A stretch of DNA of 64,000 nucleotides. Origin: Bacillota bacterium (GTDB lineage: Bacteria; Bacillota; Sulfobacillia; JAJZYS01; JAJYTV01). The stretch covers positions 1 through 64,000 of the forward strand of contig JAJZAT010000011.1 of NCBI GenBank assembly GCA_021799275.1, in the 5' to 3' direction. Positions 1 through 64,000 of this stretch are shown here, piece after piece. The position numbers were made by a program, and so were the translations under genes. The notes under the pieces are model-generated. The model made no database searches and was not told the origin of the DNA. It saw only the letters and a program-made list of their open reading frames with translations. Position 1 is the first letter of the stretch. The number at the start of each line of letters is the position of its first letter.

Positions 1-265
1 AGCCTGTCCCCGATTCTGAACGGCGGGTCCCATCGCGAGTTCGTTGCCTACCACCCCGAACTTACGATGCTACGCCTGCCTCACATTGTCAACCGCCTGC
101 ACTCTGCTCGCGGACGGCTCCTAAGCAGAAGAGTGGAGCCCGCTGTCGCACGATGTTGCGGCGGCGGCTGCTTTCCCGGCTGATGGGATTGCCAGGATTG
201 GTAACACATGACGATGAATGGAAGATCATCTCCAACGGAAAACTCATACTTAAGCACAGGGTTGT
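1..265. other. Intergenic or flanking sequence without a recognisable gene
   Basis: No reading frame here resembles a protein I recognise; the short overlapping frames on the minus strand look like composition artefacts. It lies upstream of the M23 gene and presumably holds its promoter, but I see no convincing -35/-10 pair. Confidence 0.4.
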
Positions 266-1207
266 TTGCTGGTGCAGAGAATAAGACAATGGTTCTCAAG
301 CAGCTTGGCAGGAAGGCGTTGGCAAAAGGGGGGCTCGACGATCGCGCGGGAAGACCTCAGAATCGTCGTCTTCCCGGAGCGCAGCGGTAGCGTACGAGAG
401 TGGCGATGGCAGGACCGGCACCGCCTATGGCTAAGCATCGCGTCCGCGGGGGCGGCGTTGCTGGTTGCCGCGGTCGTGTTCCTACTTGTCACCGCATACC
501 AGGACATCGCGACCACCAGTCACCTTCGCACGGAGTTGGCCGCGGCCGCCAAGGTGCGTGTAGACAACCGCATTCTCCGGGAACAGCTCGCTCAGGCTCA
601 GAACGTCAATAGCCGGGCCCTCACGCAGGTGACGGCCATGGCCGCGGACATCCAGCACGTCGAGAGGCAACTCGGCCTGCACTTCCAGACGAACGACACG
701 GGTCTCGGCAATGTGCTCAGCCGCTTGAACGCGTTGCACGAGCAACTGCCGACCGTTCTCGCCGCGGCCAAGACGCGCGACACCTACCTGCAGCACCGTC
801 CCGACATGCTGCCGGTCCAGGGGCCGATCAGCTCGTGGTACGGCTGGCGGCCCAACCCCTTCACCAACACCGGCAGCGAGTGGCACCCGGGTCTCGACAT
901 CGCGGTCCCGATGTACACGCCTGTCGTGTCGGTGGGCGCCGGCGTCGTGACCTACGCCGGGTGGAAGCCCGGCGGGTACGGCTACTATGTGCAGGTGGAC
1001 AACGGTTACGGCATCTCGAGCTTCGTCTCGCACAATTCGCAGGTCCTCGTCCACGTCGGCCAGCAAGTGAAGCGCGGACAGGAACTCGCGCTTTCGGGTT
1101 CCACGGGCCGCTCGACAGGTCCGCACGTCTATTTCGGCATTCTGGTGAACGGTGCCTCGACGAATCCGTGGCCGTTCATCCACGACTCTCCCGCGGAGGT
1201 GAAGTGA
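266..1207 (+). CDS. Membrane-anchored M23 (LytM-fold) peptidase-like protein, probably with a defective zinc site
   Basis: The 313-residue product has a basic N-terminus, one transmembrane helix (about residues 55-78), a helical or coiled-coil region (about 85-170) and a C-terminal LytM/M23 domain (about 185-305). The domain keeps the first zinc-ligand motif, His207-x3-Asp211 in WHPGLD, and the loop His of SHNSQ. The last motif reads His287-Val-Tyr289 (GPHVYF), whereas active M23 enzymes have HxH with the second His as zinc ligand. The protein may therefore be a non-catalytic activator, or may bind metal differently. The stop overlaps the ATG of the bactofilin gene (TGATG), and bactofilins are often paired with M23 proteins that shape the cell wall. 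The TTG start at 266 is the only reasonable start upstream of the conserved part, but it has no strong ribosome binding site. Confidence 0.8.
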   Translation: MLVQRIRQWFSSSLAGRRWQKGGSTIAREDLRIVVFPERSGSVREWRWQDRHRLWLSIASAGAALLVAAVVFLLVTAYQDIATTSHLRTELAAAAKVRVDNRILREQLAQAQNVNSRALTQVTAMAADIQHVERQLGLHFQTNDTGLGNVLSRLNALHEQLPTVLAAAKTRDTYLQHRPDMLPVQGPISSWYGWRPNPFTNTGSEWHPGLDIAVPMYTPVVSVGAGVVTYAGWKPGGYGYYVQVDNGYGISSFVSHNSQVLVHVGQQVKRGQELALSGSTGRSTGPHVYFGILVNGASTNPWPFIHDSPAEVK

Positions 1208-1650
1208 TGTCCCGCATGTTCACGAACCAGCGGCGCGGCGAGGAGGGTCCCACCGAGCCGATGGTGGACCAGACCGCCACGTACATCGGCAGCGATGCTT
1301 CGGTGGAGGGGACGGTGCGTGGCAGGGGCCTCTTGCGCATCGAGGGCCGCGTCGCTGGCCAGGTCGAGCACGAGGGCACGGTCGTCGTCGGCCAGAAGGC
1401 CGAGGTGCGCGCCAAGCTGCGCGTCAAGGAACTCGTGGTCCAGGGGTACGTGGAAGGATCGATCCACGCCGACCGCTGCGAGATCGCAGAAACGGCCCGC
1501 ATCGTCGGCGATGTCCGCGCGCAGCGCCTGGCCGTCGCGGAAGGCGCATCGATCCATGGCGATCTGGCCGCTAACCTGCCGGAGGACGCGGATCCGTCGG
1601 CGGCTCGCGGGCGGGCTGCGGAACTGGAGGAAGTGCCGCAGGAATCCTGA
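1207..1650 (+). CDS. Bactofilin (polymer-forming cytoskeletal protein)
   Basis: The 147-residue product has the bactofilin pattern: a short disordered N-terminus, then a right-handed beta-helix core of repeating hydrophobic and Gly units ([39 protein letters not shown]), and a charged tail rich in Ala and Glu. Bactofilins polymerise without nucleotide into filaments that recruit peptidoglycan enzymes. The gene begins inside the stop of the M23 gene, so the two are translationally coupled and likely act together at the membrane. Confidence 0.88.
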
Positions 1651-1662
1651 GGTACCAATCCA

Positions 1663-1693
1663 GGGAGGCGCGCCGAATGCCGGCGCGCCTCCC
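1663..1693 (+). terminator. 12-bp GC-rich hairpin after the bactofilin gene
   Basis: GGGAGGCGCGCC (1663-1674) pairs perfectly with GGCGCGCCTCCC (1682-1693) around a 7-nt loop. No run of T follows, so termination efficiency is uncertain, but its place between the bactofilin stop and uvrB suits a terminator. Confidence 0.55.
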
Positions 1694-1762
1694 TGTTCGC
1701 CTCGGCTGGCCAAGCCGTCCGCGATGGTGCACGATGGTTGTGCTCGGGGAGGGGATGGCTCG

Positions 1763-3754
1763 TTGGAGTTTCAGCTCGTTTCGCCCTATCAGCCCGCCGG
1801 CGACCAGCCCAAGGCCATCGGGGCGCTGGTCGAGGGGCTGCAGGAAGGGCTTAAGGAACAGACGCTCGTCGGCGTGACGGGATCGGGCAAGACGGCCACG
1901 ATGGCCTGGACGATCCAGCAGATCGGGCGCCCGGCCTTGGTCCTCGCCCACAACAAGACCCTCGCCGCGCAGCTCTGCGGCGAGTTCCAGTCGTTCTTCC
2001 CGCATAACGCCGTCGAGTACTTCGTGTCGTACTACGACTACTATCAGCCCGAGGCCTATATCGCCACGAGCGACACCTACATTGAGAAGGACGCCACCAT
2101 CAACGACGAGATCGACAAGCTGCGCCACGCCGCCACGACCGCTCTCTTCGAGCGGCGCGACGTGATCATCGTCGCCTCCGTGAGCTGCATCTACGGCCTC
2201 GGTTCGCCCGAGGACTATCGGGACCTCTGCCTGTCGCTGCGCCAGGGTCAGGAGCGCGACCGGCGGGAGATCCTGCGCAAGCTTGTCGATATCCAGTACG
2301 ACCGCAACGACATGAATTTCACCCGCGGCACCTTCCGGGTGCGCGGCGAGGTGCTGGAGATCATCCCCGCCTCGAACGAGGAGCGGGCCATCCGCATCGA
2401 GTTCGATGGCGACACGATCGACCGCATCCTCGAGGTGGACGTGCTGACGGGCGAGGTGCTCGGTAGTCGCCACCACGTGGCGATCTACCCGGCCTCGCAC
2501 TATGTCACGTCGAGGGACAAGCGCCAGAAGGCCATCATCACGATCGAGCAGGAGCTCGAGGACCAGCTGAGGGCGTTCCGGGCCCAGGGCAAGCTGCTCG
2601 AGGCGCAGCGGCTCGAACAGCGGACGCGGCACGACATGGAGATGCTGCAGGAGATCGGCTTCTGCCCCGGCATCGAGAACTACTCGCGCCATCTCACCGG
2701 CCGGGAGGCGGGTCAGCCGCCCTACACCCTGCTCGACTTCTTCCCTGAGGACTTCGTCCTGTTCGTCGACGAATCGCACCAGTCGCTGCCGCAGGTGCGC
2801 GCCATGTACGCCGGGGACCGCTCGCGCAAGGAGTCCCTGGTGGACTACGGCTTCCGCCTGCCTTCGGCGTTCGACAACCGGCCGCTCAAGTTCGAGGAGT
2901 TCATGGCCCGTCTGAACCAGGTCATCTATGTCTCCGCGACGCCGAGCGAGTTCGAGCTCTCCCGCTCGTCGCGCGTCGTCGAGCAGATCGTGCGTCCGAC
3001 GGGGCTCCTCGACCCGCAGGTCGAGGTGCGGGGGACGAAGGGGCAGATCGACGACCTCCTTTACGAGATCCGCCAGCGCACGCAGAAGCATCAGCGGGTG
3101 CTGGTGACGACCTTGACCAAGAAGATGGCGGAGGAGCTCACCGACTACCTCAAGGAGGTGGGGGTGAAGGTACGCTACATGCACTCGGACGTCGAGACGA
3201 TCGAGCGCATGGCCATCATCCGGGACCTCAGGCTCGGCGTCTTCGATGTGCTGGTCGGCATCAACCTCCTGCGCGAGGGGATCGACCTGCCGGAGGTGTC
3301 GCTGGTCGCGATCCTGGACGCCGACAAGGAAGGCTACCTCCGCTCGACGACGGCGCTCGTGCAGACGATGGGTCGCGCCTCGCGCAACCTCGACGGCAAG
3401 GTGATCCTCTACGCCGACCGCGTGACCGACTCGATGGCCCGCGCCATCAACGAGACGGAACGCAGGCGCGGCCTGCAGGCCGCGTTCAACGAGGAACACG
3501 GCATCACGCCGCAGTCGATCGAGAAGGCCGTCCGCGACGTCATCGAGGCGACGAAGCCTGTGACCGTCGATGCGCTCAACAGCCGCACGGCGGAGAGCGT
3601 GCGCCCCAAGGACGTGCCAAAGCTCCTCGAGAAGCTGCGTCGCGAGATGCGCGAGGCCGCGAAAGGCCTTGAGTTCGAGCGCGCGGCGGTATTGCGCGAT
3701 CTCATCGCTGAGCTCGAGACAAAGCGTCAGGAGGCCCGTGCCGCGAAGCGCTGA
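1763..3754 (+). CDS. uvrB: Excinuclease ABC subunit UvrB
   Basis: UvrB is the helicase-like damage-verification subunit of nucleotide excision repair; it is loaded by UvrA and recruits UvrC. The 663 residues match the family length. Visible motifs are Walker A GVTGSGKT (about residue 38), NKTLAAQL, the beta-hairpin region [10 protein letters not shown], Walker B DESHQ (about 335), the superfamily 2 motif QTMGRASRN, and the C-terminal UVR domain (about 620-656) that binds UvrC. I chose the TTG at 1763 because GGGAGGGG precedes it at good spacing and the product then starts [16 protein letters not shown], as in other UvrB proteins. I see no LexA box upstream, unlike uvrA. Confidence 0.97.
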
Positions 3755-3769
3755 CTTGGGGGTGGACTC

Positions 3770-4279
3770 GTGGCCTTTGCGGTGCGCGAGGCGGTGCCGG
3801 GCGACGCGGCAGCGATGCTCCGCTACGCCGAGACCCTGTTCGCCGAGCCGGGCCTCGACCTGCCCGTGGCACCGGGCGAGTTTCACCTGACCATCGCTGA
3901 CGAAGAGGCGGTGATCGCGGATCACGCCTTGCAGCCGAACGCGGTCTTCCTGCTCGCGGTCGCCGGGGACGGGGCCATCCTCGGCATGTTGAACTGCCAT
4001 GGGAGCGCGCGCAGGGCCCTTCGCCACAGCTGCGAGATGGGCATCTCGGTCGCCAAGGATCACAGGGGCCAGGGAATCGGCAAGGCGCTCATGCAGGCCA
4101 TGCTGGACTGGGCCCGCTCGGCCGGAGTCCGCCGCATCGAGCTCAAGGTCTACGCGCGCAATGACCATGCGATCCATCTCTACCGCTCGTTCGGCTTCGC
4201 AGCCGAGGGGCGTCGGCGCAGAGCCGTCCACCAGGACGGGGAATACCTCGACGACCTCGTCATGTCGCTCCTGCTCTGA
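3770..4279 (+). CDS. GNAT family N-acetyltransferase
   Basis: This 169-residue protein has the GNAT fold: an N-terminal substrate part, the acetyl-CoA motif A (VAKDHRGQGIGKALMQAM, about residues 97-114) with the R/Q-x-x-G-x-G/A pyrophosphate loop, and a C-terminal motif B (VYARNDHAIHLYRSFGF) like RimI-type and YhhY-type enzymes. The substrate cannot be read from the sequence. It starts with GTG 15 bases after the uvrB stop and is probably co-transcribed with uvrB. Confidence 0.85.
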   Translation: MAFAVREAVPGDAAAMLRYAETLFAEPGLDLPVAPGEFHLTIADEEAVIADHALQPNAVFLLAVAGDGAILGMLNCHGSARRALRHSCEMGISVAKDHRGQGIGKALMQAMLDWARSAGVRRIELKVYARNDHAIHLYRSFGFAAEGRRRRAVHQDGEYLDDLVMSLLL

Positions 4280-4295
4280 TTCCTGAGGAGGTCCC

Positions 4296-4820
4296 ATGGT
4301 GGCAAAGATCCGCGACCTCCACTGGCGCCTGGCCCTTTGCTACGGCCTCCTTGCCTGCGTCCTCATGTGGGCCGACTTTCTCGTGACGGGCGGGGCCGTG
4401 GGCGACAAAGGGGAGTTTCCGCCGGCTCTCGCGTTCCTTGTCGGCGCCCTCGGCTCTGGCGTCGCCGGATACGTCGCGAGGCTGAGGGGGGCCGACCTTT
4501 CGGCCTCGGCCCTCACAGGCCTCGGGACAGGGGTCGTGGAGGCGTTTTTTTACGGCTTTCCCCACAGCGCGCTGCTGCTTCTGAACCGCGGCTACATGCG
4601 CTGGCTCGAGACGCTGCCGCGCGCCAGGGTTGGCAGGTATGGCATCAACCTTGGCTATCTCCACAGGCTCTCGCAGCTCGGATCGGGCGGACCGCCCGCT
4701 CTGCCGGCGTGGGAGCTGCGGCTTATTGCGGCCCTGGCCGGGGCCATCCTGGCCGGTGCGTTTCTCGGCGCCGCGGCAGGCTCGATCGGCAGCTCGTTCA
4801 CGCAGCGGAACCCGCTGTAG
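4296..4820 (+). CDS. Hypothetical integral membrane protein
   Basis: The 174-residue protein has about four hydrophobic segments (roughly residues 12-30, 42-60, 70-92 and 140-165) and I do not recognise a family. A clear Shine-Dalgarno GAGGAGG lies just before the ATG. The gene follows the acetyltransferase by 16 bases and probably ends the uvrB transcript, since a separate promoter follows it. Confidence 0.7.
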   Translation: MVAKIRDLHWRLALCYGLLACVLMWADFLVTGGAVGDKGEFPPALAFLVGALGSGVAGYVARLRGADLSASALTGLGTGVVEAFFYGFPHSALLLLNRGYMRWLETLPRARVGRYGINLGYLHRLSQLGSGGPPALPAWELRLIAALAGAILAGAFLGAAAGSIGSSFTQRNPL

Positions 4821-4840
4821 GGGCCACTCGGGAAAGGCGC

Positions 4841-4871
4841 TTGCACGTTCGGCGGCGCGTCGTGCTAGAAT
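4841..4871 (+). promoter_or_regulatory. Putative sigma-A promoter of the ABC exporter operon
   Basis: TTGCAC (4841-4846) and TAGAAT (4866-4871) are 19 bases apart, slightly longer than optimal. The site lies 58 bases before the ATG of the first ABC gene. A short AT-rich stretch after it (TTTAACAGACTTAACG) could carry an operator, but no known family is recognised. Confidence 0.5.
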
Positions 4872-4928
4872 GCTGATGTTTAACAGACTTAACGTTTGCC
4901 GCCAAGCAGCGTGCCGGGAGTGGTGCCC

Positions 4929-6656
4929 ATGACCAAGCTGACAGCGTTTCTGCGGCCCTACAGGGCCTTTGTCACCGTTGTCGTCGTCCTGACCTTCGTG
5001 CAGACCTTGTCCAGCCTCTATCTGCCGAACCTGATGTCGAACATCGTGGACACCGGCATCATCCGCGGCGACCAGGGCTACATCCTGCGCGAGGGTGGCC
5101 TGATGCTCGCCGTGACGGTACTCGGCGGCATCGCCAGCGTGATCGCGCGCTTCTACGGCGCGAAGGCCACGGCAGGCTTCGGCCAGCTCTTGCGCAGCCG
5201 GATTTTCGACCATGTCGAGCACTTCACGCTGAAAGAGTTCGACCAGATCGGCACGTCTACCCTGATCGTGCGCAGCACCAACGACGTGATGCAGGTGCAG
5301 CAGTTCGTCAACATGCTGCTCTCCATGATGGTCATGGCGCCGCTGACGGCGATCGGTGGCATCGTTCTGGCCGTGCGCACCGATGCCCCGCTCTCCCTCG
5401 TCATCGTGGTCGTCGTGCCCACCATGGGTCTCGCGATCTGGCTCCTGATGCGACAGGGTTTCGCCCTCTTCCGCTCGATCCAGAAGAAGGTGGACCGTCT
5501 GAACCTCGTCCTGCGGGAGAACTTGACGGGCGTGCGCGTCGTGCGCGCGTTCGGCCGCGTGTCCTACGAGGCGGACCGCTTCGACCAGGCCAACCTGGAC
5601 CTTACCGACACGTCCGTGCGGGTGTTCCAGATCATGGCGACCCTGATGCCGGTCGTGTTCCTGATCATGAACCTCGCGATGATCGCCATCGTCTGGTTCG
5701 GCGCGGACCAGATCAACGCGGGGCAGCTGCAGCTCGGGAACCTGATGGCGTTCATCCAGTACGTGATGCAGATCATGTTCGCGGTGATGATGGTCTCGAT
5801 GATGCTGTTCATGATCCCGCGCGCGCAGGCATCCGCCGTCCGCATCCAGGAGGTGCTCGACCTCGAGCCCGAGTTCCGCGATCCCGAGTCGCCGAAGGCG
5901 TCTCTGCCGGGCCCCGGGACCGTCGAGTTCCGCCATGTCACCTTCTACTACCCCGGCGGCGAGGAGCCGGCGCTCCAGGACATCAGCTTCACGGCGAAGC
6001 CCGGCCAGACGACCGCGATCATCGGCGGCACGGGAGCGGGCAAGTCGACGCTCGTGAGCCTGATCATGCGCTTCTACGAGGTCGGCGAAGGCAGCATCCT
6101 GGTCGACGGGGTCGATATCCGCGAGATCCGCCAGCAGGACCTGCGGCAGAAGTTCGGCTACGTGCCGTCGAAGGCGGTGCTCTTCACCGGGAGCGTCCTC
6201 GACAACATCCGCTACGGCGATCCCGACGCCTCCGCAGGGGCGGCCATGCACGCCGCCGAGATCGCCCAGGCGAGCGAGTTCGTGCTGGACATGGAGGGAG
6301 GGCTGGACGCGGAGATCTCCCAGGGCGGCGTCAACCTGTCGGGCGGGCAGCGCCAGCGCCTCGCCATGGCCAGGGCGCTCGCGCGCAAGACGGAGATCTA
6401 TCTCTTCGACGACAGCTTCTCCGCGCTCGACTTCAAGACCGATGCCCTCGTGCGGGCGGCCCTGCGCCGCGAACTCCACGGCGCGACGGTCATGATCGTC
6501 GCGCAGCGGGTCAGTACGGTCATGGACGCCGACCAGATCCTGGTCCTGGACGATGGACGACTGGTCGGAGTCGGCAGCCACCGCGAACTGATGGCCACGT
6601 GCGACGTCTACCGCGAAATCGTCTCGTCGCAGCTGACCCCGGAGGAGATCGCATGA
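4929..6656 (+). CDS. ABC exporter half-transporter, degenerate-site subunit (BmrC/TM287-like)
   Basis: The 575-residue protein fuses six membrane helices (about 1-310) to a nucleotide-binding domain (about 335-570). Walker A is GGTGAGKST and the signature is LSGGQRQR. Three catalytic features deviate: Walker B ends in Asp-Asp (FDDSFSALD) instead of Asp-Glu, the Q-loop Gln is replaced (GYVPSKAVLF), and the switch His is Gln (VAQRVST). This is the pattern of the non-hydrolysing half of heterodimeric type I exporters such as BmrCD and TM287/288. The ATG at 4929 is preceded by GGGAG. The next gene, its partner, overlaps by ATGA. A lipid or drug substrate is likely, but none can be assigned. Confidence 0.9.
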   Translation: MTKLTAFLRPYRAFVTVVVVLTFVQTLSSLYLPNLMSNIVDTGIIRGDQGYILREGGLMLAVTVLGGIASVIARFYGAKATAGFGQLLRSRIFDHVEHFTLKEFDQIGTSTLIVRSTNDVMQVQQFVNMLLSMMVMAPLTAIGGIVLAVRTDAPLSLVIVVVVPTMGLAIWLLMRQGFALFRSIQKKVDRLNLVLRENLTGVRVVRAFGRVSYEADRFDQANLDLTDTSVRVFQIMATLMPVVFLIMNLAMIAIVWFGADQINAGQLQLGNLMAFIQYVMQIMFAVMMVSMMLFMIPRAQASAVRIQEVLDLEPEFRDPESPKASLPGPGTVEFRHVTFYYPGGEEPALQDISFTAKPGQTTAIIGGTGAGKSTLVSLIMRFYEVGEGSILVDGVDIREIRQQDLRQKFGYVPSKAVLFTGSVLDNIRYGDPDASAGAAMHAAEIAQASEFVLDMEGGLDAEISQGGVNLSGGQRQRLAMARALARKTEIYLFDDSFSALDFKTDALVRAALRRELHGATVMIVAQRVSTVMDADQILVLDDGRLVGVGSHRELMATCDVYREIVSSQLTPEEIA

Positions 6657-8563
6657 GCCGTGACGAGAGCCAGAGGCCACAAGGCGGCGTGGCGCGGCGT
6701 CCAGGAGGCGGCGGCCATGGGTTTGGCGGCGGTGGCGGACCGATGGGCCTCGCACGGCCGGTCGAGAAGGCCAAGAACGCCAAGGGCACCGCTGTCCGCC
6801 TCGCCGCCTACTTCCGCCCGAGTCTGCCGATCCTGGGCGTGATCCTGGCCGCAGCCATCCTGAGCACGGTGTTCAGCATCTGGAGCCCGAAGATCCTCGG
6901 CAACGCCACCACGGTGCTGTTCGAGGGCTTCGTCGCGAGGCTCCGCCACGTCCCTGGCGGGGGCGTGAACTTCAAGAAGATCCTTCAGCTCATGCTCGAG
7001 CTAGGGGCGCTGTATGTCGCGAGTTCCGTCTTCTCCTGGGTGCAGCAGTACCTGATGGCCGGTGTCGCGCAGCGCACGGTCTACACGATCCGGCGCCAGG
7101 TGATGGAGAAGCTCACGCGCCTGCCGGTGCGCTTCTTCGACGAGCACCCGCACGGCGAGGTGCTGAGCCGGTTCGTGAATGACTTCGACAACATCTCGAG
7201 CACCTTGCAGCAGAGCCTCACGCAGTTCGTGACGGCGGTTGTCACCTTCGTTGGCGTCGTCGTGATGATGCTGACGATCAGCCCGCTCATGACGCTCGCC
7301 GTGGTCATCACCCTGCCGCTCAGTTTTTTCGTCACCGCGACGATCGCCAAGCGCTCGCAGAAGTACTTCCTCGAGCGGCAGCAACGCCTCGGCGTCCTGA
7401 ACGGACATGTCGAGGAGATGTACACAGGCCACCTGATTGTGCGGTCCTTCGGGCACGAGCAGCGTTCGGTCGATGCGTTCGACCGCATGAACGAGGAGCT
7501 CGCGGACTCCACCTGGAAGGCGCAGTTCGTCACCGGCATCATCATGCCGCTGATGAACGTGATCGGGAACTTCGGCTACGTCCTCGTGAGCGTGATCGGC
7601 GGCATCCTGGTGGTGCAGCGCAGCATCCAGATCGGCGACATCCAGGCGTTCATCCAGTACGCGCGCCAGTTCTCGCAGCCGATCACCCAGATCGCCAGCA
7701 TCTCCAACACGATCCAGTCGGCGCTCGCATCCTCCGAGCGCGTATTCCAGATACTGGACGAGCCAGAGGAGTCGGCCGACCCGGAACTGGCGCAAGCCCC
7801 CCAGGCGGAGGGCCACGTGACGTTCGAGAACGTCTCGTTCCGCTACGAGCCCGCGAGGCCTCTGATCGATGACATGGACATCGAGGTGCGCTCAGGCGAG
7901 ACCGTGGCGATCGTCGGACCGACCGGCGCCGGCAAGACGACGCTCGTGAACCTGCTGATGCGCTTCTACGACGTCGACAAGGGCCGCATCCTCCTGGACG
8001 GCAAGGACATCCGCAGCCTGCCGCGGCCGGCGCTGCGCCACATGTTCGGCATGGTCCTCCAGGACACGTGGCTGTTCCACGGCACCATCCGCGATAACAT
8101 CGCCTACGGCCGGGAGGGCGCGACGCCCGAGGAAGTGGAGGCCGCGGCGCGGGCCGCCCACGCCCACCACTTCATTCGCACCCTGCCGCACGGCTACGAC
8201 ACCGAACTGAACGAAGAGGCATCGAACATCTCGCAAGGCCAGCGCCAGCTCCTGACGATCGCGCGCGCCCTGCTCTCGGGCCCGCCCGTGCTGATTCTCG
8301 ACGAGGCGACGAGCAGCGTCGACACACGTACGGAGGTGGCGATCCAGGAGGGCATGCACCACCTGATGCAGGGCCGCACCAGCTTCGTCATCGCGCACCG
8401 GCTCTCCACCATCCGCGGAGCCGATCACATTCTCGTGATGCAGCACGGGCAGGTGGTGGAACAGGGGCGCCACGAGGAACTCCTGCGTCGCCGCGGCGCC
8501 TACTACGAACTCTATCAGAGCCAGTTCGCGGGGCAGGAGACGGAGGGCGAGTCCGCCTCCTAA
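6653..8563 (+). CDS. ABC exporter half-transporter, catalytic subunit (BmrD/TM288-like)
   Basis: The 636-residue protein has a Gly-rich cytoplasmic N-terminus (about residues 10-30), six transmembrane helices and a nucleotide-binding domain with Walker A GPTGAGKTT, Walker B LILDEATSSVD with the catalytic Glu, and switch His (IAHRLST). Its signature is ISQGQRQ instead of LSGGQ, as in TM288-type partners, so one composite ATP site is canonical and the other degenerate. The ATG overlaps the stop of the previous gene, giving coupled synthesis of the heterodimer. Confidence 0.92.
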   Translation: MSRDESQRPQGGVARRPGGGGHGFGGGGGPMGLARPVEKAKNAKGTAVRLAAYFRPSLPILGVILAAAILSTVFSIWSPKILGNATTVLFEGFVARLRHVPGGGVNFKKILQLMLELGALYVASSVFSWVQQYLMAGVAQRTVYTIRRQVMEKLTRLPVRFFDEHPHGEVLSRFVNDFDNISSTLQQSLTQFVTAVVTFVGVVVMMLTISPLMTLAVVITLPLSFFVTATIAKRSQKYFLERQQRLGVLNGHVEEMYTGHLIVRSFGHEQRSVDAFDRMNEELADSTWKAQFVTGIIMPLMNVIGNFGYVLVSVIGGILVVQRSIQIGDIQAFIQYARQFSQPITQIASISNTIQSALASSERVFQILDEPEESADPELAQAPQAEGHVTFENVSFRYEPARPLIDDMDIEVRSGETVAIVGPTGAGKTTLVNLLMRFYDVDKGRILLDGKDIRSLPRPALRHMFGMVLQDTWLFHGTIRDNIAYGREGATPEEVEAAARAAHAHHFIRTLPHGYDTELNEEASNISQGQRQLLTIARALLSGPPVLILDEATSSVDTRTEVAIQEGMHHLMQGRTSFVIAHRLSTIRGADHILVMQHGQVVEQGRHEELLRRRGAYYELYQSQFAGQETEGESAS

Positions 8564-8566
8564 CGC

Positions 8567-9775
8567 TCAGTGCGCGTGCAGGGCCTCCTTCGGTCTGGCT
8601 TCGAGGCCTTGCGGGTAGAAACGGCGCAGGCGGTCGGCCGCCTCTTCGACGGCGTCGTCCGGGGCCGTCAGGGAGATGCGGACGTACGCCTGTCCCTGCT
8701 GGCCGAATGCGCTCCCCGGTGTGACCGCGATGCCCGGGCCACGCAGGAGCTCCTGCGCAAAGCGTTCGCCCGAAAGGTCTCGAGGTGCCCTCAGCCAGAG
8801 GTAGACCGTAGCCTGCGGGTGGGTGACGTGGGCTCCGAGTTCCTGCAGCGTGTCGTAGAGGATCTCCTGCCGATGCCGGTAGCCCTCGAGGCGTTCCTCG
8901 ATGGCCATGTCCTCGTGCGGATCGAGCGCCGCTCGTCCGGCCGCCTGGATCGGCAGGAACGTCCCGGCCATCACGTTCTCGTGCACCTTGCGCAGCGGCG
9001 CCAGAAGATCGGGATTGCCGACCGCGACGCCTAGGCGGTAGCCCTGCATGTCGTAGGACTTCGAGAAGGTGAAGAACTCGATCGTCAGGGCGTCGGCGCC
9101 CGCGATCGGCCTGAGGGCCCGGGCGGGCTTCGGTCCCTGCAGGACGATCTGGGCATAGGCGAGGTCGTAGGCGATGAGGAGATCCTGCCGGCGGGCAAAC
9201 TCGACCGTGTCCTCGAGAAAGGGGAGGGGGGCCACCGCGCCGGTGGGGTTGTGCGGGTAGTTGAGGAACATCAGTTTTGCGCGCTGCAGCCGCTCCTGGT
9301 CCAGGTCCTGATAGCTCGGCAGGTAGCCGAGCTCCGCCCTGAGCGGCATTGCGACTGGCTGCGCGCCTGCGAGCGCGATGCTCGCGCGGTAGGTCGGGTA
9401 GCCGGGATCGGGCAGGAGGCCTACGTCGGTCGTGTCGAGGTAGGCCAGCGGCAAGAGGGCAATGCCCGTCTTGGAGCCTTCGAGGATGAGCACATGTTCA
9501 GGTGTGCATGGCGCCGAGTAGTGTCGTTCGTACCATTCGGCGAAGGCGCGACGCAGCGCCATATCGCCGTCGTAAGGCGGATAGTGGTTGGATCCCGGGT
9601 TCTCGGCGGCCTTCACGAGCGCGTGCACGACCATGGCAGACGGGTCCCAGTTGGGATCGCTCTGGGAAAGATCGCAGATGGTCCGCCCCGACCGCTCCTC
9701 GCGCGCGATCGCCTCGTCCAGTTCTCCGAAGATGTACCGTTGCACCGTCCCGATCCGATTGGCCGCCTTTGGCAT
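8567..9775 (-). CDS. Class I/II pyridoxal-phosphate aminotransferase
   Basis: The 402-residue product is a fold-type I aminotransferase. Visible are the cofactor-stacking region (LEGSKTGIALL), the NPHNPTG motif, the Asp-x-Ala-Tyr that contacts the pyridine ring (IAYDLAYAQ), the Schiff-base lysine in FFTFSKSYDMQGYRLG, and the C-terminal substrate Arg in YVRISLTAP. It resembles LL-diaminopimelate and alanine/aspartate aminotransferases, but the substrate cannot be fixed. The start at 9775 has GGAGGAGGT seven bases upstream. It converges with the ABC exporter (3 bases between stops) and diverges from uvrA. Confidence 0.88.
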   Translation of the reverse strand: MPKAANRIGTVQRYIFGELDEAIAREERSGRTICDLSQSDPNWDPSAMVVHALVKAAENPGSNHYPPYDGDMALRRAFAEWYERHYSAPCTPEHVLILEGSKTGIALLPLAYLDTTDVGLLPDPGYPTYRASIALAGAQPVAMPLRAELGYLPSYQDLDQERLQRAKLMFLNYPHNPTGAVAPLPFLEDTVEFARRQDLLIAYDLAYAQIVLQGPKPARALRPIAGADALTIEFFTFSKSYDMQGYRLGVAVGNPDLLAPLRKVHENVMAGTFLPIQAAGRAALDPHEDMAIEERLEGYRHRQEILYDTLQELGAHVTHPQATVYLWLRAPRDLSGERFAQELLRGPGIAVTPGSAFGQQGQAYVRISLTAPDDAVEEAADRLRRFYPQGLEARPKEALHAH

Positions 9776-9822
9776 TTCGGCACCTCCTCCCGGTAGCATT
9801 TCCGGGATTCTCCGTTTGAAAC

Positions 9823-9836
9823 AGAACAGATGTACG
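9823..9836 (+). promoter_or_regulatory. Candidate LexA (DinR) SOS box upstream of uvrA
   Basis: The 14-mer AGAACAGATGTACG fits the Bacillota LexA consensus CGAAC-RNRY-GTTCG in its core: GAAC, then AGAT obeying RNRY, then GTAC with one mismatch from GTTC. It lies immediately upstream of the uvrA -10 element, where repressor binding would block polymerase. uvrA is a classical SOS gene. Confidence 0.6.
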
Positions 9837-9845
9837 TAGGTTCTG

Positions 9846-9854
9846 TGCTATACT
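9846..9854 (+). promoter_or_regulatory. Extended -10 promoter element of uvrA
   Basis: TGC-TATACT (TGN at 9846-9848, -10 hexamer at 9849-9854) is an extended -10 element 34 bases before the uvrA start. No good -35 hexamer is found at 17 bases, consistent with an extended -10 promoter. The LexA-like box covers the -35 region. Confidence 0.55.
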
Positions 9855-9887
9855 TTAGCTCGAAGTGTTGCGCCAGGAGGAATCCGA

Positions 9888-12713
<2,826 letters not shown>

Positions 12714-12714
12714 G

Positions 12715-14535
12715 ATGTTCGAGGAGCTGCGCGACGCCTCCCGGGCGATGCCGGAGCGCCCTGGCGTCTATCTCTTCCGCGCCGCGGACGGCACGGTGCT
12801 CTATGTCGGCAAGGCGAAGAACCTCAGGGCGCGCACGCGCAGTTACTTCCAGTCCTCGCGCGGTCTCGCCGCGAAGACGATCCACCTCGTGCAGGACGCC
12901 GAGCGCCTCGAATTCATCGTCGCGCGCAGCGAGGTGGAGGCGCTTCTTCTCGAGCAGAACCTGATCAAGGAACACCGGCCCAAGTACAACATCCTCCTGA
13001 AGGATGACAAGCACTACCCGTACCTCAAGATCACGAACGAGGAGTGGCCTCGCCTGATCGTGGTGCGTCGGGTGCTTTCTGACGGAGGGCATTACTTTGG
13101 CCCGTTCCCGAGCTCGAGTCGCATGCGCGAGACCCTGCGCATCATGCGTCGAGCCTTCCCGATGCGGACATGCTCGGATCAGAAGCTGAAGACAGCCACC
13201 AGGCCCTGCCTCATGTATCACATCGGACTCTGTCCTGGCGTGTGCGCCGGGCTCATCACGCATGCGCAGTATGACGAGACGGTGCGCCAGGCGATCAATT
13301 TCCTGTCCGGCCATCCCGAGGAGCTGCTCGAGCGGTTGCGCGGCCAGATGGATGAGGCGGCGGATGCCCTGCGCTTCGAGGAGGCCGCACAGCTTCGCGA
13401 CCGCATCCGCGCCGTCGAGTACGTCACGAGCCCGGTGCAGCAGGTGGACTCGGGCAAGGTCCAGGACCGCGACGTCGTCGGCCTCGCCCGCGAGGGCGGC
13501 CAGGCCGTGGCGCAAGTCTTTCGGGTACGCGAGGGCAAGCTCGTGGGCCGCGAGCGGTACGTGCTGCGCGTGAACGATGAGGACAGCGACCAGGAGGTGG
13601 TCGCAGCCGCGCTGGCCTTGCATTACGCCCTCGAGCGGCCGCCCCGCGAGGTGCTGGTGCCCTCGGCGCCCGACGACTCGGACGTGGTGGCCGAATGGCT
13701 GCAGGAACGCAGAGGCGCCCAGGTGCAGCTTAAGGTGCCGCGCCGGGGTACGGGGCAGACGCAGTTGCAGCTTGCGTCGGAGAATGCCCGCGTGGCCCTG
13801 CAGGAGATCGTGCTCGCCGACCGCGAGGGGCGGCCGCGTCGCATGATGGAAACCTTGCAGGAGGCGCTTGCCCTCGAGACACTGCCGCGGCGCATCGAGG
13901 GCTTCGACATCTCAAACACACAGGGGCGCGAGAGCGTCGCGTCGATGGTGGTTTTCATCGACGGTGAGCCGGCCTATGGCGAGTATCGGCGCTTCCGCAT
14001 CAAGACCGTCGAAGGCCCGAACGACTTCGCTTCGCTCGCCGAGGCGGTGGGTCGGCGCTTTCGGCGGGGACAGCGTGAGCAAGGAGAGGGAGGCGGCAAG
14101 TTCGCCGACTTTCCCGATCTCCTCCTGATCGACGGCGGCAAGGGCCAGCTGAGTTCGGTGATGTCCGTGCTCCAGGAGCTCGGCCTCCAGGACCTGCCGA
14201 CCTGTTCGCTCGCGAAGCAGCAGGAGGAGATCTATCTGCCGAACGAGTCGGAGCCTCTGCAGCTCGGGGAAGGGCACCCGGGGCGTACGCTCCTGCAGCA
14301 GGTGCGGGACGAGTCGCACCGCTTCGCCTTGGGGCTGCACCGCTCGCGGCGTTCGCGCGCCCAGCTGCACTCCCGCCTCGACGACGTTCCGGGGATCGGC
14401 CCCAAGCGCCGGCGCGCCCTGATCGAGCGCTTCGGCTCGCTGCGGGGCGTTCAGGCGGCGACGGTGGAGGAGATCGCGGCCGTACGCGGGTTCACGTTGA
14501 GCCTCGCGAAGCGGCTCAAGGAGGAGATCGGCTAG
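12715..14535 (+). CDS. uvrC: Excinuclease ABC subunit UvrC
   Basis: UvrC makes both incisions in nucleotide excision repair. The 606-residue protein has the N-terminal GIY-YIG nuclease domain (PGVYLF...LYVGKAKNLR, residues 16-40), a UVR motif that binds UvrB (QMDEAADALRFEEAAQLRDR, about 203-222), an RNase H-like endonuclease domain (EGFDISNTQG with catalytic Asp; LLIDGGKGQL), and tandem helix-hairpin-helix DNA-binding motifs (VPGIGPKRRRALIERFGS). The ATG at 12715 follows the uvrA stop directly and has no separate Shine-Dalgarno, which suggests translational coupling. Confidence 0.97.
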   Translation: MFEELRDASRAMPERPGVYLFRAADGTVLYVGKAKNLRARTRSYFQSSRGLAAKTIHLVQDAERLEFIVARSEVEALLLEQNLIKEHRPKYNILLKDDKHYPYLKITNEEWPRLIVVRRVLSDGGHYFGPFPSSSRMRETLRIMRRAFPMRTCSDQKLKTATRPCLMYHIGLCPGVCAGLITHAQYDETVRQAINFLSGHPEELLERLRGQMDEAADALRFEEAAQLRDRIRAVEYVTSPVQQVDSGKVQDRDVVGLAREGGQAVAQVFRVREGKLVGRERYVLRVNDEDSDQEVVAAALALHYALERPPREVLVPSAPDDSDVVAEWLQERRGAQVQLKVPRRGTGQTQLQLASENARVALQEIVLADREGRPRRMMETLQEALALETLPRRIEGFDISNTQGRESVASMVVFIDGEPAYGEYRRFRIKTVEGPNDFASLAEAVGRRFRRGQREQGEGGGKFADFPDLLLIDGGKGQLSSVMSVLQELGLQDLPTCSLAKQQEEIYLPNESEPLQLGEGHPGRTLLQQVRDESHRFALGLHRSRRSRAQLHSRLDDVPGIGPKRRRALIERFGSLRGVQAATVEEIAAVRGFTLSLAKRLKEEIG

Positions 14536-14569
14536 CATCGGCCGCGTCTCGGAGACATAGGGAGGCAAA

Positions 14570-14598
14570 GGCCCCGCCGCGGCGCTCGCGGCGGGGCC
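14570..14598. terminator. Bidirectional terminator hairpin between uvrC and the GH18 gene
   Basis: GGCCCCGCCGC (14570-14580) pairs perfectly with GCGGCGGGGCC (14588-14598) around a 7-nt loop. It lies exactly between two convergent genes. The poly-T tail is weak on both strands, as is common in such GC-rich genomes. Confidence 0.7.
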
Positions 14599-14611
14599 CA
14601 CTAGCCTCGGA

Positions 14612-15853
14612 TCACCTGAAGAGGTCGGCCTGCACCGTCGGCCAGAACTGGCTGTCCTCGGCCCCGAGGTACCAGAGCGCGATGCCGCCGAGGTGGTCTT
14701 GGCGCACGAGGCGGAACTTCGGCGCCGCGCTGTAACTGTCCTCGAACCAGACGTCGTGCGACCCCGAGGTGTAGTACGGCTCTTCGGCCGTATTGCTCCA
14801 ACCGAGCTGCACGCCGCCGGCGTTGATCTGCGAGATGGCCTGGCTCGCGGTGACGGTGGGGATGCCCGGCTGCGACCAGTCGTAGCCATAGGCGGCGATG
14901 CCAAGCAGGATCTTCGAGGCGGGCATCTGCGTGCGGGCGTAGTTGACGACGTTCGTCACCCAGGGCAGGGCCGCGATCGGCCCGGCACCGCCCGGAGGGC
15001 AGTGCTCATCGTAGGTCATCAGCACGACGTAGTCCGAGACGCGGCCGAGGGCGGCATAGTCGTAGGCGTCGGACTGGTCGCCGACCGGCAGCTGGCTCGA
15101 AGTTCTCGGACCGACGGCTACGGTGGTCAGGATGCCTCGCGGCGCGAGCTGGGCGTGGACCACGGAGACGAAGTCCACGAGGCCCTGCGCGTCGGTGCCG
15201 TCGATGCTCTCGAAGTCGATGTTGACGCCGTCCAGATGGTTCTCAAGGACGGTGTTCACGAGGTTGCGCACGGCGGTTTGGCGCAAACCCGGATTCACGA
15301 GGATGCGGTCCTGGGCCATGTTCGTGACGAGCACGAACACCTTGCGCCCCAGGCTGTGTGCCTGGTCGACGATGCTGGCGAGATTGCCCCCGCTACGGTG
15401 CTGCACGCTGCCGTCCGCGTGGATGCCGAACCAGAGTGGTGCGATGGCGCTGATATCGGCATAGTGCGCCGACAGGCTCTCGGCCGACCCGCTCCCAGGC
15501 AGGTAGTAGCCGAGGACGAACGGCCGGGCCGCGTCAGCGGCGGCTACCGGCGCGGCGCTGGCCACGACGGGCGCCGACAGGATGGTGGACGCTCGATGGG
15601 CCGTCTTGGTGCGCGGCTGCGGCACGGAAGCGGTCGGACGCCTGAGAGCCGCCACGTGCGGGTGAGCCGCCCTGGGCTCAATGGCAGGCCCAGGGACCGC
15701 TGCGGCCGCTGACGATTTCGGCGCCGTGGCAACACGCGCCGTGGCAACGCGCGCCGTGGGGTGGGCGGAACTCAGGGCGGCCGCCGCCACCAGCGTCAGC
15801 GCCGAGGAGATCGCAACGGTCAAGGCGGTGCGCAGATGGACTCCTCCTTGCAA
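14612..15853 (-). CDS. Secreted glycoside hydrolase family 18 protein (SleL/YaaH-like catalytic domain)
   Basis: The product (up to 413 residues) has an N-terminal signal peptide or anchor (ALTVAISSALTLVAAAALSSA), a low-complexity linker rich in Ala, Thr and Arg with the tandem ARVAT unit, and a GH18 barrel from FVLGYYLPG onwards. The catalytic DxxDxDxE-type motif is LDGVNIDFESI with Glu as acid, followed by LMTYDEH. GH18 proteins of this type in Bacillota act on peptidoglycan or spore cortex; LysM repeats are absent here. The start is unclear: TTG at 15853 lacks a good ribosome binding site, while GGAGGA at 15847-15842 is well placed for a CTG at 15835, which would give LRTALTVAI at the N-terminus. 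Confidence 0.85.
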   Translation of the reverse strand: MQGGVHLRTALTVAISSALTLVAAAALSSAHPTARVATARVATAPKSSAAAAVPGPAIEPRAAHPHVAALRRPTASVPQPRTKTAHRASTILSAPVVASAAPVAAADAARPFVLGYYLPGSGSAESLSAHYADISAIAPLWFGIHADGSVQHRSGGNLASIVDQAHSLGRKVFVLVTNMAQDRILVNPGLRQTAVRNLVNTVLENHLDGVNIDFESIDGTDAQGLVDFVSVVHAQLAPRGILTTVAVGPRTSSQLPVGDQSDAYDYAALGRVSDYVVLMTYDEHCPPGGAGPIAALPWVTNVVNYARTQMPASKILLGIAAYGYDWSQPGIPTVTASQAISQINAGGVQLGWSNTAEEPYYTSGSHDVWFEDSYSAAPKFRLVRQDHLGGIALWYLGAEDSQFWPTVQADLFR

Positions 15854-15887
15854 CCGACAACCTGCAACGTTCTATTAGTTGACGTAA

Positions 15888-15902
15888 GACATTTTTTATG
15901 TC
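15888..15902. repeat. Inverted repeat GACAT-(T)5-ATGTC, possible operator of the GH18 gene
   Basis: The 5-bp arms are perfect and separated by five T. It is AT-rich within a GC-rich genome and is located in the promoter region of the secreted hydrolase. No transcription factor family can be assigned. Confidence 0.35.
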
Positions 15903-16157
15903 GAGTAACCCTTCGGGCCGTAAGAATGGACGAGCGTGGAGGAACTGGGTCGGGGTGCGTCGCGTGTGGTTGTCCGCCAGATTTGAGAGGGATGGGACCG
16001 GGTGCCTGTGAAACGCCCCAATCTGGCCGCATGCGCCGAATACTGTGACGAGCGCCTCGCGAGGACATGGCGGGCGACCTGTGCGCCAGGGACGTGCGGC
16101 CGCTTGGCGGCCGGAGACCCCAAGCGTCGAATCCCGCACGGGCACAACCGTCGCGAG

Positions 16158-16187
16158 TTGAGCGAACAAGCTCTCTCGGGGTACGAT
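16158..16187 (+). promoter_or_regulatory. Putative sigma-A promoter of the rapZ-yvcK-whiA supra-operon
   Basis: TTGAGC (16158-16163) and TACGAT (16182-16187) are 18 bases apart. It lies 60 bases upstream of the first gene of a run of genes that all overlap or nearly touch, down to 23122. Confidence 0.45.
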
Positions 16188-16247
16188 CGAGTTGCCTCGA
16201 ATCCTGTCAAGGAGGAGGCCGCGCGCGTTCGGCGGCCGACATGCAAC

Positions 16248-16583
16248 ATGCTTGCCAGGTGGCTGATCTCCGCCGTCAGCATCTACGTCGTCGCTCTGCT
16301 CGGCATCGGTGTGCAGGTGCGCAGCTTCTGGGCAGCGCTGCTTGCGGCGATCGTGCTCGGACTTGCCAACCTGCTGGTGCGGCCAGTTCTGCTGCTTCTG
16401 ACCCTGCCGATCAACCTGCTCACCCTGGGCCTCTTTACGCTGGTGGTGAACGGGATCGTCTTCCTGATCGCGGCCGCCTTCACGCCTGGCTTCCAGGTGC
16501 GTGGCTTCTGGCCGGCGATCCTCGGCGCCCTCCTGGTCGGCATCCTCAGCGCCCTGCTCGGCGCCATCTGGCGGGCGCTTTGA
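16248..16583 (+). CDS. Small membrane protein of the phage-holin-like (DUF360/YvlD) family
   Basis: The 111-residue product has four hydrophobic segments separated by short loops, with the family-typical LANLLVRPVLLLLTLPINLLTLGLF region in the middle and a GFQVRGFW loop before the last helix. Members of this family are common small membrane proteins of unknown role; the holin name is historical. I placed the start at ATG 16248 because the sequence upstream codes for non-hydrophobic, unconserved-looking residues. The following HAD gene overlaps its stop by four bases. Confidence 0.75.
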   Translation: MLARWLISAVSIYVVALLGIGVQVRSFWAALLAAIVLGLANLLVRPVLLLLTLPINLLTLGLFTLVVNGIVFLIAAAFTPGFQVRGFWPAILGALLVGILSALLGAIWRAL

Positions 16584-17368
16584 CAAGGCTTGTGGCGGTG
16601 GACCTGGACGGCACGCTGATCGCCCGCGACGGGCGCGGCGCGCGGGAAGCCAGGGAGCCCTTCGCCGAACTTCAACGCCAGGGTATCGAAGTGGCCATCG
16701 CCACCGGGCGCATGGTCCAGTCGGCCTTGCTCGTCTTCCAGGACGCGGCCGTGGAGCGAGGCTACATCATCGCCCTGAACGGTGCCGAAGTCTGGTCCTA
16801 CCCGCCGGGCGACGGTCCGATCTGGCAGCGGGGGATCGAGCCCGCCGCCGCTGGCCGAGCGGTCGAGATCTGCCTTTCGGCGGGCGCGGAGGTCCAAGGC
16901 TACGTGCATGGGGAACTTCGCATCCTCAGACGAACGGCACGGACGGAGGCCTACGCGCGGCGCACGCGCGTCGCTGCGCACCTGGTCGGTCAGGAGCAGA
17001 TGTCCGAGGGGCCGCAGAAGCTTCTCGCCCTGCTCGACCCGGCTGCGACCGGGCAGCTGATGGACAGGCTGCGCCAGGAACTCGTCGGGCGCATCGAGTG
17101 CTTCCGCTCCGAACCGGACTTCGTGGAAATCGTTCCGCCGGGTGTGGACAAGGGTGCGGCGCTGCGGGCCCTCGCAGAGCGCCTGCGGCTTTCGCTGACG
17201 GAGGTCGCGGCGGCGGGCGACGGCGAGAACGACATCGAGATGCTGCAGGTGGTCGGGCGCGCATTCGCGCCGCGCACGGCCGCCCAGGCGGTGCTGCAGC
17301 TTGGTCCGACCCTCCTGCCGCCGCCGCCGGAGCTCGCCGACGCTCTCGCCAAGGAGCTCGCGCGGTGA
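16580..17368 (+). CDS. HAD superfamily hydrolase, Cof type (sugar phosphatase-like)
   Basis: The 262-residue protein starts at a TTG that overlaps the previous stop. It has motif I VDLDGTL (residues 7-13, nucleophile Asp and acid Asp), motif II ATGRM, a C2-type cap domain, and motif III/IV GDGENDIEML near the C-terminus. Cof-type HAD proteins dephosphorylate sugar phosphates or small phosphorylated metabolites in the cytoplasm; the substrate is not predictable here. Confidence 0.88.
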   Translation: MTRLVAVDLDGTLIARDGRGAREAREPFAELQRQGIEVAIATGRMVQSALLVFQDAAVERGYIIALNGAEVWSYPPGDGPIWQRGIEPAAAGRAVEICLSAGAEVQGYVHGELRILRRTARTEAYARRTRVAAHLVGQEQMSEGPQKLLALLDPAATGQLMDRLRQELVGRIECFRSEPDFVEIVPPGVDKGAALRALAERLRLSLTEVAAAGDGENDIEMLQVVGRAFAPRTAAQAVLQLGPTLLPPPPELADALAKELAR

Positions 17369-18444
17369 GCCTGCGCTTCGGGCGGCCCGAGGAGGCCGGA
17401 CTCGATCCTGAACGGCTCGACCAGGCACGCCTTGCCCTCGTGGCGGGCAGCGAGCGGGACGCCTTCCCTGGGGCGGTCGCGCTTGTCGCGCGGCGGTCGG
17501 TGATTGCGGTCGCCTGGGCCATCGGTTTGCGCCAGGTCGAGCCGGCCAAGGCGATGACCATGGACGCCGTGTTCGATCTCGCCTCGCTCACCAAGGCCAT
17601 GTGCACCGCGCCGGTCGTGCTGCGGCTGGCCGCCGAGGGCGTCCTTCCTCTTGAGACGCGCGTGGCCGCCCGTCTTCCTTGGACCGAAGGCAGCTTCGTC
17701 GGGGAGCGCTCGCTCCAGGACCTCCTGACGCATCAGGGCGGGCTGCCGCCGTCCGCCGACATCGGCTGGGCCCAGGCGGCGCCCGAGCGGCACCGCCAGC
17801 TGCTGCAGGCGATCGGCGAAGCACCGCGCGATGGCGTCGTCTACTCGGACCTCGGCTACTACCTGCTGGGCCTCGCGGCCGAGGCCGCCACGGGCGAGAG
17901 CCTCGACGGGCTGTTCCAGCGCATCGTGCGCGAACCCCTTGGACTCCACGGCACGCGCTTCTGGCCGGTTGGCGATGACGTGCTGCTGGTGCCGAGCGAA
18001 GAGCGGGAGGGCGTGACGCTGCGCGGCATCGTCCACGACGGCAAGGCCCGGCTGATGGGGACGCCGACGGGGCACGCGGGGCTCTTCGCCCCCGCCCTCG
18101 ACGTCGCCATCTACGCCCAGGCCCTGCTCGACGGCGGCCTCGGTCGCCTCGGCCGCATGCTGCCACAGTCATCGGTGGAACTGATGCTCACGCCACATAC
18201 CGCGACTGTCGATCCGCGCTCCCTGGGGCTATTCTATTGGGGAGGCCGGGACGACCCCGCGTGTCGGCTCGACCTGTGGGGGCATACCGGATTCACGGGG
18301 ACGTCGTTCGCCCTGAGCCCCAAGGAGGAACTCCTGATGGTGCTGCTCACGAACCGCGTCCACCCCGTCAGGCGGCCGGAAACTGAACTCAGGCAGGCTC
18401 GCCAGCGCTTCCACGAGGCCGTGCTCGCAAGTCTTTGCGACTGA
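17365..18444 (+). CDS. Serine hydrolase of the beta-lactamase class C / EstB family
   Basis: The 359-residue protein has the SxxK motif SLTK with nucleophilic Ser (DLASLTKAM, about residue 74), a YSD motif in place of YxN (VVYSDLGYYLLG), and HTG in place of KTG (GHTGFTGTSF). These features are typical of esterases and peptidases of this fold. There is no signal peptide, so it is probably cytoplasmic. Its GTG start overlaps the stop of the HAD gene by four bases, and rapZ follows 16 bases after its stop. Confidence 0.85.
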   Translation: MSLRFGRPEEAGLDPERLDQARLALVAGSERDAFPGAVALVARRSVIAVAWAIGLRQVEPAKAMTMDAVFDLASLTKAMCTAPVVLRLAAEGVLPLETRVAARLPWTEGSFVGERSLQDLLTHQGGLPPSADIGWAQAAPERHRQLLQAIGEAPRDGVVYSDLGYYLLGLAAEAATGESLDGLFQRIVREPLGLHGTRFWPVGDDVLLVPSEEREGVTLRGIVHDGKARLMGTPTGHAGLFAPALDVAIYAQALLDGGLGRLGRMLPQSSVELMLTPHTATVDPRSLGLFYWGGRDDPACRLDLWGHTGFTGTSFALSPKEELLMVLLTNRVHPVRRPETELRQARQRFHEAVLASLCD

Positions 18445-18460
18445 GGCCGGGAGGAACGTC

Positions 18461-19327
18461 ATGGACTTCGTCGTCGTCACGGGACTTTCTGGAGCCGGCA
18501 AGAGCCAGGCCATGCACGCGCTCGAAGACATGGGCTACTTCTGCGTCGAGAATCTGCCCCCCGATCTCGTGGGCAAGTTTCTCGAACTGCTTGACGCGCA
18601 ACAGCGTATCGACAAGGTGGCCGTGGCCATCGACACGCGCGGCCAGGCCTTCTTCGATCGCGTGCTCGGCGCCCTGACGGCCCTGGCCGAGCGAGGCATC
18701 CGCTACCGTATCCTCTTCCTCGAGGCCCGGGAAGAAGTGCTCCTGCACCGCTACAAGGAGACGCGCCGGCGCCACCCCTTGGCCGCCGAGGGCCGCGTGC
18801 TCGAGGCCATCCGGCTCGAGCGGCACCAACTCGAGGAGGTGCGGGGCTGGGCGCACATCGTCGTGGACACCTCGGACCTCACGCCGCGGCAACTGCGGGC
18901 CGAACTGGGCCGCATCTTCACAGAAGCGGACGGTGGGGACTCTCTCCTCGTCCAACTCGTCTCGTTCGGCTTCAAGCACGGCCTGCCCCTCGACGCCGAC
19001 CTCGTATTCGATGTCCGCTTCCTGCCGAACCCGAACTATGTCCAGGAACTGCGCCACCGCACGGGTCTCGACGAGGAGGTGCGGGAGTATGTCCTCCACT
19101 GGCCCATCGCGCAGGAGCTTCTCATGCGCCTCGCCGGACTCATCGACTTCTTGCTGCCGCAGTACAGCCAGGAAGGCAAGTCGCAGGTGGTGGTGGCGAT
19201 CGGCTGCACCGGCGGGCAGCATCGCAGCGTCGTGATCGTGGAGGAACTCGCCCAGGCCCTGCGTCGATCGGAGCGCCGCATCAGCGTGGAACATCGGGAT
19301 CGCGCACGCGTGGCGGGTGCCCCGTGA
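18461..19327 (+). CDS. rapZ: RapZ-family nucleotide-binding adaptor protein (YvcJ)
   Basis: The 288-residue protein has Walker A GLSGAGKSQ at residues 8-16, the FCVENLPPDL region, the REL/RRRHPL segment, and the C-terminal domain with SFGFKHGLP, DVRFLPNP and GCTGGQHRSV, diagnostic of RapZ/YvcJ. In Bacillota the trio yvcJ-yvcK-whiA is conserved. E. coli RapZ controls GlmS synthesis through a small RNA; in Bacillota the protein hydrolyses nucleotides and affects competence and envelope homeostasis. A clear GGGAGG precedes the ATG, and yvcK begins inside its stop. Confidence 0.96.
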   Translation: MDFVVVTGLSGAGKSQAMHALEDMGYFCVENLPPDLVGKFLELLDAQQRIDKVAVAIDTRGQAFFDRVLGALTALAERGIRYRILFLEAREEVLLHRYKETRRRHPLAAEGRVLEAIRLERHQLEEVRGWAHIVVDTSDLTPRQLRAELGRIFTEADGGDSLLVQLVSFGFKHGLPLDADLVFDVRFLPNPNYVQELRHRTGLDEEVREYVLHWPIAQELLMRLAGLIDFLLPQYSQEGKSQVVVAIGCTGGQHRSVVIVEELAQALRRSERRISVEHRDRARVAGAP

Positions 19328-20625
19328 GCGGCCGCGCCCTGCGCTGGCTGATGCCGGGCCTGCGTTTCAAGCGCTGGCTCGGACTCCTGATCGTCGCGGT
19401 CGCCCTGGCGGCGGTCGGGGCCGTGCTGATCGTCCGCAGCTGGGGTGTCCCGCACCGGCACGTGAGCCAGGACATGGCTCTGGTGCTGGTCGGTGTCGTG
19501 GTGGGCATCTACGCGGTGCGACAGCTGATCACGTCGGTGGTGACCGCGCTTGTCCCGACCGAGCACGGGGAGATCGCGGAGTCTTACTGGCGCGCCCGCG
19601 TCCTGCTGCGCGGGCCTCGCATCGTCGCCCTCGGCGGCGGCACTGGCCTGCCCGTGCTGCTGCGCGGCCTCAAGCAGTACAGCTCCAACATCACCGCGAT
19701 CGTCGCCGTCACGGACGACGGCGGCAGTTCCGGGCGCCTGCGCGGCGAACTCGGGGTACCGCCGCCCGGCGACCTGCGCAACTGCCTTCTCGCCCTGGCG
19801 GAGACGGAGCCGCTCCTCGAGCAGCTGTTCCAATACCGCTTCGATTCCGGCGAAGGCCTCTCCGGCCACGCGTTCGGGAACCTCTTTCTCGCCGCCATGT
19901 GCACCGTCACGGGAGACCTGCAGGAGGCGATCCGGGCGTCGAGCCGGGTCCTCGCCGTTCGCGGCAAGGTGCTGCCGGCGACCGATGACGAGGTCGTGCT
20001 GCGCGCGGAGCTCCAGGACGGGCGGGTCATCGAGGGCGAGTCTCTCATCCCCGAGGCACGCGGCGTCGTGCGTCGCGTGATGCTGGATCCCGCCACGGCG
20101 TCGCCGACGGGCGAGGCCCTGCAGGCCATCGCCGAGGCGGACGTGATCGTGCTGGCGCCAGGGTCGCTCTTCACGAGCCTGATGCCGAACCTCCTGGTGC
20201 GGGGCATTGCGGAAGCCATCCGCGCGTCCAAGGCGCAGCGCTTCTACGTGCAGAACATCATGACGCAGCCCGGGGAAACCGACGGCATGACGGCGGAGGA
20301 GCACCTCGAGGCGATCGAGCGCCATGCGGGTCCCAGGCTCGTCGATTGCGTGGTACTCAACGAGACTCCGCTCGACAGGGAGACGGCCGCCCGCTACCGC
20401 GAGCGCGACGCGGAGGTCGTGCAGTGGAGCCATCAGGGGCTGGAGGCGGCGGGCTACGAGGTCCTTTCGGGTCCTCTGCTCGCCCAGGACAGCCGCTACG
20501 CCTGGCACGATCCGCTGGCGGTGGCGCGCCTCATCCTGCAGCGCTGGTCGCGCCGCAGGCCTGAGCCGGGGCGGCTTCTCGACATTTTCATGCTGCGCGA
20601 CCAACTGCGCTCGGAACAGCGATGA
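19324..20625 (+). CDS. yvcK: YvcK/MgfK-family gluconeogenesis factor with N-terminal membrane helices
   Basis: The core (from about residue 100) is the CofD-like fold with ALGGGTGLPVLLRGLK, VTDDGGSSGRLR and PGDLRNCLLAL, which bind a UDP-sugar in B. subtilis YvcK. It supports growth on gluconeogenic carbon and peptidoglycan precursor flow. This 433-residue version carries an extra N-terminal part with two transmembrane helices (about 18-38 and 50-75), as in many clostridial and actinobacterial homologues, so it is probably membrane-tethered. The GTG start overlaps the rapZ stop and the whiA ATG overlaps its own stop. Confidence 0.95.
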   Translation: MSGRALRWLMPGLRFKRWLGLLIVAVALAAVGAVLIVRSWGVPHRHVSQDMALVLVGVVVGIYAVRQLITSVVTALVPTEHGEIAESYWRARVLLRGPRIVALGGGTGLPVLLRGLKQYSSNITAIVAVTDDGGSSGRLRGELGVPPPGDLRNCLLALAETEPLLEQLFQYRFDSGEGLSGHAFGNLFLAAMCTVTGDLQEAIRASSRVLAVRGKVLPATDDEVVLRAELQDGRVIEGESLIPEARGVVRRVMLDPATASPTGEALQAIAEADVIVLAPGSLFTSLMPNLLVRGIAEAIRASKAQRFYVQNIMTQPGETDGMTAEEHLEAIERHAGPRLVDCVVLNETPLDRETAARYRERDAEVVQWSHQGLEAAGYEVLSGPLLAQDSRYAWHDPLAVARLILQRWSRRRPEPGRLLDIFMLRDQLRSEQR

Positions 20626-21527
20626 AGGGGCAGCTCAGCCAGACGCTGAAGGTGAAAGAGGAGATCCTGGCGGGAACGCATGCGCGCAGCTTCGAGCGCG
20701 GCCTCTTGCGAGGGCTGCTCGATGCCGGACTCACCTCCCTGGCGGACGGCACCCCCGCGGTGGCGGTGGATCGAGCGCGGACCGTGCGCGTCGCGCATCG
20801 CGTCGCGGCCGAGCAGCTGCAACTGGACGCCACGGTGCTCAAGCGCCAGGGCGGCGCTCGCGGCCGGCGCTTTCTGCTCGCCTTCCCCGGGGCGCAGGAA
20901 GCTGTCGGCCGGTTTACGGAAACGCCGCCGCAGCGGCTCCCGGCACTGGCACGCCGCGGTTACGTTGCCGGTCTCTTTTTGGTCGTCGGGAGCCTGACGC
21001 CGCCCAGCACCGGCTATCTGATGGAGCTCAGGCTGGCGCGTCCAGCCGTCGCGGCCGCGGCCGAGTCGTTTCTTATCGGTTTCGGCCTTGCGCCGCACCG
21101 CCGCCTCAGACGCGAGTACAGCGTCGTATACCTGCGGGGCGCCGATCAGATCGCGGAGCTTTTGAGCCTCATCCATGCCCAGGAGGCGCGGCTTAGGCTC
21201 GAGGACGCGCGCAGCGTGCGCAGCATGCGCGGCACGGTGAACCGCCTGGTCAACGCCGAGTCCGCCAATGTGGAGAAGTCGGTTCGGGCGGCCATCGCGC
21301 ACAGTGAGTGGATTCGCAGGTTCGCGTCGCAGCGCGGGCTCGAAAGTCTGCCGCCCAAGCTTAGGGAGGCTGCCCAGGCGCGGCTCGACGATCCCGAGGC
21401 GCCGCTCGAGGAGATCGGCAGGCGTCTCGGCTTGACCAAAGCCGGTGTGCACTACCGCCTGCGGCGCATCGCGGAACTGGCGATGGCCCGCGATAAGGAG
21501 CGGCAAGAACGCGGAAGGATGCTGTAG
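20622..21527 (+). CDS. whiA: WhiA-family DNA-binding protein
   Basis: The 301-residue protein combines an N-terminal LAGLIDADG-like domain (GAFLVVGSLTPPSTGYLMEL would be the usual signature; here it reads AGLFLVVGSLTPP) and a C-terminal helix-turn-helix (LEEIGRRLGLTKAGVHYRLRRI, about 262-283). In B. subtilis WhiA affects cell division and chromosome segregation; in actinobacteria it controls sporulation. It closes the conserved rapZ-yvcK-whiA block with 4-base overlaps, and the next gene starts three bases after the stop. Confidence 0.95.
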   Translation: MKGQLSQTLKVKEEILAGTHARSFERGLLRGLLDAGLTSLADGTPAVAVDRARTVRVAHRVAAEQLQLDATVLKRQGGARGRRFLLAFPGAQEAVGRFTETPPQRLPALARRGYVAGLFLVVGSLTPPSTGYLMELRLARPAVAAAAESFLIGFGLAPHRRLRREYSVVYLRGADQIAELLSLIHAQEARLRLEDARSVRSMRGTVNRLVNAESANVEKSVRAAIAHSEWIRRFASQRGLESLPPKLREAAQARLDDPEAPLEEIGRRLGLTKAGVHYRLRRIAELAMARDKERQERGRML

Positions 21528-21529
21528 CT

Positions 21530-23122
21530 GTGAGAACGATTCGGCGCATGGCCCCGGTGGCGCTCGCCCTGCTCGCCACCCTGTCCTTGGTCACGGGCTG
21601 TGGCAGCCAACCGACCGTCAGACCGCGGCCGCTCGGTAGCCTCACGCTGGCCCTCGTGGGCCGACCGGCCACCATCGACCCCCTGCGCCTCGCGGACGCG
21701 AGCGGGGTCGCGCTCGACAGCCTGATCTACGACGGCCTCGTGCGCATCGGGCCGAACCTCGAGCCGCGGCCCGACCTCGCCAGCCGTTGGCGGGTCTCGG
21801 ATCGCGGCCGCCTGTACACGTTCCACCTGAACCCGAAGGCGCGGTGGCAGGACGGCGCAGCTCTCACGTCGCAGGATGTCGCGTACAGCCTCCGGGCCTA
21901 TCGCAATCCCGCGAACGGTTCCGCCCTGGCGGCGGAACTGGCGGTGGTCAAGGCCGTGCGCACGCTCGGGCCACGTACCGTGCAGGTTCAGCTGGTGCGG
22001 GCCTACGCGCCCTTCCTCGCACAGATCGGCGCCTTGCCGGTCCTGCCCGCGCATCTGCTCGCGACGGCGGGCAGCGGCAAGGCCCTCCTGGCGCAGCCGG
22101 ACCTCACGTCGCGGCCTGTGGGCAGCGGCCCATTCCGGCTCTTGCGCCTCAGCGCCTCAGGCGCCCTGCTCGCGCGCAACCCGCACTACTTCCTCGGCGC
22201 TCCGAGGCTCGCGCAGGTACACGTCACCTTCAGCCCTTCCGCGACCCAGGCGCTCGAGGCTCTGCGCCAGGGCAAGGTGGACTACGCGCCCGTGCCCGAC
22301 CTTGACGCCAAGGCGGTATCGACCTGGCCGCACATCCGCGTGCGGCATGTGGTCGGGCTGCAGTTCGCGTCGCTTGTCTGGAATGTGGACCTGCCGCCCT
22401 TTTCGAGCCCCGCCCTGCGGCGCGCCCTCTATTTCGCCGTAAACAGGGAAAAGATCATTGAGACGGCCCTGGGCGGCTACGGCAGCCTAAGCGACGGTCC
22501 TGTGCCGCCTTCGTCCTGGGCATACGACCTGAAGCTCAGCCACCGCCCCTACGATCCGAGCCGGGCGCTCTCGCTCCTCGCAGCGCTCGGCTGGCATCAG
22601 GTGCGTGGGGTGCTGCGCGGGCCGAAGGCTGAGCCTTTGCGCCTGACGATCCTGACGACGGGAGGGGTTCCTTCGCGCACGATGGCGCTTGGCCTCCTGG
22701 TGCGCAACCTCGAGGCGATCGGCGTCCAGGTGACGGTGCGCAGCGAGGCATTCCCGCGCTTCCTCGACGACTACATCGCGGGCGACTTCCAGGCGGCCTT
22801 CGTGGAGCGGGGTCTCTCGGCGGATCCCGATGTCACGGCGTACTTCGGTTCGCCCAGGATCAACGCATCCGGCGAGAACGCGGGTGTCTATCGGAACGCG
22901 GCAGTCGACCAGGCCCTGGTCGCCGAGCGGGCCGCGGTGGACCAGTCGGCGAGAAGGACGGCCATTTGGAGGATGCAGCAGGCGATGGCCTCCGACCCGC
23001 CCGCGCTGTTCCTGTACTTCCCGTACGCTGTGGTCGCGCTTTCGCGCCATTTCGGCAACTTTGCGCTCGATCCGTCAGGCCAATTCTGGGACGCGCAAGA
23101 CTGGCAAAGGCAGGGGGCGTGA
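21530..23122 (+). CDS. Oligopeptide-type ABC substrate-binding lipoprotein (SBP family 5)
   Basis: The 530-residue protein has a lipoprotein signal with lipobox LVTGC (Cys about residue 24) and then the extracellular family 5 fold: SLTLALVGRPATIDPL, YDGLVRIGPNLEPRPDLASRW, FHLNPKARWQDG, and FAVNREKIIETAL. It would bind peptides, nickel or similar ligands outside the membrane. No permease or ATPase genes of the Opp type are adjacent, so it is an orphan component. It begins with GTG three bases after whiA. Confidence 0.9.
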   Translation: MRTIRRMAPVALALLATLSLVTGCGSQPTVRPRPLGSLTLALVGRPATIDPLRLADASGVALDSLIYDGLVRIGPNLEPRPDLASRWRVSDRGRLYTFHLNPKARWQDGAALTSQDVAYSLRAYRNPANGSALAAELAVVKAVRTLGPRTVQVQLVRAYAPFLAQIGALPVLPAHLLATAGSGKALLAQPDLTSRPVGSGPFRLLRLSASGALLARNPHYFLGAPRLAQVHVTFSPSATQALEALRQGKVDYAPVPDLDAKAVSTWPHIRVRHVVGLQFASLVWNVDLPPFSSPALRRALYFAVNREKIIETALGGYGSLSDGPVPPSSWAYDLKLSHRPYDPSRALSLLAALGWHQVRGVLRGPKAEPLRLTILTTGGVPSRTMALGLLVRNLEAIGVQVTVRSEAFPRFLDDYIAGDFQAAFVERGLSADPDVTAYFGSPRINASGENAGVYRNAAVDQALVAERAAVDQSARRTAIWRMQQAMASDPPALFLYFPYAVVALSRHFGNFALDPSGQFWDAQDWQRQGA

Positions 23123-23231
23123 TTGTCCGTGCGGAGGCGCGAGAGTTTCCGAGCAGGAGCGAGAGAGCGATCCGTATCTCTGATCGCCGTGCACCGCGCC
23201 AGAATGACCATGTACCCGAAAGCAGGCGTCT

Positions 23232-23243
23232 TTCACTTGTGAA
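23232..23243. repeat. Inverted repeat TTCAC-TT-GTGAA in the hepT-rex promoter region
   Basis: The 5-bp arms are perfect with a 2-base spacer and sit just upstream of the extended -10 element. The right-hand part contains TTGTGAA, which resembles one Rex half-site, but the arms are in the opposite order from the usual TTGTGA...TCACAA, so this is only a candidate operator. Confidence 0.35.
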
Positions 23244-23247
23244 CTTG

Positions 23248-23256
23248 TGCTACAAT
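23248..23256 (+). promoter_or_regulatory. Extended -10 promoter upstream of the hepT-like gene
   Basis: TGC-TACAAT (hexamer at 23251-23256) is an extended -10 element with no good -35 box. An ATG at 23255 overlaps this hexamer, so translation of a transcript made here cannot begin there; the TTG at 23306 fits better. Confidence 0.5.
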
Positions 23257-23305
23257 GAGCACGGTTTCCGCTTGGCAGGCGCAACTTGGCGAAGTGGGTG
23301 ATCAT

Positions 23306-24277
23306 TTGGACCTGCGGTCGGTGTTCGCGGACGTCGCGACCGACCTCTCGGACGTCGAGCGGTTTCTGGGCCAGATCCTGGACGAAGGGCCGCAAGCGGT
23401 CCGAGATGCGGCTTCGCATCTGTTCAAGGCGGGGGGCAAGCGCCTCAGGCCCGCCCTGGTGCTCTTTGGCGCCAAATTCGGCCAGTACCGGTACCAGGAC
23501 GTCCGTGGCGTGGCTGCGGCTGCAGAACTCATTCATATGGCAACGCTGGTGCACGACGACATCATCGACCGCGCCGATGTGCGGCGCGGTCAGCCGACGG
23601 TGCACGCCCTCTGGGGCGAGCAGGCCGCGGTCCTCACGGGCGACTATCTCTTCGCCAAGGCCTTTTCGCTGCTGTCCGAAGCCCCGGTGGGCGGGGTGGT
23701 CGGCGTCATGGCCGACGTCGTCTTCCGCATGTGCTCGGGAGAAATCGCGCAGAACGTGGCCGCCCGCCAGAACACCCTGCCCGACGAGGGCCAGTACCTC
23801 GACCGCATTGCGGCCAAGACGGCGGTGTTCATCGCGCAGAGCTGTCGCGCTGGCGCCATGGCGTGCCGTGCCGACGCAGCCGTGCAGCAGGCGCTCTACG
23901 ACTACGGGTACGCGATGGGCATGGGCTTCCAGATCGTCGACGACCTGCTCGACCTCACCGCGGAGCCGAAGACCCTGGGGAAGGCGATCGGCTCGGACCT
24001 CAGGGCCCATGTCATCACGCTTCCCGTGATTCACGGCCTCCAGGCCTCGCAGCGCCGCTCCGAACTGCGCACGATCGCGCAGGGGACTGAAGTGAACGGC
24101 GAGTCGGTGCAGACGGTGCGGGAGATCCTCGAACGCGCGGGCAGCTTCACCTATGCGGAAACCCTCGCGAAGAACTTCATCGACGAGGCGAAGGCGAGCC
24201 TGGCGAAGCTTTGCGACCTGCCCGCCCGCGCCTCGCTGCTCGCCATGGCAGACTTCGTGCTGGAGCGGCAGTTGTGA
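23306..24277 (+). CDS. hepT: Polyprenyl diphosphate synthase, heptaprenyl-diphosphate synthase component II-like
   Basis: The 323-residue trans-prenyltransferase condenses isopentenyl diphosphate onto allylic diphosphates; in this setting it likely makes the menaquinone side chain. Visible are GGKRLRPALV, the first Asp-rich motif DDIIDRADVRRG, and the second Asp-rich motif DDLLDLTAEP with GKAIGSDL. I chose TTG 23306 because GTGGGTGATC, a near match to the anti-16S sequence, lies just upstream and the product then starts MDLRSVFADV, like Bacillus HepT. The small partner HepS is not in this window. rex starts inside its stop codon. Confidence 0.9.
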   Translation: MDLRSVFADVATDLSDVERFLGQILDEGPQAVRDAASHLFKAGGKRLRPALVLFGAKFGQYRYQDVRGVAAAAELIHMATLVHDDIIDRADVRRGQPTVHALWGEQAAVLTGDYLFAKAFSLLSEAPVGGVVGVMADVVFRMCSGEIAQNVAARQNTLPDEGQYLDRIAAKTAVFIAQSCRAGAMACRADAAVQQALYDYGYAMGMGFQIVDDLLDLTAEPKTLGKAIGSDLRAHVITLPVIHGLQASQRRSELRTIAQGTEVNGESVQTVREILERAGSFTYAETLAKNFIDEAKASLAKLCDLPARASLLAMADFVLERQL

Positions 24278-24915
24278 AGCCGCAGCGCAAGGTGCCGGCC
24301 GTCGCGGTCCGGCGCCTCCCTCTTTATCTGCGCGTGCTCGAGGATCTCGGGCGCGAGGGCGTCGAGGTGACATCGTCGGCGGATCTGGCGCGCAGGTCCG
24401 GGTACTCTTCGGAGCAGATCCGCAAGGATCTTGCCTATTTCGGCGCCTTTGGCACGAGGGGACTCGGCTACGACGTCGGGCAGCTCAGTCAGCAGCTGCG
24501 CCGCATCCTCGGTCTGACGGGACCGGTGCCGGTGGCTCTGGTAGGGGCCGGCAACCTCGGCACCGCGCTCATCCATTACACGTCGCGCAACTCGCGCGAC
24601 GCGTTTGTCGCCGCGGTGTTCGACCAGGATCTAGCCAAGGTGGGGCAGGAGATCGCCGGCGTCACCGTGCAGCCCATGTCGGAGCTCCTCGCGACCGTGA
24701 AGGAGCTCGGCGTGCGCATCGCCGTGATCGCCGTGCCGGAGGAGAGCGCGCGCGAGGTCTTCGACCAGCTCTGCGATGCCCAGGTGACGGCCGTGCTCAA
24801 CTTCGCGCCGGCCAAGCTCGAGCGCCGGCAGGTGAGCGTGCAGAACGTCGATCTGACGACGGAGCTTCAGTCGCTCGCGTACTTCGCGCTAGGCGCGGGA
24901 TCGGAGCGTCACTGA
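24274..24915 (+). CDS. rex: Redox-sensing transcriptional repressor Rex
   Basis: The 213-residue protein has an N-terminal winged helix (VTSSADLARRSGYSSEQIRKDLAYFG, about residues 30-55) and a Rossmann domain with GAGNLG (about 92-97) that senses NADH/NAD+. Rex represses respiratory and fermentative genes when NADH is low and releases DNA when it rises. The GTG start overlaps the stop of the prenyltransferase, linking quinone side-chain synthesis to redox control. The next gene overlaps its stop by one base. Confidence 0.95.
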   Translation: MKPQRKVPAVAVRRLPLYLRVLEDLGREGVEVTSSADLARRSGYSSEQIRKDLAYFGAFGTRGLGYDVGQLSQQLRRILGLTGPVPVALVGAGNLGTALIHYTSRNSRDAFVAAVFDQDLAKVGQEIAGVTVQPMSELLATVKELGVRIAVIAVPEESAREVFDQLCDAQVTAVLNFAPAKLERRQVSVQNVDLTTELQSLAYFALGAGSERH

Positions 24916-25418
24916 TGGCGGAACAGTGGATGATCGCCGCACGCAAGCCGGAATCGGTGGTGCAGGTGCGCGTCGAGCGCCACCCGGCGCTCGCCTCGGC
25001 AGACCAGGGACGCTACAAGGGTCTCGAGAAGCCGAGCGCAATCCGTGCCCTGGGAGAAAACTTCCGCCTCGACCAGTTGCCCTACCTGCTTGCGTTTTCG
25101 GGGGACAAGCCGCTTGGCGCGGTGAGCCTCGCGCTGTACGGTGACGACCTCCTGCTGCTCGGCTTCGAGCGCCAGCCGGACCTTGGACTGCCCGGCGTCT
25201 GCGCGGCCATCCTGGATGAAGCGCTCGCGGTGGGCCGGGAGATCGGGCGCGGACGGCTGCTTGCGCCGCTTACGAACGCCGATGCCCTGCCGCTTTTCTT
25301 CCTGCAGGCCGAGGGTTTCTCGCTCGTAGAGGTGAAGCCTTACGACGGCCCGGAACGCCAGGGGCTCGGAGGCGTCCTGGCGACGCATGAGCTTTTGCTC
25401 GAGAGAGTGATCGGCTAA
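24915..25418 (+). CDS. Putative GNAT-fold acetyltransferase, divergent
   Basis: The 167-residue protein resembles GNAT proteins: a central strand segment (AVSLALYGDDLLLLGFERQPDLGLPG), a helix where acetyl-CoA would bind (VCAAILDEALAVGREIGRGRLLAPL), and a C-terminal part (ALPLFFLQAEGFSLVEVKP) like motif B. The pyrophosphate-binding Q/R-x-x-G-x-G/A loop is not clear, so activity is uncertain. It lies between rex and cdaA in the same transcript. Confidence 0.6.
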   Translation: MAEQWMIAARKPESVVQVRVERHPALASADQGRYKGLEKPSAIRALGENFRLDQLPYLLAFSGDKPLGAVSLALYGDDLLLLGFERQPDLGLPGVCAAILDEALAVGREIGRGRLLAPLTNADALPLFFLQAEGFSLVEVKPYDGPERQGLGGVLATHELLLERVIG

Positions 25419-25441
25419 CAGGACGAGGGGGGAGGAAAGCC

Positions 25442-26260
25442 GTGCTGCTGACCCTGGAGAGCATGGGCCTGTGGGACTACATCCGTGCTGTCCTGGACAT
25501 CCTCATCGTCGCCTACCTCTTCTACCGCACGTTCGCGGCACTGCGCGGCACGCGCGCCATCCAGCTCGTCAAGGGCATCCTCCTGCTCGTCGTGGGCACG
25601 GAGGTGGCCGGCCTTCTTTCACTCTCCGCCACGCATTACGTGCTGCAGACGGCGGAGCTCGCGCTTCTCGTCGCCGTGCCGGTCGTGTTCCAGCCGGAAC
25701 TCAGGCGGGTGCTCGAACAGATCGGCCGCAGCCGCATCTTCGGCGGGCAGGGACTCCTGCACGACATGACCGATGTGGCGTTCCGGCGCATGCTGGACGA
25801 GCTCGTCAAGGCGACCCGCATCCTCGCGAGCGATCACGTCGGGGCCCTGATTGTGCTCGAGCGGGAGACGGGACTCAAGGACCTCATCGAGACGGGCGTG
25901 CCGATCGACGCCCAGATCAGCTGGGAGCTCATCGCCAACGTCTTCACGCCGCGCACCCCTCTGCACGACGGCGCCATGGTGGTGCGCGGCGACCGCGTGG
26001 TCGCGGCGGCCTGCTTCCTGCCGCTGTCGGAGACGCTCGGCCCCGCGTCCGAGTTCGGCACGCGCCACCACGCGGCGGCTGGCGTGAGCGAGCAGTCGGA
26101 CGCGATCGCCGTCGTCGTGTCCGAGGAGACCGGCACCATATCGCTCGCGGAGGGCGGCCGGCTGATCCGCCACCTGGATGAGGCTTCCCTGCGCCGGCTG
26201 ATCGAGGCCGCACTCAGGCCGCCGGAGCGCAAGCCCATCCTGAACATCAGGAGGGCGTAG
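25442..26260 (+). CDS. cdaA: Membrane-bound diadenylate cyclase CdaA
   Basis: CdaA makes cyclic di-AMP from ATP at the membrane and normally works with CdaR and GlmM. The 272-residue protein has three N-terminal transmembrane helices (about 10-85) and a DAC domain with DGAMV (D176-G177-A178) and a region GTRHHAAAGVSE. The usual second motif is RHR; here it is R208-H209-H210. The gene starts with GTG behind GGGGGGAGG-like sequence (agg-rich) and is followed after three bases by cdaR, then glmM, the standard Bacillota order. Confidence 0.94.
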   Translation: MLLTLESMGLWDYIRAVLDILIVAYLFYRTFAALRGTRAIQLVKGILLLVVGTEVAGLLSLSATHYVLQTAELALLVAVPVVFQPELRRVLEQIGRSRIFGGQGLLHDMTDVAFRRMLDELVKATRILASDHVGALIVLERETGLKDLIETGVPIDAQISWELIANVFTPRTPLHDGAMVVRGDRVVAAACFLPLSETLGPASEFGTRHHAAAGVSEQSDAIAVVVSEETGTISLAEGGRLIRHLDEASLRRLIEAALRPPERKPILNIRRA

Positions 26261-26263
26261 CGC

Positions 26264-26638
26264 ATGCTCGACCGCTGGCTCGACAACGACTGGGTGCTGC
26301 GCGTGCTCTCGCTGCTCCTCGCCATCGGCATCTGGGCTTCGCTGCTGCACAACCCGAACCCCACGGTGGTCCGCAAGTTCCACGCGCTGCCGGTCATGGT
26401 GCAGAACGCCGGCCACCTGCACGTTCAGGTGCGGCCGGTGTCGGTCGCCGTGGACATCCGGGGCCCGGCCGACATCGTGGACCGTCTGCAGCCGAGCGCA
26501 ATTCGCGTGGTCGCCGACGTACCCTATGCACAGCCGGGCAGCTATAGGGTCAAGCTGAACGTCGACGCGCCGGCGGCGGGGACTCAGGTGGCCAAGGTGC
26601 TGCCTGACGAGTCGACGGTGAAGCTCATCGCACCTTAG
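26264..26638 (+). CDS. cdaR: CdaR/YbbR-domain protein, minimal one-domain form
   Basis: The 124-residue product has one transmembrane helix (about residues 11-28) and a single extracellular YbbR-like domain (about 36-120: LPVMVQNAGHLHVQVRP, VAVDIRGPADIVDRL, VVADV, SYRVKLNV). B. subtilis CdaR has about 480 residues with four YbbR domains, so this is strongly shortened, although it has a normal start, stop and position. CdaR modulates CdaA activity from outside the membrane. Confidence 0.85.
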   Translation: MLDRWLDNDWVLRVLSLLLAIGIWASLLHNPNPTVVRKFHALPVMVQNAGHLHVQVRPVSVAVDIRGPADIVDRLQPSAIRVVADVPYAQPGSYRVKLNVDAPAAGTQVAKVLPDESTVKLIAP

Positions 26639-26662
26639 TAGACGGTTCAGGAGGGCACGGAG

Positions 26663-27982
26663 TTGCGACTTTTCGGCACTGACGGCGTCCGCGGCGTAGC
26701 CAACCAGGATCTCACCCCAGACCTCGCACTGTCCCTGGGACGGGCCGCGGCCAGGGTTCTCGGCGGCGGAGGCGACACGCGCATCCTGGTCGGGCGCGAC
26801 ACGCGACTCTCCGGACCGATGCTGGAGTCGGCGCTGGCCGCCGGACTCATGTCCGCCGGCGCCGAGGTGGTGCTGGCCGGTGTGCTGCCAACGGCGGGTG
26901 TGGCCTACCTCACCGAGCGTCACGCCTTCCATGCCGGCGTGATGATCTCGGCGTCCCACAACCCCGTGCCGGACAACGGCATCAAGTTCTTCGCGGCCGA
27001 CGGCCACAAGCTCCCCGACGAAGTGGAAGACCGCATCGAAAGGGAGATGGGGGAGGCGACGGCCAGGCCGGTGGGCGAAGGCGTGGGTACGGTGCGCCAT
27101 GACGGCCTGCTGCGCGAGGAATACCTTGGGCACCTGACGGAACTCGTCCAGAGGCCCTATACCGGCGGGGTGGTGCTGGACGCGGCGCACGGGGCCGCCA
27201 CCGCCGTGCTGCCGCTCGCGTTCTCGCCCGCCGCGCGACGTGTCGCGGTGCTCTGCGCGGAGCCCGACGGCGCCCGCATCAACGTGGACTGCGGCTCGAC
27301 GGCTCCAGACTTTTTAAGGCGACACTACCGGGAGTTCGGCGGCACGGTGGGCCTCGCGTTCGACGGCGACGCCGACCGCCTGATCGCGATCGACGAGGAA
27401 GGCGAGGTCTGTGACGGCGACGTCGTCCTCGCGCTCCTGGCCACGTGGCTCAGACAGCGGGGGGAACTTGAGCCCCGCAGGGTGGCGCTCACGGTGATGT
27501 CGAACGGCGGCGTGCGCGACTTCCTGGCGCAGGCAGGCATCGCGACCTCCGTGACCCGCGTCGGCGACCGCTACGTCATCGAGGCGATGCGCAAGGAGAA
27601 CATCCTCCTGGGCGGCGAGCAGTCCGGGCACATCATCTACCGCCGTGCCAGCACGACGGGAGACGGCCTCGCGACCGGCATCCTGCTGCTTTCCGCGCTG
27701 GAGGAGACGGGCGTGCGCCTTGCGGACTTCCGTCGGCGGGTGCCGCATTACCCCCAGCGCCTGCGTAGCGTGCGGGTGGTGGACCGCGACCAGGCCCTGG
27801 CCTCCCTGCCGTACCTCGAGGCCCTGGCGTCCGCCGAAGCGTCGCTGGGCGGCGCCGGGCGTGTCCTGGTGCGGCCATCGGGCACGGAGCCCGTGGTGCG
27901 GGTGATGGTCGAGGCGCAGCAGGAGGATCTCGCAGACCTCTGGCTTGAGCGGCTTTGCGAGGCATTGCTGCAGAAGGTGTAG
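26663..27982 (+). CDS. glmM: Phosphoglucosamine mutase GlmM
   Basis: GlmM converts glucosamine-6-phosphate to glucosamine-1-phosphate for peptidoglycan precursor synthesis and in Bacillota binds CdaA and inhibits it. The 439-residue protein has the phosphoserine loop ISASHNPVPDNG (about residues 95-106), the metal site DGDADR (about 234-239), the sugar loop GGEQSGHII and the phosphate-binding RPSGTEP near the C-terminus. The TTG start has AGGAGGG about nine bases upstream. Confidence 0.97.
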   Translation: MRLFGTDGVRGVANQDLTPDLALSLGRAAARVLGGGGDTRILVGRDTRLSGPMLESALAAGLMSAGAEVVLAGVLPTAGVAYLTERHAFHAGVMISASHNPVPDNGIKFFAADGHKLPDEVEDRIEREMGEATARPVGEGVGTVRHDGLLREEYLGHLTELVQRPYTGGVVLDAAHGAATAVLPLAFSPAARRVAVLCAEPDGARINVDCGSTAPDFLRRHYREFGGTVGLAFDGDADRLIAIDEEGEVCDGDVVLALLATWLRQRGELEPRRVALTVMSNGGVRDFLAQAGIATSVTRVGDRYVIEAMRKENILLGGEQSGHIIYRRASTTGDGLATGILLLSALEETGVRLADFRRRVPHYPQRLRSVRVVDRDQALASLPYLEALASAEASLGGAGRVLVRPSGTEPVVRVMVEAQQEDLADLWLERLCEALLQKV

Positions 27983-28021
27983 GGTGGCGGCTTGAGGCGT
28001 CCCCGCCCAAAGCGACACCAA

Positions 28022-28049
28022 GGCCGGGGCCCGATCAAGGGCCCCGGCC
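28022..28049. terminator. Bidirectional terminator between glmM and sigA
   Basis: GGCCGGGGCCC (28022-28032) pairs perfectly with GGGCCCCGGCC (28039-28049) around the 6-nt loop GATCAA. It lies between two convergent genes. Confidence 0.7.
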
Positions 28050-28061
28050 AACGTCTGTCCG

Positions 28062-29111
<1,050 letters not shown>

Positions 29112-29521
29112 GGGTGCATCACTGCCTTCATGCCATTGGCGCGAGGTAGGCGGTTACGCCTGGTGGACGATCTGAAGCCACGCTCGTGCCTGTCACCGGG
29201 AGGTCGCAAGCCATGGGCCTGCCGCGGTGCACGTCAGCGGCGTGGCAAGAGACGATCGATCACCGCAGACTGGTACAAGGATGCCATGAAACCGCACAAA
29301 GTATTAAATACACCATAGAGCAACGGCGTTGTCAATCACGCGTGCGGTTCGAACCCCAGTGTTCGCTGTGCGCCGCGCGGATCCTGCAGGATGTTCGACA
29401 AGTTGTGCCAGGTTGCGCCCGAGCGGCTCCACGGCTCGATCCCTGGATCAGTGGTTCGGCAAGTCGCGGCAGGTCCCTCTTTCCTGGACGGCCCGCACCA
29501 AGACTCCAACGCTGCTCTCAT
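29112..29521. other. Intergenic region holding the sigA leader and promoter
   Basis: About 410 bases separate sigA from the mutarotase-like gene, both on the minus strand. The stretch contains the sigA promoter at 29307-29335, leaving an untranslated leader of roughly 190 bases. I find no supported gene or tRNA in it. Confidence 0.5.
29307..29335 (-). promoter_or_regulatory. Putative sigma-A promoter of sigA
   Basis: On the minus strand TTGACA (29335-29330, a perfect -35 box) and TGTATT (29312-29307) are 17 bases apart in a locally AT-rich stretch. It reads towards sigA. Confidence 0.6.
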
Positions 29522-30535
29522 CTAGGGGCGGATCGACAGCGCCCCGAGACGGCTCGAGGCGGTCCAGGAGGCGCCTCCGGGCAGCAGCTGCATGCCGCTC
29601 AGCTGCCAGGGGAGGTCAAGATTCGGCGCGTTGACGAGACACGTCATCGGCTCCGGGCAGAAGAAGCCGCTCTTGGCGTCTCGGTTCCAGAGCATCCAGG
29701 CGCGGAACTTGGGGTCGGTCTCGTAGACGACGTCCACACCGAGGGCGCGAAAGCGGAGGCGGCAGAGGTTCGGGCCGCCGAGCGGCACGGCGCTGAAGAG
29801 GGCGTCGATCGCGTGGGCGAAGGGGTCGCCATGCCTTGCGGCGATGCCTTCCTCCATGTCGTCGCGTGCGATGGTTTGCCCGGTCGGGAGCTTGCGAGGG
29901 GAGAGCTCCCACTTGTCGCCGATGTTCATGGCGAGTTCGCACGGTCCCGCGTCGCCGCTCGCCCCGGGGGGCGTCCGCAGGGCCGTGTGGAAGCCAAGCA
30001 GCAGCGGCATGGGCGAACGCCCGTCATTCGTCACGCGCACCGTCCAGGTGAGCCCCTGCCGCGATAGCCGGTAGTCGAGCTCCAGCGTCAGGAGATGCGG
30101 GAACCATGCGAATTCCTCGTCTTCCTCGCGCAGGCTGTGCCGCAGGCGAAGGACCGCTTCCCCTTCGCTCGGGCCGCGTTCGGCCACATCCCATCGGGCA
30201 CCTGCGAAGAGACCGTGCAGGCGGTTGTGGAGCTTCGGCTCGTTGATCGGGAAACGGTAGGTCACGCCGGCCGCCGTGAAGGTGCCGTCCTCGATCCGGT
30301 TGGGCGGGAAGAGCAGCGGGATGCCGTAGGGGATCGGATCGCGGCGGTAGGCCGTGAGATCCCCGGATGTCTCGGCGAGCGGTTCGCGCAGGAGCCTAAG
30401 CCCACGCGCCTGGTCGCGCAGGGCGACGACGTGGCCGCCGATGCCGGGCAGGACCCACGCCTCGTAGGACGCCGCCCGCAGGACGATCGCGGGCTCGTCG
30501 CCGTACGGACTGTCCATGACCGAAGGGATATTCAC
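29522..30535 (-). CDS. Aldose 1-epimerase (mutarotase)-like protein
   Basis: The 337-residue protein has the galactose mutarotase-like beta-sandwich pattern: an N-terminal region with GGHVVALRD, the GIPLLFPPNRIEDG segment, the histidine-containing HNRLHGLFAGARW (first catalytic-type His), and a later Glu-containing strand. It probably interconverts anomers of an aldose or binds a sugar phosphate. The GTG start has GGAGGA seven bases upstream. It lies 21 bases after the aquaporin-like gene on the same strand. Confidence 0.82.
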   Translation of the reverse strand: MNIPSVMDSPYGDEPAIVLRAASYEAWVLPGIGGHVVALRDQARGLRLLREPLAETSGDLTAYRRDPIPYGIPLLFPPNRIEDGTFTAAGVTYRFPINEPKLHNRLHGLFAGARWDVAERGPSEGEAVLRLRHSLREEDEEFAWFPHLLTLELDYRLSRQGLTWTVRVTNDGRSPMPLLLGFHTALRTPPGASGDAGPCELAMNIGDKWELSPRKLPTGQTIARDDMEEGIAARHGDPFAHAIDALFSAVPLGGPNLCRLRFRALGVDVVYETDPKFRAWMLWNRDAKSGFFCPEPMTCLVNAPNLDLPWQLSGMQLLPGGASWTASSRLGALSIRP

Positions 30536-30556
30536 ACAACACTCCTCCTTCAGCTG

Positions 30557-31459
30557 CTAACGCGACTGCGCGGAGCGCCCAAGCGCTCCCGCCGCCTGCT
30601 GCAGGCGCGCCGCCGGACTTCCGGCCGCGCCGCCATGGAAGCGGCCTCGCGGGTCGTGGGCATGGTGCGCGAGCTTGGCGACATGGGTGCGGCCTGGCCG
30701 CGTTAGCGCCACCGCGGCGAGGGCGGCACCCAGCAGCGGGCCGAGCAGGTAGACCCAGAGGACGCCGAGCGTATGGGCGGGCAGGGCGGGACCGAACGAG
30801 CGGGCAGGATTCATCGACGTGCCGCTCCAGGGAGCCTCGAGCGCGACGAGGCAGGCGACGAGCGGCGGCATGAGGGCCGGCGTGAAGGCCCGCAGCCTGT
30901 CATGGCCGACGAACCAGAGGATGCCGCCGACAAGGGCGAAGGTGGCCAGCACCTCGCCGAAGACCGCAAGCCAGGGCCCGGCGGCGGAGGGGACGGTCGC
31001 TCCAAAGAGCACCGTGCCGCCGAAGGCGCCCCAGACCGGCCGCAGCGCGAGTCCGGCCAAGGTGGCACCCAGGAACTGCGCGAGCGTGTAGCAGGCGGCG
31101 TCCAGCGGCGACAGGCTGCCCGAAGCCCAGAAGGCCCAGGAAAGCACGGGGTCCAGGTGCGCCCCCGAGATCCGGCCGATCGGACTGAGCGCCAGGAGGG
31201 CGCCGACGCCACCGAACAGGAAGCCGGTCACGAGGCGGCGCAGGAAGGGGTCCGGCAGCAGAACGGCGGCCGGCGAGCCCTGCCCGAAGTCGAAAATGAC
31301 GACGGAGAGCCCCAGGAAGACGAGCAGGGCGGTGCCGATGAACTCGGCCACGTAGGCCGGCCAGTGCAGGGTACGGTGGTGCGAGGCGATCACCTCCAAC
31401 GCGATAAGCGGTCCGGGGGTGCGGAGCGTGTGCCGGAAGGAGAGGTGAAGGTATGGCAT
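30557..31459 (-). CDS. MIP family channel (aquaporin/glycerol facilitator-like) with an altered first NPA motif
   Basis: The 300-residue protein has six transmembrane helices and two half-helix loops. The second pore motif is canonical (SMNPARSFGP), but the first reads Asp103-Pro-Val105 (GAHLDPVLSW) instead of NPA. The C-terminus has a His- and Arg-rich cytoplasmic tail. The channel conducts water or small neutral solutes; the replacement at the pore constriction makes selectivity uncertain. The ATG at 31459 has no Shine-Dalgarno, while an AT-rich TATGCT element lies about 20 bases upstream, so the message may be nearly leaderless. It appears co-transcribed with the mutarotase-like gene. Confidence 0.83.
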   Translation of the reverse strand: MPYLHLSFRHTLRTPGPLIALEVIASHHRTLHWPAYVAEFIGTALLVFLGLSVVIFDFGQGSPAAVLLPDPFLRRLVTGFLFGGVGALLALSPIGRISGAHLDPVLSWAFWASGSLSPLDAACYTLAQFLGATLAGLALRPVWGAFGGTVLFGATVPSAAGPWLAVFGEVLATFALVGGILWFVGHDRLRAFTPALMPPLVACLVALEAPWSGTSMNPARSFGPALPAHTLGVLWVYLLGPLLGAALAAVALTRPGRTHVAKLAHHAHDPRGRFHGGAAGSPAARLQQAAGALGRSAQSR

Positions 31460-31674
31460 AAGCGTGTTCTATTTTTAGCATAACAAAATGTGGTGTGATC
31501 GGCGACCGGGACCTTGGCTGGCATGGACCTTACAATGGTGGGGAAGCGAAGATGCGTCGGCGAACGAATCCATAGGCTACGCGCCGATATCTATAGTGAT
31601 TAGCTTAGTTGTGGATATGATGTGGAGTATGGGTCTGCGAGGAAGTGATAATTGCCCTAAACGGGGGTGGTAAT

Positions 31675-32541
31675 GTGCCTGTCTGCCGTGCACTATGCAA
31701 GCGCCTTGTGCGCTGGATTGTTGTGGGGGTAGCCGGGCTCGTCACCGCCGGCTGTGGCAGCCACTATGTCGTGCTCCACCCCGCCGGGCCCGTCGCGGCC
31801 GAGGAACTCCACCTGATCGAGATGGCCGGTGTCGCGATGGGCGTCGTGATCCTCTTTGTGCTGGTGCTCTATGCGGTGACGGTGCTCCGCTTCCGCGAGC
31901 GCGGAGGGGGGCCGTACCTGCCGCAGTGGAACGGCAGCCGCCGCCTCGAGGTGGGGCTGTTCGCGGTGCCCCTGATCATTGTCGCCTTCCTCGCGGTACC
32001 CACTGTAACGCAAACGTTCGCTCTGGACCGTCTGCCGCCCGGGCGGCACCACCTGGTGATCGACGTCACGTCCCTCGACTACAAGTGGCTGTTCTTCTAC
32101 CCGCGTCAGCGCATCGCCACGGTGAACTACGTGGACATCCCGGCGGGCACGCCGGTACTCTTCGAGCTCACGGCCGATTCGCCCATGAACACCTTCTGGG
32201 TGCCGCAGCTCGGCGGCATGGAGTACGCGATGCCGGGCCGTGTGCTGCCGCTCTATCTCGAGGCTGGGCGAACCGGCGTGTTCACAGGGCGCAGCGCGAA
32301 CTTCTCGGGCGTGGGATTCGCGCACATGGTCTTCACGGTCGACGCCGTGCCGACAGCTCGCTTCGACCGCTGGGCGGGGTCGGTGCGCAGGCGGGCGCCA
32401 CCCTTGACCAGGGCGGGATACCGAGGGCTGCTCGCCGCAAGCGAGGCGCCGCGGGAGACGTTCTCCGGCTATCCGAGCGGAGCGTTTCCGCAAAGCAGCC
32501 ACGGCTTCACCCTGCAGGGGGGCATGTACGTGTCGCGCTGA
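31675..32541 (+). CDS. Menaquinol oxidase subunit II (QoxA/CyoA-like lipoprotein)
   Basis: The 288-residue product has a lipoprotein signal with lipobox VTAGC (Cys about residue 19), two transmembrane helices (about 40-65 and 85-105) and an extracytoplasmic cupredoxin domain (SLDYKWLFFYP, NTFWVPQLGGMEYAMPG). The CuA ligands of cytochrome c oxidases are absent: the relevant loop reads RSANFSGVGFAHM with no Cys pair. This marks it as a quinol oxidase. I chose GTG 31675 behind GGGGGTGG; an in-frame GTG at 31645 is possible but poorly spaced from a ribosome binding site. Confidence 0.9.
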   Translation: MPVCRALCKRLVRWIVVGVAGLVTAGCGSHYVVLHPAGPVAAEELHLIEMAGVAMGVVILFVLVLYAVTVLRFRERGGGPYLPQWNGSRRLEVGLFAVPLIIVAFLAVPTVTQTFALDRLPPGRHHLVIDVTSLDYKWLFFYPRQRIATVNYVDIPAGTPVLFELTADSPMNTFWVPQLGGMEYAMPGRVLPLYLEAGRTGVFTGRSANFSGVGFAHMVFTVDAVPTARFDRWAGSVRRRAPPLTRAGYRGLLAASEAPRETFSGYPSGAFPQSSHGFTLQGGMYVSR

Positions 32542-32574
32542 CGCCCGCACGACTTGAAGGGAGGGGAGAGCGCG

Positions 32575-34533
32575 TTGACCCACCTCCTGGCGCAACTTTT
32601 TCCCCCGTCGGTCCTGCGTCCCATGGAACTGGGCGCCGACGCCTCCATCGTGATCGCGACCGTGGCGATCGCTGCGTTCCTGACCCGCAAACGCCGCTGG
32701 GGCTGGCTCTGGCGCGAGTGGCTGACGACGGTGGACCACAAGAAGATCGGCATCATGTACCTGATCGCCGCCATGCTGGGTCTCTTCCGCGGCGGGGTCG
32801 ACGCGCTCCTCCTGCGCACGCAGCTGGCCGTGCCGCAGAACACGTTCCTCGGGGCGGAGCATTATAACGAGATCTTCACGACCCACGGTACGATCATGGT
32901 CTTCTTCATGGCCATGCCGTTCATCTTCGCGCTCTTCAACATCGCGATCCCCCTGATGATCGGCGCCCGCGACGTCGCCTTCCCGCGGCTCAACGCGATC
33001 AGCTTCTGGCTCTTCGCTTTCGCCTTCCTGCTCTTCAACATGTCCTTCGTCGTCGGCGGGTCGCCGAACGCCGGCTGGACGGCCTACGCGCCGCTGACGG
33101 AGTTGCGCTTCAACCCGAGCGTCGGCGAGAACTATTACCTCCTGGCGCTGCAGATCTCCGGTATCGGCACGATCGCTACGGGGATCAACTTCCTTGTCAC
33201 CATCCTGCGCCTGCGCGCGCCGGGCATGACGCTGATGCGGATGCCGCTCTTCGCCTGGTCCGCCTTGATCACGTCGTCCCTGATCATCTTCGCGTTCCCC
33301 GCACTGACGGTGGCGCTCGCGCTCACCATGCTGGACCGGCTGTTCGGCTCGAGCTTCTTCACCATCGGCCATGCGGGCATGCCGATGATGTACGTGAACC
33401 TCTTCTGGATCTGGGGGCATCCGGAGGTCTACATCCTGGTCCTGCCCGCCTTCGGCATCTTCTCCGAGGTGGTGGCCACGTTCTCCGGCAAGGCCCTCTT
33501 CGGCTACCCGGCGATGGTCGGCTCCATGATCGCCATCAGCCTCTTGAGCTACGGCGTCTGGGTGCACCACTTCTTCACCATGGGCGCCGGCGCCGCGGTC
33601 AACGCGTTCTTCGGCATCTCCACGATGCTGATCGCCATCCCGACCGGCGTGAAGGTCTTCAACTGGATCTTCACGATGTGGGGAGGGCGCGTCCGCACGA
33701 CCTGCGCGATGCTCTGGCAGCTCGCGTTCATCCCCACGTTCGTGATCGGCGGCGCCACGGGCGTCATGCTCGCCGTCGTCCCCGGCGACTACCAGTTCCA
33801 CAACAGCTACTTCCTCGTCGCGCACTTCCACAACGTCCTGATCGGGGGCGTCGTGTTCGGGCTCTTCTCCGGCCTCTACTACTGGTGGCCGAAGATGTTC
33901 GGCTACACCCTGAACGAGCGGCAGGGCAAGTGGGCCTTCTGGTTCTTCCTGATCGGCTTCTGGGTGACATTCTTCCCCCAGTACCTGCTCGGGCTCGAGG
34001 GCATGACCCGGCGGATCTACATCTACCCGCACGGGCTCGGCTGGAGCCTGCCGAACCTCGTGTCCACCGGGGGCGCCTACGCCATGGGCGTCGGTTTCGT
34101 CATCCTCGTCTACAGCATCGCCTACAGCGCACGCCACAAGGACCTCGACCTGACGGGAGACCCCTGGGACGGCAGGACGCTCGAGTGGTCGATGCCCTCC
34201 CCGGCGCCGGAGTACAACTTCGCCGTCCTGCCCAAGGTCTCGACCCGCGACGCCTGGTGGACGATGAAGCAGGCGGGCAGGACGTCGATCCGGCTGGGGG
34301 AGATCGAGCCGATCACCCTGCCGAAGAACACCGGCATGCCGTTCCTGCTCGGCCTATCGTTCTTCGTCGCCGGACTCGGCGCCGTCTTCAGCTGGTGGCC
34401 CGTGGCCTTGGCCGGCCTTGGCGGGGTTCTCGCGCTCCTGGTCTGGGGCTGGTTCGTCGAGACGGGCGACCACGTCATCCCGGCCCACGAGGTCCGCCGC
34501 AGCGAGACCCTGCCGGGGAGGCTAGAAGCATGA
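32575..34533 (+). CDS. Menaquinol oxidase subunit I (heme-copper oxidase, QoxB/CyoB-like)
   Basis: This 652-residue catalytic subunit reduces oxygen to water and pumps protons. It has some 14-15 helices and all metal ligands: low-spin heme His in TTHGTIMVFF, CuB His with the cross-linked Tyr in WGHPEVYILVLP, the CuB His pair in VWVHHFFTMG, and heme ligands in VAHFHNVLIGG. The sequence indicates an A-type oxidase. The TTG start at 32575 has GGGAGGGG at good distance. The stop overlaps the subunit III ATG by four bases. Confidence 0.96.
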   Translation: MTHLLAQLFPPSVLRPMELGADASIVIATVAIAAFLTRKRRWGWLWREWLTTVDHKKIGIMYLIAAMLGLFRGGVDALLLRTQLAVPQNTFLGAEHYNEIFTTHGTIMVFFMAMPFIFALFNIAIPLMIGARDVAFPRLNAISFWLFAFAFLLFNMSFVVGGSPNAGWTAYAPLTELRFNPSVGENYYLLALQISGIGTIATGINFLVTILRLRAPGMTLMRMPLFAWSALITSSLIIFAFPALTVALALTMLDRLFGSSFFTIGHAGMPMMYVNLFWIWGHPEVYILVLPAFGIFSEVVATFSGKALFGYPAMVGSMIAISLLSYGVWVHHFFTMGAGAAVNAFFGISTMLIAIPTGVKVFNWIFTMWGGRVRTTCAMLWQLAFIPTFVIGGATGVMLAVVPGDYQFHNSYFLVAHFHNVLIGGVVFGLFSGLYYWWPKMFGYTLNERQGKWAFWFFLIGFWVTFFPQYLLGLEGMTRRIYIYPHGLGWSLPNLVSTGGAYAMGVGFVILVYSIAYSARHKDLDLTGDPWDGRTLEWSMPSPAPEYNFAVLPKVSTRDAWWTMKQAGRTSIRLGEIEPITLPKNTGMPFLLGLSFFVAGLGAVFSWWPVALAGLGGVLALLVWGWFVETGDHVIPAHEVRRSETLPGRLEA

Positions 34534-35144
34534 TCGGGCAGGTGCAGACCGATGCAAGGGAGAGGCCGCTCGAGTTCAGGGACCGGCGGGACAACCTCGC
34601 CATCCTTGGCTTCTGGTTCTTTCTCGGCTCGGACGTGGTGCTCTTCTCGTGCCTCTTCGCCGTCTACGCCGTCTTCCAGGGACGTGTCGCCGCCGGACCG
34701 ACCCCGCGGCAGCTCATCAGCCTGGGCCCTGTGCTGGTCGAGACGGTGGCCCTCCTGACCAGCAGTTTCACCTGCGGGCTCGCGATCGCGGCGATGCGCC
34801 GCGGGCGCACGGGGCCGCTCGCCGCCTGGCTCGGCGTCACCATGCTGCTCGGCGCGGGCTTCGTCGGCATGGAGATCCACGAGTTCGCCACGGATGTCCG
34901 GCTCTTCGGCACGTGGCACCAGAGCGGCTTTCTCTCCGCCTTCTTCACCCTGGTCGGCACGCACGGCGGGCACGTCTCGTTCGGTGTGCTCTGGGGGGCC
35001 GCGCTGCTCGTGCTGCTGTGGCGGCAGGGTCTGACACCGCGGGTGGCGCGCAGGCTTTACACCTTCAGCCTGTACTGGCACTTCCTCGACATCGTCTGGG
35101 TTTTCATCTTCACCGTCGTCTACCTCGCCGGAAAGATCACCTGA
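34530..35144 (+). CDS. Menaquinol oxidase subunit III (QoxC/CyoC-like)
   Basis: The 204-residue protein has five transmembrane helices and the subunit III motifs GFWFFLGSDVVLFSCLFA, GMEIHEFATD with the conserved Glu, GTHGGHVSFG and LYWHFLDIVWVFIFTVVYL. It stabilises subunit I. Translation is coupled to subunit I by an ATGA overlap. Confidence 0.94.
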   Translation: MIGQVQTDARERPLEFRDRRDNLAILGFWFFLGSDVVLFSCLFAVYAVFQGRVAAGPTPRQLISLGPVLVETVALLTSSFTCGLAIAAMRRGRTGPLAAWLGVTMLLGAGFVGMEIHEFATDVRLFGTWHQSGFLSAFFTLVGTHGGHVSFGVLWGAALLVLLWRQGLTPRVARRLYTFSLYWHFLDIVWVFIFTVVYLAGKIT

Positions 35145-35164
35145 GCTGAAGGGAGGTGCTGGCC

Positions 35165-35527
35165 ATGCCGCACGCTCGGAAGACGGAGAGAGGCCTCCTG
35201 TCGCTCGGAGGCCTCCTGCTTCTGCCGCGCTTCGAACACTCGAGCGGCCCCTGGCCGCAGATCGTCGGCTATGCGCTATCGCTCCTGCTCACCCTGGCGG
35301 CGACGCTGCTTGTCGTGCATCACCTGATCGCGCCGCTCTACCTGCCGGCGGTGATTCTCTTCCTGGCGGTGCTGCAGGCGGGCATCCAGCTCGGCCTCTT
35401 CATGCATCTGCGGGAGGGTGTCGGTCCTTCGTGGCAGATCGTCGCGCTCGTACTGGCGGGCATCGTGGCGCTAGGCATCGTGATCTTCTCGATCTGGATC
35501 ATGGCGTTCAAGTCCGGCGTCTCTTGA
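35165..35527 (+). CDS. Menaquinol oxidase subunit IV (QoxD/CyoD-like)
   Basis: The 120-residue protein has three transmembrane helices after a basic N-terminus and matches the CyoD/QoxD pattern (VILFLAVLQAGIQLGLFMHL). It is needed for assembly of subunit I. The ATG at 35165 is preceded by AAGGGAGGTG. It closes the four-gene oxidase operon. Confidence 0.88.
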   Translation: MPHARKTERGLLSLGGLLLLPRFEHSSGPWPQIVGYALSLLLTLAATLLVVHHLIAPLYLPAVILFLAVLQAGIQLGLFMHLREGVGPSWQIVALVLAGIVALGIVIFSIWIMAFKSGVS

Positions 35528-35566
35528 GATCCTTGGCCTGCACCCGTCCGCGGCTTTGGCCAAGAT
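35527..35566. terminator. Imperfect hairpin between the oxidase operon and the Nudix gene
   Basis: GATCcTTGGCC (35527-35537) pairs with GGCCAAGATC (35557-35566) with one bulged base. It overlaps the ends of two convergent transcription units, fitting a bidirectional terminator. Confidence 0.4.
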
Positions 35567-35570
35567 CCGC

Positions 35571-36038
35571 TCAGTCCCGCTGGACGATATGTCCGATCTC
35601 TGTGGGGAACTCGCGCAGGCCACTCGCCAGGAACGTCGGGTAGAGGCGGATCTCCGCCAGCGTCTCGAGGGATTGCCAGCGGAATACAAGCGGCGGATCC
35701 CGGTCCTCCTTGAGGCCGGGGAACTCGGGCACGGCGGGCAGGGGATCGAGCGCCTGGACGCTGTAGTACAGCGAGATTTCGTGATACGGCTCGCCCGGAG
35801 CACCGAAAAAGTTCTCGACCAGCCAAAGCAGGCGCACCACTTCCACGCGGACGCCGATCTCCTCCCGGAACTCGCGGACGAGGGCATCCCTCGAGGTCTC
35901 GCCGAATTCGACGCGGCCTCCAGGTAGAGCCCAAAAGTCGTCGTCGGGTGCCCTGTGGATCAGGACAGAGGTTGGGCGCGTAAGGACGGCCGCGACACGA
36001 TAGTTGAAGACGCCGTCGTCGGACCGAAACGTGAGCAT
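35571..36038 (-). CDS. Nudix hydrolase
   Basis: The 155-residue protein has a full Nudix box G-x5-E-x7-R-E-x2-E-E-x-G (GGRVEFGETSRDALVREF followed by REEIGV, about residues 40-63), which binds the metal for nucleoside diphosphate hydrolysis. It resembles MutT/ADP-ribose-type members; the substrate is unknown. I chose the ATG at 36038 because AAGGAGG lies nine bases upstream; the longer frame adds an unlikely Cys-rich stretch. Confidence 0.88.
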   Translation of the reverse strand: MLTFRSDDGVFNYRVAAVLTRPTSVLIHRAPDDDFWALPGGRVEFGETSRDALVREFREEIGVRVEVVRLLWLVENFFGAPGEPYHEISLYYSVQALDPLPAVPEFPGLKEDRDPPLVFRWQSLETLAEIRLYPTFLASGLREFPTEIGHIVQRD

Positions 36039-36206
36039 GGACTTCGGCCTCCTTGGCCTCGCAGATGGCGAAGATGAGTTCAGCCCCGAACCGCAGCAGC
36101 ACCAACCGACCCACATGCCCGTCGAGGATTTTGCCAAGCAGGTGTGAAGGCCTTCGGGCCCTGCAGCCTGGGAGCGATGGAGGTTGCAAGCGGACCATTT
36201 GACCCC

Positions 36207-37481
36207 TCAAATTGCCTTGAAGGCTCCTTCGTCCACCGCGACCGGCAGCTGCAACCGGCCTACCGCCGTGCCCATGAACCAGAGGGCGAGCAGCAGATTC
36301 CCGCCGGCCGCGATCCAGAAGGCGAGCCTGGTTCCGGCAGCCATGGCCAGGAGGCCGAAGCCGACCGTGCCCAGGAGCCCGAAGAGCCCGGCGAAGAACT
36401 GCATGCCGCCGTTCACCCTGCCGAGCCAACGGTCGGGGGTCAGGCTCTGGCGCAGCACCGTCTCGTTGATCTCGTAGATCGTGCCCGACAGGTCGCCGAG
36501 AAGTTGGGCCAGCGCGAGGGCCGTGAACGCGAGCCAGAAGCCACCGCGCGCGACCGGAACCAGGATGCCGACGAGGCCGCTCACGAGCATGCTCAGGGTG
36601 AGCGCCCGGCCGATGCCGAAGCGACGCACGACCCGCTGCGAGATGCCGGCGGAGATCAGAGAGCCCAGCCCGCCGAGCGTGACCAGGATGCCGAGCGCCA
36701 GAGGGCTCAGGTGCAGGGTGCGCAGGGCGTAGAGCTCGTAGAGGGCGGCGAACGCCCCGCCGAACAGGTTCGAGACCGCGAGGACCGTCGCCAGGGGGCG
36801 CAGCAGGGGGTGGCGCAGCACGGCCCTCAGGCCCTGCGCGGCCTGTGGCAGGGGCTCACCCTCGGGTGGTGCCGCGAGTGCCGGCTCCGGCCTGCGGATG
36901 CCCGCGAGCGTGAGCGCCGAGACAAGGTTCGCAAGCGCGTCGAACAGGATGGCGACCGGCGCGCCCAGGGCCTGGACCAGGGCGCCCATCACCGTGGGAC
37001 CGGCCGTCTCGCCGACAGCACCGGCCGCGTAGACGAGACGATTGCCTGACTCCAGGCGGCCGCGGCCGACGAGGGCGGGCAGATAGGCCTGGTCCGTGAT
37101 CTGGTAGGCGAAGCCGATGCCCGCGACAAGCAGCGACACCACGACGAGCTCCAAGAGGCTGAGGCGGTGCAGCAGGCTCAGCACGGGCACCGAGAGCAGC
37201 AGCAGGAAGCGGCAGGTGTCCATCGCGATGAGGAGGGGCCGGCGGCGCATGCGGTCGGTCAGGGCTCCCGCGTGGGCAGAGAGGATGAGTCCCGGCAGCT
37301 GCGTGGCGGCGGCCATGATGCTGACGCCAAGTGCCCCGGTGCCTAGCGAGAGGATCGCCGTGATCGGCAATCCCTCGCGGCTGATGCGCGAGCCGATCTC
37401 GGCGACCACGCGACCGGACAGGAACCAGCGGATATCGCGTTCACGGAGAAGGCCCTGCGCCTCGGACTCGGATGTCGGCAT
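36207..37481 (-). CDS. Major facilitator superfamily transporter (MFS_3/enterobactin exporter-like)
   Basis: The 424-residue protein has twelve predicted helices with the cytoplasmic loop motif GALTDRMRRRPLLIAMD between helices 2 and 3 and an N-terminal RDIRWFLSGRVVAEIGSRIS like that of MFS_3 efflux proteins. The substrate is unknown. I used ATG 37481, 12 residues before the conserved part; a GTG at 37535 is the alternative. The 168 bases between its stop and the Nudix start hold no gene. Confidence 0.83.
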   Translation of the reverse strand: MPTSESEAQGLLRERDIRWFLSGRVVAEIGSRISREGLPITAILSLGTGALGVSIMAAATQLPGLILSAHAGALTDRMRRRPLLIAMDTCRFLLLLSVPVLSLLHRLSLLELVVVSLLVAGIGFAYQITDQAYLPALVGRGRLESGNRLVYAAGAVGETAGPTVMGALVQALGAPVAILFDALANLVSALTLAGIRRPEPALAAPPEGEPLPQAAQGLRAVLRHPLLRPLATVLAVSNLFGGAFAALYELYALRTLHLSPLALGILVTLGGLGSLISAGISQRVVRRFGIGRALTLSMLVSGLVGILVPVARGGFWLAFTALALAQLLGDLSGTIYEINETVLRQSLTPDRWLGRVNGGMQFFAGLFGLLGTVGFGLLAMAAGTRLAFWIAAGGNLLLALWFMGTAVGRLQLPVAVDEGAFKAI

Positions 37482-37644
37482 GTCTTCGGGCTTCGCCCCG
37501 AGGCCGAGCGGCACCTGCCGTAGAGGCTCTCCCACAGGGGGCTGCAGCGCCCAGACGCAGGTTTCGACACGGGATGCACGAAATGCGCCAAGGGACTTGC
37601 GTTGCCGCCGGCGCCATCGCCGCGGCGAGCAGGAGGGAATTGCG

Positions 37645-38247
37645 ATGCCGATCGAGCCGTCGAGGCACTTTACCGGTCCGCGCGTCTACCTCGAGCTTCT
37701 GCGTCGTGAGCACACGCTGGAACTGTTGCGCTACCGTCGGGAGAACTTCAACTTCTTGCGCCCGTTCGAGCCTCTGCAGGACGAGCGCGAGCTGGTGGCC
37801 CCCGAGCAGGAGGCGTTGATCGCCAGCTACCTCGAGCGCGCCTCGCGCGACATGAGCTACCACTTCGGCATATTCCTGCAGCAGGGGGGGACCTTGGTCG
37901 GGCGCTTCAACCTCAACAACATCGTGCGCGGCGTGTTCCAGAACGCCTACGTAGGCTACGCGCTGGACGAAGGGCATCAGGGGCAGGGGCTGATGACCGA
38001 GGCGGTCGCGATCGGTTGCGAGATCGGCTTCCGCATGCTGTCGCTGCATCGGCTGCAGGCGGCCACCCTGCCCTGGAACAAGGGCTCGCAACGCGTGCTC
38101 GAGAAGAACGGTTTCCGCCGCGAGGGCTACGCGCCCGGGTACCTCAAGATCGCGGGCCGCTGGCAGGACCACGTGATCTTCGCGAGGCGCATCGACCAGG
38201 ATCTCGACCTGCCGGGCGAGCCGCCGCAGGCAGGCGAGTCGCTCTGA
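37645..38247 (+). CDS. RimJ/RimL-type GNAT acetyltransferase
   Basis: The 200-residue protein has the RimJ pattern: LELLRREHTLELLRYRREN at the N-terminus, a central GRFNLNNIVRGVFQNAYVGYALDE, acetyl-CoA loop GHQGQGLMTEAV (Q-x-x-G-x-M), and LPWNKGSQRVLEKNGFRREG. Relatives acetylate N-termini of ribosomal proteins or small molecules. AGGAGGG precedes the ATG. Confidence 0.9.
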   Translation: MPIEPSRHFTGPRVYLELLRREHTLELLRYRRENFNFLRPFEPLQDERELVAPEQEALIASYLERASRDMSYHFGIFLQQGGTLVGRFNLNNIVRGVFQNAYVGYALDEGHQGQGLMTEAVAIGCEIGFRMLSLHRLQAATLPWNKGSQRVLEKNGFRREGYAPGYLKIAGRWQDHVIFARRIDQDLDLPGEPPQAGESL

Positions 38248-38294
38248 AACCGGCAGGCCTCTGCGACGGTCCATAGGGTGTGGGGTGAGGGAAG

Positions 38295-38639
38295 ATGGGT
38301 GAAACGTCAGAACCGGGCCAGCCGAAGGCCTATTGCCGTGCCTGCGGCCAGGAGATCGACCCGCGTGCGGTGGTCTGCGTGCACTGCGGCGTACCGACCG
38401 GAGTGGGGCCACGGCCCTACGATCCCTACGCGAAGGATTGGCTCGTGGCCCTCTTGCTCTCGATCTTTGTCGGCGGCCTCGGCGTCGACCGCTTTTATCT
38501 CGGCCATATCGGCACAGGCATCCTCAAGCTGATCACCTTCGGCGGCTTCGGCATCTGGTGGCTCATCGACGTCATCCTGATCGCGACCGACAGCATGACC
38601 GACGGCTATGGCCGGCCGCTTTCGCACCGGACGGTCTGA
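38295..38639 (+). CDS. TM2-domain membrane protein with an N-terminal zinc ribbon
   Basis: The 114-residue protein begins with a zinc ribbon (CRAC...CVHC, residues 14-32) followed by a TM2 domain: two helices flanking GVDRFYLGHIGTGILKLITFG and ending in WLIDVILI. TM2 proteins are small membrane proteins of unclear function. The ATG has a GGGAAG-type ribosome binding site. Confidence 0.85.
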   Translation: MGETSEPGQPKAYCRACGQEIDPRAVVCVHCGVPTGVGPRPYDPYAKDWLVALLLSIFVGGLGVDRFYLGHIGTGILKLITFGGFGIWWLIDVILIATDSMTDGYGRPLSHRTV

Positions 38640-38667
38640 CCAATCCACCCCGGCTGGAGGTAGGGGT

Positions 38668-39498
38668 ATGCGGCGCGCTGCGCTGACGGCCGTTGCGATC
38701 GTCGGCGGCCTGATGATGGGAGCGGCGGCATGCGGACCCGCCCTGGACCCGGAGGGCGATGTCAGCTCCGCCACGCCGCGGCCCACCACCGCGCTCTCCG
38801 TCTACTTCGAGCGGTCAGGCGGGCTCCATGCCCTCAGGCGGACGGTTCCTGCGACGCGGGCCGTGGCGACGGCAGCACTGCGCGAACTGCTTCAGGGACC
38901 CAGCCCGAGCGAGCGACTCGCCGGCTACCGCTCGGCTATTCCCAACGGCACCCGCTTGATCGGCATCACCATCCAAAACGGCATCGCCACCGTGAACCTG
39001 AGCGGGCGCTTCGCGAGCGGTGGCGGCAGCCTGTCGATCCGTGGGCGCCTCGCGGAGCTCGCGTTCACCGCAACCCAGTTTGGGGCGGTGCGGGGCGTGC
39101 GGCTCGAGCTCGATGGAAAGCCGGCCTCGATCTTTTCGGGTGAGGGCCTTGTCCTCGACCACCCACTGCGGCGGTCCGCGTTCCAGGACCTTCTGCCGCC
39201 GATCCTGCTCGAGGGGCCGCTCTCCGGTGACCGCGTGCGGTCGCCGCTTCGGGTGCGCGGCAGCGCGAACGTCTTCGAGGCCACCTTCCGCGTGCGCCTG
39301 ATCCGGCCGGGCGGGATGGTCGTGACGCAGCGCCTGGTGCGGGCGAGCGCAGGAACAGGAACGCGCGCTAACTTCGACGTCCGTCTGCGCTGGCCCGCGC
39401 AGGTATCCGGCCCAGCCCGCCTGCAGGCGGAGGTTCAGTCCCCGAAGGACGGCACGTGGCGCCTCGTCGACGAGAGCCGCGTGACGATCAGGCCCTGA
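38668..39498 (+). CDS. Lipoprotein with GerMN and Gmad2 (spore germination/sporulation) domains
   Basis: The 276-residue protein has a lipobox GAAAC (Cys about residue 22), then a GerMN-like domain (about 42-165: TALSVYFERSG, AVATAALRELLQGPS, GTRLIGITIQNGIATVNLS) and a C-terminal Gmad2-like immunoglobulin fold (about 185-276: LEGPLSGDRVRSPLRVRGSANVFEATF). This two-domain arrangement is known from Bacillota lipoproteins related to GerM of sporulation and germination. It is the clearest hint in the window that the organism makes spores, though GerMN proteins also occur in non-sporulating bacteria. Confidence 0.85.
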   Translation: MRRAALTAVAIVGGLMMGAAACGPALDPEGDVSSATPRPTTALSVYFERSGGLHALRRTVPATRAVATAALRELLQGPSPSERLAGYRSAIPNGTRLIGITIQNGIATVNLSGRFASGGGSLSIRGRLAELAFTATQFGAVRGVRLELDGKPASIFSGEGLVLDHPLRRSAFQDLLPPILLEGPLSGDRVRSPLRVRGSANVFEATFRVRLIRPGGMVVTQRLVRASAGTGTRANFDVRLRWPAQVSGPARLQAEVQSPKDGTWRLVDESRVTIRP

Positions 39499-39514
39499 TC
39501 GGCCGCTCCGCCCC

Positions 39515-39618
39515 TTGCGCCTTGTCCCGGCAGGTGTAGTAGAATAACAGCCTCACTGCCGTGCGCACGCTGTGCACGGCCGCTTGCCCGTGTCCCACGG
39601 GCGGCAGAAGGAGGGACT
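39515..39618 (+). promoter_or_regulatory. Promoter and structured leader of the HelD-like gene
   Basis: TAGAAT (39540-39545) is a good -10 box; TTGCGC (39515-39520), 19 bases upstream, is a possible -35. The leader then holds two hairpins: GCCGTGC/GCACGGC (39558-39564 with 39574-39580, 9-nt loop) and GCCCGTG/CACGGGC (39586-39592 with 39596-39602, 3-nt loop), followed by the Shine-Dalgarno AAGGAGGG. There is no T-run, so control by termination is not evident. Confidence 0.4.
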
Positions 39619-41700
39619 ATGGGGGATCGCGAGCCCGGCCGCTATCTGACTCTGCCTGAGGAGCAGGAGGTACTCGACGCGACGGTCGAGGGCCTCACCT
39701 ACCTCCTCGAGGCCACGCGCGAGGAGCGCAAGGCCCGCGAGGCGGAGTTCCGCCGCACGCAGGACGCCGTGGCCTGGCGTCTCGCCGGCTACCGCCGCGA
39801 GCGCATCGTGGACCTCGAGCACGTGGTCGTCTGGCGCCAGCGCCCGTACTACGCGCGCATGGACGTGCAGGCGGACGGCCAGGACGACATCGAGCGCTAC
39901 TATCTCTCCGAGGTGCTCGACGACTGGACCGACCTGTCCGCCGCGGGCGGCGCCCAGATGATCCACTGGACCGTGCCGATGGCCCGCGCGTTCGCGGAGC
40001 AGCCCGTGGAGATCCAGGTGGGGTCGTTCCGCGGGCGCACGCTTCTCAAGCGCCGCTTCGAGATCCGCGACCTGCGCATCGTGGATATGGGCGATGCGCT
40101 CTCGAGCTACGAGGATGGCGGCGCCTTGTCGGGCGATCCGTTCCTGGGACGCGTCCTTGCGATGGCCGGAGACAAGGCGAGGAACATCGTGCGCACGATC
40201 GGCCGCCAGCAGAGCCAGGCCATCTTCGAGCGGGTGCCGCTTCTCGTGGTGCACGGCGTGCCAGGCTCCGGCAAGACCCAGATCGGTCAGATGCGCGTCG
40301 CCTACCTTGTGACCGATGCCGCCATCGACCCGAGCCGCCGCCTGACGGCGGAGGCCTGCCTCATCCTCTCGCCGTCGCATGCCCTTGTCGATTACATGGA
40401 GGCGGTGCTGCCGAGCTTCGGCGTCCGTGGCGTGCAGCAGGAATCGATCGACGAGTGGTTGGCGGTGTACGCCGGCGTGGACCTGCCGGCCGGGCCCTCC
40501 GACCCGCGACGCGGGCTAGAGGACTTCGCGAAAGCCCAGGAGGATTGGCTCGGGCGGCAGGTCCAGAATGGCCTCACGAAGATTGCGTCGGGTGGTGCCG
40601 TGACGGGCGACGGCTGGCGGATCGAGCCCGAGGACCTCACGGCCGCGACGCAGGCTCTGACGCGGGACGCCTACGATGCGATGCGCAGGGCTCTGCGCGA
40701 GCGCATAGCGAGACCGGCCAAGGAGCGCGTCCTCCGGAGCCTCGCCATCGGCTGGGACGACAGCGACAAGAGCCGTTACCGCCAGGTGGAGGGCGAGATC
40801 GACCATGCGGCGGAGCTCCTCATCGAGCGTCACCTGCCCGAGCTCACACCTCTCCAGGCGCAGCTCGCGCTGCTGAGCGAGACGGGACAGGACCCCAGGA
40901 TCGGCCGCGACGATCTCCCGGCGCTGGCTCTCTGGCAGCTGCTCCTCAGCGGTCGCAGGCTGCGCGGGCTGCATCATGTCGTGGTGGATGAGGGTCAGAA
41001 CGTGGCGCCGCTCGCCTATATCGTCCTGAGGCGCGCCGTGCCCCAGGCCACGTTCACGGTTCTTGGCGACCTGGCGCAGCGCGATCCCTTACTCACCGGC
41101 CTTGGCGACTGGAGCGATCTCTCCCGGTTCGGCTTCGCCGAGCCCGAGGTACGCTATCTCGGCATCAACTACCGGTCGACGCCCGCCATCGTGGATCTTC
41201 TCAACATCCTTGGACCCAAGATGGACCTGCCCTTCAGGCCGATCGAATCGGTGGAACGGGAGGCGCCCCCCGTGGTGGCGGTGGCGGTAGCCGACGGACT
41301 CGACATGGCGGACGTGGCGGTGCGGCTGCTGCAGGCCCTGCCGCACTCGACCTCGGCGATCCTCTGCGCGGACCCGCGCCGCCTTCCGGCAGTGCGCAAG
41401 GTCGCCGGAGACGTGGCCTTCGCGGAGGGCAGGGAGCCCTTCGTCGGCACGCGGACCGACGCGGCCGGCCTCGAGTTCGATCTGGTTCTGGTGCTAGACG
41501 CCGACGGAGAGTCCCTGCCCGAGACGCCGGACGCCGCCTCGGACCTCTTCGTGCTTGCGAGCCGTGCGCAGAACCGCGTGCTCCTCCTCCACCAGGGCCC
41601 CCTGACGCCGCTCCTCGCGGGCGCGGCGGTCCTGCAGGAGGCCGTGACCGAACTCGCGGAGACGGAGATGGTGGGCAAGGAGAACTCCCCGTCGCGGTAG
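39619..41700 (+). CDS. HelD-like superfamily 1 helicase (RNA polymerase-associated ATPase)
   Basis: The 693-residue protein has a coiled-coil N-terminus (about 10-65), a small beta-domain (VVVWRQRPYYARMDV), and a split UvrD-type ATPase: Walker A GVPGSGKTQ (about residue 213), motif II VVDEGQNVAPL (about 456; DEGQ instead of DEAQD), motif III VLGDLAQ, motif IV YRSTPAIVDLL, motif V GLEFDLVLVLD and motif VI ASRAQNRVLLL. This order resembles HelD, which frees stalled RNA polymerase from DNA in Gram-positive bacteria and can protect it from rifamycins. A general UvrD/Rep-like helicase is the alternative. RBS AAGGAGGG precedes the ATG. Confidence 0.8.
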   Translation: MGDREPGRYLTLPEEQEVLDATVEGLTYLLEATREERKAREAEFRRTQDAVAWRLAGYRRERIVDLEHVVVWRQRPYYARMDVQADGQDDIERYYLSEVLDDWTDLSAAGGAQMIHWTVPMARAFAEQPVEIQVGSFRGRTLLKRRFEIRDLRIVDMGDALSSYEDGGALSGDPFLGRVLAMAGDKARNIVRTIGRQQSQAIFERVPLLVVHGVPGSGKTQIGQMRVAYLVTDAAIDPSRRLTAEACLILSPSHALVDYMEAVLPSFGVRGVQQESIDEWLAVYAGVDLPAGPSDPRRGLEDFAKAQEDWLGRQVQNGLTKIASGGAVTGDGWRIEPEDLTAATQALTRDAYDAMRRALRERIARPAKERVLRSLAIGWDDSDKSRYRQVEGEIDHAAELLIERHLPELTPLQAQLALLSETGQDPRIGRDDLPALALWQLLLSGRRLRGLHHVVVDEGQNVAPLAYIVLRRAVPQATFTVLGDLAQRDPLLTGLGDWSDLSRFGFAEPEVRYLGINYRSTPAIVDLLNILGPKMDLPFRPIESVEREAPPVVAVAVADGLDMADVAVRLLQALPHSTSAILCADPRRLPAVRKVAGDVAFAEGREPFVGTRTDAAGLEFDLVLVLDADGESLPETPDAASDLFVLASRAQNRVLLLHQGPLTPLLAGAAVLQEAVTELAETEMVGKENSPSR

Positions 41701-41709
41701 CCCGGGGGG

Positions 41710-42624
41710 TCAGAGGTAGGACGAAAGCTGCTCCGCGTTGCGCTCGAGGTCCTCGCGGCGCCCCTTGAAGGCGCAGTAGGCGACATGGCTGAGGCCGATC
41801 TGGATAAGGCAGCAGCGCAGGCGCTGCTCCGCTAGAGTCGGCGGCCCGCCATGGGCCCGCCAATGCCCTTCCACGATCGCCGCGAGGTCGACGTCCTGCC
41901 ACGCCGGGAACCACGGCCACCAGTAGAGGAGCCAGGCGATGTCGTAGAGCGGATCGCCGTACATCGCGTTGCCCCAGTCGATCACCCCGCGAACTTGTGC
42001 CTTGTCTGCCAGCACATTGCCCAGGATGTCGCCGTGCACGATGTGGCGGAGATTTGGCAGATCCGGCGCAAGTCGCCCGAGCGTCTCAAGGCCCCGCTCG
42101 AACGTTCGGGCAAGTTCTGGCGCCATCACCTCGAGCCGCTCGCGCCAGCCCGCGAGCCGCCCGCCCTGATCGGCTACGGCGAGCAGGGCCTCCGCCCATG
42201 ACGCGTTCTCTCCGCTCCCGTCCGGGCCCCAGTGGCCGAAGCCCTGCGTACCGTAGATGTCAACGGCCCGCAGGGCTTCGAGCACCTCGAGCAGGTCCGG
42301 CAGGGCACTCTTGATGCCGCACGCGTCAAGGCCTTCCAGAGGTGCCCCTGGGATCCGCTCGGAGACGCAGTAGAAGCCGCGTGGCGCCTCCCCGACCTCA
42401 AATACCTCGGGGATGGGGAGGGCCGCGCAGGCGTAGGCGGCCATCACGCGGTCCTTCTCGAAGTCTTCCCGGTAAGGTCCGAAGCGGACGACGACGTCGC
42501 GCCCGTCGAGGCGCAACGCGTAGGCCCGGGACCACTCGCCCAGGCCGAGCGGCTCGAAGCCTTGGGCCCGTCCGTCGAACCGCGATTCCAAGAAGCGGCG
42601 CGCCTTGAGGTCGCGTTCATCCAT
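41710..42624 (-). CDS. APH-family phosphotransferase similar to hygromycin B kinase APH(4)
   Basis: The 304-residue protein has the kinase-like APH fold: an ATP-binding N-lobe (GEWSRAYALRLDGRDVVVRFG), ALPIPEVFEVGE, the catalytic HGDILGNVL (Brenner motif) and the metal-binding VIDWGNAMYGDPLYDIAWL. From memory, the spacing and wording of several blocks (ALPIPEV, the GFG-WGPDGSGE segment, the RH-VH-D loop, the IDW-AM-GD block followed by W-PW) resemble APH(4)-Ia. It may confer aminoglycoside resistance or phosphorylate a metabolite. The ATG at 42624 is favoured over 42633 by GAGGG nine bases upstream. Confidence 0.8.
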   Translation of the reverse strand: MDERDLKARRFLESRFDGRAQGFEPLGLGEWSRAYALRLDGRDVVVRFGPYREDFEKDRVMAAYACAALPIPEVFEVGEAPRGFYCVSERIPGAPLEGLDACGIKSALPDLLEVLEALRAVDIYGTQGFGHWGPDGSGENASWAEALLAVADQGGRLAGWRERLEVMAPELARTFERGLETLGRLAPDLPNLRHIVHGDILGNVLADKAQVRGVIDWGNAMYGDPLYDIAWLLYWWPWFPAWQDVDLAAIVEGHWRAHGGPPTLAEQRLRCCLIQIGLSHVAYCAFKGRREDLERNAEQLSSYL

Positions 42625-42677
42625 TGGCCGCATCCCTCGTCATGTCTGTCGGTGGACGATCGTGCGCAAGGAGCCGC

Positions 42678-43871
42678 CTAGTCCTCGTGCGCCAGCGGCA
42701 CGCCGCGGAACATCCCCCAGAGCACCAGGTCGTAGGCGGCCTTGAGCGCTCCCGCCAGGATGAACGGCAGGCCCATCGCCGCCACGGTCAGGGCGACGCC
42801 GGTGATCGCCGGCGAGACGGCCGACGCGGTGCCGCGCACGGCGGCGGTGACGCCCGCCGCCGCTCCGCGCTCCTCGGGTGCCACGAGGGCCATGGTGTAG
42901 GCCTGGCGCGTCGGCACGTCGAGCTGCGAGAGGAGACCCCTCAGCACGAGCAGCACGGCGGCCGCGGGAAAGCTCGGCGCGAAGGCCACGAGCAGCAGCA
43001 GGACGTTGGACGGCAGGTGCGTGAACACCATCGTATTGAGAAGTCCAAAGCGCTTCGCGAGCCACGGCGCCGCGAGCTGGGAGACGGCCATGGCGAGGTT
43101 CGTGGCGAAGAAGAGCACCCCCGCCGCGCCGGCCGCGATGCCGAAGCGCTCGTGCAGCCAGAGCACCGCGATGCCCTGCGCCACGAGCCCGCCCGCCAAG
43201 GCGTCGACGCCGAACAGGGTGGTCAGGCGCAGCACGATGCCCTGACTCTGCCGGAGCCGCCCGTGCGGTGGCTCGCCGGTCGCCTGGCGTTCCTCCTCCA
43301 CCGCGAGCGAGAGCCCACTGTAGAGCCAGACGAGCCCGAGGCCGATCGCCGCGTAGAGCCAGAACGCCGCGGCACTGTGCAGGCTTGGCGGCAGAGCGGC
43401 CGCGGCCAGTGCTCCGAGGGCCGCCGCCAGCGCGGCGGTCATGTTGTAGCGGGCGTAGAGCGCCATGCGGGTCTGGCCGTCGCCGAGGTGCGCCAGGGCC
43501 GCCTGCTCCAGCGGCAGCATCGCCGCGACATCCTTGCCTGTGGGGCTGAACGTGGCCAGCAGGCTCGCCAGAACCAGAACCGGCAGGGACGTGCTCGCCG
43601 CGAGCAGGACTCCACCCAGCACGATGCCAGCCGCGAGCAGCATGAGGCTGCGGCGCCGGCCAAGCGCGGCACCAATACGGCCCGCCACTGCGCTCAAGGC
43701 GCCGCTCGCCAGCAGCGCGACGGTGAAGAGTAGGCCGATCGTCACCGGCGGGAGGCCGTGCAGGCGCCAGTAGAGGGCCACCTCGACCGATACGAGACCG
43801 TAGCCGAAGCCGCGCAGGGCGGTCGCCGCGATGATCCGCGTGGCGTCGCCGCGTCTGGCAGGCTGCGCCAC
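42678..43871 (-). CDS. Major facilitator superfamily transporter next to a ChrB-like gene
   Basis: The 397-residue protein has about twelve helices (RIIAATALRGFGYGLVSVEVALYW, GRIGAALGRRRSLMLLAAG and so on) typical of MFS transporters. Similar MFS genes accompany ChrB-like genes in other bacteria, suggesting metal or oxyanion export, but the substrate cannot be read. Its GTG start overlaps the stop of the ChrB-like gene by one base, so both are translated together. A much longer open frame extends upstream across two genes, but it is a composition artefact. Confidence 0.83.
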   Translation of the reverse strand: MAQPARRGDATRIIAATALRGFGYGLVSVEVALYWRLHGLPPVTIGLLFTVALLASGALSAVAGRIGAALGRRRSLMLLAAGIVLGGVLLAASTSLPVLVLASLLATFSPTGKDVAAMLPLEQAALAHLGDGQTRMALYARYNMTAALAAALGALAAAALPPSLHSAAAFWLYAAIGLGLVWLYSGLSLAVEEERQATGEPPHGRLRQSQGIVLRLTTLFGVDALAGGLVAQGIAVLWLHERFGIAAGAAGVLFFATNLAMAVSQLAAPWLAKRFGLLNTMVFTHLPSNVLLLLVAFAPSFPAAAVLLVLRGLLSQLDVPTRQAYTMALVAPEERGAAAGVTAAVRGTASAVSPAITGVALTVAAMGLPFILAGALKAAYDLVLWGMFRGVPLAHED

Positions 43872-44305
43872 TAGGCTTGCACCTGCGCCTGGCACCAGCG
43901 GTAGAGGGCGTCGTAGAGCGGCGTCTCGAGCTGCAGCTTCTCGCGGTCGTCCTCGCCGTGGAGGAGGGCGAACCCGTGGGCCGCCGCATAGAGCCCGGCC
44001 GCTTCCGGGACGATGTCCCTGTCCGCGGACACGTCCGCGCCGTGCACAATCTTCGCGAGGCGGGCGAGCGCCGGATCCTTGAGTCCGTACTTGACGATGA
44101 TCGACTCGAAGCTGCAGCGCCCGTCGACGTGGCCAAGCTCCACGCCCTTGGCGTCGAACGGGATCGCCCCTTCCCGCTCGGCCACCGCCATGACCTCGTC
44201 GCCAGGGACGAAGAGGAATTCCGCCTCCTGGTCGACGAAGCGCCGGATCAGCCAGGGGCAGGCGATGCGATCGACGTTGGCGTTCTTGCGCGTGACCCAC
44301 TTCAT
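43871..44305 (-). CDS. ChrB C-terminal-domain protein (chromate-resistance-associated)
   Basis: The 144-residue protein matches the C-terminal domain of ChrB: MKWVTRKNANVDRIACPWLIRRFVD at the start (with conserved Arg, Asp and Cys), FVPGDEV, GVELGHVDGRCSFE and HGADV. ChrB regulates or supports chromate efflux operons in proteobacteria; stand-alone C-terminal versions of unknown biochemistry are common. The ATG at 44305 has GGGAGGT upstream. An MFS gene is coupled downstream and a terminator separates it from the selenoprotein-like gene upstream. Confidence 0.85.
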   Translation of the reverse strand: MKWVTRKNANVDRIACPWLIRRFVDQEAEFLFVPGDEVMAVAEREGAIPFDAKGVELGHVDGRCSFESIIVKYGLKDPALARLAKIVHGADVSADRDIVPEAAGLYAAAHGFALLHGEDDREKLQLETPLYDALYRWCQAQVQA

Positions 44306-44370
44306 GCACGCGACCTCCCAATCGGCTTCCTGCCGTCCACCGTAGCACCCGGAAGGGCGACGGAACAAGC

Positions 44371-44403
44371 AGACCGGCGCTCCTCCAGGTGGAGCGCCGG
44401 TCT
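44371..44403 (-). terminator. 13-bp terminator hairpin after the selenoprotein-like gene
   Basis: AGACCGGCGCTCC (44371-44383) pairs perfectly with GGAGCGCCGGTCT (44391-44403) around a 7-nt loop. On the minus strand it follows the redoxin stop by four bases and is followed by GCTTGTTCC, a weak T-rich tail. Confidence 0.7.
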
Positions 44404-44406
44404 ATA

Positions 44407-44844
44407 TCAGGGCAGGAGCTTCCCCACGATCGCGTCGAGGTCCCCGAGGTCGCGCATCGAGCGGCCGAGGTGACGTGCGGCCTCCTGGCCGTCCCGGCCG
44501 TAGGCGACGATCCCGGGCAGGCGCCCGAACGCGAGTAGGCGCCACTCCTGGCCGAAGCGGGAGAGCAGCTCGCCTGCGGGGTCCGGGATGCCGCGAAACG
44601 GGATGGCGTGCTCCCGGAAGTAGGCCTCGAACCTCTCAGGGCTGTCGGGCCCCACCGCCACGACCTCGACACCCTTGGCTCTCAGGTCCGGATAGCGCCG
44701 TGCGAGCTCGCCGAGCTCCTTGCGGCAGTAGGGTCAGGCAAAGCCGCGCAGGAGCACGACGATCAGCGGCGCGGCCTCCAGAAGGTCGCGGTCCGTGACG
44801 GCCGCCCCGAGATGGTCATGCATGGAGAACTCCGGCAGTGCCAT
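44407..44844 (-). CDS. Putative selenoprotein: thioredoxin-fold peroxiredoxin-like protein with Sec (TGA) in a UxxC motif
   Basis: The reading frame has 146 codons from ATG 44844 to a normal TGA at 44407-44409, interrupted once by TGA at 44736-44734 (codon 37). Around it the protein reads VVLLRGFA-U-PYCRKELGEL, and related AhpC/TSA-family proteins have a redox-active Cys where U stands, so the product would have a U37-P-Y-C40 centre. Codon use, frame and domain continue without change downstream (VEVVAVGPDSPERFEAYF, IPFRGIPDPAGELL, GRLPGIVAYGRDG), to a complete redoxin fold. GGAGGGGGAGG precedes the ATG. A SECIS-like hairpin follows the TGA. A pseudogene or a sequencing error (TGC to TGA) is the alternative. 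No Sec synthesis genes are in this window. It would reduce peroxides or other oxidants with thiol or flavin partners; an FMN reductase gene lies directly upstream. Confidence 0.75.
44697..44726 (-). promoter_or_regulatory. Candidate bacterial SECIS element in the redoxin mRNA
   Basis: Starting 7 bases after the in-frame TGA, GCCG (44726-44723) pairs with CGGC (44700-44697). An internal loop follows, then GAGCTC (44718-44713) pairs with GAGCTC (44709-44704) across the 3-nt apical loop GGC. The loop begins 21 bases after the TGA and with G, which fits the published bacterial SECIS consensus (apical loop about 16-37 bases after UGA, with G among its first bases). Confidence 0.6.
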
Positions 44845-44916
44845 GGCCTCCCCCTCCGCCACGGGATACCTGTGTGTCTCGGCTCTTCTCCGCCCGCCCA
44901 GCCGGGACCTGCGCCC

Positions 44917-45504
44917 TCAGCGGGCGCTCAGGGCCTTCCGCCCGCCATGCAGGATGCGGGTCCAGCGGACGAGCTCCGTCACCAACTGGCCCACGACCTG
45001 CCGCGTGTCCTCGTCCGTCAGGCGGCCATCGGTCGAAAACTTCGCCTGCGGGTCGCGCACCAGCACCTCTGGCTTGTTCACAAGGTGCATGTTCGTGAAC
45101 ACCGCCACGTGGCGGAAATGGAGCTGCGCGCGGACCGTGCCGAAGGTCCCTTGCGACGCGCCCATGATCGCGACAGGCTTGTCATGAAGGCCTGAATCGC
45201 TCACGGGTCTGCTCGCCCAGTCGAGCGCGTTCTTGAGCGCCCCCGTGAGCGAGTAGTTGTACTCCGGCACCGCGAAGAGAAGGCCGTCCATGCCCTTCAG
45301 GCGCTCCCGGAATACCTGCACCGCCTCAGGCGTCGCCGGTCCGTCGAGATCCGGATTGTAGAGCGGCAGGTCGGAGATCGGGATCTCCTCATAGGTGATG
45401 TCCTCCGGCATCAGTCCGGCTGCGGCGCGCAGCAGCATCAGGTTGTAGGAACCCGCGCGCAGGCTGCCGCAGATGCCGCCGATGCGGATCTTGCCTTCGT
45501 CCAT
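44917..45504 (-). CDS. NADPH-dependent FMN reductase (flavodoxin-fold quinone/chromate reductase family)
   Basis: The 195-residue protein has the FMN phosphate loop GSLRAGSYN (residues 13-21), PEYNYSLTGALKNALDW (about 80-96), and GASQGTFGTVRAQ, the pattern of NADPH-dependent FMN reductases such as ChrR/YieF and AzoR-like enzymes. They reduce quinones, chromate and azo dyes by two electrons and protect against oxidants. GGGGAGGAG precedes the ATG. It is 72 bases upstream of the selenoprotein-like gene with no terminator between them. Confidence 0.9.
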   Translation of the reverse strand: MDEGKIRIGGICGSLRAGSYNLMLLRAAAGLMPEDITYEEIPISDLPLYNPDLDGPATPEAVQVFRERLKGMDGLLFAVPEYNYSLTGALKNALDWASRPVSDSGLHDKPVAIMGASQGTFGTVRAQLHFRHVAVFTNMHLVNKPEVLVRDPQAKFSTDGRLTDEDTRQVVGQLVTELVRWTRILHGGRKALSAR

Positions 45505-45531
45505 GGGTGGACTCCTCCCCGGTCGTAGAAA

Positions 45532-45568
45532 CTATGAATAACATAGCGCTTTGGGTATGGCTGTGCAA
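45532..45568 (-). promoter_or_regulatory. Promoter and palindromic operator of the FMN reductase gene
   Basis: On the minus strand TTGCAC (45568-45563) and TATGTT (45545-45540) are 17 bases apart. The palindrome CTATG-AATAA-CATAG (45532-45546) overlaps the -10 box and the likely transcription start, as expected of a repressor site. It presumably controls the FMN reductase and the selenoprotein-like gene. Confidence 0.55.
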
Positions 45569-45654
45569 CTAGGCCTTGCCGCGTCGACAGGAGGTTGGCC
45601 AACGGACAGGAAATTGATCCGTGGGGAGTGGACATTGGCGAGGAGGCCCTGCAC

Positions 45655-46911
45655 TTGCGTTTCAAGGTTGTCCATGCCGCGGATCTTCACCTCGACACGC
45701 CCTGCAGCGGGCTTGGCCGGACGGCGCCCGCCGTGGCGGAAGCCCTGCGCGACGCGTCTCTCCACGCCTTCGAGGGACTTGTGGACCTTTGCCTGCGCGA
45801 GCAGGCGGCGATCCTGCTGCTGGCGGGAGACGTTTATGACGGGCAGGAGCGCGGCATCCGTGCCGAGCGGCGGCTCAGGGCGGGCCTCGAGCGTCTGGGC
45901 GAGGCCGGTGTGCGCACCTTCGCCGTGCACGGCAACCATGATCCCCTTGCCCAGGGTGCGGGACCCGCGTGGGGAAGCGGCACCTACGTGTTCCCCGCCG
46001 ACGATGTGGTGGCGGTGCCTGTGGAAGTGGCGGGCAGGGTGGTCGCCACCGTGCACGGCATCTCCTTTCGCCAGCGCGAGGAGCACCGCAATCTGGCGCG
46101 CCTCTTCCGTCCGAACGGGGAGGGCCTGCAGATCGGCCTCCTGCACGCGAACGTCGGCGACCCGCAGCACGCCCCCTACGCGCCATGCAGCGTCGATGAC
46201 CTGCGGGAGGCGGGCATGGACTACTGGGCGCTCGGCCACGTGCATCGGCGCAGGCTCGTTCTCGAAGGCGGCCCCTGGGCTGCCTATTCCGGGGTCTTGC
46301 AGGGCAGGAGCCCGGCGGGTGGCGAGCTGGGACCCAAGGGAGCTCTGGTGCTGGATTGCGACGATCGGCTCGGTGTCCTCGAGCCACCCCGATTCGTGGC
46401 CCTCGACCGGATCCGCTTCGAGACGGTCCAGGTGGACCTCTCGGGAGCCATGGACCTGCAGGAGGCGATCGACAGGATCGAGTCGGCCGGCCGTGGCGCC
46501 GCCCAAACGGCGGAGGGACGAGCCCTGATCCTGAGCGCCACGCTGGGCGGGGATTTCGGACCGGATGCGGAGTTCCAGCTGCGCCAGGGCGAGATCCTGC
46601 AATCCCTGCAGGAAGCGGGCCTCGCGCAGGACCCCTTCGTTTGGTGGGACGCGCTCGAGCTGCGCACGCGGCCTCCCATCCGCCGCGACGAGATCCGCGT
46701 CGGCGGCGATCTCGCGGCGGAGGTGCTGGCAGAGGCGGACCGCCTGCGCGCCTCCCCCGAGGAGCTCGGTGGTCTTCTCGCTGCACTTGAGCAGGAACTC
46801 ACGCGCTTTCCGGTGCGCGACGCGCTGCGGATGGATATCCCCCCCGCTGGACTCCTGTCCGAGGCCGAGGAGATCTGCCTCAGGCTCCTCACAGGAGGTG
46901 ACGGGCGGTGA
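45655..46911 (+). CDS. YhaO/SbcD-type metallophosphoesterase (DNA repair exonuclease)
   Basis: The 418-residue protein has the Mre11/SbcD phosphoesterase motifs DLHLD (near residue 10), GDVYD (about 62), GNHD (about 101), HANVGD (about 163) and GHVHRR (about 198), which bind two metal ions, then a C-terminal capping domain. With its partner it probably cleaves DNA ends or hairpins. TTG 45655 is chosen because AGGAGG lies eight bases upstream and the product then starts MRFKVVHAADLH. The ATPase partner begins at a GTG overlapping its stop. Confidence 0.9.
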   Translation: MRFKVVHAADLHLDTPCSGLGRTAPAVAEALRDASLHAFEGLVDLCLREQAAILLLAGDVYDGQERGIRAERRLRAGLERLGEAGVRTFAVHGNHDPLAQGAGPAWGSGTYVFPADDVVAVPVEVAGRVVATVHGISFRQREEHRNLARLFRPNGEGLQIGLLHANVGDPQHAPYAPCSVDDLREAGMDYWALGHVHRRRLVLEGGPWAAYSGVLQGRSPAGGELGPKGALVLDCDDRLGVLEPPRFVALDRIRFETVQVDLSGAMDLQEAIDRIESAGRGAAQTAEGRALILSATLGGDFGPDAEFQLRQGEILQSLQEAGLAQDPFVWWDALELRTRPPIRRDEIRVGGDLAAEVLAEADRLRASPEELGGLLAALEQELTRFPVRDALRMDIPPAGLLSEAEEICLRLLTGGDGR

Positions 46912-49900
46912 TCCTGCGCGGCTGGGAGATCGAGGGCTTCGGCGTCTTCCGCGGCATGGCGCTGTCGGACGTCCCCGAGGGTCTGACGTTGGTGCTGGGG
47001 CCGAACGAGGCGGGGAAGTCCACGCTGCTCGGCTTTCTGCGCTTCATGCTGTTCGGCTTTCCGCGCGGGGAGCAGCAGAAGTACCCGCCGCTCCAGGGCG
47101 GGCGCCACGGGGGACGGCTCACGTTCGAGGACGACGAAGGGCTCTGGACCCTCGAGCGCTTGCAGGGCCAGCCGCTGCGTCTCTGGGCGCCGGATGGACG
47201 CCAGCTTGGCGAGGACGGACTGCGGAGCCGGCTTGGCGGCCTCGATGCGGACATGTTCCGCAGCGTTTTCGCCTTCAGCCTCTACGAACTGACGGACCTC
47301 GGGACGCTCGACCGCGAAGAGGTGCGCGACCGCCTGTACTCCGCGGGCATCACCGGCGCCGGCCGCAGTGCCGCCGGGGTGCTCGCCCAATTGCGCAAGG
47401 GCCTCGAGGCCTACCTGCGCCCGCGGTCCAAGGAAGGCCAGATCAACAAGCTTAGCGATGCTCTGGTCACCGCACGGCGGGAACTCGCCGCGGCGACGGC
47501 CCTGGCCGGGCGCTTCGGCGAGATCGAGGCGCAGCTGGCCGCGGCCGACGAAACGGTGCGGGACCAGGGCGAAGAGGCGCGTCGCCTCGAGCAGCAGCGC
47601 CGCCACCTCGAGCGCCTCGAGGGACTCTATGTGCCCTGGAACCGCCTGCAGAGGCTGGAGCAGGAACTGGCGCGGGAGGGTGAACCCCTGCGTCTCGACC
47701 GGGCGCTGGTTGAGAGGATCGAGGGCGCCTCGGACCCCCTCACGGAGTGTGCGAAGGCCACGGCCGCCGAGCAGGCCGTCTGCCGGGATCTGGAGGAGCG
47801 GATCGCCCAAGAGGGCCGGCTCGTCGACCGGCGCATTCTGGAGGTGGCGGATCCCCTGCAGGCTGCGTTGCATGAGCTCGCGCTCCAGCGCGACCGCTTG
47901 GGCCGCAGCGAGCGCCTCGGCCGGGACATCGCGGGGCAGGAGGGCCGGATCGCGCAGCTGGCCAGGGAGCTCGGCGTCGCCCCGACGGCCGACCTGCCGC
48001 CGGTCGAGCAGAGCCAGGTGCGGGCCGGCGAGGAACTGGTCGAGCGGCTGCGCGATCTTGGTCAGGCTCGCGTCCGGCGCGAGGAAGAGGAAGAGGCCGC
48101 CCGCGGGACGCTAGCGAAGGCGGAGAGTGACGCCCGGGCCGCGGCGGAGCAGGCGGGGCGGTACGAGGAAGTGCCGGATGCCGAAGCCTACCATGCGCGG
48201 GATGCCCTCCTAACCCGTCACAAGGAAGCCATCGAAAATCTCGCGCGGCGACGCGGGCAGCTGCTCGCGCCGAACCTGCTCGCCATCGCGTTCGTCGTGG
48301 TCGGGCTTATCGCCCTCGCCTACGGCCAGTGGCCCTTCGCGGCCTTGGCGCCGATCGGCCTGATCGCCTTCGCCGTCCTCCTGCTCGGCCGCCCTGGTCA
48401 GGAGCTCAGGCGTCTCGCGGCGGAGGTGCGCGATTCCCAGGAGGCCTTGGGCCTCGGACAGCCGCTTCACCTCTCCGCCGCCGTCAAGGAGCTCTCAGAC
48501 CTGCACGCGCAATTCGGACGCGTGATGGCCGCGGGCACGGCCCGCGAGCGCCTGCGCGCCGCGGACGAGCAGCGGCAGGCCACCGGCCGCCTGCTTGCGG
48601 AGTGCGGCAGGCGCCGCGAGCAGGCCATCGCCGCGGAGCAGGAGGGGCTCTCGGCGCTCGCGGCCTTCAAGGCGTCCATGGCTGTGCCGCTCGACGTGCC
48701 GCCGCAACACCTTCCGTCCCACCTGCGCACGGTGCAGGCTCTCGGGGCGGCGCAAAGGGAGCTCGCAACCCTGGAGACGCAGCGGGCGGACGAGGAACGT
48801 GCGATCGAGGCATGGCAGCGGCAGGTCACCGAGATCTTCCTGCGATTGGGCCAGGCGATGCCCGATGCCCGGGAGGCGGTGCCCGAGGCGATCGCCGCTC
48901 TCGAGGTGCCCCTGCAGGCTGCCCGGCGTGGCGAGACCGCCCTCAGGCTGCTTGAGGAGCAGCGGCGCGTGGCCTTGGAGCAGGCGGAACTCCTGGCGCA
49001 GGCGGAAGCCGCGGCGGCGGATGCCCTCGCCGAGAGCCTGCGGGAGGCGGGCCTCGAGGACGTCGGCGCGTTCGAGCGGTGGCGCGAGGCCAGCGGGGCG
49101 TACGAGCAGAAGCTGCATGAGCGCGACCTCGCGGCGGCCGCCTTCCGCGACCAGGTTGGGGCATCGGCGGACGCGTTCGTCGAGGAACTGGCAGAGGGCG
49201 GCCCCGAGCTCTGGCAGACCGAGCGCAGCCGGATCGCGGAGAGACTCGACGAACTCAATCGCCAGCGGGACCTCGCGCTGCGTCAGAGCCAGGACCTCCT
49301 CCGGCTCAGAAGCGAGATCGCCGAGTCTTCGGACGTGCCGGTCCTCGCGGCGCGCTGCCTCGAACTCGAGGAGGAGCTCCGACGCGCGGCCGAGGCCTGG
49401 CGCGCCCAGGCCCTCGCGGGCCGGCTCCTCGAGCGCACCCTCGAGACCTATGTGCGCAGCCGCCAGCCGGAGGTGCTGCGGATCGCGTCGCAGGCCCTGC
49501 GCGGCATCACCGCCGAGCGCTACGTCGAGGTGCGGCAGCGCAGCGACGGCCAGGGGCTCCTCGCCGTCGGGCCCTCGGGCGCTGTGAAGGAGCCGCACGA
49601 ACTCAGCCGCGGCACCCAGGAACAGATGTATCTCGCCCTCCGGCTGGGACTCGCGGCTTCCTACGGAGAGCGCGTCGCGGCGCTGCCGCTCGTGCTCGAC
49701 GACATCGCGGTTAACTTCGACCCTGCTCGCCAGGCGAAGCTTCTCGAGGTGCTCGGACGGTTCGCCGCGGAACCTCGCCGGCAGGCGCTCTTCTTCACCT
49801 GCCACCCGTCGCTCGCGCAATTGGCCGCAGGCGCTGTGCCACGGCTGCGGGTGATCGAGCTCTCGGCCCAGGAGAGCCAGGCGGAGGTGGCGGCCGCGAG

Positions 49901-50084
49901 GGATGGACCGGTATCGGAGCGCATCGTCGGTCTCTTGCAACCGGGCCCATTGACGCTCAAGGAGATCGCGAAGAGCCTGGGAACCAAGGAGAACGAGACC
50001 CGCGCAGCGCTGCAGGCACTGGTCGCGGAGGGCCGCGTAGCCGCGATGGGGAACGGACGCGGCCGGCGCTACGGCATCGCCTGA
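46908..50084 (+). CDS. YhaN-like SMC/Rad50-type ATPase with a fused C-terminal winged-helix-like domain
   Basis: The 1058-residue protein begins with Walker A GPNEAGKST (about residue 32) and has long coiled coils interrupted by a membrane-like hairpin (about 450-490: LLAIAFVVVGLIALAYG and ALAPIGLIAFAVLLLG), as in B. subtilis YhaN. The C-terminal half of the head has signature SRGTQEQMYLALRLGL (about 903) and Walker B LPLVLDDIAVNFD (about 926). After the head, about 60 extra residues (1000-1058) look like a winged helix: ERIVGLLQPGPLTLKEIAKS, NETRAALQALVAEGRV and a GNGRGRRYGI wing. It forms a complex with the upstream nuclease. Confidence 0.87.
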   Translation: MILRGWEIEGFGVFRGMALSDVPEGLTLVLGPNEAGKSTLLGFLRFMLFGFPRGEQQKYPPLQGGRHGGRLTFEDDEGLWTLERLQGQPLRLWAPDGRQLGEDGLRSRLGGLDADMFRSVFAFSLYELTDLGTLDREEVRDRLYSAGITGAGRSAAGVLAQLRKGLEAYLRPRSKEGQINKLSDALVTARRELAAATALAGRFGEIEAQLAAADETVRDQGEEARRLEQQRRHLERLEGLYVPWNRLQRLEQELAREGEPLRLDRALVERIEGASDPLTECAKATAAEQAVCRDLEERIAQEGRLVDRRILEVADPLQAALHELALQRDRLGRSERLGRDIAGQEGRIAQLARELGVAPTADLPPVEQSQVRAGEELVERLRDLGQARVRREEEEEAARGTLAKAESDARAAAEQAGRYEEVPDAEAYHARDALLTRHKEAIENLARRRGQLLAPNLLAIAFVVVGLIALAYGQWPFAALAPIGLIAFAVLLLGRPGQELRRLAAEVRDSQEALGLGQPLHLSAAVKELSDLHAQFGRVMAAGTARERLRAADEQRQATGRLLAECGRRREQAIAAEQEGLSALAAFKASMAVPLDVPPQHLPSHLRTVQALGAAQRELATLETQRADEERAIEAWQRQVTEIFLRLGQAMPDAREAVPEAIAALEVPLQAARRGETALRLLEEQRRVALEQAELLAQAEAAAADALAESLREAGLEDVGAFERWREASGAYEQKLHERDLAAAAFRDQVGASADAFVEELAEGGPELWQTERSRIAERLDELNRQRDLALRQSQDLLRLRSEIAESSDVPVLAARCLELEEELRRAAEAWRAQALAGRLLERTLETYVRSRQPEVLRIASQALRGITAERYVEVRQRSDGQGLLAVGPSGAVKEPHELSRGTQEQMYLALRLGLAASYGERVAALPLVLDDIAVNFDPARQAKLLEVLGRFAAEPRRQALFFTCHPSLAQLAAGAVPRLRVIELSAQESQAEVAAARDGPVSERIVGLLQPGPLTLKEIAKSLGTKENETRAALQALVAEGRVAAMGNGRGRRYGIA

Positions 50085-50096
50085 GGAGGAGTGGAC

Positions 50097-50447
50097 ATGG
50101 ATGCGGTGCACGTCTTCGAGAAGCCCGGCCGCGTGTCGGATCATTGGACCCCGAAGATCGTCGCGCAGTTCAACGGCCACGACATCCTGGTCGTCAAGAT
50201 AAAGGGAGAATTCGTCTGGCACCAGCACCCCGACACGGACGACTTCTTCTTCGTCCTGAAGGGCCACGTGGTGATCGAGCTCCGGGACGGTCAGGTGGAA
50301 CTCGGACCCGGGGATCTCTACGTCGTGCCGAAGGGCGTCGAGCACAGGCCCGTCGCCAAGGAGGGAGCCGAGCTCCTGCTGATCGAGCCGGAGGGCACGC
50401 CGAACACCGGCGATCCCGAGACGGCGGTCGCCAAGCACTGGATCTGA
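50097..50447 (+). CDS. Cupin-domain protein
   Basis: The 116-residue protein is a single cupin barrel with motif 1 WHQHPDTDDFFFVLKGHVVIEL (metal ligands His, His and Glu/Asp positions) and motif 2 GPGDLYVVPKGVEHRP. Small cupins may be isomerases, dioxygenases or ligand-binding proteins; no activity can be assigned. ATG 50097 is favoured by GAGGAGG seven bases upstream. It follows the YhaN-like gene by 12 bases. Confidence 0.88.
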   Translation: MDAVHVFEKPGRVSDHWTPKIVAQFNGHDILVVKIKGEFVWHQHPDTDDFFFVLKGHVVIELRDGQVELGPGDLYVVPKGVEHRPVAKEGAELLLIEPEGTPNTGDPETAVAKHWI

Positions 50448-50469
50448 GGGCCGTCCGGGAGCTGAGGCA

Positions 50470-51192
50470 ATGCGCAAGACCCTGCCCGCGTGGGCGCTTC
50501 TCGGCTTTCTGCTCGCGGCTTGCGGCACGCCTGCGGCCTCCGCCACCCTGAGGGTCGGCAGCCGCATCGGTTGGCACGGCCGTGCCTATGAATTGATGAC
50601 GAGGCTACCTCGCGCCGATCTTGGCCCGGGGATCGGCGTGGTCGCCGCGACGGGGCAGGCCGAAGCACGCATCGGCGTTTATCTGCTGAAGGCCGGCCAG
50701 GCGCCGTCTGAACTGGCGTTTGTCGGTCAGGGCAATCACGTCTACGAAGGACACGAGCTTTTGGCGGCGACGGGCACTCACCGGCCGCCCACGGCTCTTT
50801 CGGATAGAAACGATTTTGCCGTCTCGCAGGACGGCGCGCTCTGGCTGCGCAAGGGCGGCAAGGGATGGTCGGCGCTGCCTACGCCTGTCTACTCCGACAT
50901 CGCTCTCATGCCTAGGCTCGCGCTCATCGCCACTTGGGATCCCGTCACCCACGAAGTTGTGCTCACGCGGTTCGCCGCGAGCGGCGGCCTCGAGTTCGTT
51001 CCGATCCGGCTTCCGACCTGGTCGGTCTCGCCGAACTATTCCGTTGTACCATCGCTTTCAGCTCGCGGTGACGGCTGGCGCCTGAGCATCACCGTCTACT
51101 TCGCTGGCATGGAGCAGTCCGTGCCGCCCAAGGCAACATTCCTGTTCGCGTCGACCGACGGACGCAAGTGGACCGCGCAACATGACAAGTAG
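50470..51192 (+). CDS. Hypothetical lipoprotein
   Basis: The 240-residue protein has a lipobox LLAAC (Cys about residue 18) and an extracellular part rich in beta strands (IGWHGRAYELMTRLP, DNDFAVSQDGALWLRKGGKGWSALP-like segments). I do not recognise the family; the strand pattern with repeated Trp and Gly suggests a propeller-like or beta-sandwich fold. The gene lies 22 bases after the cupin gene. Confidence 0.7.
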   Translation: MRKTLPAWALLGFLLAACGTPAASATLRVGSRIGWHGRAYELMTRLPRADLGPGIGVVAATGQAEARIGVYLLKAGQAPSELAFVGQGNHVYEGHELLAATGTHRPPTALSDRNDFAVSQDGALWLRKGGKGWSALPTPVYSDIALMPRLALIATWDPVTHEVVLTRFAASGGLEFVPIRLPTWSVSPNYSVVPSLSARGDGWRLSITVYFAGMEQSVPPKATFLFASTDGRKWTAQHDK

Positions 51193-51301
51193 CCGTTGGC
51201 TGCGGTCCAGGACGCTCGCCACGCGGGCGGATCTGCATGGGCCTGACCGTTTCCAGACGTGGCCCGGCTCGGTCGCTGTCGCACGGCTTTACCGCGAGCC
51301 A

Positions 51302-51332
51302 TTGCTCGTGACGCTACGTCACGTGGTAGAAC
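51302..51332 (+). promoter_or_regulatory. MerR-type promoter with operator in a 19-bp spacer
   Basis: TTGCTC (51302-51307) and TAGAAC (51327-51332) are separated by 19 bases, the overlong spacing typical of MerR-activated promoters. Nearly centred in the spacer is the dyad CGTGACG-CTA-CGTCACG (51307-51323). It lies just upstream of the merR-like gene, so it should be self-regulated and drive the ABC exporter as well. Confidence 0.7.
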
Positions 51333-51353
51333 GGGATCGAAGGAAGTGTCAGG

Positions 51354-52148
51354 ATGCCTCGCAACACATTGACGATCGGTGCGCTGGCCGAGCGGGCGGG
51401 CGTCAGCGTGCGGACTCTGCAGTACTACGACCGCGTCGGGCTGCTGCGGGCGGCGACTAGCGAAGGCGGTCGACGCCTCTACACGCCGCGGGATGTCGCG
51501 AAGTTGCAGCAGATCCTCTTTCTCAAGTCGTTCGGTCTGTCGCTGCAGGAGATTGCCGAGAGCGTCTCGGATCGGCCGTCATCCGACGACCTCCTGGCCG
51601 TGTTCACGCGGCAGCGTGAGCTGCTGGGGCAGCAGGTCGCCAACCTGACCCGGGTGATCGCGGGTCTCGACACCGTCATCGCGGAGCTGGGCCTCGGACA
51701 GGAACTGAGCCTCGACCGACTCGTCGCGATCGTGGAACTGATGCGGCAGGGCCAGCCCTATGCCTTCGTCGCCAGCTACTTCGACGATCGCCAGTACCGC
51801 GGCATCGCGGAGCGTTTCGCGGACCCGATGGCGGTGGAGCAGTTTCTGCCGCGGGCCAGGGAGAGCTTTGCGCGGCTCGAGGCGTTGTACCGGGCGGGTG
51901 CGGACCCGGAGGGGCCCGAAGGGCAGGAACTCGCGGCAGAGTGGTGGGACCTGGTGCAGGAGTTCGCCAAGCCCGATCCAAGCCTGCTCCGTTCGATGAT
52001 CCGTGCCGGCATGGACATCGACCGCTGGCCCGAGGCACCCGGCTACTCCCGGGAGGCGATTCGCGACTTCCTCGGCGCGGCGCTGCAGCGCTACCTGCGG
52101 GACCGGGGTGTCGAAATTCCCGGGGTAGAGGAACGGGACCATGACTGA
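51354..52148 (+). CDS. MerR family regulator with a TipA-like C-terminal domain
   Basis: The 264-residue protein has the MerR winged helix (TIGALAERAGVSVRTLQYYDRVGLL, residues 7-31; then EGGRRLYTPRDVAKLQQI), a coiled-coil dimer helix (about 90-115) and a helical C-terminal domain (about 140-235, YFDDRQYRGIAERF, LARLEALYRAG-type helices) like the TipAS ligand-binding domain, which binds cyclic thiopeptides and other drugs. It would twist the 19-bp-spacer promoter to activate its own operon. Its last eight bases overlap the ABC ATPase gene. Confidence 0.88.
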   Translation: MPRNTLTIGALAERAGVSVRTLQYYDRVGLLRAATSEGGRRLYTPRDVAKLQQILFLKSFGLSLQEIAESVSDRPSSDDLLAVFTRQRELLGQQVANLTRVIAGLDTVIAELGLGQELSLDRLVAIVELMRQGQPYAFVASYFDDRQYRGIAERFADPMAVEQFLPRARESFARLEALYRAGADPEGPEGQELAAEWWDLVQEFAKPDPSLLRSMIRAGMDIDRWPEAPGYSREAIRDFLGAALQRYLRDRGVEIPGVEERDHD

Positions 52149-53052
52149 GCCCGTGGTGGCCATCGAAGGGCTGCGCAAGTCCTACGGATCCGTCCTCGCG
52201 GTTCGCGGCGTCGACCTCGACGTGACCAAGGGCGAAGTGTTCGGCCTGCTCGGCCCGAACGGCGCCGGCAAGACGACCATCCTGGAGTGCCTCGAGGGGC
52301 TGCGCCGGGCTGACGCCGGACGCCTGCGGGTAGCCAGCTGCGACCCGCAGGCCGAGGAAGGGCATCTGCGGCGCCACCTGGGCGTGCAGCTGCAGTCGGG
52401 CACCCTGCCGGGCGGCCTGAAGGTGAAAGAGGCCCTTGGCCTCGTCTGTGCCTGGCACGGCATCGAGCAGCGGCCGGACCTCTACGACCGCCTTGGCCTG
52501 AGGGAACTCTTGCACCGGCGCTTCGCGCAGCTCTCCGCCGGCGAGCGGCGTCGGGTGGAACTCGCGCTGGCTCTCGTGCACGATCCCGAGGTGATTGCCC
52601 TCGACGAGCCCACCGCCGGTCTCGACGTGGAGAGCAGGGCCCGACTGCACGCCGAGGTGCGCTCTCTCAGCGCTGCGGGCGTGACGGTGCTGCTGGCTAC
52701 GCACGACATGGCGGAGGCGGAAAAGCTCTGTGACCGGATCGCCATCGTGATCGGAGGCAGGATCGCCTTCTGCGGCACGCCCGACGCGGTCACGGCCGCG
52801 GGAAGCAGCGAGACCCGCATCCGCCTGCGCACGCGCCTTGGTCGCCTGCCGGCGGCGGACGTCGGCCTGGCGCGGTTCTTGCGCGTCAAGGGCGACTACC
52901 GCGAATGGACCTGCACCGATGCGGCCGCCGCCGTGACCGACATTCTGCGCGTCGTCCAGGTGGAGCACGACGTGGTGGAGGACTTGCGCGTGGAGCTGCC
53001 GACCTTGGAGGAGCGCTTCCTCGAGCTCGTGAAGGAGGCGGAGCGGGCATGA
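52141..53052 (+). CDS. ABC-2 type transporter ATP-binding protein (drug export)
   Basis: The 303-residue protein has Walker A GPNGAGKTT (about residue 40), Q-loop LGVQLQSG, signature LSAGERRRVELAL (SAGE instead of SGGQ), Walker B VIALDEPTAGLD and switch His ATHDMAEAEKL. C-terminal residues form the regulatory extension seen in drug and bacteriocin exporters. It is co-translated with MerR upstream and the permease downstream. Confidence 0.93.
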   Translation: MTEPVVAIEGLRKSYGSVLAVRGVDLDVTKGEVFGLLGPNGAGKTTILECLEGLRRADAGRLRVASCDPQAEEGHLRRHLGVQLQSGTLPGGLKVKEALGLVCAWHGIEQRPDLYDRLGLRELLHRRFAQLSAGERRRVELALALVHDPEVIALDEPTAGLDVESRARLHAEVRSLSAAGVTVLLATHDMAEAEKLCDRIAIVIGGRIAFCGTPDAVTAAGSSETRIRLRTRLGRLPAADVGLARFLRVKGDYREWTCTDAAAAVTDILRVVQVEHDVVEDLRVELPTLEERFLELVKEAERA

Positions 53053-53792
53053 GGGCGCTCGGCGCGCATCTCTGGCTACAACTGCGGTTGGACGTGCGCG
53101 AAAAGGGCACGCTCCTGAACTTCTACCTGGTGCCGCTCGTCTTCTTCTTCGCCATGGGTGCCGTCTTCGCTTCGATCGACCCGGCGCTGCGGGCGGTCCT
53201 TGCCGCCTCCATGACCGTGTTCGCCGTGACGATGGGAGCCATCATGGGCGTGCCGACGCCGATCGTGCGCATGCGCGAGGCGGGCACGCTGCGCACCTTG
53301 CGCGTGAGCGGCATCCCGCGCCGTGCCGTGCTCGCCGTCCAGGCAGTGAGCGCCTTCTTCCACCTGCTCTGCGTATCCCTGGTCATCTTCGCCCTGGCGC
53401 CGCTCGCCTTCCAGGCGCCCTTGCCCCAGGCGCCAGGGCTCTACTTCGCGGTGGTGGCCGTGCTGCTCTTCGCGAGCATCGGTCTTGGACTGCTGATCGG
53501 TGTCGTGGCGCGCGACCAGGCATTCGCGACCATGCTTTCCATGATCGTGTTTCTGCCCTCGGTGCTCCTGAGCGGCATGATGTTCCCGGCGAGCCTGCTG
53601 CCTCGGGTGTTGCGGTGGCTCGCCCTCGCCCTGCCCGCGACCCATGCGGTCCAGGCCTTCGACGGCCTCGCCTATGGGCTGCGCACGGCCCAGAACCCGG
53701 CGCTGTCCCTGGCGACCGCAGGGGGAATCGGCGTCATCGGCTGGGTCCTCGCGATCTGGAAGCTGGAGCGTGCCGCCGACATCCAGGCGTAG
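53049..53792 (+). CDS. ABC-2 type transporter permease
   Basis: The 247-residue protein has six transmembrane helices and the ABC-2 motif region REAGTLRTLRVSGIPRRAVLAVQAVS followed by a P-less core (LLSGMMFPASLLPRVLRWLALALPATHAVQAF). It pairs with the upstream ATPase as a homodimeric exporter. Its ATG overlaps the ATPase stop by four bases. Confidence 0.92.
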   Translation: MRALGAHLWLQLRLDVREKGTLLNFYLVPLVFFFAMGAVFASIDPALRAVLAASMTVFAVTMGAIMGVPTPIVRMREAGTLRTLRVSGIPRRAVLAVQAVSAFFHLLCVSLVIFALAPLAFQAPLPQAPGLYFAVVAVLLFASIGLGLLIGVVARDQAFATMLSMIVFLPSVLLSGMMFPASLLPRVLRWLALALPATHAVQAFDGLAYGLRTAQNPALSLATAGGIGVIGWVLAIWKLERAADIQA

Positions 53793-53816
53793 CCGGCAGA
53801 CTGGCATCGGCCGGCT
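53791..53816. terminator. Hairpin between the exporter operon and menA
   Basis: AGCCGGC (53791-53797) pairs with GCCGGCT (53810-53816) around a 12-nt loop, between two convergent operons. The stem is short and lacks a T-run. Confidence 0.4.
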
Positions 53817-54683
53817 TCAGCGCAGAGCTGCGAACGCGCCGAGCGCGAGGGAGAGCAGGAGCCCGTTCAGGAGATGCAGTCTCGACACTTCCGGCAGCAG
53901 GCGGCGCAAGGACCCCATTCTCCCCACCCGCAAGGCCGAGGGCAGCAGCAGGACGGTCAGAACGGCGGGCCAGGGCAAGAGGCCGATGGCGGCGATGGCT
54001 GGCCAGACGACGGCGGCCAGCGCCTCCGCACGCAGGAAGCTGAGGCCGCGCTCCTGCCCGAGCAGGATCGCCAGGGTGCGGCGGCCGCGTTCCTGGTCGC
54101 TCTCGCGGTCGCGCAGGTTGTTGGCCGTGAGGATCGCCGCGACGAGGAAGCCGACGGAAACCGACGCGGCGACGGCGGCCGTCGAGAGGTGCCCCACGGC
54201 CGCCACTTCGCTGACCAGCGTCTCGAGCACGCCCATGAGCAGGAAGACGGTCAGCTCGCCATAGGGCGTCGCGGCGATCGGTCGTGGCCCGGCGCTGTAC
54301 AGCACCGCGACGAGGATGCTGAGAAGTCCTAGAAGAACGAGGAGCGGACCCCGCGCCAAGGCGAGGAGGCAGCCGAGCACGAAGGCCAGGGCGAAGGTGG
54401 CGATTGCCGCCGTGAGCACGGCCCTCGGCGACGTCTCGCCCTGCACGATCACCCCGGCGATGCCTGTGAGCCCCGTGTGGTCGACGCCGCGGCGGAAGTC
54501 GAAATACTCGTTGGCCATGTTGGTCGCGATCTGCAGCAGCAGCGAGATGACGAGCATGTCCAGGGCCAGAAGAACGTTCACGCGGCCTGAGAGGGCCCCT
54601 GCGGCCGTCCCCACCAGGACGGGCACCACCGCGGCGCTCAGGGTGTGGGGGCGCGTCAGGCGCCAAAGCTGTCCGACCGTCAT
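53817..54683 (-). CDS. menA: 1,4-dihydroxy-2-naphthoate polyprenyltransferase MenA
   Basis: MenA attaches the polyprenyl tail to dihydroxynaphthoate and makes demethylmenaquinone in the membrane. The 288-residue UbiA-fold protein has eight to nine helices and both Asp-rich motifs: NMANEYFDFRRGVD (about residues 53-66) and NNLRDRESDQ (about 188-197). It is the last gene of the minus-strand men operon and overlaps menE by four bases. Confidence 0.94.
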   Translation of the reverse strand: MTVGQLWRLTRPHTLSAAVVPVLVGTAAGALSGRVNVLLALDMLVISLLLQIATNMANEYFDFRRGVDHTGLTGIAGVIVQGETSPRAVLTAAIATFALAFVLGCLLALARGPLLVLLGLLSILVAVLYSAGPRPIAATPYGELTVFLLMGVLETLVSEVAAVGHLSTAAVAASVSVGFLVAAILTANNLRDRESDQERGRRTLAILLGQERGLSFLRAEALAAVVWPAIAAIGLLPWPAVLTVLLLPSALRVGRMGSLRRLLPEVSRLHLLNGLLLSLALGAFAALR

Positions 54684-56182
54684 TCCGATGGCACCTCCGG
54701 CCTGAGGGCCGCACGCACGAGCTTGCCGCCGGCGTTGCGCGGCAGTTCGGACACGAAGCGGATCTCGCGTGGGATCTTGTAGCCGGCGAGCTCCCGTCGC
54801 AGGAAGGCCCTCAGGTCCTCAGGCGATGGCGGGGTACCATCCTTGGGCACGACGGCGGCCGCCGGCACCTGCCCCCAGACCTCGTCGGGCGCGGGATAGA
54901 CCGCAGCGTCCTGGACGCCCGGGTGGCGGCGGAGCGCCGCCTCGACCTCCGCCGGATAGACATTCTCGCCACCCGACACGATCAGGTCCTTGCGCCGGTC
55001 GAGCACGTAGAGGTAGCCTTCGGGGTCCAGGTAGCCGATGTCGCCCGTGCGCAGGAAGCCGTCCTTGAACCGTTCGCTGGTCTCGTCCGGCCGGTGGAGG
55101 TAGCCGGGGATTACCGTCGGGCCCCGCACGAGAATCTCGCCCGGTTCGCCCGCCGGCAGGACGAGACCCTGGCCCTCGATGCGGATCTCCGTCAGGAAGA
55201 GCGGCCGACCCGCCGAGCCGACGTGTTCCTCGGCCTCTGCCGGCGGCAGGGTGGCGGCCTGGGACGCGGTCTCCGTGAGGCCGTACGTGGACGCCAGAGG
55301 CCAGCCCGCCGCAAGGGCGCGCTCGAGCAGGTCCCTGGGCGCCGGCGCGCCGCCGAGCAGCAGGAAACGCAAGCTCTTGGGCGGCGTGACGCCCGCCTGC
55401 ATCAGGCGTTCCAGTATCACGGGCACGAGCGAGACGCAGGTGGCGCCCTCCTCGTGGAGACCGTGGCGCACGGCCGCCACGTCGAAGCCGTCCTGCGCCA
55501 GCACCGCGCCGCCGAAGAGGGCGGAGCGCAGGAGGATCGAGAGGCCGCCGACATGGAAGAGTGGCATACAGAGGAGCCAGCGGTCTTCGGGCAACGCGCC
55601 GAGCCCCATCGCCGAGGTCACGGCGGCGTAGAAGAAATTGCGCCTCGTCAGCATGGCGCCCTTGGCCGGACCGGTCGTACCGGAGGTGTAGACGATGGCG
55701 GCCACCGCGTCGGGACGGACCGGGGTCGGCTCTACCGGCGCCCCGGCGTAAAACGGATGCCGCTCGTCCGGCGCCTGGGGCAGCAGCCAGCGGGCGAGCC
55801 CGAGCTCCTGCGCGAGCCCTAGCCCCGTTTCGCTCTGCGGCGCACCCACGACGAAGAACTTCGGCCGCGCGTCGAGGAGTTGCGCACGAAGTTCCGCAGG
55901 CGTCAGGCGCGTGTTGAGCGGGACCAGCGCGGCGCCGAGGCGCAAGGCGGCATGGAGAAGCACGGCAAAGTCGAGGCCGCCTGGCATGAGCGCGGCCACC
56001 CGGTCGCCGGGCCCGATGCCCGCGGCCCTGAGGCCGCCGGCCGCCTTCGCCGCAAGTTCATCCAACTGCCGGTAGGTGACGTCCCGCCCCTCGGCGCGCA
56101 GAGCGAGGGCCCCAGGCGATCGCTCCGCGCGCCTACGCAGGAAGTCCGGCAGGATCGAGGACTCTTCCAGTGCCTCCGCCAT
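54680..56182 (-). CDS. menE: o-Succinylbenzoate-CoA ligase MenE
   Basis: The 500-residue acyl-adenylating enzyme activates o-succinylbenzoate with ATP and CoA. Motifs include the phosphate loop YTSGTTGPAKGAML (about residue 163), YGLTETAS, TGDIGYLDPEGYLYVLDRRKD with the hinge, SGGENVYPAEVE, and the C-terminal catalytic Lys in NAGGKLVRAAL. It starts one base after menB ends, within the men operon. Confidence 0.94.
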   Translation of the reverse strand: MAEALEESSILPDFLRRRAERSPGALALRAEGRDVTYRQLDELAAKAAGGLRAAGIGPGDRVAALMPGGLDFAVLLHAALRLGAALVPLNTRLTPAELRAQLLDARPKFFVVGAPQSETGLGLAQELGLARWLLPQAPDERHPFYAGAPVEPTPVRPDAVAAIVYTSGTTGPAKGAMLTRRNFFYAAVTSAMGLGALPEDRWLLCMPLFHVGGLSILLRSALFGGAVLAQDGFDVAAVRHGLHEEGATCVSLVPVILERLMQAGVTPPKSLRFLLLGGAPAPRDLLERALAAGWPLASTYGLTETASQAATLPPAEAEEHVGSAGRPLFLTEIRIEGQGLVLPAGEPGEILVRGPTVIPGYLHRPDETSERFKDGFLRTGDIGYLDPEGYLYVLDRRKDLIVSGGENVYPAEVEAALRRHPGVQDAAVYPAPDEVWGQVPAAAVVPKDGTPPSPEDLRAFLRRELAGYKIPREIRFVSELPRNAGGKLVRAALRPEVPSE

Positions 56183-56183
56183 C

Positions 56184-56996
56184 TCAGGGCAGGCGAGGGA
56201 ACCGGCCGAAGTCCGGCTTGCGCTTCTGCAGGAACGCTTCCTTGCCTTCCTGCCCTTCCTCCGTCATGTAGTAGAGCATCGTGGCGTCGCCCGCGAGCTG
56301 CTGCAGGCCCGCGAGACCATCCGTGTCGGCGTTGAACGCCGCCTTGAGGAAGCGCAGGGCGAGCGGGCTCTTCTCGAGGATCTCCTTGGCCCAGCGGATC
56401 GACTCGGCCTCGAGTTCCGCGAGCGGCACCACCGTGTTCACAAGGCCCATCTCGAGCGCTTCCTGCGCCGAGTACTGGCGGCAGAGGTACCAGATCTCGC
56501 GCGCCTTCTTGTGCCCGACGATGCGCGCCAGGAGCGTCGCGCCGTAGCCGGCGTCGAAGCTTCCGACCTTCGGGCCGGTCTGGCCGAACACGGCGTTGTC
56601 GGCGGCGATGGTCAGATCGCAGACGAGGTGGAGGACGTGGCCGCCGCCGATCGCGTAGCCGGCCACCACGGCGATGACGGGCTTGGGCAGGGTGCGGATC
56701 TGGCGCTGCAGGTCCAGCACGTTCAGACGCGGCACGCCGTCGTCGCCGACGTAGCCGGCCTTGCCGCGGATGCGTTGGTCGCCGCCCGAGCAGAAGGCGA
56801 GGTCGCCCTTGCCCGTGAGCAGGACCACCCCGACAGACTGGTCCTCGCGGGCGCGGCGGAAGGCGTCCTCGAGTTCGAACAGCGTCTTGGGCCGGAAGGC
56901 GTTGCGCACCTCCGGCCGGTTGATCGTGATGCGCGCGATACCCTCGGCGCGCTCGAAGATGATGTCCTCATAGGTTCCCAGCTGCTCCCATTCCAT
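56184..56996 (-). CDS. menB: 1,4-dihydroxy-2-naphthoyl-CoA synthase MenB
   Basis: MenB closes the naphthoate ring by an intramolecular Claisen condensation. The 270-residue crotonase-fold protein has [11 protein letters not shown] (oxyanion loop), [21 protein letters not shown] and [26 protein letters not shown], diagnostic for MenB. The ATG at 56996 gives [12 protein letters not shown], aligning with other MenB starts. Confidence 0.96.
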
Positions 56997-57061
56997 AAGC
57001 GCCTGCCGCCGGAGGCCGCTGTGCGGGCCCCTCCTCCTGGCGGCCAACTCCTTTCTTCTGT

Positions 57062-57084
57062 CCCGCCGTGGTGACCGCGGCGGG
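57062..57084 (-). other. Hairpin in the menH-menB spacer
   Basis: CCCGCCG (57062-57068) pairs with CGGCGGG (57078-57084) around a 9-nt loop. It is the only sizeable gap (about 110 bases) within the men operon and could be a partial terminator or a processing site that lowers expression of the downstream genes. Confidence 0.35.
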
Positions 57085-57106
57085 TGGGGACTTTGGCGAC
57101 TCCGCC

Positions 57107-57919
57107 TCAGGTCTGGCGGAGGAACTCGGCGACGTGATCGGCGAACAGCCGTGGCCGCTCGAGATGCACCGTGTGGCCCACCCGCGGCACCCGGATGAAG
57201 CGGGCGTCGGGCAGGTGCTCGGCCATCCTCGAGAGGATGGCGTCGTACTTCCTGTCCTCCATCCCGCCGATCAGGAGCGCCCTTTGGCGGATCTCGGCCA
57301 GCTTTGGCCACACATCCTCGTCGACACCCGCGCCCGCGCCGCGTAGGCTGCCGGTGAGTCCTCCGGGCCTCTGGCCGAGCTTGGCCAGCCGCATGGCCTC
57401 GAATCGCCTGGGCGGCAACTGGCGCAGGGTGCGGAAGAGATCCTGCCCAAGCCAGCGATCGACGAACAGTTCGAGGCCGTCCCGCTCGATCGACTCGGCC
57501 AGGGCGAGATCGCTTTGCCGCCGCCGCTCGCGCTCCAAGGGATCCTCGATCCCCGGCGACGTGCTCTCGAGCACCAGGCGACGGATTCGCCCCGGTGCCA
57601 GGAGGACGGTGCGCAGGGCAATCCGCCCACCCATCGAGTAGCCCAGCAGATCGAAGCTCTCAAGGCCGAGATGGTCGGCGACAGCGAGCACGTCCCTGGC
57701 CGATTCCTCGAGGCTGTAGCGCCCGGGCTCGCCGGGCGCGTCCGAAGCCCCGTGGCCCATGAGGTCCGGGGTGACGGTCATGGCCTGACGGCGCAGCGCG
57801 GAGGCCAGGGGAAGGAAGTCGCGGCCGCTGCCGGTGAAGCCGTGCAGGGCGACGAGCGGCCTGCCGCCGCCCTGCACTTCGTAGTGCACCGCTGCACCGG
57901 CGCGCAAGATTTCAGGCAT
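57107..57919 (-). CDS. menH: SHCHC synthase MenH (alpha/beta hydrolase)
   Basis: The 270-residue alpha/beta hydrolase-fold enzyme catalyses loss of pyruvate from SEPHCHC, giving SHCHC. It has the oxyanion region [14 protein letters not shown], the nucleophile elbow [13 protein letters not shown] (Ser about 88) and the C-terminal His in [11 protein letters not shown]. It overlaps the menD stop by eight bases, as in many men operons. Confidence 0.9.
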
Positions 57920-59639
57920 CGTTGAAGGCCGCCCACGCAGCCGTCTGCGCGGCGGCGAACACCTCCTCGTGGAGCGTGCGGCTCGCCTCGCGGTCCGCAG
58001 GGAACTCGACGACGTCGAGCCCCTCGGACGCGAGCGCCTGGTCGAGTTCCTGGCGCAAGGCCTCCCGCGACGCCGCCTGGCGGTGGCGTCCACCCAGCAT
58101 GGCGACGCCGGGGCCGAACTCGACGCCGTGCGGCGTGCCGAAGAATTCCTCGAAGCGCTGCGTGCCGCGCTGGGGCAGATAGGAGAAGATGCCCCCGCCG
58201 TCGTTGTGCAGGAGCAGCACGGTGAGGCTCGTCCCGGTGCGGCCCGCCGCCAGGAGCCCCGTGAAGTCGTGCAGGAACGAGAGGTCTCCGATCGCGAGCG
58301 CCGTCCGCCCCGGGTGTCGGCTGGCCGCACCGATCGCGGCCGACACCACCCCATCGATGCCGCTCGCGCCACGCATGCCGAGGATGCGCTGGCCGCCGCC
58401 TGCGGGCAGGAAGCCGTCGAGGTCGCGCACCGGCATGCTCGAGCCGACGAAGAGCTGGTCGCCCGCACCGAGCAGGTCCGTCAAAGCGCGGATCGCCGTC
58501 GGCTCGAACGGCTCGCGTTCGGCCAGGAACCTTTCGGCCGCCTGGCGGGCGGCCTTGTCCAGCCATGCGAAACGTTCGAGGTAGGTGGCGTCGGGCGCCG
58601 CCGGGCCGAGCCCCGCCAGCAGGGCCTCGACTTCGCGATCTGCCGCACCTGGGAGGAGAAGGCCGGTCGAGAGCAGGGGGTCCTGCCAAGCCTCCTCGCC
58701 AGGCAGCAGGATCGCGGACTCCTCAGGCAGGGACCCGAGCCACTGCCCGAGCGACTTTGAGGTGGGCATGGCCCCCACGCGCAGCACGAGATCGGGCCTC
58801 AAGGCGTCGCGGAGGGCCGCGTCGCGCAGGTAGAGGTCGTAGGCGTCGATGCGTCCCTTCGCATCGGCAGGCAGGCTGCGCAGTCCGGAAAGCGGATCCG
58901 CGAGCAGCGGGAAGCCGGTGCGGCGGCTGAGGGCAAGGAGGTCTGGCGCGGGCCGCGAAGGCGGCAGCGGCCCCGCCACGATCAGGCCTTGCCGGGCGCG
59001 CCTGATGCGCCGCAGGGTCTCGTCGAGAACGGCCAGGGAGCTCCGCTCATCCGCATCCCCGGTCCGCAGGTCGCCGGGACGGGGTGCCGGGGCCGCGAGC
59101 GGCGCCGGCGGAAGCAGCGGCTCGCGCAGGGGGATGTTGATGTGCACCGGACCGTACGGGCGACCGCGGGCCGCGGTCACGGCGCGCAGGCCGGCCGTGC
59201 GCGCGTACCTGCCCAGGAACTCCTCATCGTCGCCGTCGGTCGGGAGCTCGAGGAACCACTTGGCGTTCGCGCCGTAGATCCTGGTCTGGTCGATGGTCTG
59301 GTTCGCTCCGACGTCGCGCAACTCGCGCGGCCTGTCCGCCGTCAGGACGATCAGCGGCACATGGCCGTGGCGGGCCTCGACCACGGCAGGCAGATAGTTG
59401 GCGGCCGCGGTGCCGGAGGTGCAGACGAGAGCGGCCGGCACGCCGCCCGAGATGCCGATGCCGAGGCCGAAGTACGCGGCGGCGCGCTCGTCGAGGAGCA
59501 CGTGGCGCCTTATCTCCGGGAACTCCGCGAAGGTGAGCGCCAGCGGCGTCGACCGCGAGCCAGGGCTCAGGACGACGTCGCGGAGTCCGGCATCGCGTAG
59601 CGCGCCGACCAGCTGCAGCAGGGGGAGATACTGGTTCAT
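57912..59639 (-). CDS. menD: SEPHCHC synthase MenD
   Basis: MenD is a thiamine-diphosphate enzyme that joins isochorismate and 2-oxoglutarate. The 575-residue protein has the cofactor Glu region near the N-terminus (RDVVLSPGSRSTPLAL, DERAAAYFGLGIG), and the C-terminal ThDP motif GDLSFLHDFTGLLA with the LLHNDGGGIFSYLPQ segment typical of MenD. The ATG overlaps the menF stop. Confidence 0.95.
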   Translation of the reverse strand: MNQYLPLLQLVGALRDAGLRDVVLSPGSRSTPLALTFAEFPEIRRHVLLDERAAAYFGLGIGISGGVPAALVCTSGTAAANYLPAVVEARHGHVPLIVLTADRPRELRDVGANQTIDQTRIYGANAKWFLELPTDGDDEEFLGRYARTAGLRAVTAARGRPYGPVHINIPLREPLLPPAPLAAPAPRPGDLRTGDADERSSLAVLDETLRRIRRARQGLIVAGPLPPSRPAPDLLALSRRTGFPLLADPLSGLRSLPADAKGRIDAYDLYLRDAALRDALRPDLVLRVGAMPTSKSLGQWLGSLPEESAILLPGEEAWQDPLLSTGLLLPGAADREVEALLAGLGPAAPDATYLERFAWLDKAARQAAERFLAEREPFEPTAIRALTDLLGAGDQLFVGSSMPVRDLDGFLPAGGGQRILGMRGASGIDGVVSAAIGAASRHPGRTALAIGDLSFLHDFTGLLAAGRTGTSLTVLLLHNDGGGIFSYLPQRGTQRFEEFFGTPHGVEFGPGVAMLGGRHRQAASREALRQELDQALASEGLDVVEFPADREASRTLHEEVFAAAQTAAWAAFNDA

Positions 59640-60964
59640 GCCTCGTTTGCCTCGCTCAGTGCTGCCCGCATGGGGCGAAACTTGAGTACGGTCTCGCGCA
59701 GTTCCTCGTCGGGGTCCGAATCCTCCACGATGCCGCAGCCGGCCCAGAGCGTGGCCGTGCGCCCGCGCACGAGCCCGCAGCGGATGGCGACATCGAGCTC
59801 GCCTTCCCCGTCCTCGCGCCAGTAGCCGATGCCGCCGCTGAAGAGGCCGCGCGGGGTAGGCTCATGGTCGGAGATCCAGGCCTTGGCCTGCGCCTGCGGC
59901 GTGCCGCCCATGGCGGGTGTCGGGTGCAGGGCGGCAGCGAGCGCGAAGATGCTCGCGTCTTCGGCGAGGCGTGCGCGCACCGGTGTGAAGAGGTGCTGGA
60001 CACTCTGCAGCTTGAGCAGCCCTGGCGCGGAGGATTCCACTGCCGGCTCGAGCCCGCGCTCGCGCAACGTCGATTCGACGGCCCGCACGACGAAGGCGTG
60101 CTCGGACCGGTTCTTGGCACTCATGAGGAGTCCCTCGCCGATCCGACGGTCCTCGTCCGGCGTCTGGCCGCGCGGGGCGGAGCCGGCGACGCAAGGCACC
60201 TCGGCCACGCCCCGGGACACCCGCACGAGGCCTTCGGGCGTGGCACCGAGGAACGTGCGACCGGCGCGGTGGACCGCGAAGATCTTGCAGTCCTTCTCGC
60301 GTCGCGACAGCGCTGTGACGACCCGCGGCACGTCGATCGGCGCCGTCGAGAGCGCCAGGCTCCTGCGCGCCAGCACCACCTTTTCGAGGCTGCCGCCGCG
60401 GATGGCCGCCGTGGCCCTTTGCACCTCGTCGCTCCAGACGGCGCGGCTGCCCGGAGGATCGGCGAAGCGCAGGCGGCCAAGCTGGGCATCGGCAGGTACC
60501 GCCGCGAGCAGGGCCGCGAGCACATCCGTCGCTGCGGGGCCCTGCGCGCTCTCCCGCCCCAGAAGCCGCAGGAAGACGCCTCCGTCGCGCTCTTCGAAGA
60601 GCAACTGAGGTACCATGAAGTCTGCCGGGGCGAACGGCTGGAACGGCGGGGCCAGCGGCCCTCTCCCGGAGAATGAGAAAGCGCCGAGCAGCACGGGCGC
60701 CGAGAGGCTTTGGGCGGCCTCGGCGATGGCCTGCAGCCGCTGAGGACCGGCTGCCCGCAGGCGCGTGAGTTCGCCGACCCCGAGCAGGCTCATCCGCCGA
60801 TCGGCGCTCTGCCAAAAGACGTACGGCCTGCCGAGCGCGTGCGCCTGCGGCAAGAGGTCGAGCGGCTTCTGGGGAAAGGCGCACGACGCCGAGACCCAGC
60901 CCGATTTTTCGTGGCGGGCAGTCTTCCAGACAAGGGAGGCGTTCGCGACTGAATGAGCATTCAT
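59636..60964 (-). CDS. menF: Isochorismate synthase MenF
   Basis: The 442-residue chorismate-utilising enzyme makes isochorismate, the first step of menaquinone synthesis. It has the catalytic Lys region GSLEKVVLARR (about residue 195), the metal and substrate region SAKNRSEHAFVV, HPTPAMGGTPQ, and the C-terminal GLFSGGIGYW with GELDVAIRCGLV. The ATG at 60964 lies only 8 bases after the -10 element, so the message seems leaderless or nearly so. It is the first gene of the operon. Confidence 0.93.
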   Translation of the reverse strand: MNAHSVANASLVWKTARHEKSGWVSASCAFPQKPLDLLPQAHALGRPYVFWQSADRRMSLLGVGELTRLRAAGPQRLQAIAEAAQSLSAPVLLGAFSFSGRGPLAPPFQPFAPADFMVPQLLFEERDGGVFLRLLGRESAQGPAATDVLAALLAAVPADAQLGRLRFADPPGSRAVWSDEVQRATAAIRGGSLEKVVLARRSLALSTAPIDVPRVVTALSRREKDCKIFAVHRAGRTFLGATPEGLVRVSRGVAEVPCVAGSAPRGQTPDEDRRIGEGLLMSAKNRSEHAFVVRAVESTLRERGLEPAVESSAPGLLKLQSVQHLFTPVRARLAEDASIFALAAALHPTPAMGGTPQAQAKAWISDHEPTPRGLFSGGIGYWREDGEGELDVAIRCGLVRGRTATLWAGCGIVEDSDPDEELRETVLKFRPMRAALSEANEA

Positions 60965-60972
60965 TTGTCACC

Positions 60973-61001
60973 ATTGTAACGCGCCGCACATGCAGCGACA
61001 A
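60973..61001 (-). promoter_or_regulatory. Sigma-A promoter of the men operon
   Basis: On the minus strand TTGTCG (61001-60996) and TACAAT (60978-60973) are separated by 17 bases. The predicted start of transcription is about position 60966, two bases before the menF ATG. Confidence 0.65.
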
Positions 61002-61100
61002 TCGTCGACCCTTGCGGCAGGTGCCTGGGGCAGGCTCCCCGAAGCACGCCGATTGGAACGCCTGGCCATGGTGGGTCTGTCCCGACGGGGAGGCACAAAG

Positions 61101-61469
61101 TTGATCGTCGGCATCGGCGTGGACGTGGTGGCGATCGAACGCCTCGAACTGGCCTTTGCGCGCCATCCCGCCTTGCGTGAGCGCCTCTTCGCGCCCGAGG
61201 AGATCGACGCGCGAGCGGGTCTCGGCGACCTCCGGTCGCTTGCGGCCCGCTTCGCGGCCAAGGAGGCCGCGCGCAAAGCGGTCGGCGCCGCCGCCGGGCG
61301 AACGCGCTGGCGCGATGCCGTCGTGCTCGGCGGTCGCGGCGGCCCGCCGCGGCTGGAGCTGAAGGGCGGGCTGCTCGATGCCGCGCGGACCCTGGGCGCG
61401 ACGCGCTGGCACCTGAGCCTGACGCACGAACGGGAGTATGCAGTGGCGATGGTGGTGATCGAGTCTTGA
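61101..61469 (+). CDS. acpS: Holo-[acyl-carrier-protein] synthase AcpS
   Basis: The 122-residue enzyme transfers the 4'-phosphopantetheine group to apo-ACP. Visible are the metal-binding GIGVDVVAIERLE (residues 4-16) and LAARFAAKEAARKA (about 51-64), and HLSLTHEREYAVA at the end. TTG 61101 is chosen because GGGGAGG lies upstream and the product starts MIVGIGVD. It is translated with the downstream nnrE/D gene. Confidence 0.94.
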   Translation: MIVGIGVDVVAIERLELAFARHPALRERLFAPEEIDARAGLGDLRSLAARFAAKEAARKAVGAAAGRTRWRDAVVLGGRGGPPRLELKGGLLDAARTLGATRWHLSLTHEREYAVAMVVIES

Positions 61470-62959
61470 AGGTAACAACGGCGAACGAGATGCGCGCCGC
61501 GGAAGAGGCGGCCGCCAAACACGGGCTCGGCAGCGAGATCCTGATGGAGACCGCGGGACATGCGATCGCGCTCGAACTTCTGCGCCGCCTGCCGACGCGG
61601 CCGCGCGTGCTGGTCGTGGCCGGTCCCGGCCAGAACGGCGGCGACGGCCTGACCGCCGCGCGGCACCTGCTGGCCAGGGCAGCCGAAGTGCATGTCTGGC
61701 TCCTCGGGGTTCCCGGCCGGCTGCGCGGAGCGGCGAAGCTGCAATGGCAGAGGCTGCAAGGTTCCCCCGGCGTCCACTGGATCCAGGCGGAGGGCTGGCC
61801 GTCGGGACGCTTCGACGGCGCCATCGACGCCATCTTCGGCACGTCTCTGCGCGGAGAGCTCGCCGGCCATGCCTTGAGGGCGGTGCGCTATCTCGAGGCG
61901 GTCGGCGTTCCCGTGGTGTCCGCAGACCTGCCTTCCGGCGTTCTGGGAGACACGGGAGCGATCGCGGGAACCGCGGTCCGGGCGACCTGCACGGTCGCCT
62001 TGGGCGCGCTGAAGCCAGGCCATCTCTTCTGGCCGGGCAGGTCCTACTGCGGCGAGATCGTGCTGGAGCCGCTGGGCCTCGAGCCGCAGTGGCTCGAGCC
62101 CGCCCGGCTGCACACGGTCGAGGAGCTCGCGGGGCCGGCGATCGCGCCGACGGCCGGCAAGGGCGCCTACGGGCGCACGGTCATCGTCGCGGGCAGCGCG
62201 CAGTACCCAGGGGCCGCCTGGCTCGCGGCACGCGGCGCCCTGCGGGGCGGCAGCGGCCTCACCGTGCTCGCGTCGGTCGCTGCTGTGCTCGCGCACGCCG
62301 CGGCGATGCCCGAGGTGATCGAGCGGCAGCTGCAGGCGCGGGGCGGCGTCATCGACCCGTCCGTGCTGCGTCCCGAGACGTTGCGCGACGCGACGTCGGT
62401 CGTGATCGGCCCGGGCCTTGGCCGGATGGACCTGCAGGGGCTCGGCCACTGGCTTCGGCTCTACCTCGGACTGCACCGCCCGCTCGTCCTCGACGCCGAC
62501 GGGCTGCGGCCCATCCAGGGGCGACTCGACGTCTTGCGCCGGCGCCCCGGCCCCACCGTCCTGACGCCGCACGCCGGCGAGGCGGGCCGCCTGCTCGGGC
62601 GAGCCGTCGCCGACGATGCTCCTTCGCGTCTTCAGGCAGCCTGCGAGATCGCCGAAAGGAGCGGTGCCGTCGTGCTGCTCAAGGGTCATCCCACATTCGT
62701 CGCCGCGCCGCACGGGCCCGTCGGGATCGTCGACCGGGGTGGCCCGGAACTTGCGACGGGCGGCACCGGCGACGTCCTCAGCGGTGCCCTCGGGGCACAG
62801 CTCGCCCAGGGCTTCGCCGCCAGATCGGCCGCGGAGCGCGCCGCCCTGGCGCACGCCCTGGCCGGCGCCAGCCTACGGGGGCAGCTCCGCCGCGGAGGCC
62901 TCGCCAGCGAGATCGCCGACCACCTGCCGGCGGCCTTCGGAGGATCCGTCGATGCGTAG
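61466..62959 (+). CDS. nnr: Bifunctional NAD(P)H-hydrate epimerase and ADP/ATP-dependent dehydratase (NnrE/NnrD)
   Basis: The 497-residue repair enzyme restores damaged NAD(P)HX. The N-terminal epimerase domain (about 1-210) has AGPGQNGGDGLTAARHL and DLPSGVLGDTG. The C-terminal YjeF-kinase-like dehydratase (about 220-497) has GPGLGRM, LDADGLRPI, TPHAGEAGRLLG, LLKGHPTFV and ATGGTGDVLSG. The TTG start overlaps the acpS stop by four bases; alr overlaps its end by eight bases. Confidence 0.95.
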   Translation: MKVTTANEMRAAEEAAAKHGLGSEILMETAGHAIALELLRRLPTRPRVLVVAGPGQNGGDGLTAARHLLARAAEVHVWLLGVPGRLRGAAKLQWQRLQGSPGVHWIQAEGWPSGRFDGAIDAIFGTSLRGELAGHALRAVRYLEAVGVPVVSADLPSGVLGDTGAIAGTAVRATCTVALGALKPGHLFWPGRSYCGEIVLEPLGLEPQWLEPARLHTVEELAGPAIAPTAGKGAYGRTVIVAGSAQYPGAAWLAARGALRGGSGLTVLASVAAVLAHAAAMPEVIERQLQARGGVIDPSVLRPETLRDATSVVIGPGLGRMDLQGLGHWLRLYLGLHRPLVLDADGLRPIQGRLDVLRRRPGPTVLTPHAGEAGRLLGRAVADDAPSRLQAACEIAERSGAVVLLKGHPTFVAAPHGPVGIVDRGGPELATGGTGDVLSGALGAQLAQGFAARSAAERAALAHALAGASLRGQLRRGGLASEIADHLPAAFGGSVDA

Positions 62960-64000
62960 CGCCTTCATCGAGGTGGATCTGCGGCGCCTCGCCATGAACG
63001 TCGAGCTGCTCAGCCGGGCCGCGGGCGAGCGCAAGCTGATGGCCGTCGTCAAGGCGAATGCCTACGGACACGGGGCGGTGCCGGTGGCGCAGGTCGCCTT
63101 GCAGGCCGGAGCCCAATGGCTCGGCGTCGCGACCCAGATCGAGGCCGAGGAGATCCGACATGCCGGCATCGTGGCGCCGATGCTGATCCTTGGCCACCTG
63201 CGGCCCGACGAGTACGAGACGTGCGCCAGGCACAACGTCAGCGTCACCGTATCCGATCCGATCGCCATCGAGCAGGCCAGCCACATCGCGGCGCGGGCGG
63301 GCAAGACCTTGGGCGTGCACCTCAAGCTCGACACCGGCATGGGCCGGATCGGCGCGAGACCGCAGGAGGCCGTGGAGCTCGCGCGGCGCATCGCCGCGAC
63401 GGACCACCTGCGTTTCGAAGGTGTGTTCTCTCATCTCTCCTCGGCCGGCCAGGACGACGCCTTCACGCAGAGGCAGATCGGACTCTTCCAGGCGGCCCTC
63501 GGCCGCCTGGAAAAGGCGTCGCTGCTGCCGCCCTGGCGACACATTCTCAATTCGGCCGGCACGCTTGGCCAATACGATGCGGCCGGAACGAACCTTGTGC
63601 GTACCGGCATTGCGATGTATGGTCTCAACCCGGATGGCATAAGTCCGCCGCCCAAGGGACTGCAGACGGTGATGTCGCTGCATGCGCACGTCAATTTCGT
63701 GAAGCGTGTGCCGAAGGGCACACCGGTGGGCTACGGCCAGACCTACGTGGCCGACCGCGACATCCAGATCGCCACGCTCGGCATCGGTTACGCCGACGGC
63801 TACCGCCGCAACTTCTCCGGCCGCGCCAGGGTGCTGATCGGCGGCATGCACTGGCGCGTTGCCGGGCGGATCTCCATGGACCAGACGACAGTGGCGGTCG
63901 ACAGCGACTTCCCCGTGTCGGTCGGCGACGAAGCCGTTCTCATGGGGCGGCAGAAGGACCGGGAGGTGACGGCGGAGGAACTCGCGGGCCTCATCGGCAC
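62952..64000 (+). CDS. alr: Alanine racemase, 5' part (cut by the window edge)
   Basis: This fold-type III PLP enzyme converts L- to D-alanine for peptidoglycan. About 349 codons are present and no stop occurs before the window end. Visible are the PLP lysine in VVKANAYGHG (residue about 34), DTGMGRIG, the NSAGT segment, LVRTGIAMYG, catalytic Tyr in GYGQTYV, GIGYADGYRR and RISMDQT. The order acpS-nnr-alr is a known arrangement in Bacillota. Confidence 0.95.
   Translation, partial: MRSAFIEVDLRRLAMNVELLSRAAGERKLMAVVKANAYGHGAVPVAQVALQAGAQWLGVATQIEAEEIRHAGIVAPMLILGHLRPDEYETCARHNVSVTVSDPIAIEQASHIAARAGKTLGVHLKLDTGMGRIGARPQEAVELARRIAATDHLRFEGVFSHLSSAGQDDAFTQRQIGLFQAALGRLEKASLLPPWRHILNSAGTLGQYDAAGTNLVRTGIAMYGLNPDGISPPPKGLQTVMSLHAHVNFVKRVPKGTPVGYGQTYVADRDIQIATLGIGYADGYRRNFSGRARVLIGGMHWRVAGRISMDQTTVAVDSDFPVSVGDEAVLMGRQKDREVTAEELAGLIG

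Follow-up and report, generated by a model that had tools for sequence, protein, structure and literature searches.

Gene pairs encoding a bactofilin and an M23 protein shape cells, and whether the M23 enzyme itself or a partner acts as the wall cutter has been settled in few bacteria only. The window analyzed here, the whole 64,000-nucleotide stretch of a Bacillota genome (G000) starting at the first base of contig C3, carries such a pair at its left end, and the M23 protein, hereafter M23B, displays a tyrosine where the third zinc ligand is expected. The locus thus raises the question of what an M23 protein with a single changed ligand could do next to a bactofilin: cut peptidoglycan, assist another hydrolase or anchor the scaffold.

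Results

The bactofilin–M23 gene pair

The pair and its conserved downstream neighbour comprise the following features:

266–1207, + strand: M23B open reading frame, 313-residue protein with N-terminal tail, membrane helix, coiled coil and M23 (LytM) domain carrying HVY
356–409, + strand: predicted cytoplasmic β-hairpin of M23B, residues 31–35 and 44–48, of the bactofilin-binding type (from the model)
803–1183, + strand: M23/LytM domain of M23B, residues 180–306 (Pfam, AlphaFold2 model and structure search)
884–898, + strand: HxxxD of M23B (H207-P-G-L-D211), zinc ligands His207 (884–886) and Asp211 (896–898) intact
1031–1033, + strand: His256 of M23B, third conserved histidine, intact
1124–1132, + strand: His287-Val288-Tyr289 of M23B in place of HxH, the Tyr289 codon being TAT (1130–1132)
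1207–1650, + strand: bactofilin open reading frame (Pfam Bactofilin, E = 1.5e-24)
1295–3754, + strand: uvrB frame, conserved downstream neighbour whose true start lies further into the frame; outside the mechanism

The bactofilin frame starts inside the M23B stop codon, with a one-base overlap (TGATG, 1205–1209), and M23B is adjacent to a bactofilin gene in all six sampled genomes of the genus. Pfam assigns Peptidase_M23 to residues 207–301 of M23B (E = 1.6e-27) and detects no domain in the two proteins other than Peptidase_M23 and Bactofilin. In the AlphaFold2 model, built from a 44-row alignment with a mean pLDDT of 78.5 (about 70 in the hairpin, confident in the LytM domain), a small hairpin (residues 31–35/44–48) precedes a long helix that begins at residue 50, and a coiled coil then leads to the LytM domain (180–306). 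Model and alignment together predict a cytoplasmic β-hairpin, a membrane helix, a coiled coil and a C-terminal M23 domain. Of the five site residues, four are unchanged (His207, Asp211, His256 and His287); the fifth, Tyr289, is, judging from the aligned sequences, at the position of the third zinc ligand. The open reading frames, Pfam matches and codons thus bear out the preliminary description of this DNA, which had reported an intact WHPGLD, a last motif HVY with Tyr289 and a coupled bactofilin gene.

We then surveyed bactofilin-linked M23 proteins in general. A bactofilin match is present in 49 of the 61 sampled genomes, and the adjacent M23 protein was read in 44 of them (32 outside the window's order, 3 in family f4 and 9 in family f1), considering the best bactofilin per genome only and leaving out G024 and G060, with no M23 within the fetched stretch, and G027, G045 and G055, with weak bactofilin matches. 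Outside the order, the last motif is HxH in 31 of 32 genomes and HxY in one (G050); bactofilin-linked M23 proteins therefore normally carry HxH and are presumably active. No M23 match was found adjacent to the five second bactofilin copies inspected. Nearly all the bactofilin-adjacent M23 proteins display an N-terminal tail with a strand–turn–strand pattern ahead of the membrane helix, a type of element described as recruiting LmdC to bactofilin in Rhodospirillum rubrum (PMC10945521). By analogy with LmdC, and from the shared form, the hairpin of M23B likely binds the bactofilin.

Distribution of the HVY motif

Tyrosine occupies the 289 column in all six sampled genomes of the genus, the codon being TAT in four of them and TAC in the other two, so that Tyr289 is not a sequencing accident. 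Aligning bactofilin-linked M23 proteins, as had been proposed beforehand, hence confirms a real loss of the third ligand, conserved in the genus (6/6). On the DNA of 154 genomes of the class, a strict pattern (TGPHxYFG) matched nine, all in the window's family (reversed control, 0/154), and a looser one (TGPHx-Tyr-[FY]) matched 11, of which ten are M23 proteins (the same nine and G050) and one, G151, is not (reversed control, one genome). The HxH counterpart gave 330 matches in 104 of the 154 genomes, with HxY and HxH patterns alike detecting solely this exact motif surrounding. Elsewhere in the phylum, the five genomes with HxY matches among 398 sampled were discarded, G000 and G006 being already known and G165, G281 and G494 having no M23 protein at the matching place.

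In the sister genus, the operonic M23B carries HVH (G006, G007 and G008), and a second, off-operon copy located away from the bactofilin carries HVY in three of the four genomes (G006, G007 and G009, the last copy being a fragment at a contig end). Neither the strict nor the looser pattern found an HVY copy in G008, and the operonic M23B of G009 was left out, as its M23 part breaks off in a disturbed-looking region near a contig end. The tenth case, G050 from family f35, is a bactofilin-adjacent M23 protein with HxxxD and the His256 and His287 equivalents intact. In an M23-domain tree computed without the Tyr column, it groups with an HVH protein of G030 (support 97/96), far from the window's family, which indicates a separate origin of its tyrosine.

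A possible mosaic origin was also considered. In the sister genus, the off-operon HVY copies are 72–75% identical to the C-terminal part of M23B from the window's genus and 44–46% to its N-terminal part; for the operonic HVH copies, the values are 63–66% and 52–55%. M23B of the genus is thus a possible mosaic, with an N-terminal part nearer to the operonic copy of the sister genus and an M23 domain nearer to the off-operon HVY copy. Phylogenetic proof that the M23 domain was taken from the off-operon paralogue was not obtained, as the HVY clade is supported at 81/74 only and the operonic clade is not rejected (p-AU 0.287); with the N-terminal tree, either grouping is compatible with the data (p-AU 0.409 and 0.299).

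M23B in the neighbourhood of ftsEX and an intact M23 gene

In relatives, the gene order is ftsE–ftsX–M23A–M23B–bactofilin–uvrB, with the genes from ftsE to bactofilin joined on one stretch in G005, G006, G007, G012, G013 and G014, and with yitT-like, prfB and secA genes ahead of ftsEX. The ftsX product matches Pfam FtsX_ECD and FtsX, and an ABC ATPase sits in the ftsE position. M23A, encoded ~150 bases upstream of M23B, carries, in this FtsX context, a PcsB-type coiled coil (Pfam CC_PcsB), and its last motif is HVH or HLH wherever readable among the relatives. Since the first base of contig C3 is also that of the window, M23A of G000 lies on another contig, at the end of C38, where it is readable up to GPHVH, its end not being assembled. 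In G010 and G011, from two other families of the order, ftsE–ftsX–M23A is followed by uvrB with M23B absent in between, and no bactofilin match was found anywhere in either genome; G010 has one further M23-like match elsewhere.

The region ahead of M23B in the window contains:

1–125, no strand: repeat end, not part of the gene pair; C18, C58 and C32 match at 99–100%, at or near three other contig ends
130–175, + strand: G+C-rich hairpin between M23A and M23B in the genus, terminator-like, without T run (z −5.95 in G003, −2.53 in the window)
231–284, + strand: promoter-like block, with a box TCCAACGGAAAACTCAT, then ACAGGGTTG (256–264), 11 bases and AGAGAATAA (276–284)
328–343, + strand: ribosome-binding site GGGGGG (328–333) and likely non-standard start ATC (341–343) of M23B

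Relatives align to the window from base 130 onward only, and the repeat at 1–125 has no counterpart between their M23A and M23B genes; in G000, the end of M23A may have received an insertion of a mobile or repeated element. The terminator-like hairpin and the promoter-like block suggest that M23A and M23B are transcribed separately. The block displays 38 invariant columns in nine sequences of two genera and occurs once per genome in 9 of the 61 sampled genomes, only before M23B and only in the window's family; besides the window, it was seen at loci L042, L043, L044, L045, L047, L049 and L052. Its right half (256–284) resembles what we take to be the sigma-H consensus, and the upstream box TCCAACGGAAAACTCAT lies outside this half. 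We take the conserved block for a DNA element. It was rejected as a regulon signal, being present in a single copy per genome solely before M23B, and as an RNA element, with no Rfam match above the gathering score and a stretch (226–340) that folds no better than its shuffles (z 0.54).

The frame of M23B opens with TTG at 266, which is probably not the start: G001 and G005 do not conserve it, and it falls inside the promoter-like block. From the conservation of the region, ATC at 341, preceded by a strong ribosome-binding site, appears the likelier start: the candidate is ATC in the genus and ATA or ATT, at the same spacing, in operonic copies of the sister genus (G006, G007 and G009), and G006 has an in-frame TAA just ahead of it. 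Starts of the ATC/ATA/ATT kind are rare, and low or regulated translation could follow.

Site loss and constraint across the order

In the sister family f4, none of the five site residues remains in the operonic M23B of the three genomes (Pfam M23, E from 1e-11 to 1e-15), with HxxxD replaced by SxxxQ, NxxxL or SxxxE, the middle histidine by Gln or Asp, and the HxH stretch gone; these proteins keep the tail hairpin (YRLVVLSERDGTAQE and similar). An off-operon M23 copy of this family carries HVH in G012 and G013, and HVD in G014 (L055, contig C44), the latter being another single change at the third zinc ligand. As read from these motifs, the site of operonic M23B is, within one order, either intact, changed at one ligand or dead.

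The dead copies raise the question of whether the M23 domain could be a mere wall-binding or structural anchor for the bactofilin, catalysis being now irrelevant. The f4 proteins, in which the site is wholly lost and the hairpin kept, fit this reading, as do degenerate LytM proteins with a structural role such as SpoIIQ (PMC5053510); we nevertheless give it little probability for M23B, since both the HVY domain and its four remaining site residues are strongly constrained. By a simple Nei–Gojobori count, dN/dS of the M23 domain of HVY M23B is 0.056–0.079 (six pairs, four genomes of the genus), close to the M23A domain (0.050–0.113, six pairs) and the HVH copies of the sister genus (0.040–0.049, three pairs); a single off-operon HVY pair gives 0.069, with saturated dS. 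The dead f4 copies reach 0.239–0.473 at similar dS (three pairs), their M23A neighbours being at 0.012–0.114 and the off-operon copies of this family at 0.104–0.384. The HVY domain is thus as constrained as intact domains, which argues against simple decay and for a groove or site that is still used somehow. All eight HVY sequences of the family, and that of G050 as well, retain the four remaining site residues; this is not striking by itself, since 63% of the columns are invariant among the eight HVY rows of the family.

The same data bear on a second possibility, that M23B still is a working metallopeptidase, with Tyr289 as a ligand, with two ligands and water, or with another metal, slower or retuned and recruited by the bactofilin like LmdC. 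The retention of all the remaining site residues, an enzyme-like constraint against a clear relaxation in the dead f4 copies, the second appearance of His-to-Tyr beside a bactofilin in G050 with the rest of the site intact, and the presumably active HxH proteins linked to bactofilins in 31 of 32 genomes outside the order all speak for it. However, we know of no M23 peptidase with tyrosine as a zinc ligand, and none was found in print in the open-licence literature, judged by titles; EnvC, with tyrosine in the same column, has neither zinc nor activity (PMC11627006); and a change from CAY to TAY is a single easy step, so that two origins weigh little. We consider a working enzyme possible, although on the unlikely side; it is the chief alternative to the model proposed below.

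Comparison with EnvC and the amidase question

In an alignment with Escherichia coli EnvC, Tyr289 falls on Tyr401, His207 on W320 and Asp211 on V324. These columns of EnvC correspond to three lost zinc ligands in a protein reported to be without zinc and without activity (PMC11627006), and its Trp and Tyr are needed to activate AmiB (PMC8416486, citing Peters et al, 2013). Taking the amidase-activation residues of EnvC listed in PMC10336132, M23B shares Y350, a common residue, and Y401, and does not share K321, V353, V355 and R405. A structure search with the M23B model returned DipM (Z 21.9), EnvC (21.4), ShyA (21.2) and LytM (20.8), tied within about one Z unit, and was thus discarded as a means of separating activators from enzymes. 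The only Amidase_3 protein found in G000 (contig C52) aligns over 183 residues to a 174-position model, with no long insert. M23B has no PcsB/EnvC-type Pfam match, CC_PcsB sitting in M23A.

An EnvC-type activator, whose groove containing Tyr289 would dock onto and open an autoinhibited amidase at bactofilin sites, could account for the tyrosine in the column of EnvC Tyr401 and for EnvC and DipM being among the best structural matches. We find it improbable: the active enzymes ShyA and LytM tie with them, four of the activation residues are not shared, the amidase of G000 is without a long regulatory insert, and the coiled-coil protein on the FtsX side is M23A, not M23B.

The preliminary description had gone further in suggesting that the pair recruits or activates another wall hydrolase. 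In favour of this idea are the conserved loss of the ligand, the EnvC-like position of Tyr289, the intact M23A upstream behind ftsEX, the fully dead M23B in the same place in f4 and the LmdC-type hairpin. The analogy with EnvC on which it drew fares less well, given that M23B, unlike EnvC, keeps four of the five site residues, that Y350 and Y401 are the only activation residues in common, that the amidase has no long insert and that intact domains evolve no more slowly than the HVY domain.

Other M23 proteins and SpoIIQ

By Pfam, G000 encodes four M23 proteins: M23A, M23B, one on contig C47 with HTGWE and no HxH, and one on contig C28 with GxxxE and HLT. The C47 and C28 proteins both being degenerate, no M23 protein of G000 other than M23A would have an intact site if M23B is dead, a count bounded by the HxH pattern and the Pfam cut-offs, which odd M23 proteins could escape. 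In G001 to G005, the HxH pattern matches once in each genome.

M23B could also be the SpoIIQ of this organism, acting in the spore channel. Sporulation genes are present (SpoIVA), a sigma-H-like promoter is possible, and M23B weakly matches a curated SpoIIQ model (29 bits versus a cut-off of 250, E = 7.8e-07), which is of the Bacillus cereus group style only. This weak match is nevertheless common to M23B, M23A and the C47 protein, and pairing with a bactofilin is no trait of SpoIIQ. On contig C47 (L056, 2716–5854), a degenerate SpoIIQ-like M23 gene is followed by two further frames, which we take to be a large serine recombinase-like protein and SpoIIID. The C47 protein, degenerate and next to this presumed SpoIIID frame, is the better SpoIIQ candidate, and a SpoIIQ role of M23B appears very improbable.

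Discussion

A model for M23B as a partner of M23A

We propose that M23B is a membrane-anchored LytM protein that would be tethered to bactofilin filaments via its cytoplasmic hairpin, and that, owing to the His-to-Tyr change at the third ligand, would cut peptidoglycan poorly or not at all. Going by the role of this ligand in LytM and Csd1 (PMC5053510) and by EnvC, HVY probably lowers or abolishes catalysis. M23B would then position or regulate an intact hydrolase as its partner, the likeliest candidate being the FtsEX-linked M23A. The choice of M23A is our guess, guided by gene order, by the Csd1–Csd2 precedent and by M23A as the only intact site; as M23B has no PcsB/EnvC-type Pfam domain, it is gene order that connects it to FtsX or M23A. 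As a whole, a LytM protein that is tethered to bactofilin, has a crippled zinc site and assists M23A, in a logic like that of Csd2 with Csd1 and CcmA, is a reading on which we are evenly divided. Against it stand a constraint on HVY equal to that on intact M23A, the four of five site residues kept, the hints of separate transcription and the contact data from Helicobacter pylori described below.

In a broader form of this proposal, ftsEX, M23A, an HVY pseudoenzyme in the making (HVH, HVY, dead) and the bactofilin would make up one envelope-spanning machine, in which bactofilin and FtsEX control M23A through the HVY protein. We regard this as doubtful, though worth stating since, if true, the division ABC complex would be joined to a bactofilin scaffold. 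No FtsEX–bactofilin link was found in the open-licence literature.

Relation to known systems

Bactofilin–M23 pairs and inactive LytM partners are already known. A tyrosine at the third-ligand column with the rest of the site kept, recurring beside bactofilin, was not found in the open-licence literature, nor was a link of a bactofilin–M23 pair to ftsEX–M23A.

The closest in architecture is LmdC–BacA of Hyphomonas neptunium and R. rubrum: like M23B, LmdC is described as bitopic, with a short tail forming a β-hairpin, a membrane helix, a coiled coil and a C-terminal M23 domain, and is encoded next to a bactofilin gene (PMC10945521). Unlike M23B, whose third ligand is Tyr, it retains the full set of zinc residues and acts as an endopeptidase (PMC10945521), its clade being reported to have an active LytM domain (PMC8416486). 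The ftsEX–M23A neighbourhood of M23B has no mention for LmdC–BacA in the accessible text of PMC10945521.

The closest in logic is Csd1–Csd2 with CcmA of H. pylori, which likewise combines one intact and one degenerate LytM protein with a bactofilin, the inactive Csd2 heterodimerising with the active Csd1 (PMC5053510, PMC12468929). As for Csd2, an intact M23 partner and a bactofilin are encoded alongside M23B in the relatives, M23A of G000 being on another contig. Csd2 has, however, lost the first histidine of both motifs (Glu165 and Lys246) and keeps the last one (PMC5053510, PMC12468929), whereas M23B has lost only the last, and the intact partner of Csd2 is a close Csd1-like twin, whereas that of M23B would be an FtsEX-linked coiled-coil protein of PcsB type. 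For H. pylori, it is reported as excluded that CcmA directly contacts Csd1, Csd2 or Csd7 taken singly (PMC12468929).

EnvC shares with M23B a tyrosine in the same column and a matching LytM fold (Z 21.4), but has lost the other zinc-site residues too, is soluble and FtsX-bound, and has no bactofilin link. SpoIIQ of Bacillus subtilis is, like M23B, a membrane-anchored LytM protein with a zinc ligand missing; it differs in having serine in place of the histidine of HxxxD and of another histidine (PMC5053510), and the C47 M23 protein is another SpoIIQ candidate. With respect to these systems, the window and its near relatives, carrying an intact site, a site in which Tyr replaces one ligand, or no site at all, form a natural series beside an FtsEX-linked hydrolase, which lets the loss of catalysis, the retention of scaffold binding and a metal site that may contain Tyr be tested side by side.

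Follow-up and report, generated by a model that had tools for sequence, protein, structure and literature searches.

The window, a 64,000-nucleotide stretch of DNA from a Bacillota genome, very probably encodes a 145-residue selenoprotein in which UGA codon 37 specifies selenocysteine (Sec), predicted to be a UxxC thiol:disulfide oxidoreductase or an accessory peroxidase. The selenocysteine reading of the TGA is strongly supported by genomic and comparative RNA evidence. The gene lies on the minus strand (44407..44844), with an ATG at 44844 and a terminal stop TGA at 44407-44409 (codon 146). The internal TGA (44734..44736, minus strand) occurs in the context VVLLRGFA-U-PYCRKELGELARRYP, and translation from 44844 to 44407 with TGA as U gives MALPEFSM...VVLLRGFAUPYCRKELGELARRYP...IVGKLLP.

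A sequence-only reading of this DNA had proposed a continuous frame with a single internal TGA at codon 37, a good ribosome binding site, and coding that resumes past the TGA to a second stop. The observation is confirmed and belongs to the minus strand, which that reading had left unstated. The frame comprises 145 codons plus the terminal TGA, and the ATG is directly preceded by a purine-rich stretch, GGAGGGGGAGG (44846..44856, minus strand, approximate ends), a putative Shine-Dalgarno region. A codon-usage scan gave coding-like values on both sides of the TGA (0.32 and 0.26, versus 0.14-0.31 in reference genes) and ranked it highest among in-frame TGAs of the window. Given this score and the dozens of homologues that share the TGA codon position, the TGA is not a chance occurrence. 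The scan returned six weaker candidates in the window, at least two of which are plain gene ends; the TGAs at 3752 and 50082 were rejected as read-through sites, as they are ordinary stops that close long ORFs. The expectation that automatic annotation would reduce the gene to an 84-residue C-terminal fragment was also borne out: the table 11 ORF list contains at this locus solely a GTG-started ORF of 84 aa (44407-44661).

Upstream, 72 nt away on the same strand, is a gene for an NADPH-dependent FMN reductase family protein (PF03358; 44917..45504, minus strand), and this pair is kept in the readable genomes of the same family-level group. Because of the conserved adjacency, the reductase is a candidate partner and may be an electron source. 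Downstream is a gene for a ChrB C-terminal domain protein (43871..44302, minus strand), a neighbor conserved within the genus only. A strong 14-bp hairpin directly 3' of the stop (44370..44404, minus strand) is a possible terminator without a clear U-run; a promoter/terminator consensus scan of the locus yielded nothing useful and did not pick up this hairpin. Elsewhere in the window, adjacent and ordinary genes resemble an SbcD-type nuclease (45595-46911) and an SbcC/SMC-type ATPase (46908-50084). An aminoglycoside-phosphotransferase-like kinase (APH, PF01636) is encoded at 41710-42633. Its top NCBIfam similarity, to APH(4)-Ia, is far under the cut-off, so we make no resistance claim.

The protein matches PF00578 (59.4 bits versus a gathering score of 26, E=4.5e-16) and Redoxin PF08534 (E=4e-10). 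The AlphaFold model (pLDDT 94, pTM 0.89) has a thioredoxin fold, in which residue 37 immediately precedes the active-site helix (38-56) and a strand (27-31) lies on the other side of the TGA. The UxxC motif thus lies where the active-site helix begins. The nearest solved folds found by Foldseek are ResA and Bcp/AhpE (TM 0.86-0.88 for the latter). In an alignment of 42 homologues, U/C37, C40, P66, Q99, P110, G119, and D132 are invariant. Profile alignment pairs C40 with the Cys of 2cx3, a Bcp-type protein, and U37 accordingly takes the Thr position of the peroxiredoxin (Prx) TxxC motif. From these features we infer a thioredoxin-like UxxC redox center on a Prx-like body.

We propose that in this thioredoxin/peroxiredoxin-fold enzyme Sec37, at the N-terminal start of the active-site helix, would attack a disulfide or a peroxide as a selenolate. 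Cys40 (44725..44727, minus strand), one turn on, would act as the resolving partner, converting the selenenyl intermediate to an Se-S bond, which could then be re-reduced by thioredoxin, by some other thiol, or by a flavin donor. The overall role would be that of a fast cytosolic thiol:disulfide oxidoreductase or accessory peroxidase.

Whether the Sec protein instead acts mainly as a true, peroxide-specific peroxiredoxin is the alternative that deserves most consideration. Sec is efficient with peroxides, and both the PF00578 match and the fold similarity to Bcp/AhpE are compatible with such a role. Against these stand the UxxC motif in place of the Prx TxxC, the alignment of the invariant P110 with the LP motif of ResA, as in thioredoxin-like reductases, and a profile that matches ResA as well as Bcp. 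The classical PxxxTxxC/U motif is absent: LRGFAUPYC has Sec at the Thr position and lacks the upstream Pro. Because Sec is at the Thr position and Cys40 is at the position of the peroxidatic Cys, motif and fold make a thiol:disulfide oxidoreductase or accessory peroxidase more likely, and we consider the classical peroxiredoxin role rather unlikely. This also divides two earlier claims. The claim that the TGA takes the place of a redox Cys of relatives is correct relative to CxxC-type Prx-like proteins and ResA, but not relative to true peroxiredoxins; and in the description "Sec-containing peroxiredoxin-like enzyme", the support covers Sec and Prx-like and does not extend to a strict peroxiredoxin.

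As the gene combines a PF00578 domain with UxxC, it is, by sequence, a new member of the known Prx-like UxxC selenoproteins. PF00578 UxxC selenoproteins are an established predicted family of Prx-like thiol:disulfide oxidoreductases (PMC13188914); UXXC Prx-like proteins were present already in PMC1088965, and Prx-like 1 and Prx-like 3 in the GOS selenoproteome (PMC2398784). Compared by published description, the window gene shares with the Prx-like UxxC/UxxU selenoproteins of Zhang and Gladyshev the AhpC-TSA domain, the UxxC motif with Sec first, a bacterial SECIS (bSECIS) directly downstream, and a Sec-trait genome. Sec peroxiredoxins (TxxU, PF00578) belong to the same fold family but carry Sec at the last motif position rather than the first; separate TxxU proteins are present in the same genome as the UxxC gene. 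ResA/TlpA proteins share the CxxC-type motif and the LP-aligned proline and are the closest solved structures by Foldseek E-value, but the window protein has Sec for Cys, no apparent signal or anchor segment, and an identity to them of about 20%. The best curated NCBIfam model is NF040769 (SelL-related redox protein), which is matched by all 42 members. The window protein differs from SelL in having UxxC rather than UxxU, and its score (49.4 bits) is below the cut-off of 120, which leaves it without a name under any curated NCBIfam model; the subfamily as a whole likewise falls short of the NCBIfam cut-offs.

UGA codon 37 is predicted to be translated as Sec with the help of SelB, tRNA-Sec(UCA), and a SECIS hairpin located 15-30 nt further 3'. 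The candidate hairpin, of bacterial type (44704..44718, minus strand; GAGCUC-GGC-GAGCUC), begins 15 nt past the UGA and has 6 bp, a 3-nt loop (GGC), and a UGA-to-loop distance of 21 nt. These values fall within published bSECIS constraints: an apical loop of 3-9 nt with G in the first two positions, a stem of 4-16 bp, and 16-37 nt from the UGA (PMC13188914). By folding energy alone the window hairpin does not stand out from shuffled sequence (z=0.46), and we therefore relied on comparative evidence. An alignment of four close sequences showed no covariation, so homologues were sampled more widely. A fitting hairpin was found in 40 of the 41 TGA homologues examined, placed 20-21 nt from the UGA in the clade of the window gene and at 25 nt in a second clade.

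Among the 28 distinct sequences of the window gene's clade, standard pairs fill 97% of pair cells. GC, GU, and CG are all seen at pair 16-30, and one homologue (L074) shows a compensated change to UA at pair 18-28. Covariation in this clade scores 0.189; shuffles give 0.066, and slid placements no more than 0.096, although the sequences are related, and shuffle counts are thus not independent probabilities. The second clade (10 sequences) is 98% paired, with compensatory changes at two pairs. When the same peptides were recoded by synonymous-codon resampling, an equally good hairpin arose in a median of 5.4% and 3.7% of trials.

This covarying hairpin 3' of the TGA argues against two separate proteins, namely a 36-residue N-terminal peptide that truly terminates at the TGA and an 84-residue C-terminal protein with a start of its own. 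The GTG-started ORF of table 11 and the RefSeq annotation of an N-terminal piece in Thermomicrobium roseum could be read in that way. However, the fold needs both halves, since the TGA separates strand 27-31 from helix 38-56, and the invariant Cys40 as well as P38 fall between the TGA and the GTG. We regard two proteins as very improbable and retain a single Sec-containing product.

Homologues were sought in two sets of genomes. In a sample of the phylum, a homologue whose frame contains a TGA is present in 12 of 398 genomes, the source genome among them, and all 12 TGAs align with codon 37. In a sample of the class, 33 of 154 genomes have a match of about 89 bits or more; 32 of these matches have exactly one TGA and one (L083, in G461) has Cys (TGC) at the position. 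The two sets give 42 distinct TGA-bearing genomes (L050 and L051 are the same proteins as those of G444 and G442 and were counted once). Among the 43 sampled genomes with a core-family match, the codon-37 position is therefore Sec in 42 and Cys in one, and no other residue was seen there. The best fitting hairpin of the Cys homologue is weaker and at a different place. Paralogous Prx-like proteins have Cys at this position (WCPYC), and weaker relatives have CxxC-like motifs or UxxU. Two distant relatives from the same class, L087 (G432) and L088 (G453), have two TGAs each, giving SelL-like UxxU motifs (WUGPU and WUPPU). The nearest named contigs are metagenome-assembled genomes labeled "Bacillota bacterium", with protein identities of 90% and 75%.

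A homologue (LLRGLRUPYCRRHLAQLRQ) is also present on the megaplasmid of T. roseum DSM 5159, a cultured bacterium with a finished genome. Its hairpin has 7 bp and an AGUU loop. RefSeq ends this homologue at the TGA: the 42-aa "hypothetical protein" WP_012643006.1 (NC_011961.1 545266-545394; L097:574-702) corresponds to the N-terminal part of this selenoprotein, truncated at its Sec codon, so the anticipated annotation miss recurs there. A selB search confined to the T. roseum megaplasmid found none.

The source assembly consists of 61 contigs, and one TGC-to-TGA change would be enough to mimic a Sec codon, which lends some surface plausibility to a sequencing or assembly error (a true TGC or TGT) or a pseudogene. 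Recurrence of the TGA in 42 genomes of many genera and in the finished genome of a cultured isolate already refutes this explanation and excludes the misread codon that the sequence-only reading had named as a refutation. Moreover, frames are otherwise intact, with no further internal stop in nearly all TGA homologues, and codon usage flanking the TGA is coding-like. We give error or decay practically no credence, and the selenocysteine reading stands.

The source genome (G000; 3.14 Mb, 97.5% complete) encodes the machinery that this reading calls for, as the earlier reading had proposed to check; with it, none of the three conditions named there as refuting the claim was borne out. We identified a tRNA-Sec (68.7 bits; tRNA-SeC with anticodon TCA in the ARAGORN reading), selB above its curated cut-off, and selA (E=1.8e-130) on contig C45 with selD directly after it. 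A second selD brings the total to two, and both selD genes have their own in-frame TGA (GUGCK; L025 on C59 and L026 on C45). It seems unusual for a single genome to have two SelD of the Sec type. The selenoproteome of this genome was only sampled. Further likely selenoproteins are an AhpC-type Prx (FTFVU; L001, G000:C35, ~89 kb), a Bcp-like Prx (FTGGU; L003, G000:C1, ~70 kb), and a thioredoxin-like protein (GUINC; L007, G000:C52, ~97 kb). A TusA-family protein (L095, G000:C31:61148-61354) with an in-frame TGA (DLRGQCUL) at the TusA CP site is a possible selenoprotein. The tRNA-Sec, selA, selB, and selD, together with other redox genes with in-frame TGAs, make Sec use in this organism well grounded. 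Decoding of the UGA as Cys or Trp, whether through reassignment or through near-cognate suppression, would suit a position occupied by a redox Cys in relatives but has next to no chance of being correct, as TGA terminates this gene and other window genes, the genome has dedicated Sec machinery, and the SECIS-like element is conserved.

More broadly, selB was detected above its cut-off in 38 of 42 carriers of the homologue (12/12 in the first set and 26/30 in the second) versus 25 of 41 non-carriers (Fisher p=0.002, uncorrected for phylogeny, the non-carriers being the listed ones and a non-random sample). The four carriers without a detected selB (G441, G468, G469, and G513) are all fragmented assemblies of 210-360 contigs.

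We tentatively suggest, with considerable doubt, that the core homologues form a distinct, uncurated, and practically Sec-obligate Prx-like subfamily of Bacillota and Thermomicrobiota, in which the Cys form almost never occurs and which is paired with the FMN reductase in one family-level group. Its motif runs from RG[FL]xUP[YFH]C[RQ]... to a closing GRxPA.... In the sampled genomes the subfamily appears to be almost exclusively Sec-containing. Cys versions dominate most Sec redox families, which makes a nearly exclusive Sec subfamily unusual. In GOS Prx-like 1, Cys members far outnumber Sec members (2,740 versus 225; PMC2398784), the reverse of the ratio in the core subfamily here. The locus provides a well-supported selenoprotein gene missed by automatic annotation, even in a finished reference genome. 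The apparent near-exclusive use of Sec makes the subfamily a usable marker of Sec utilization and a case in which to ask what keeps Cys from replacing Sec.
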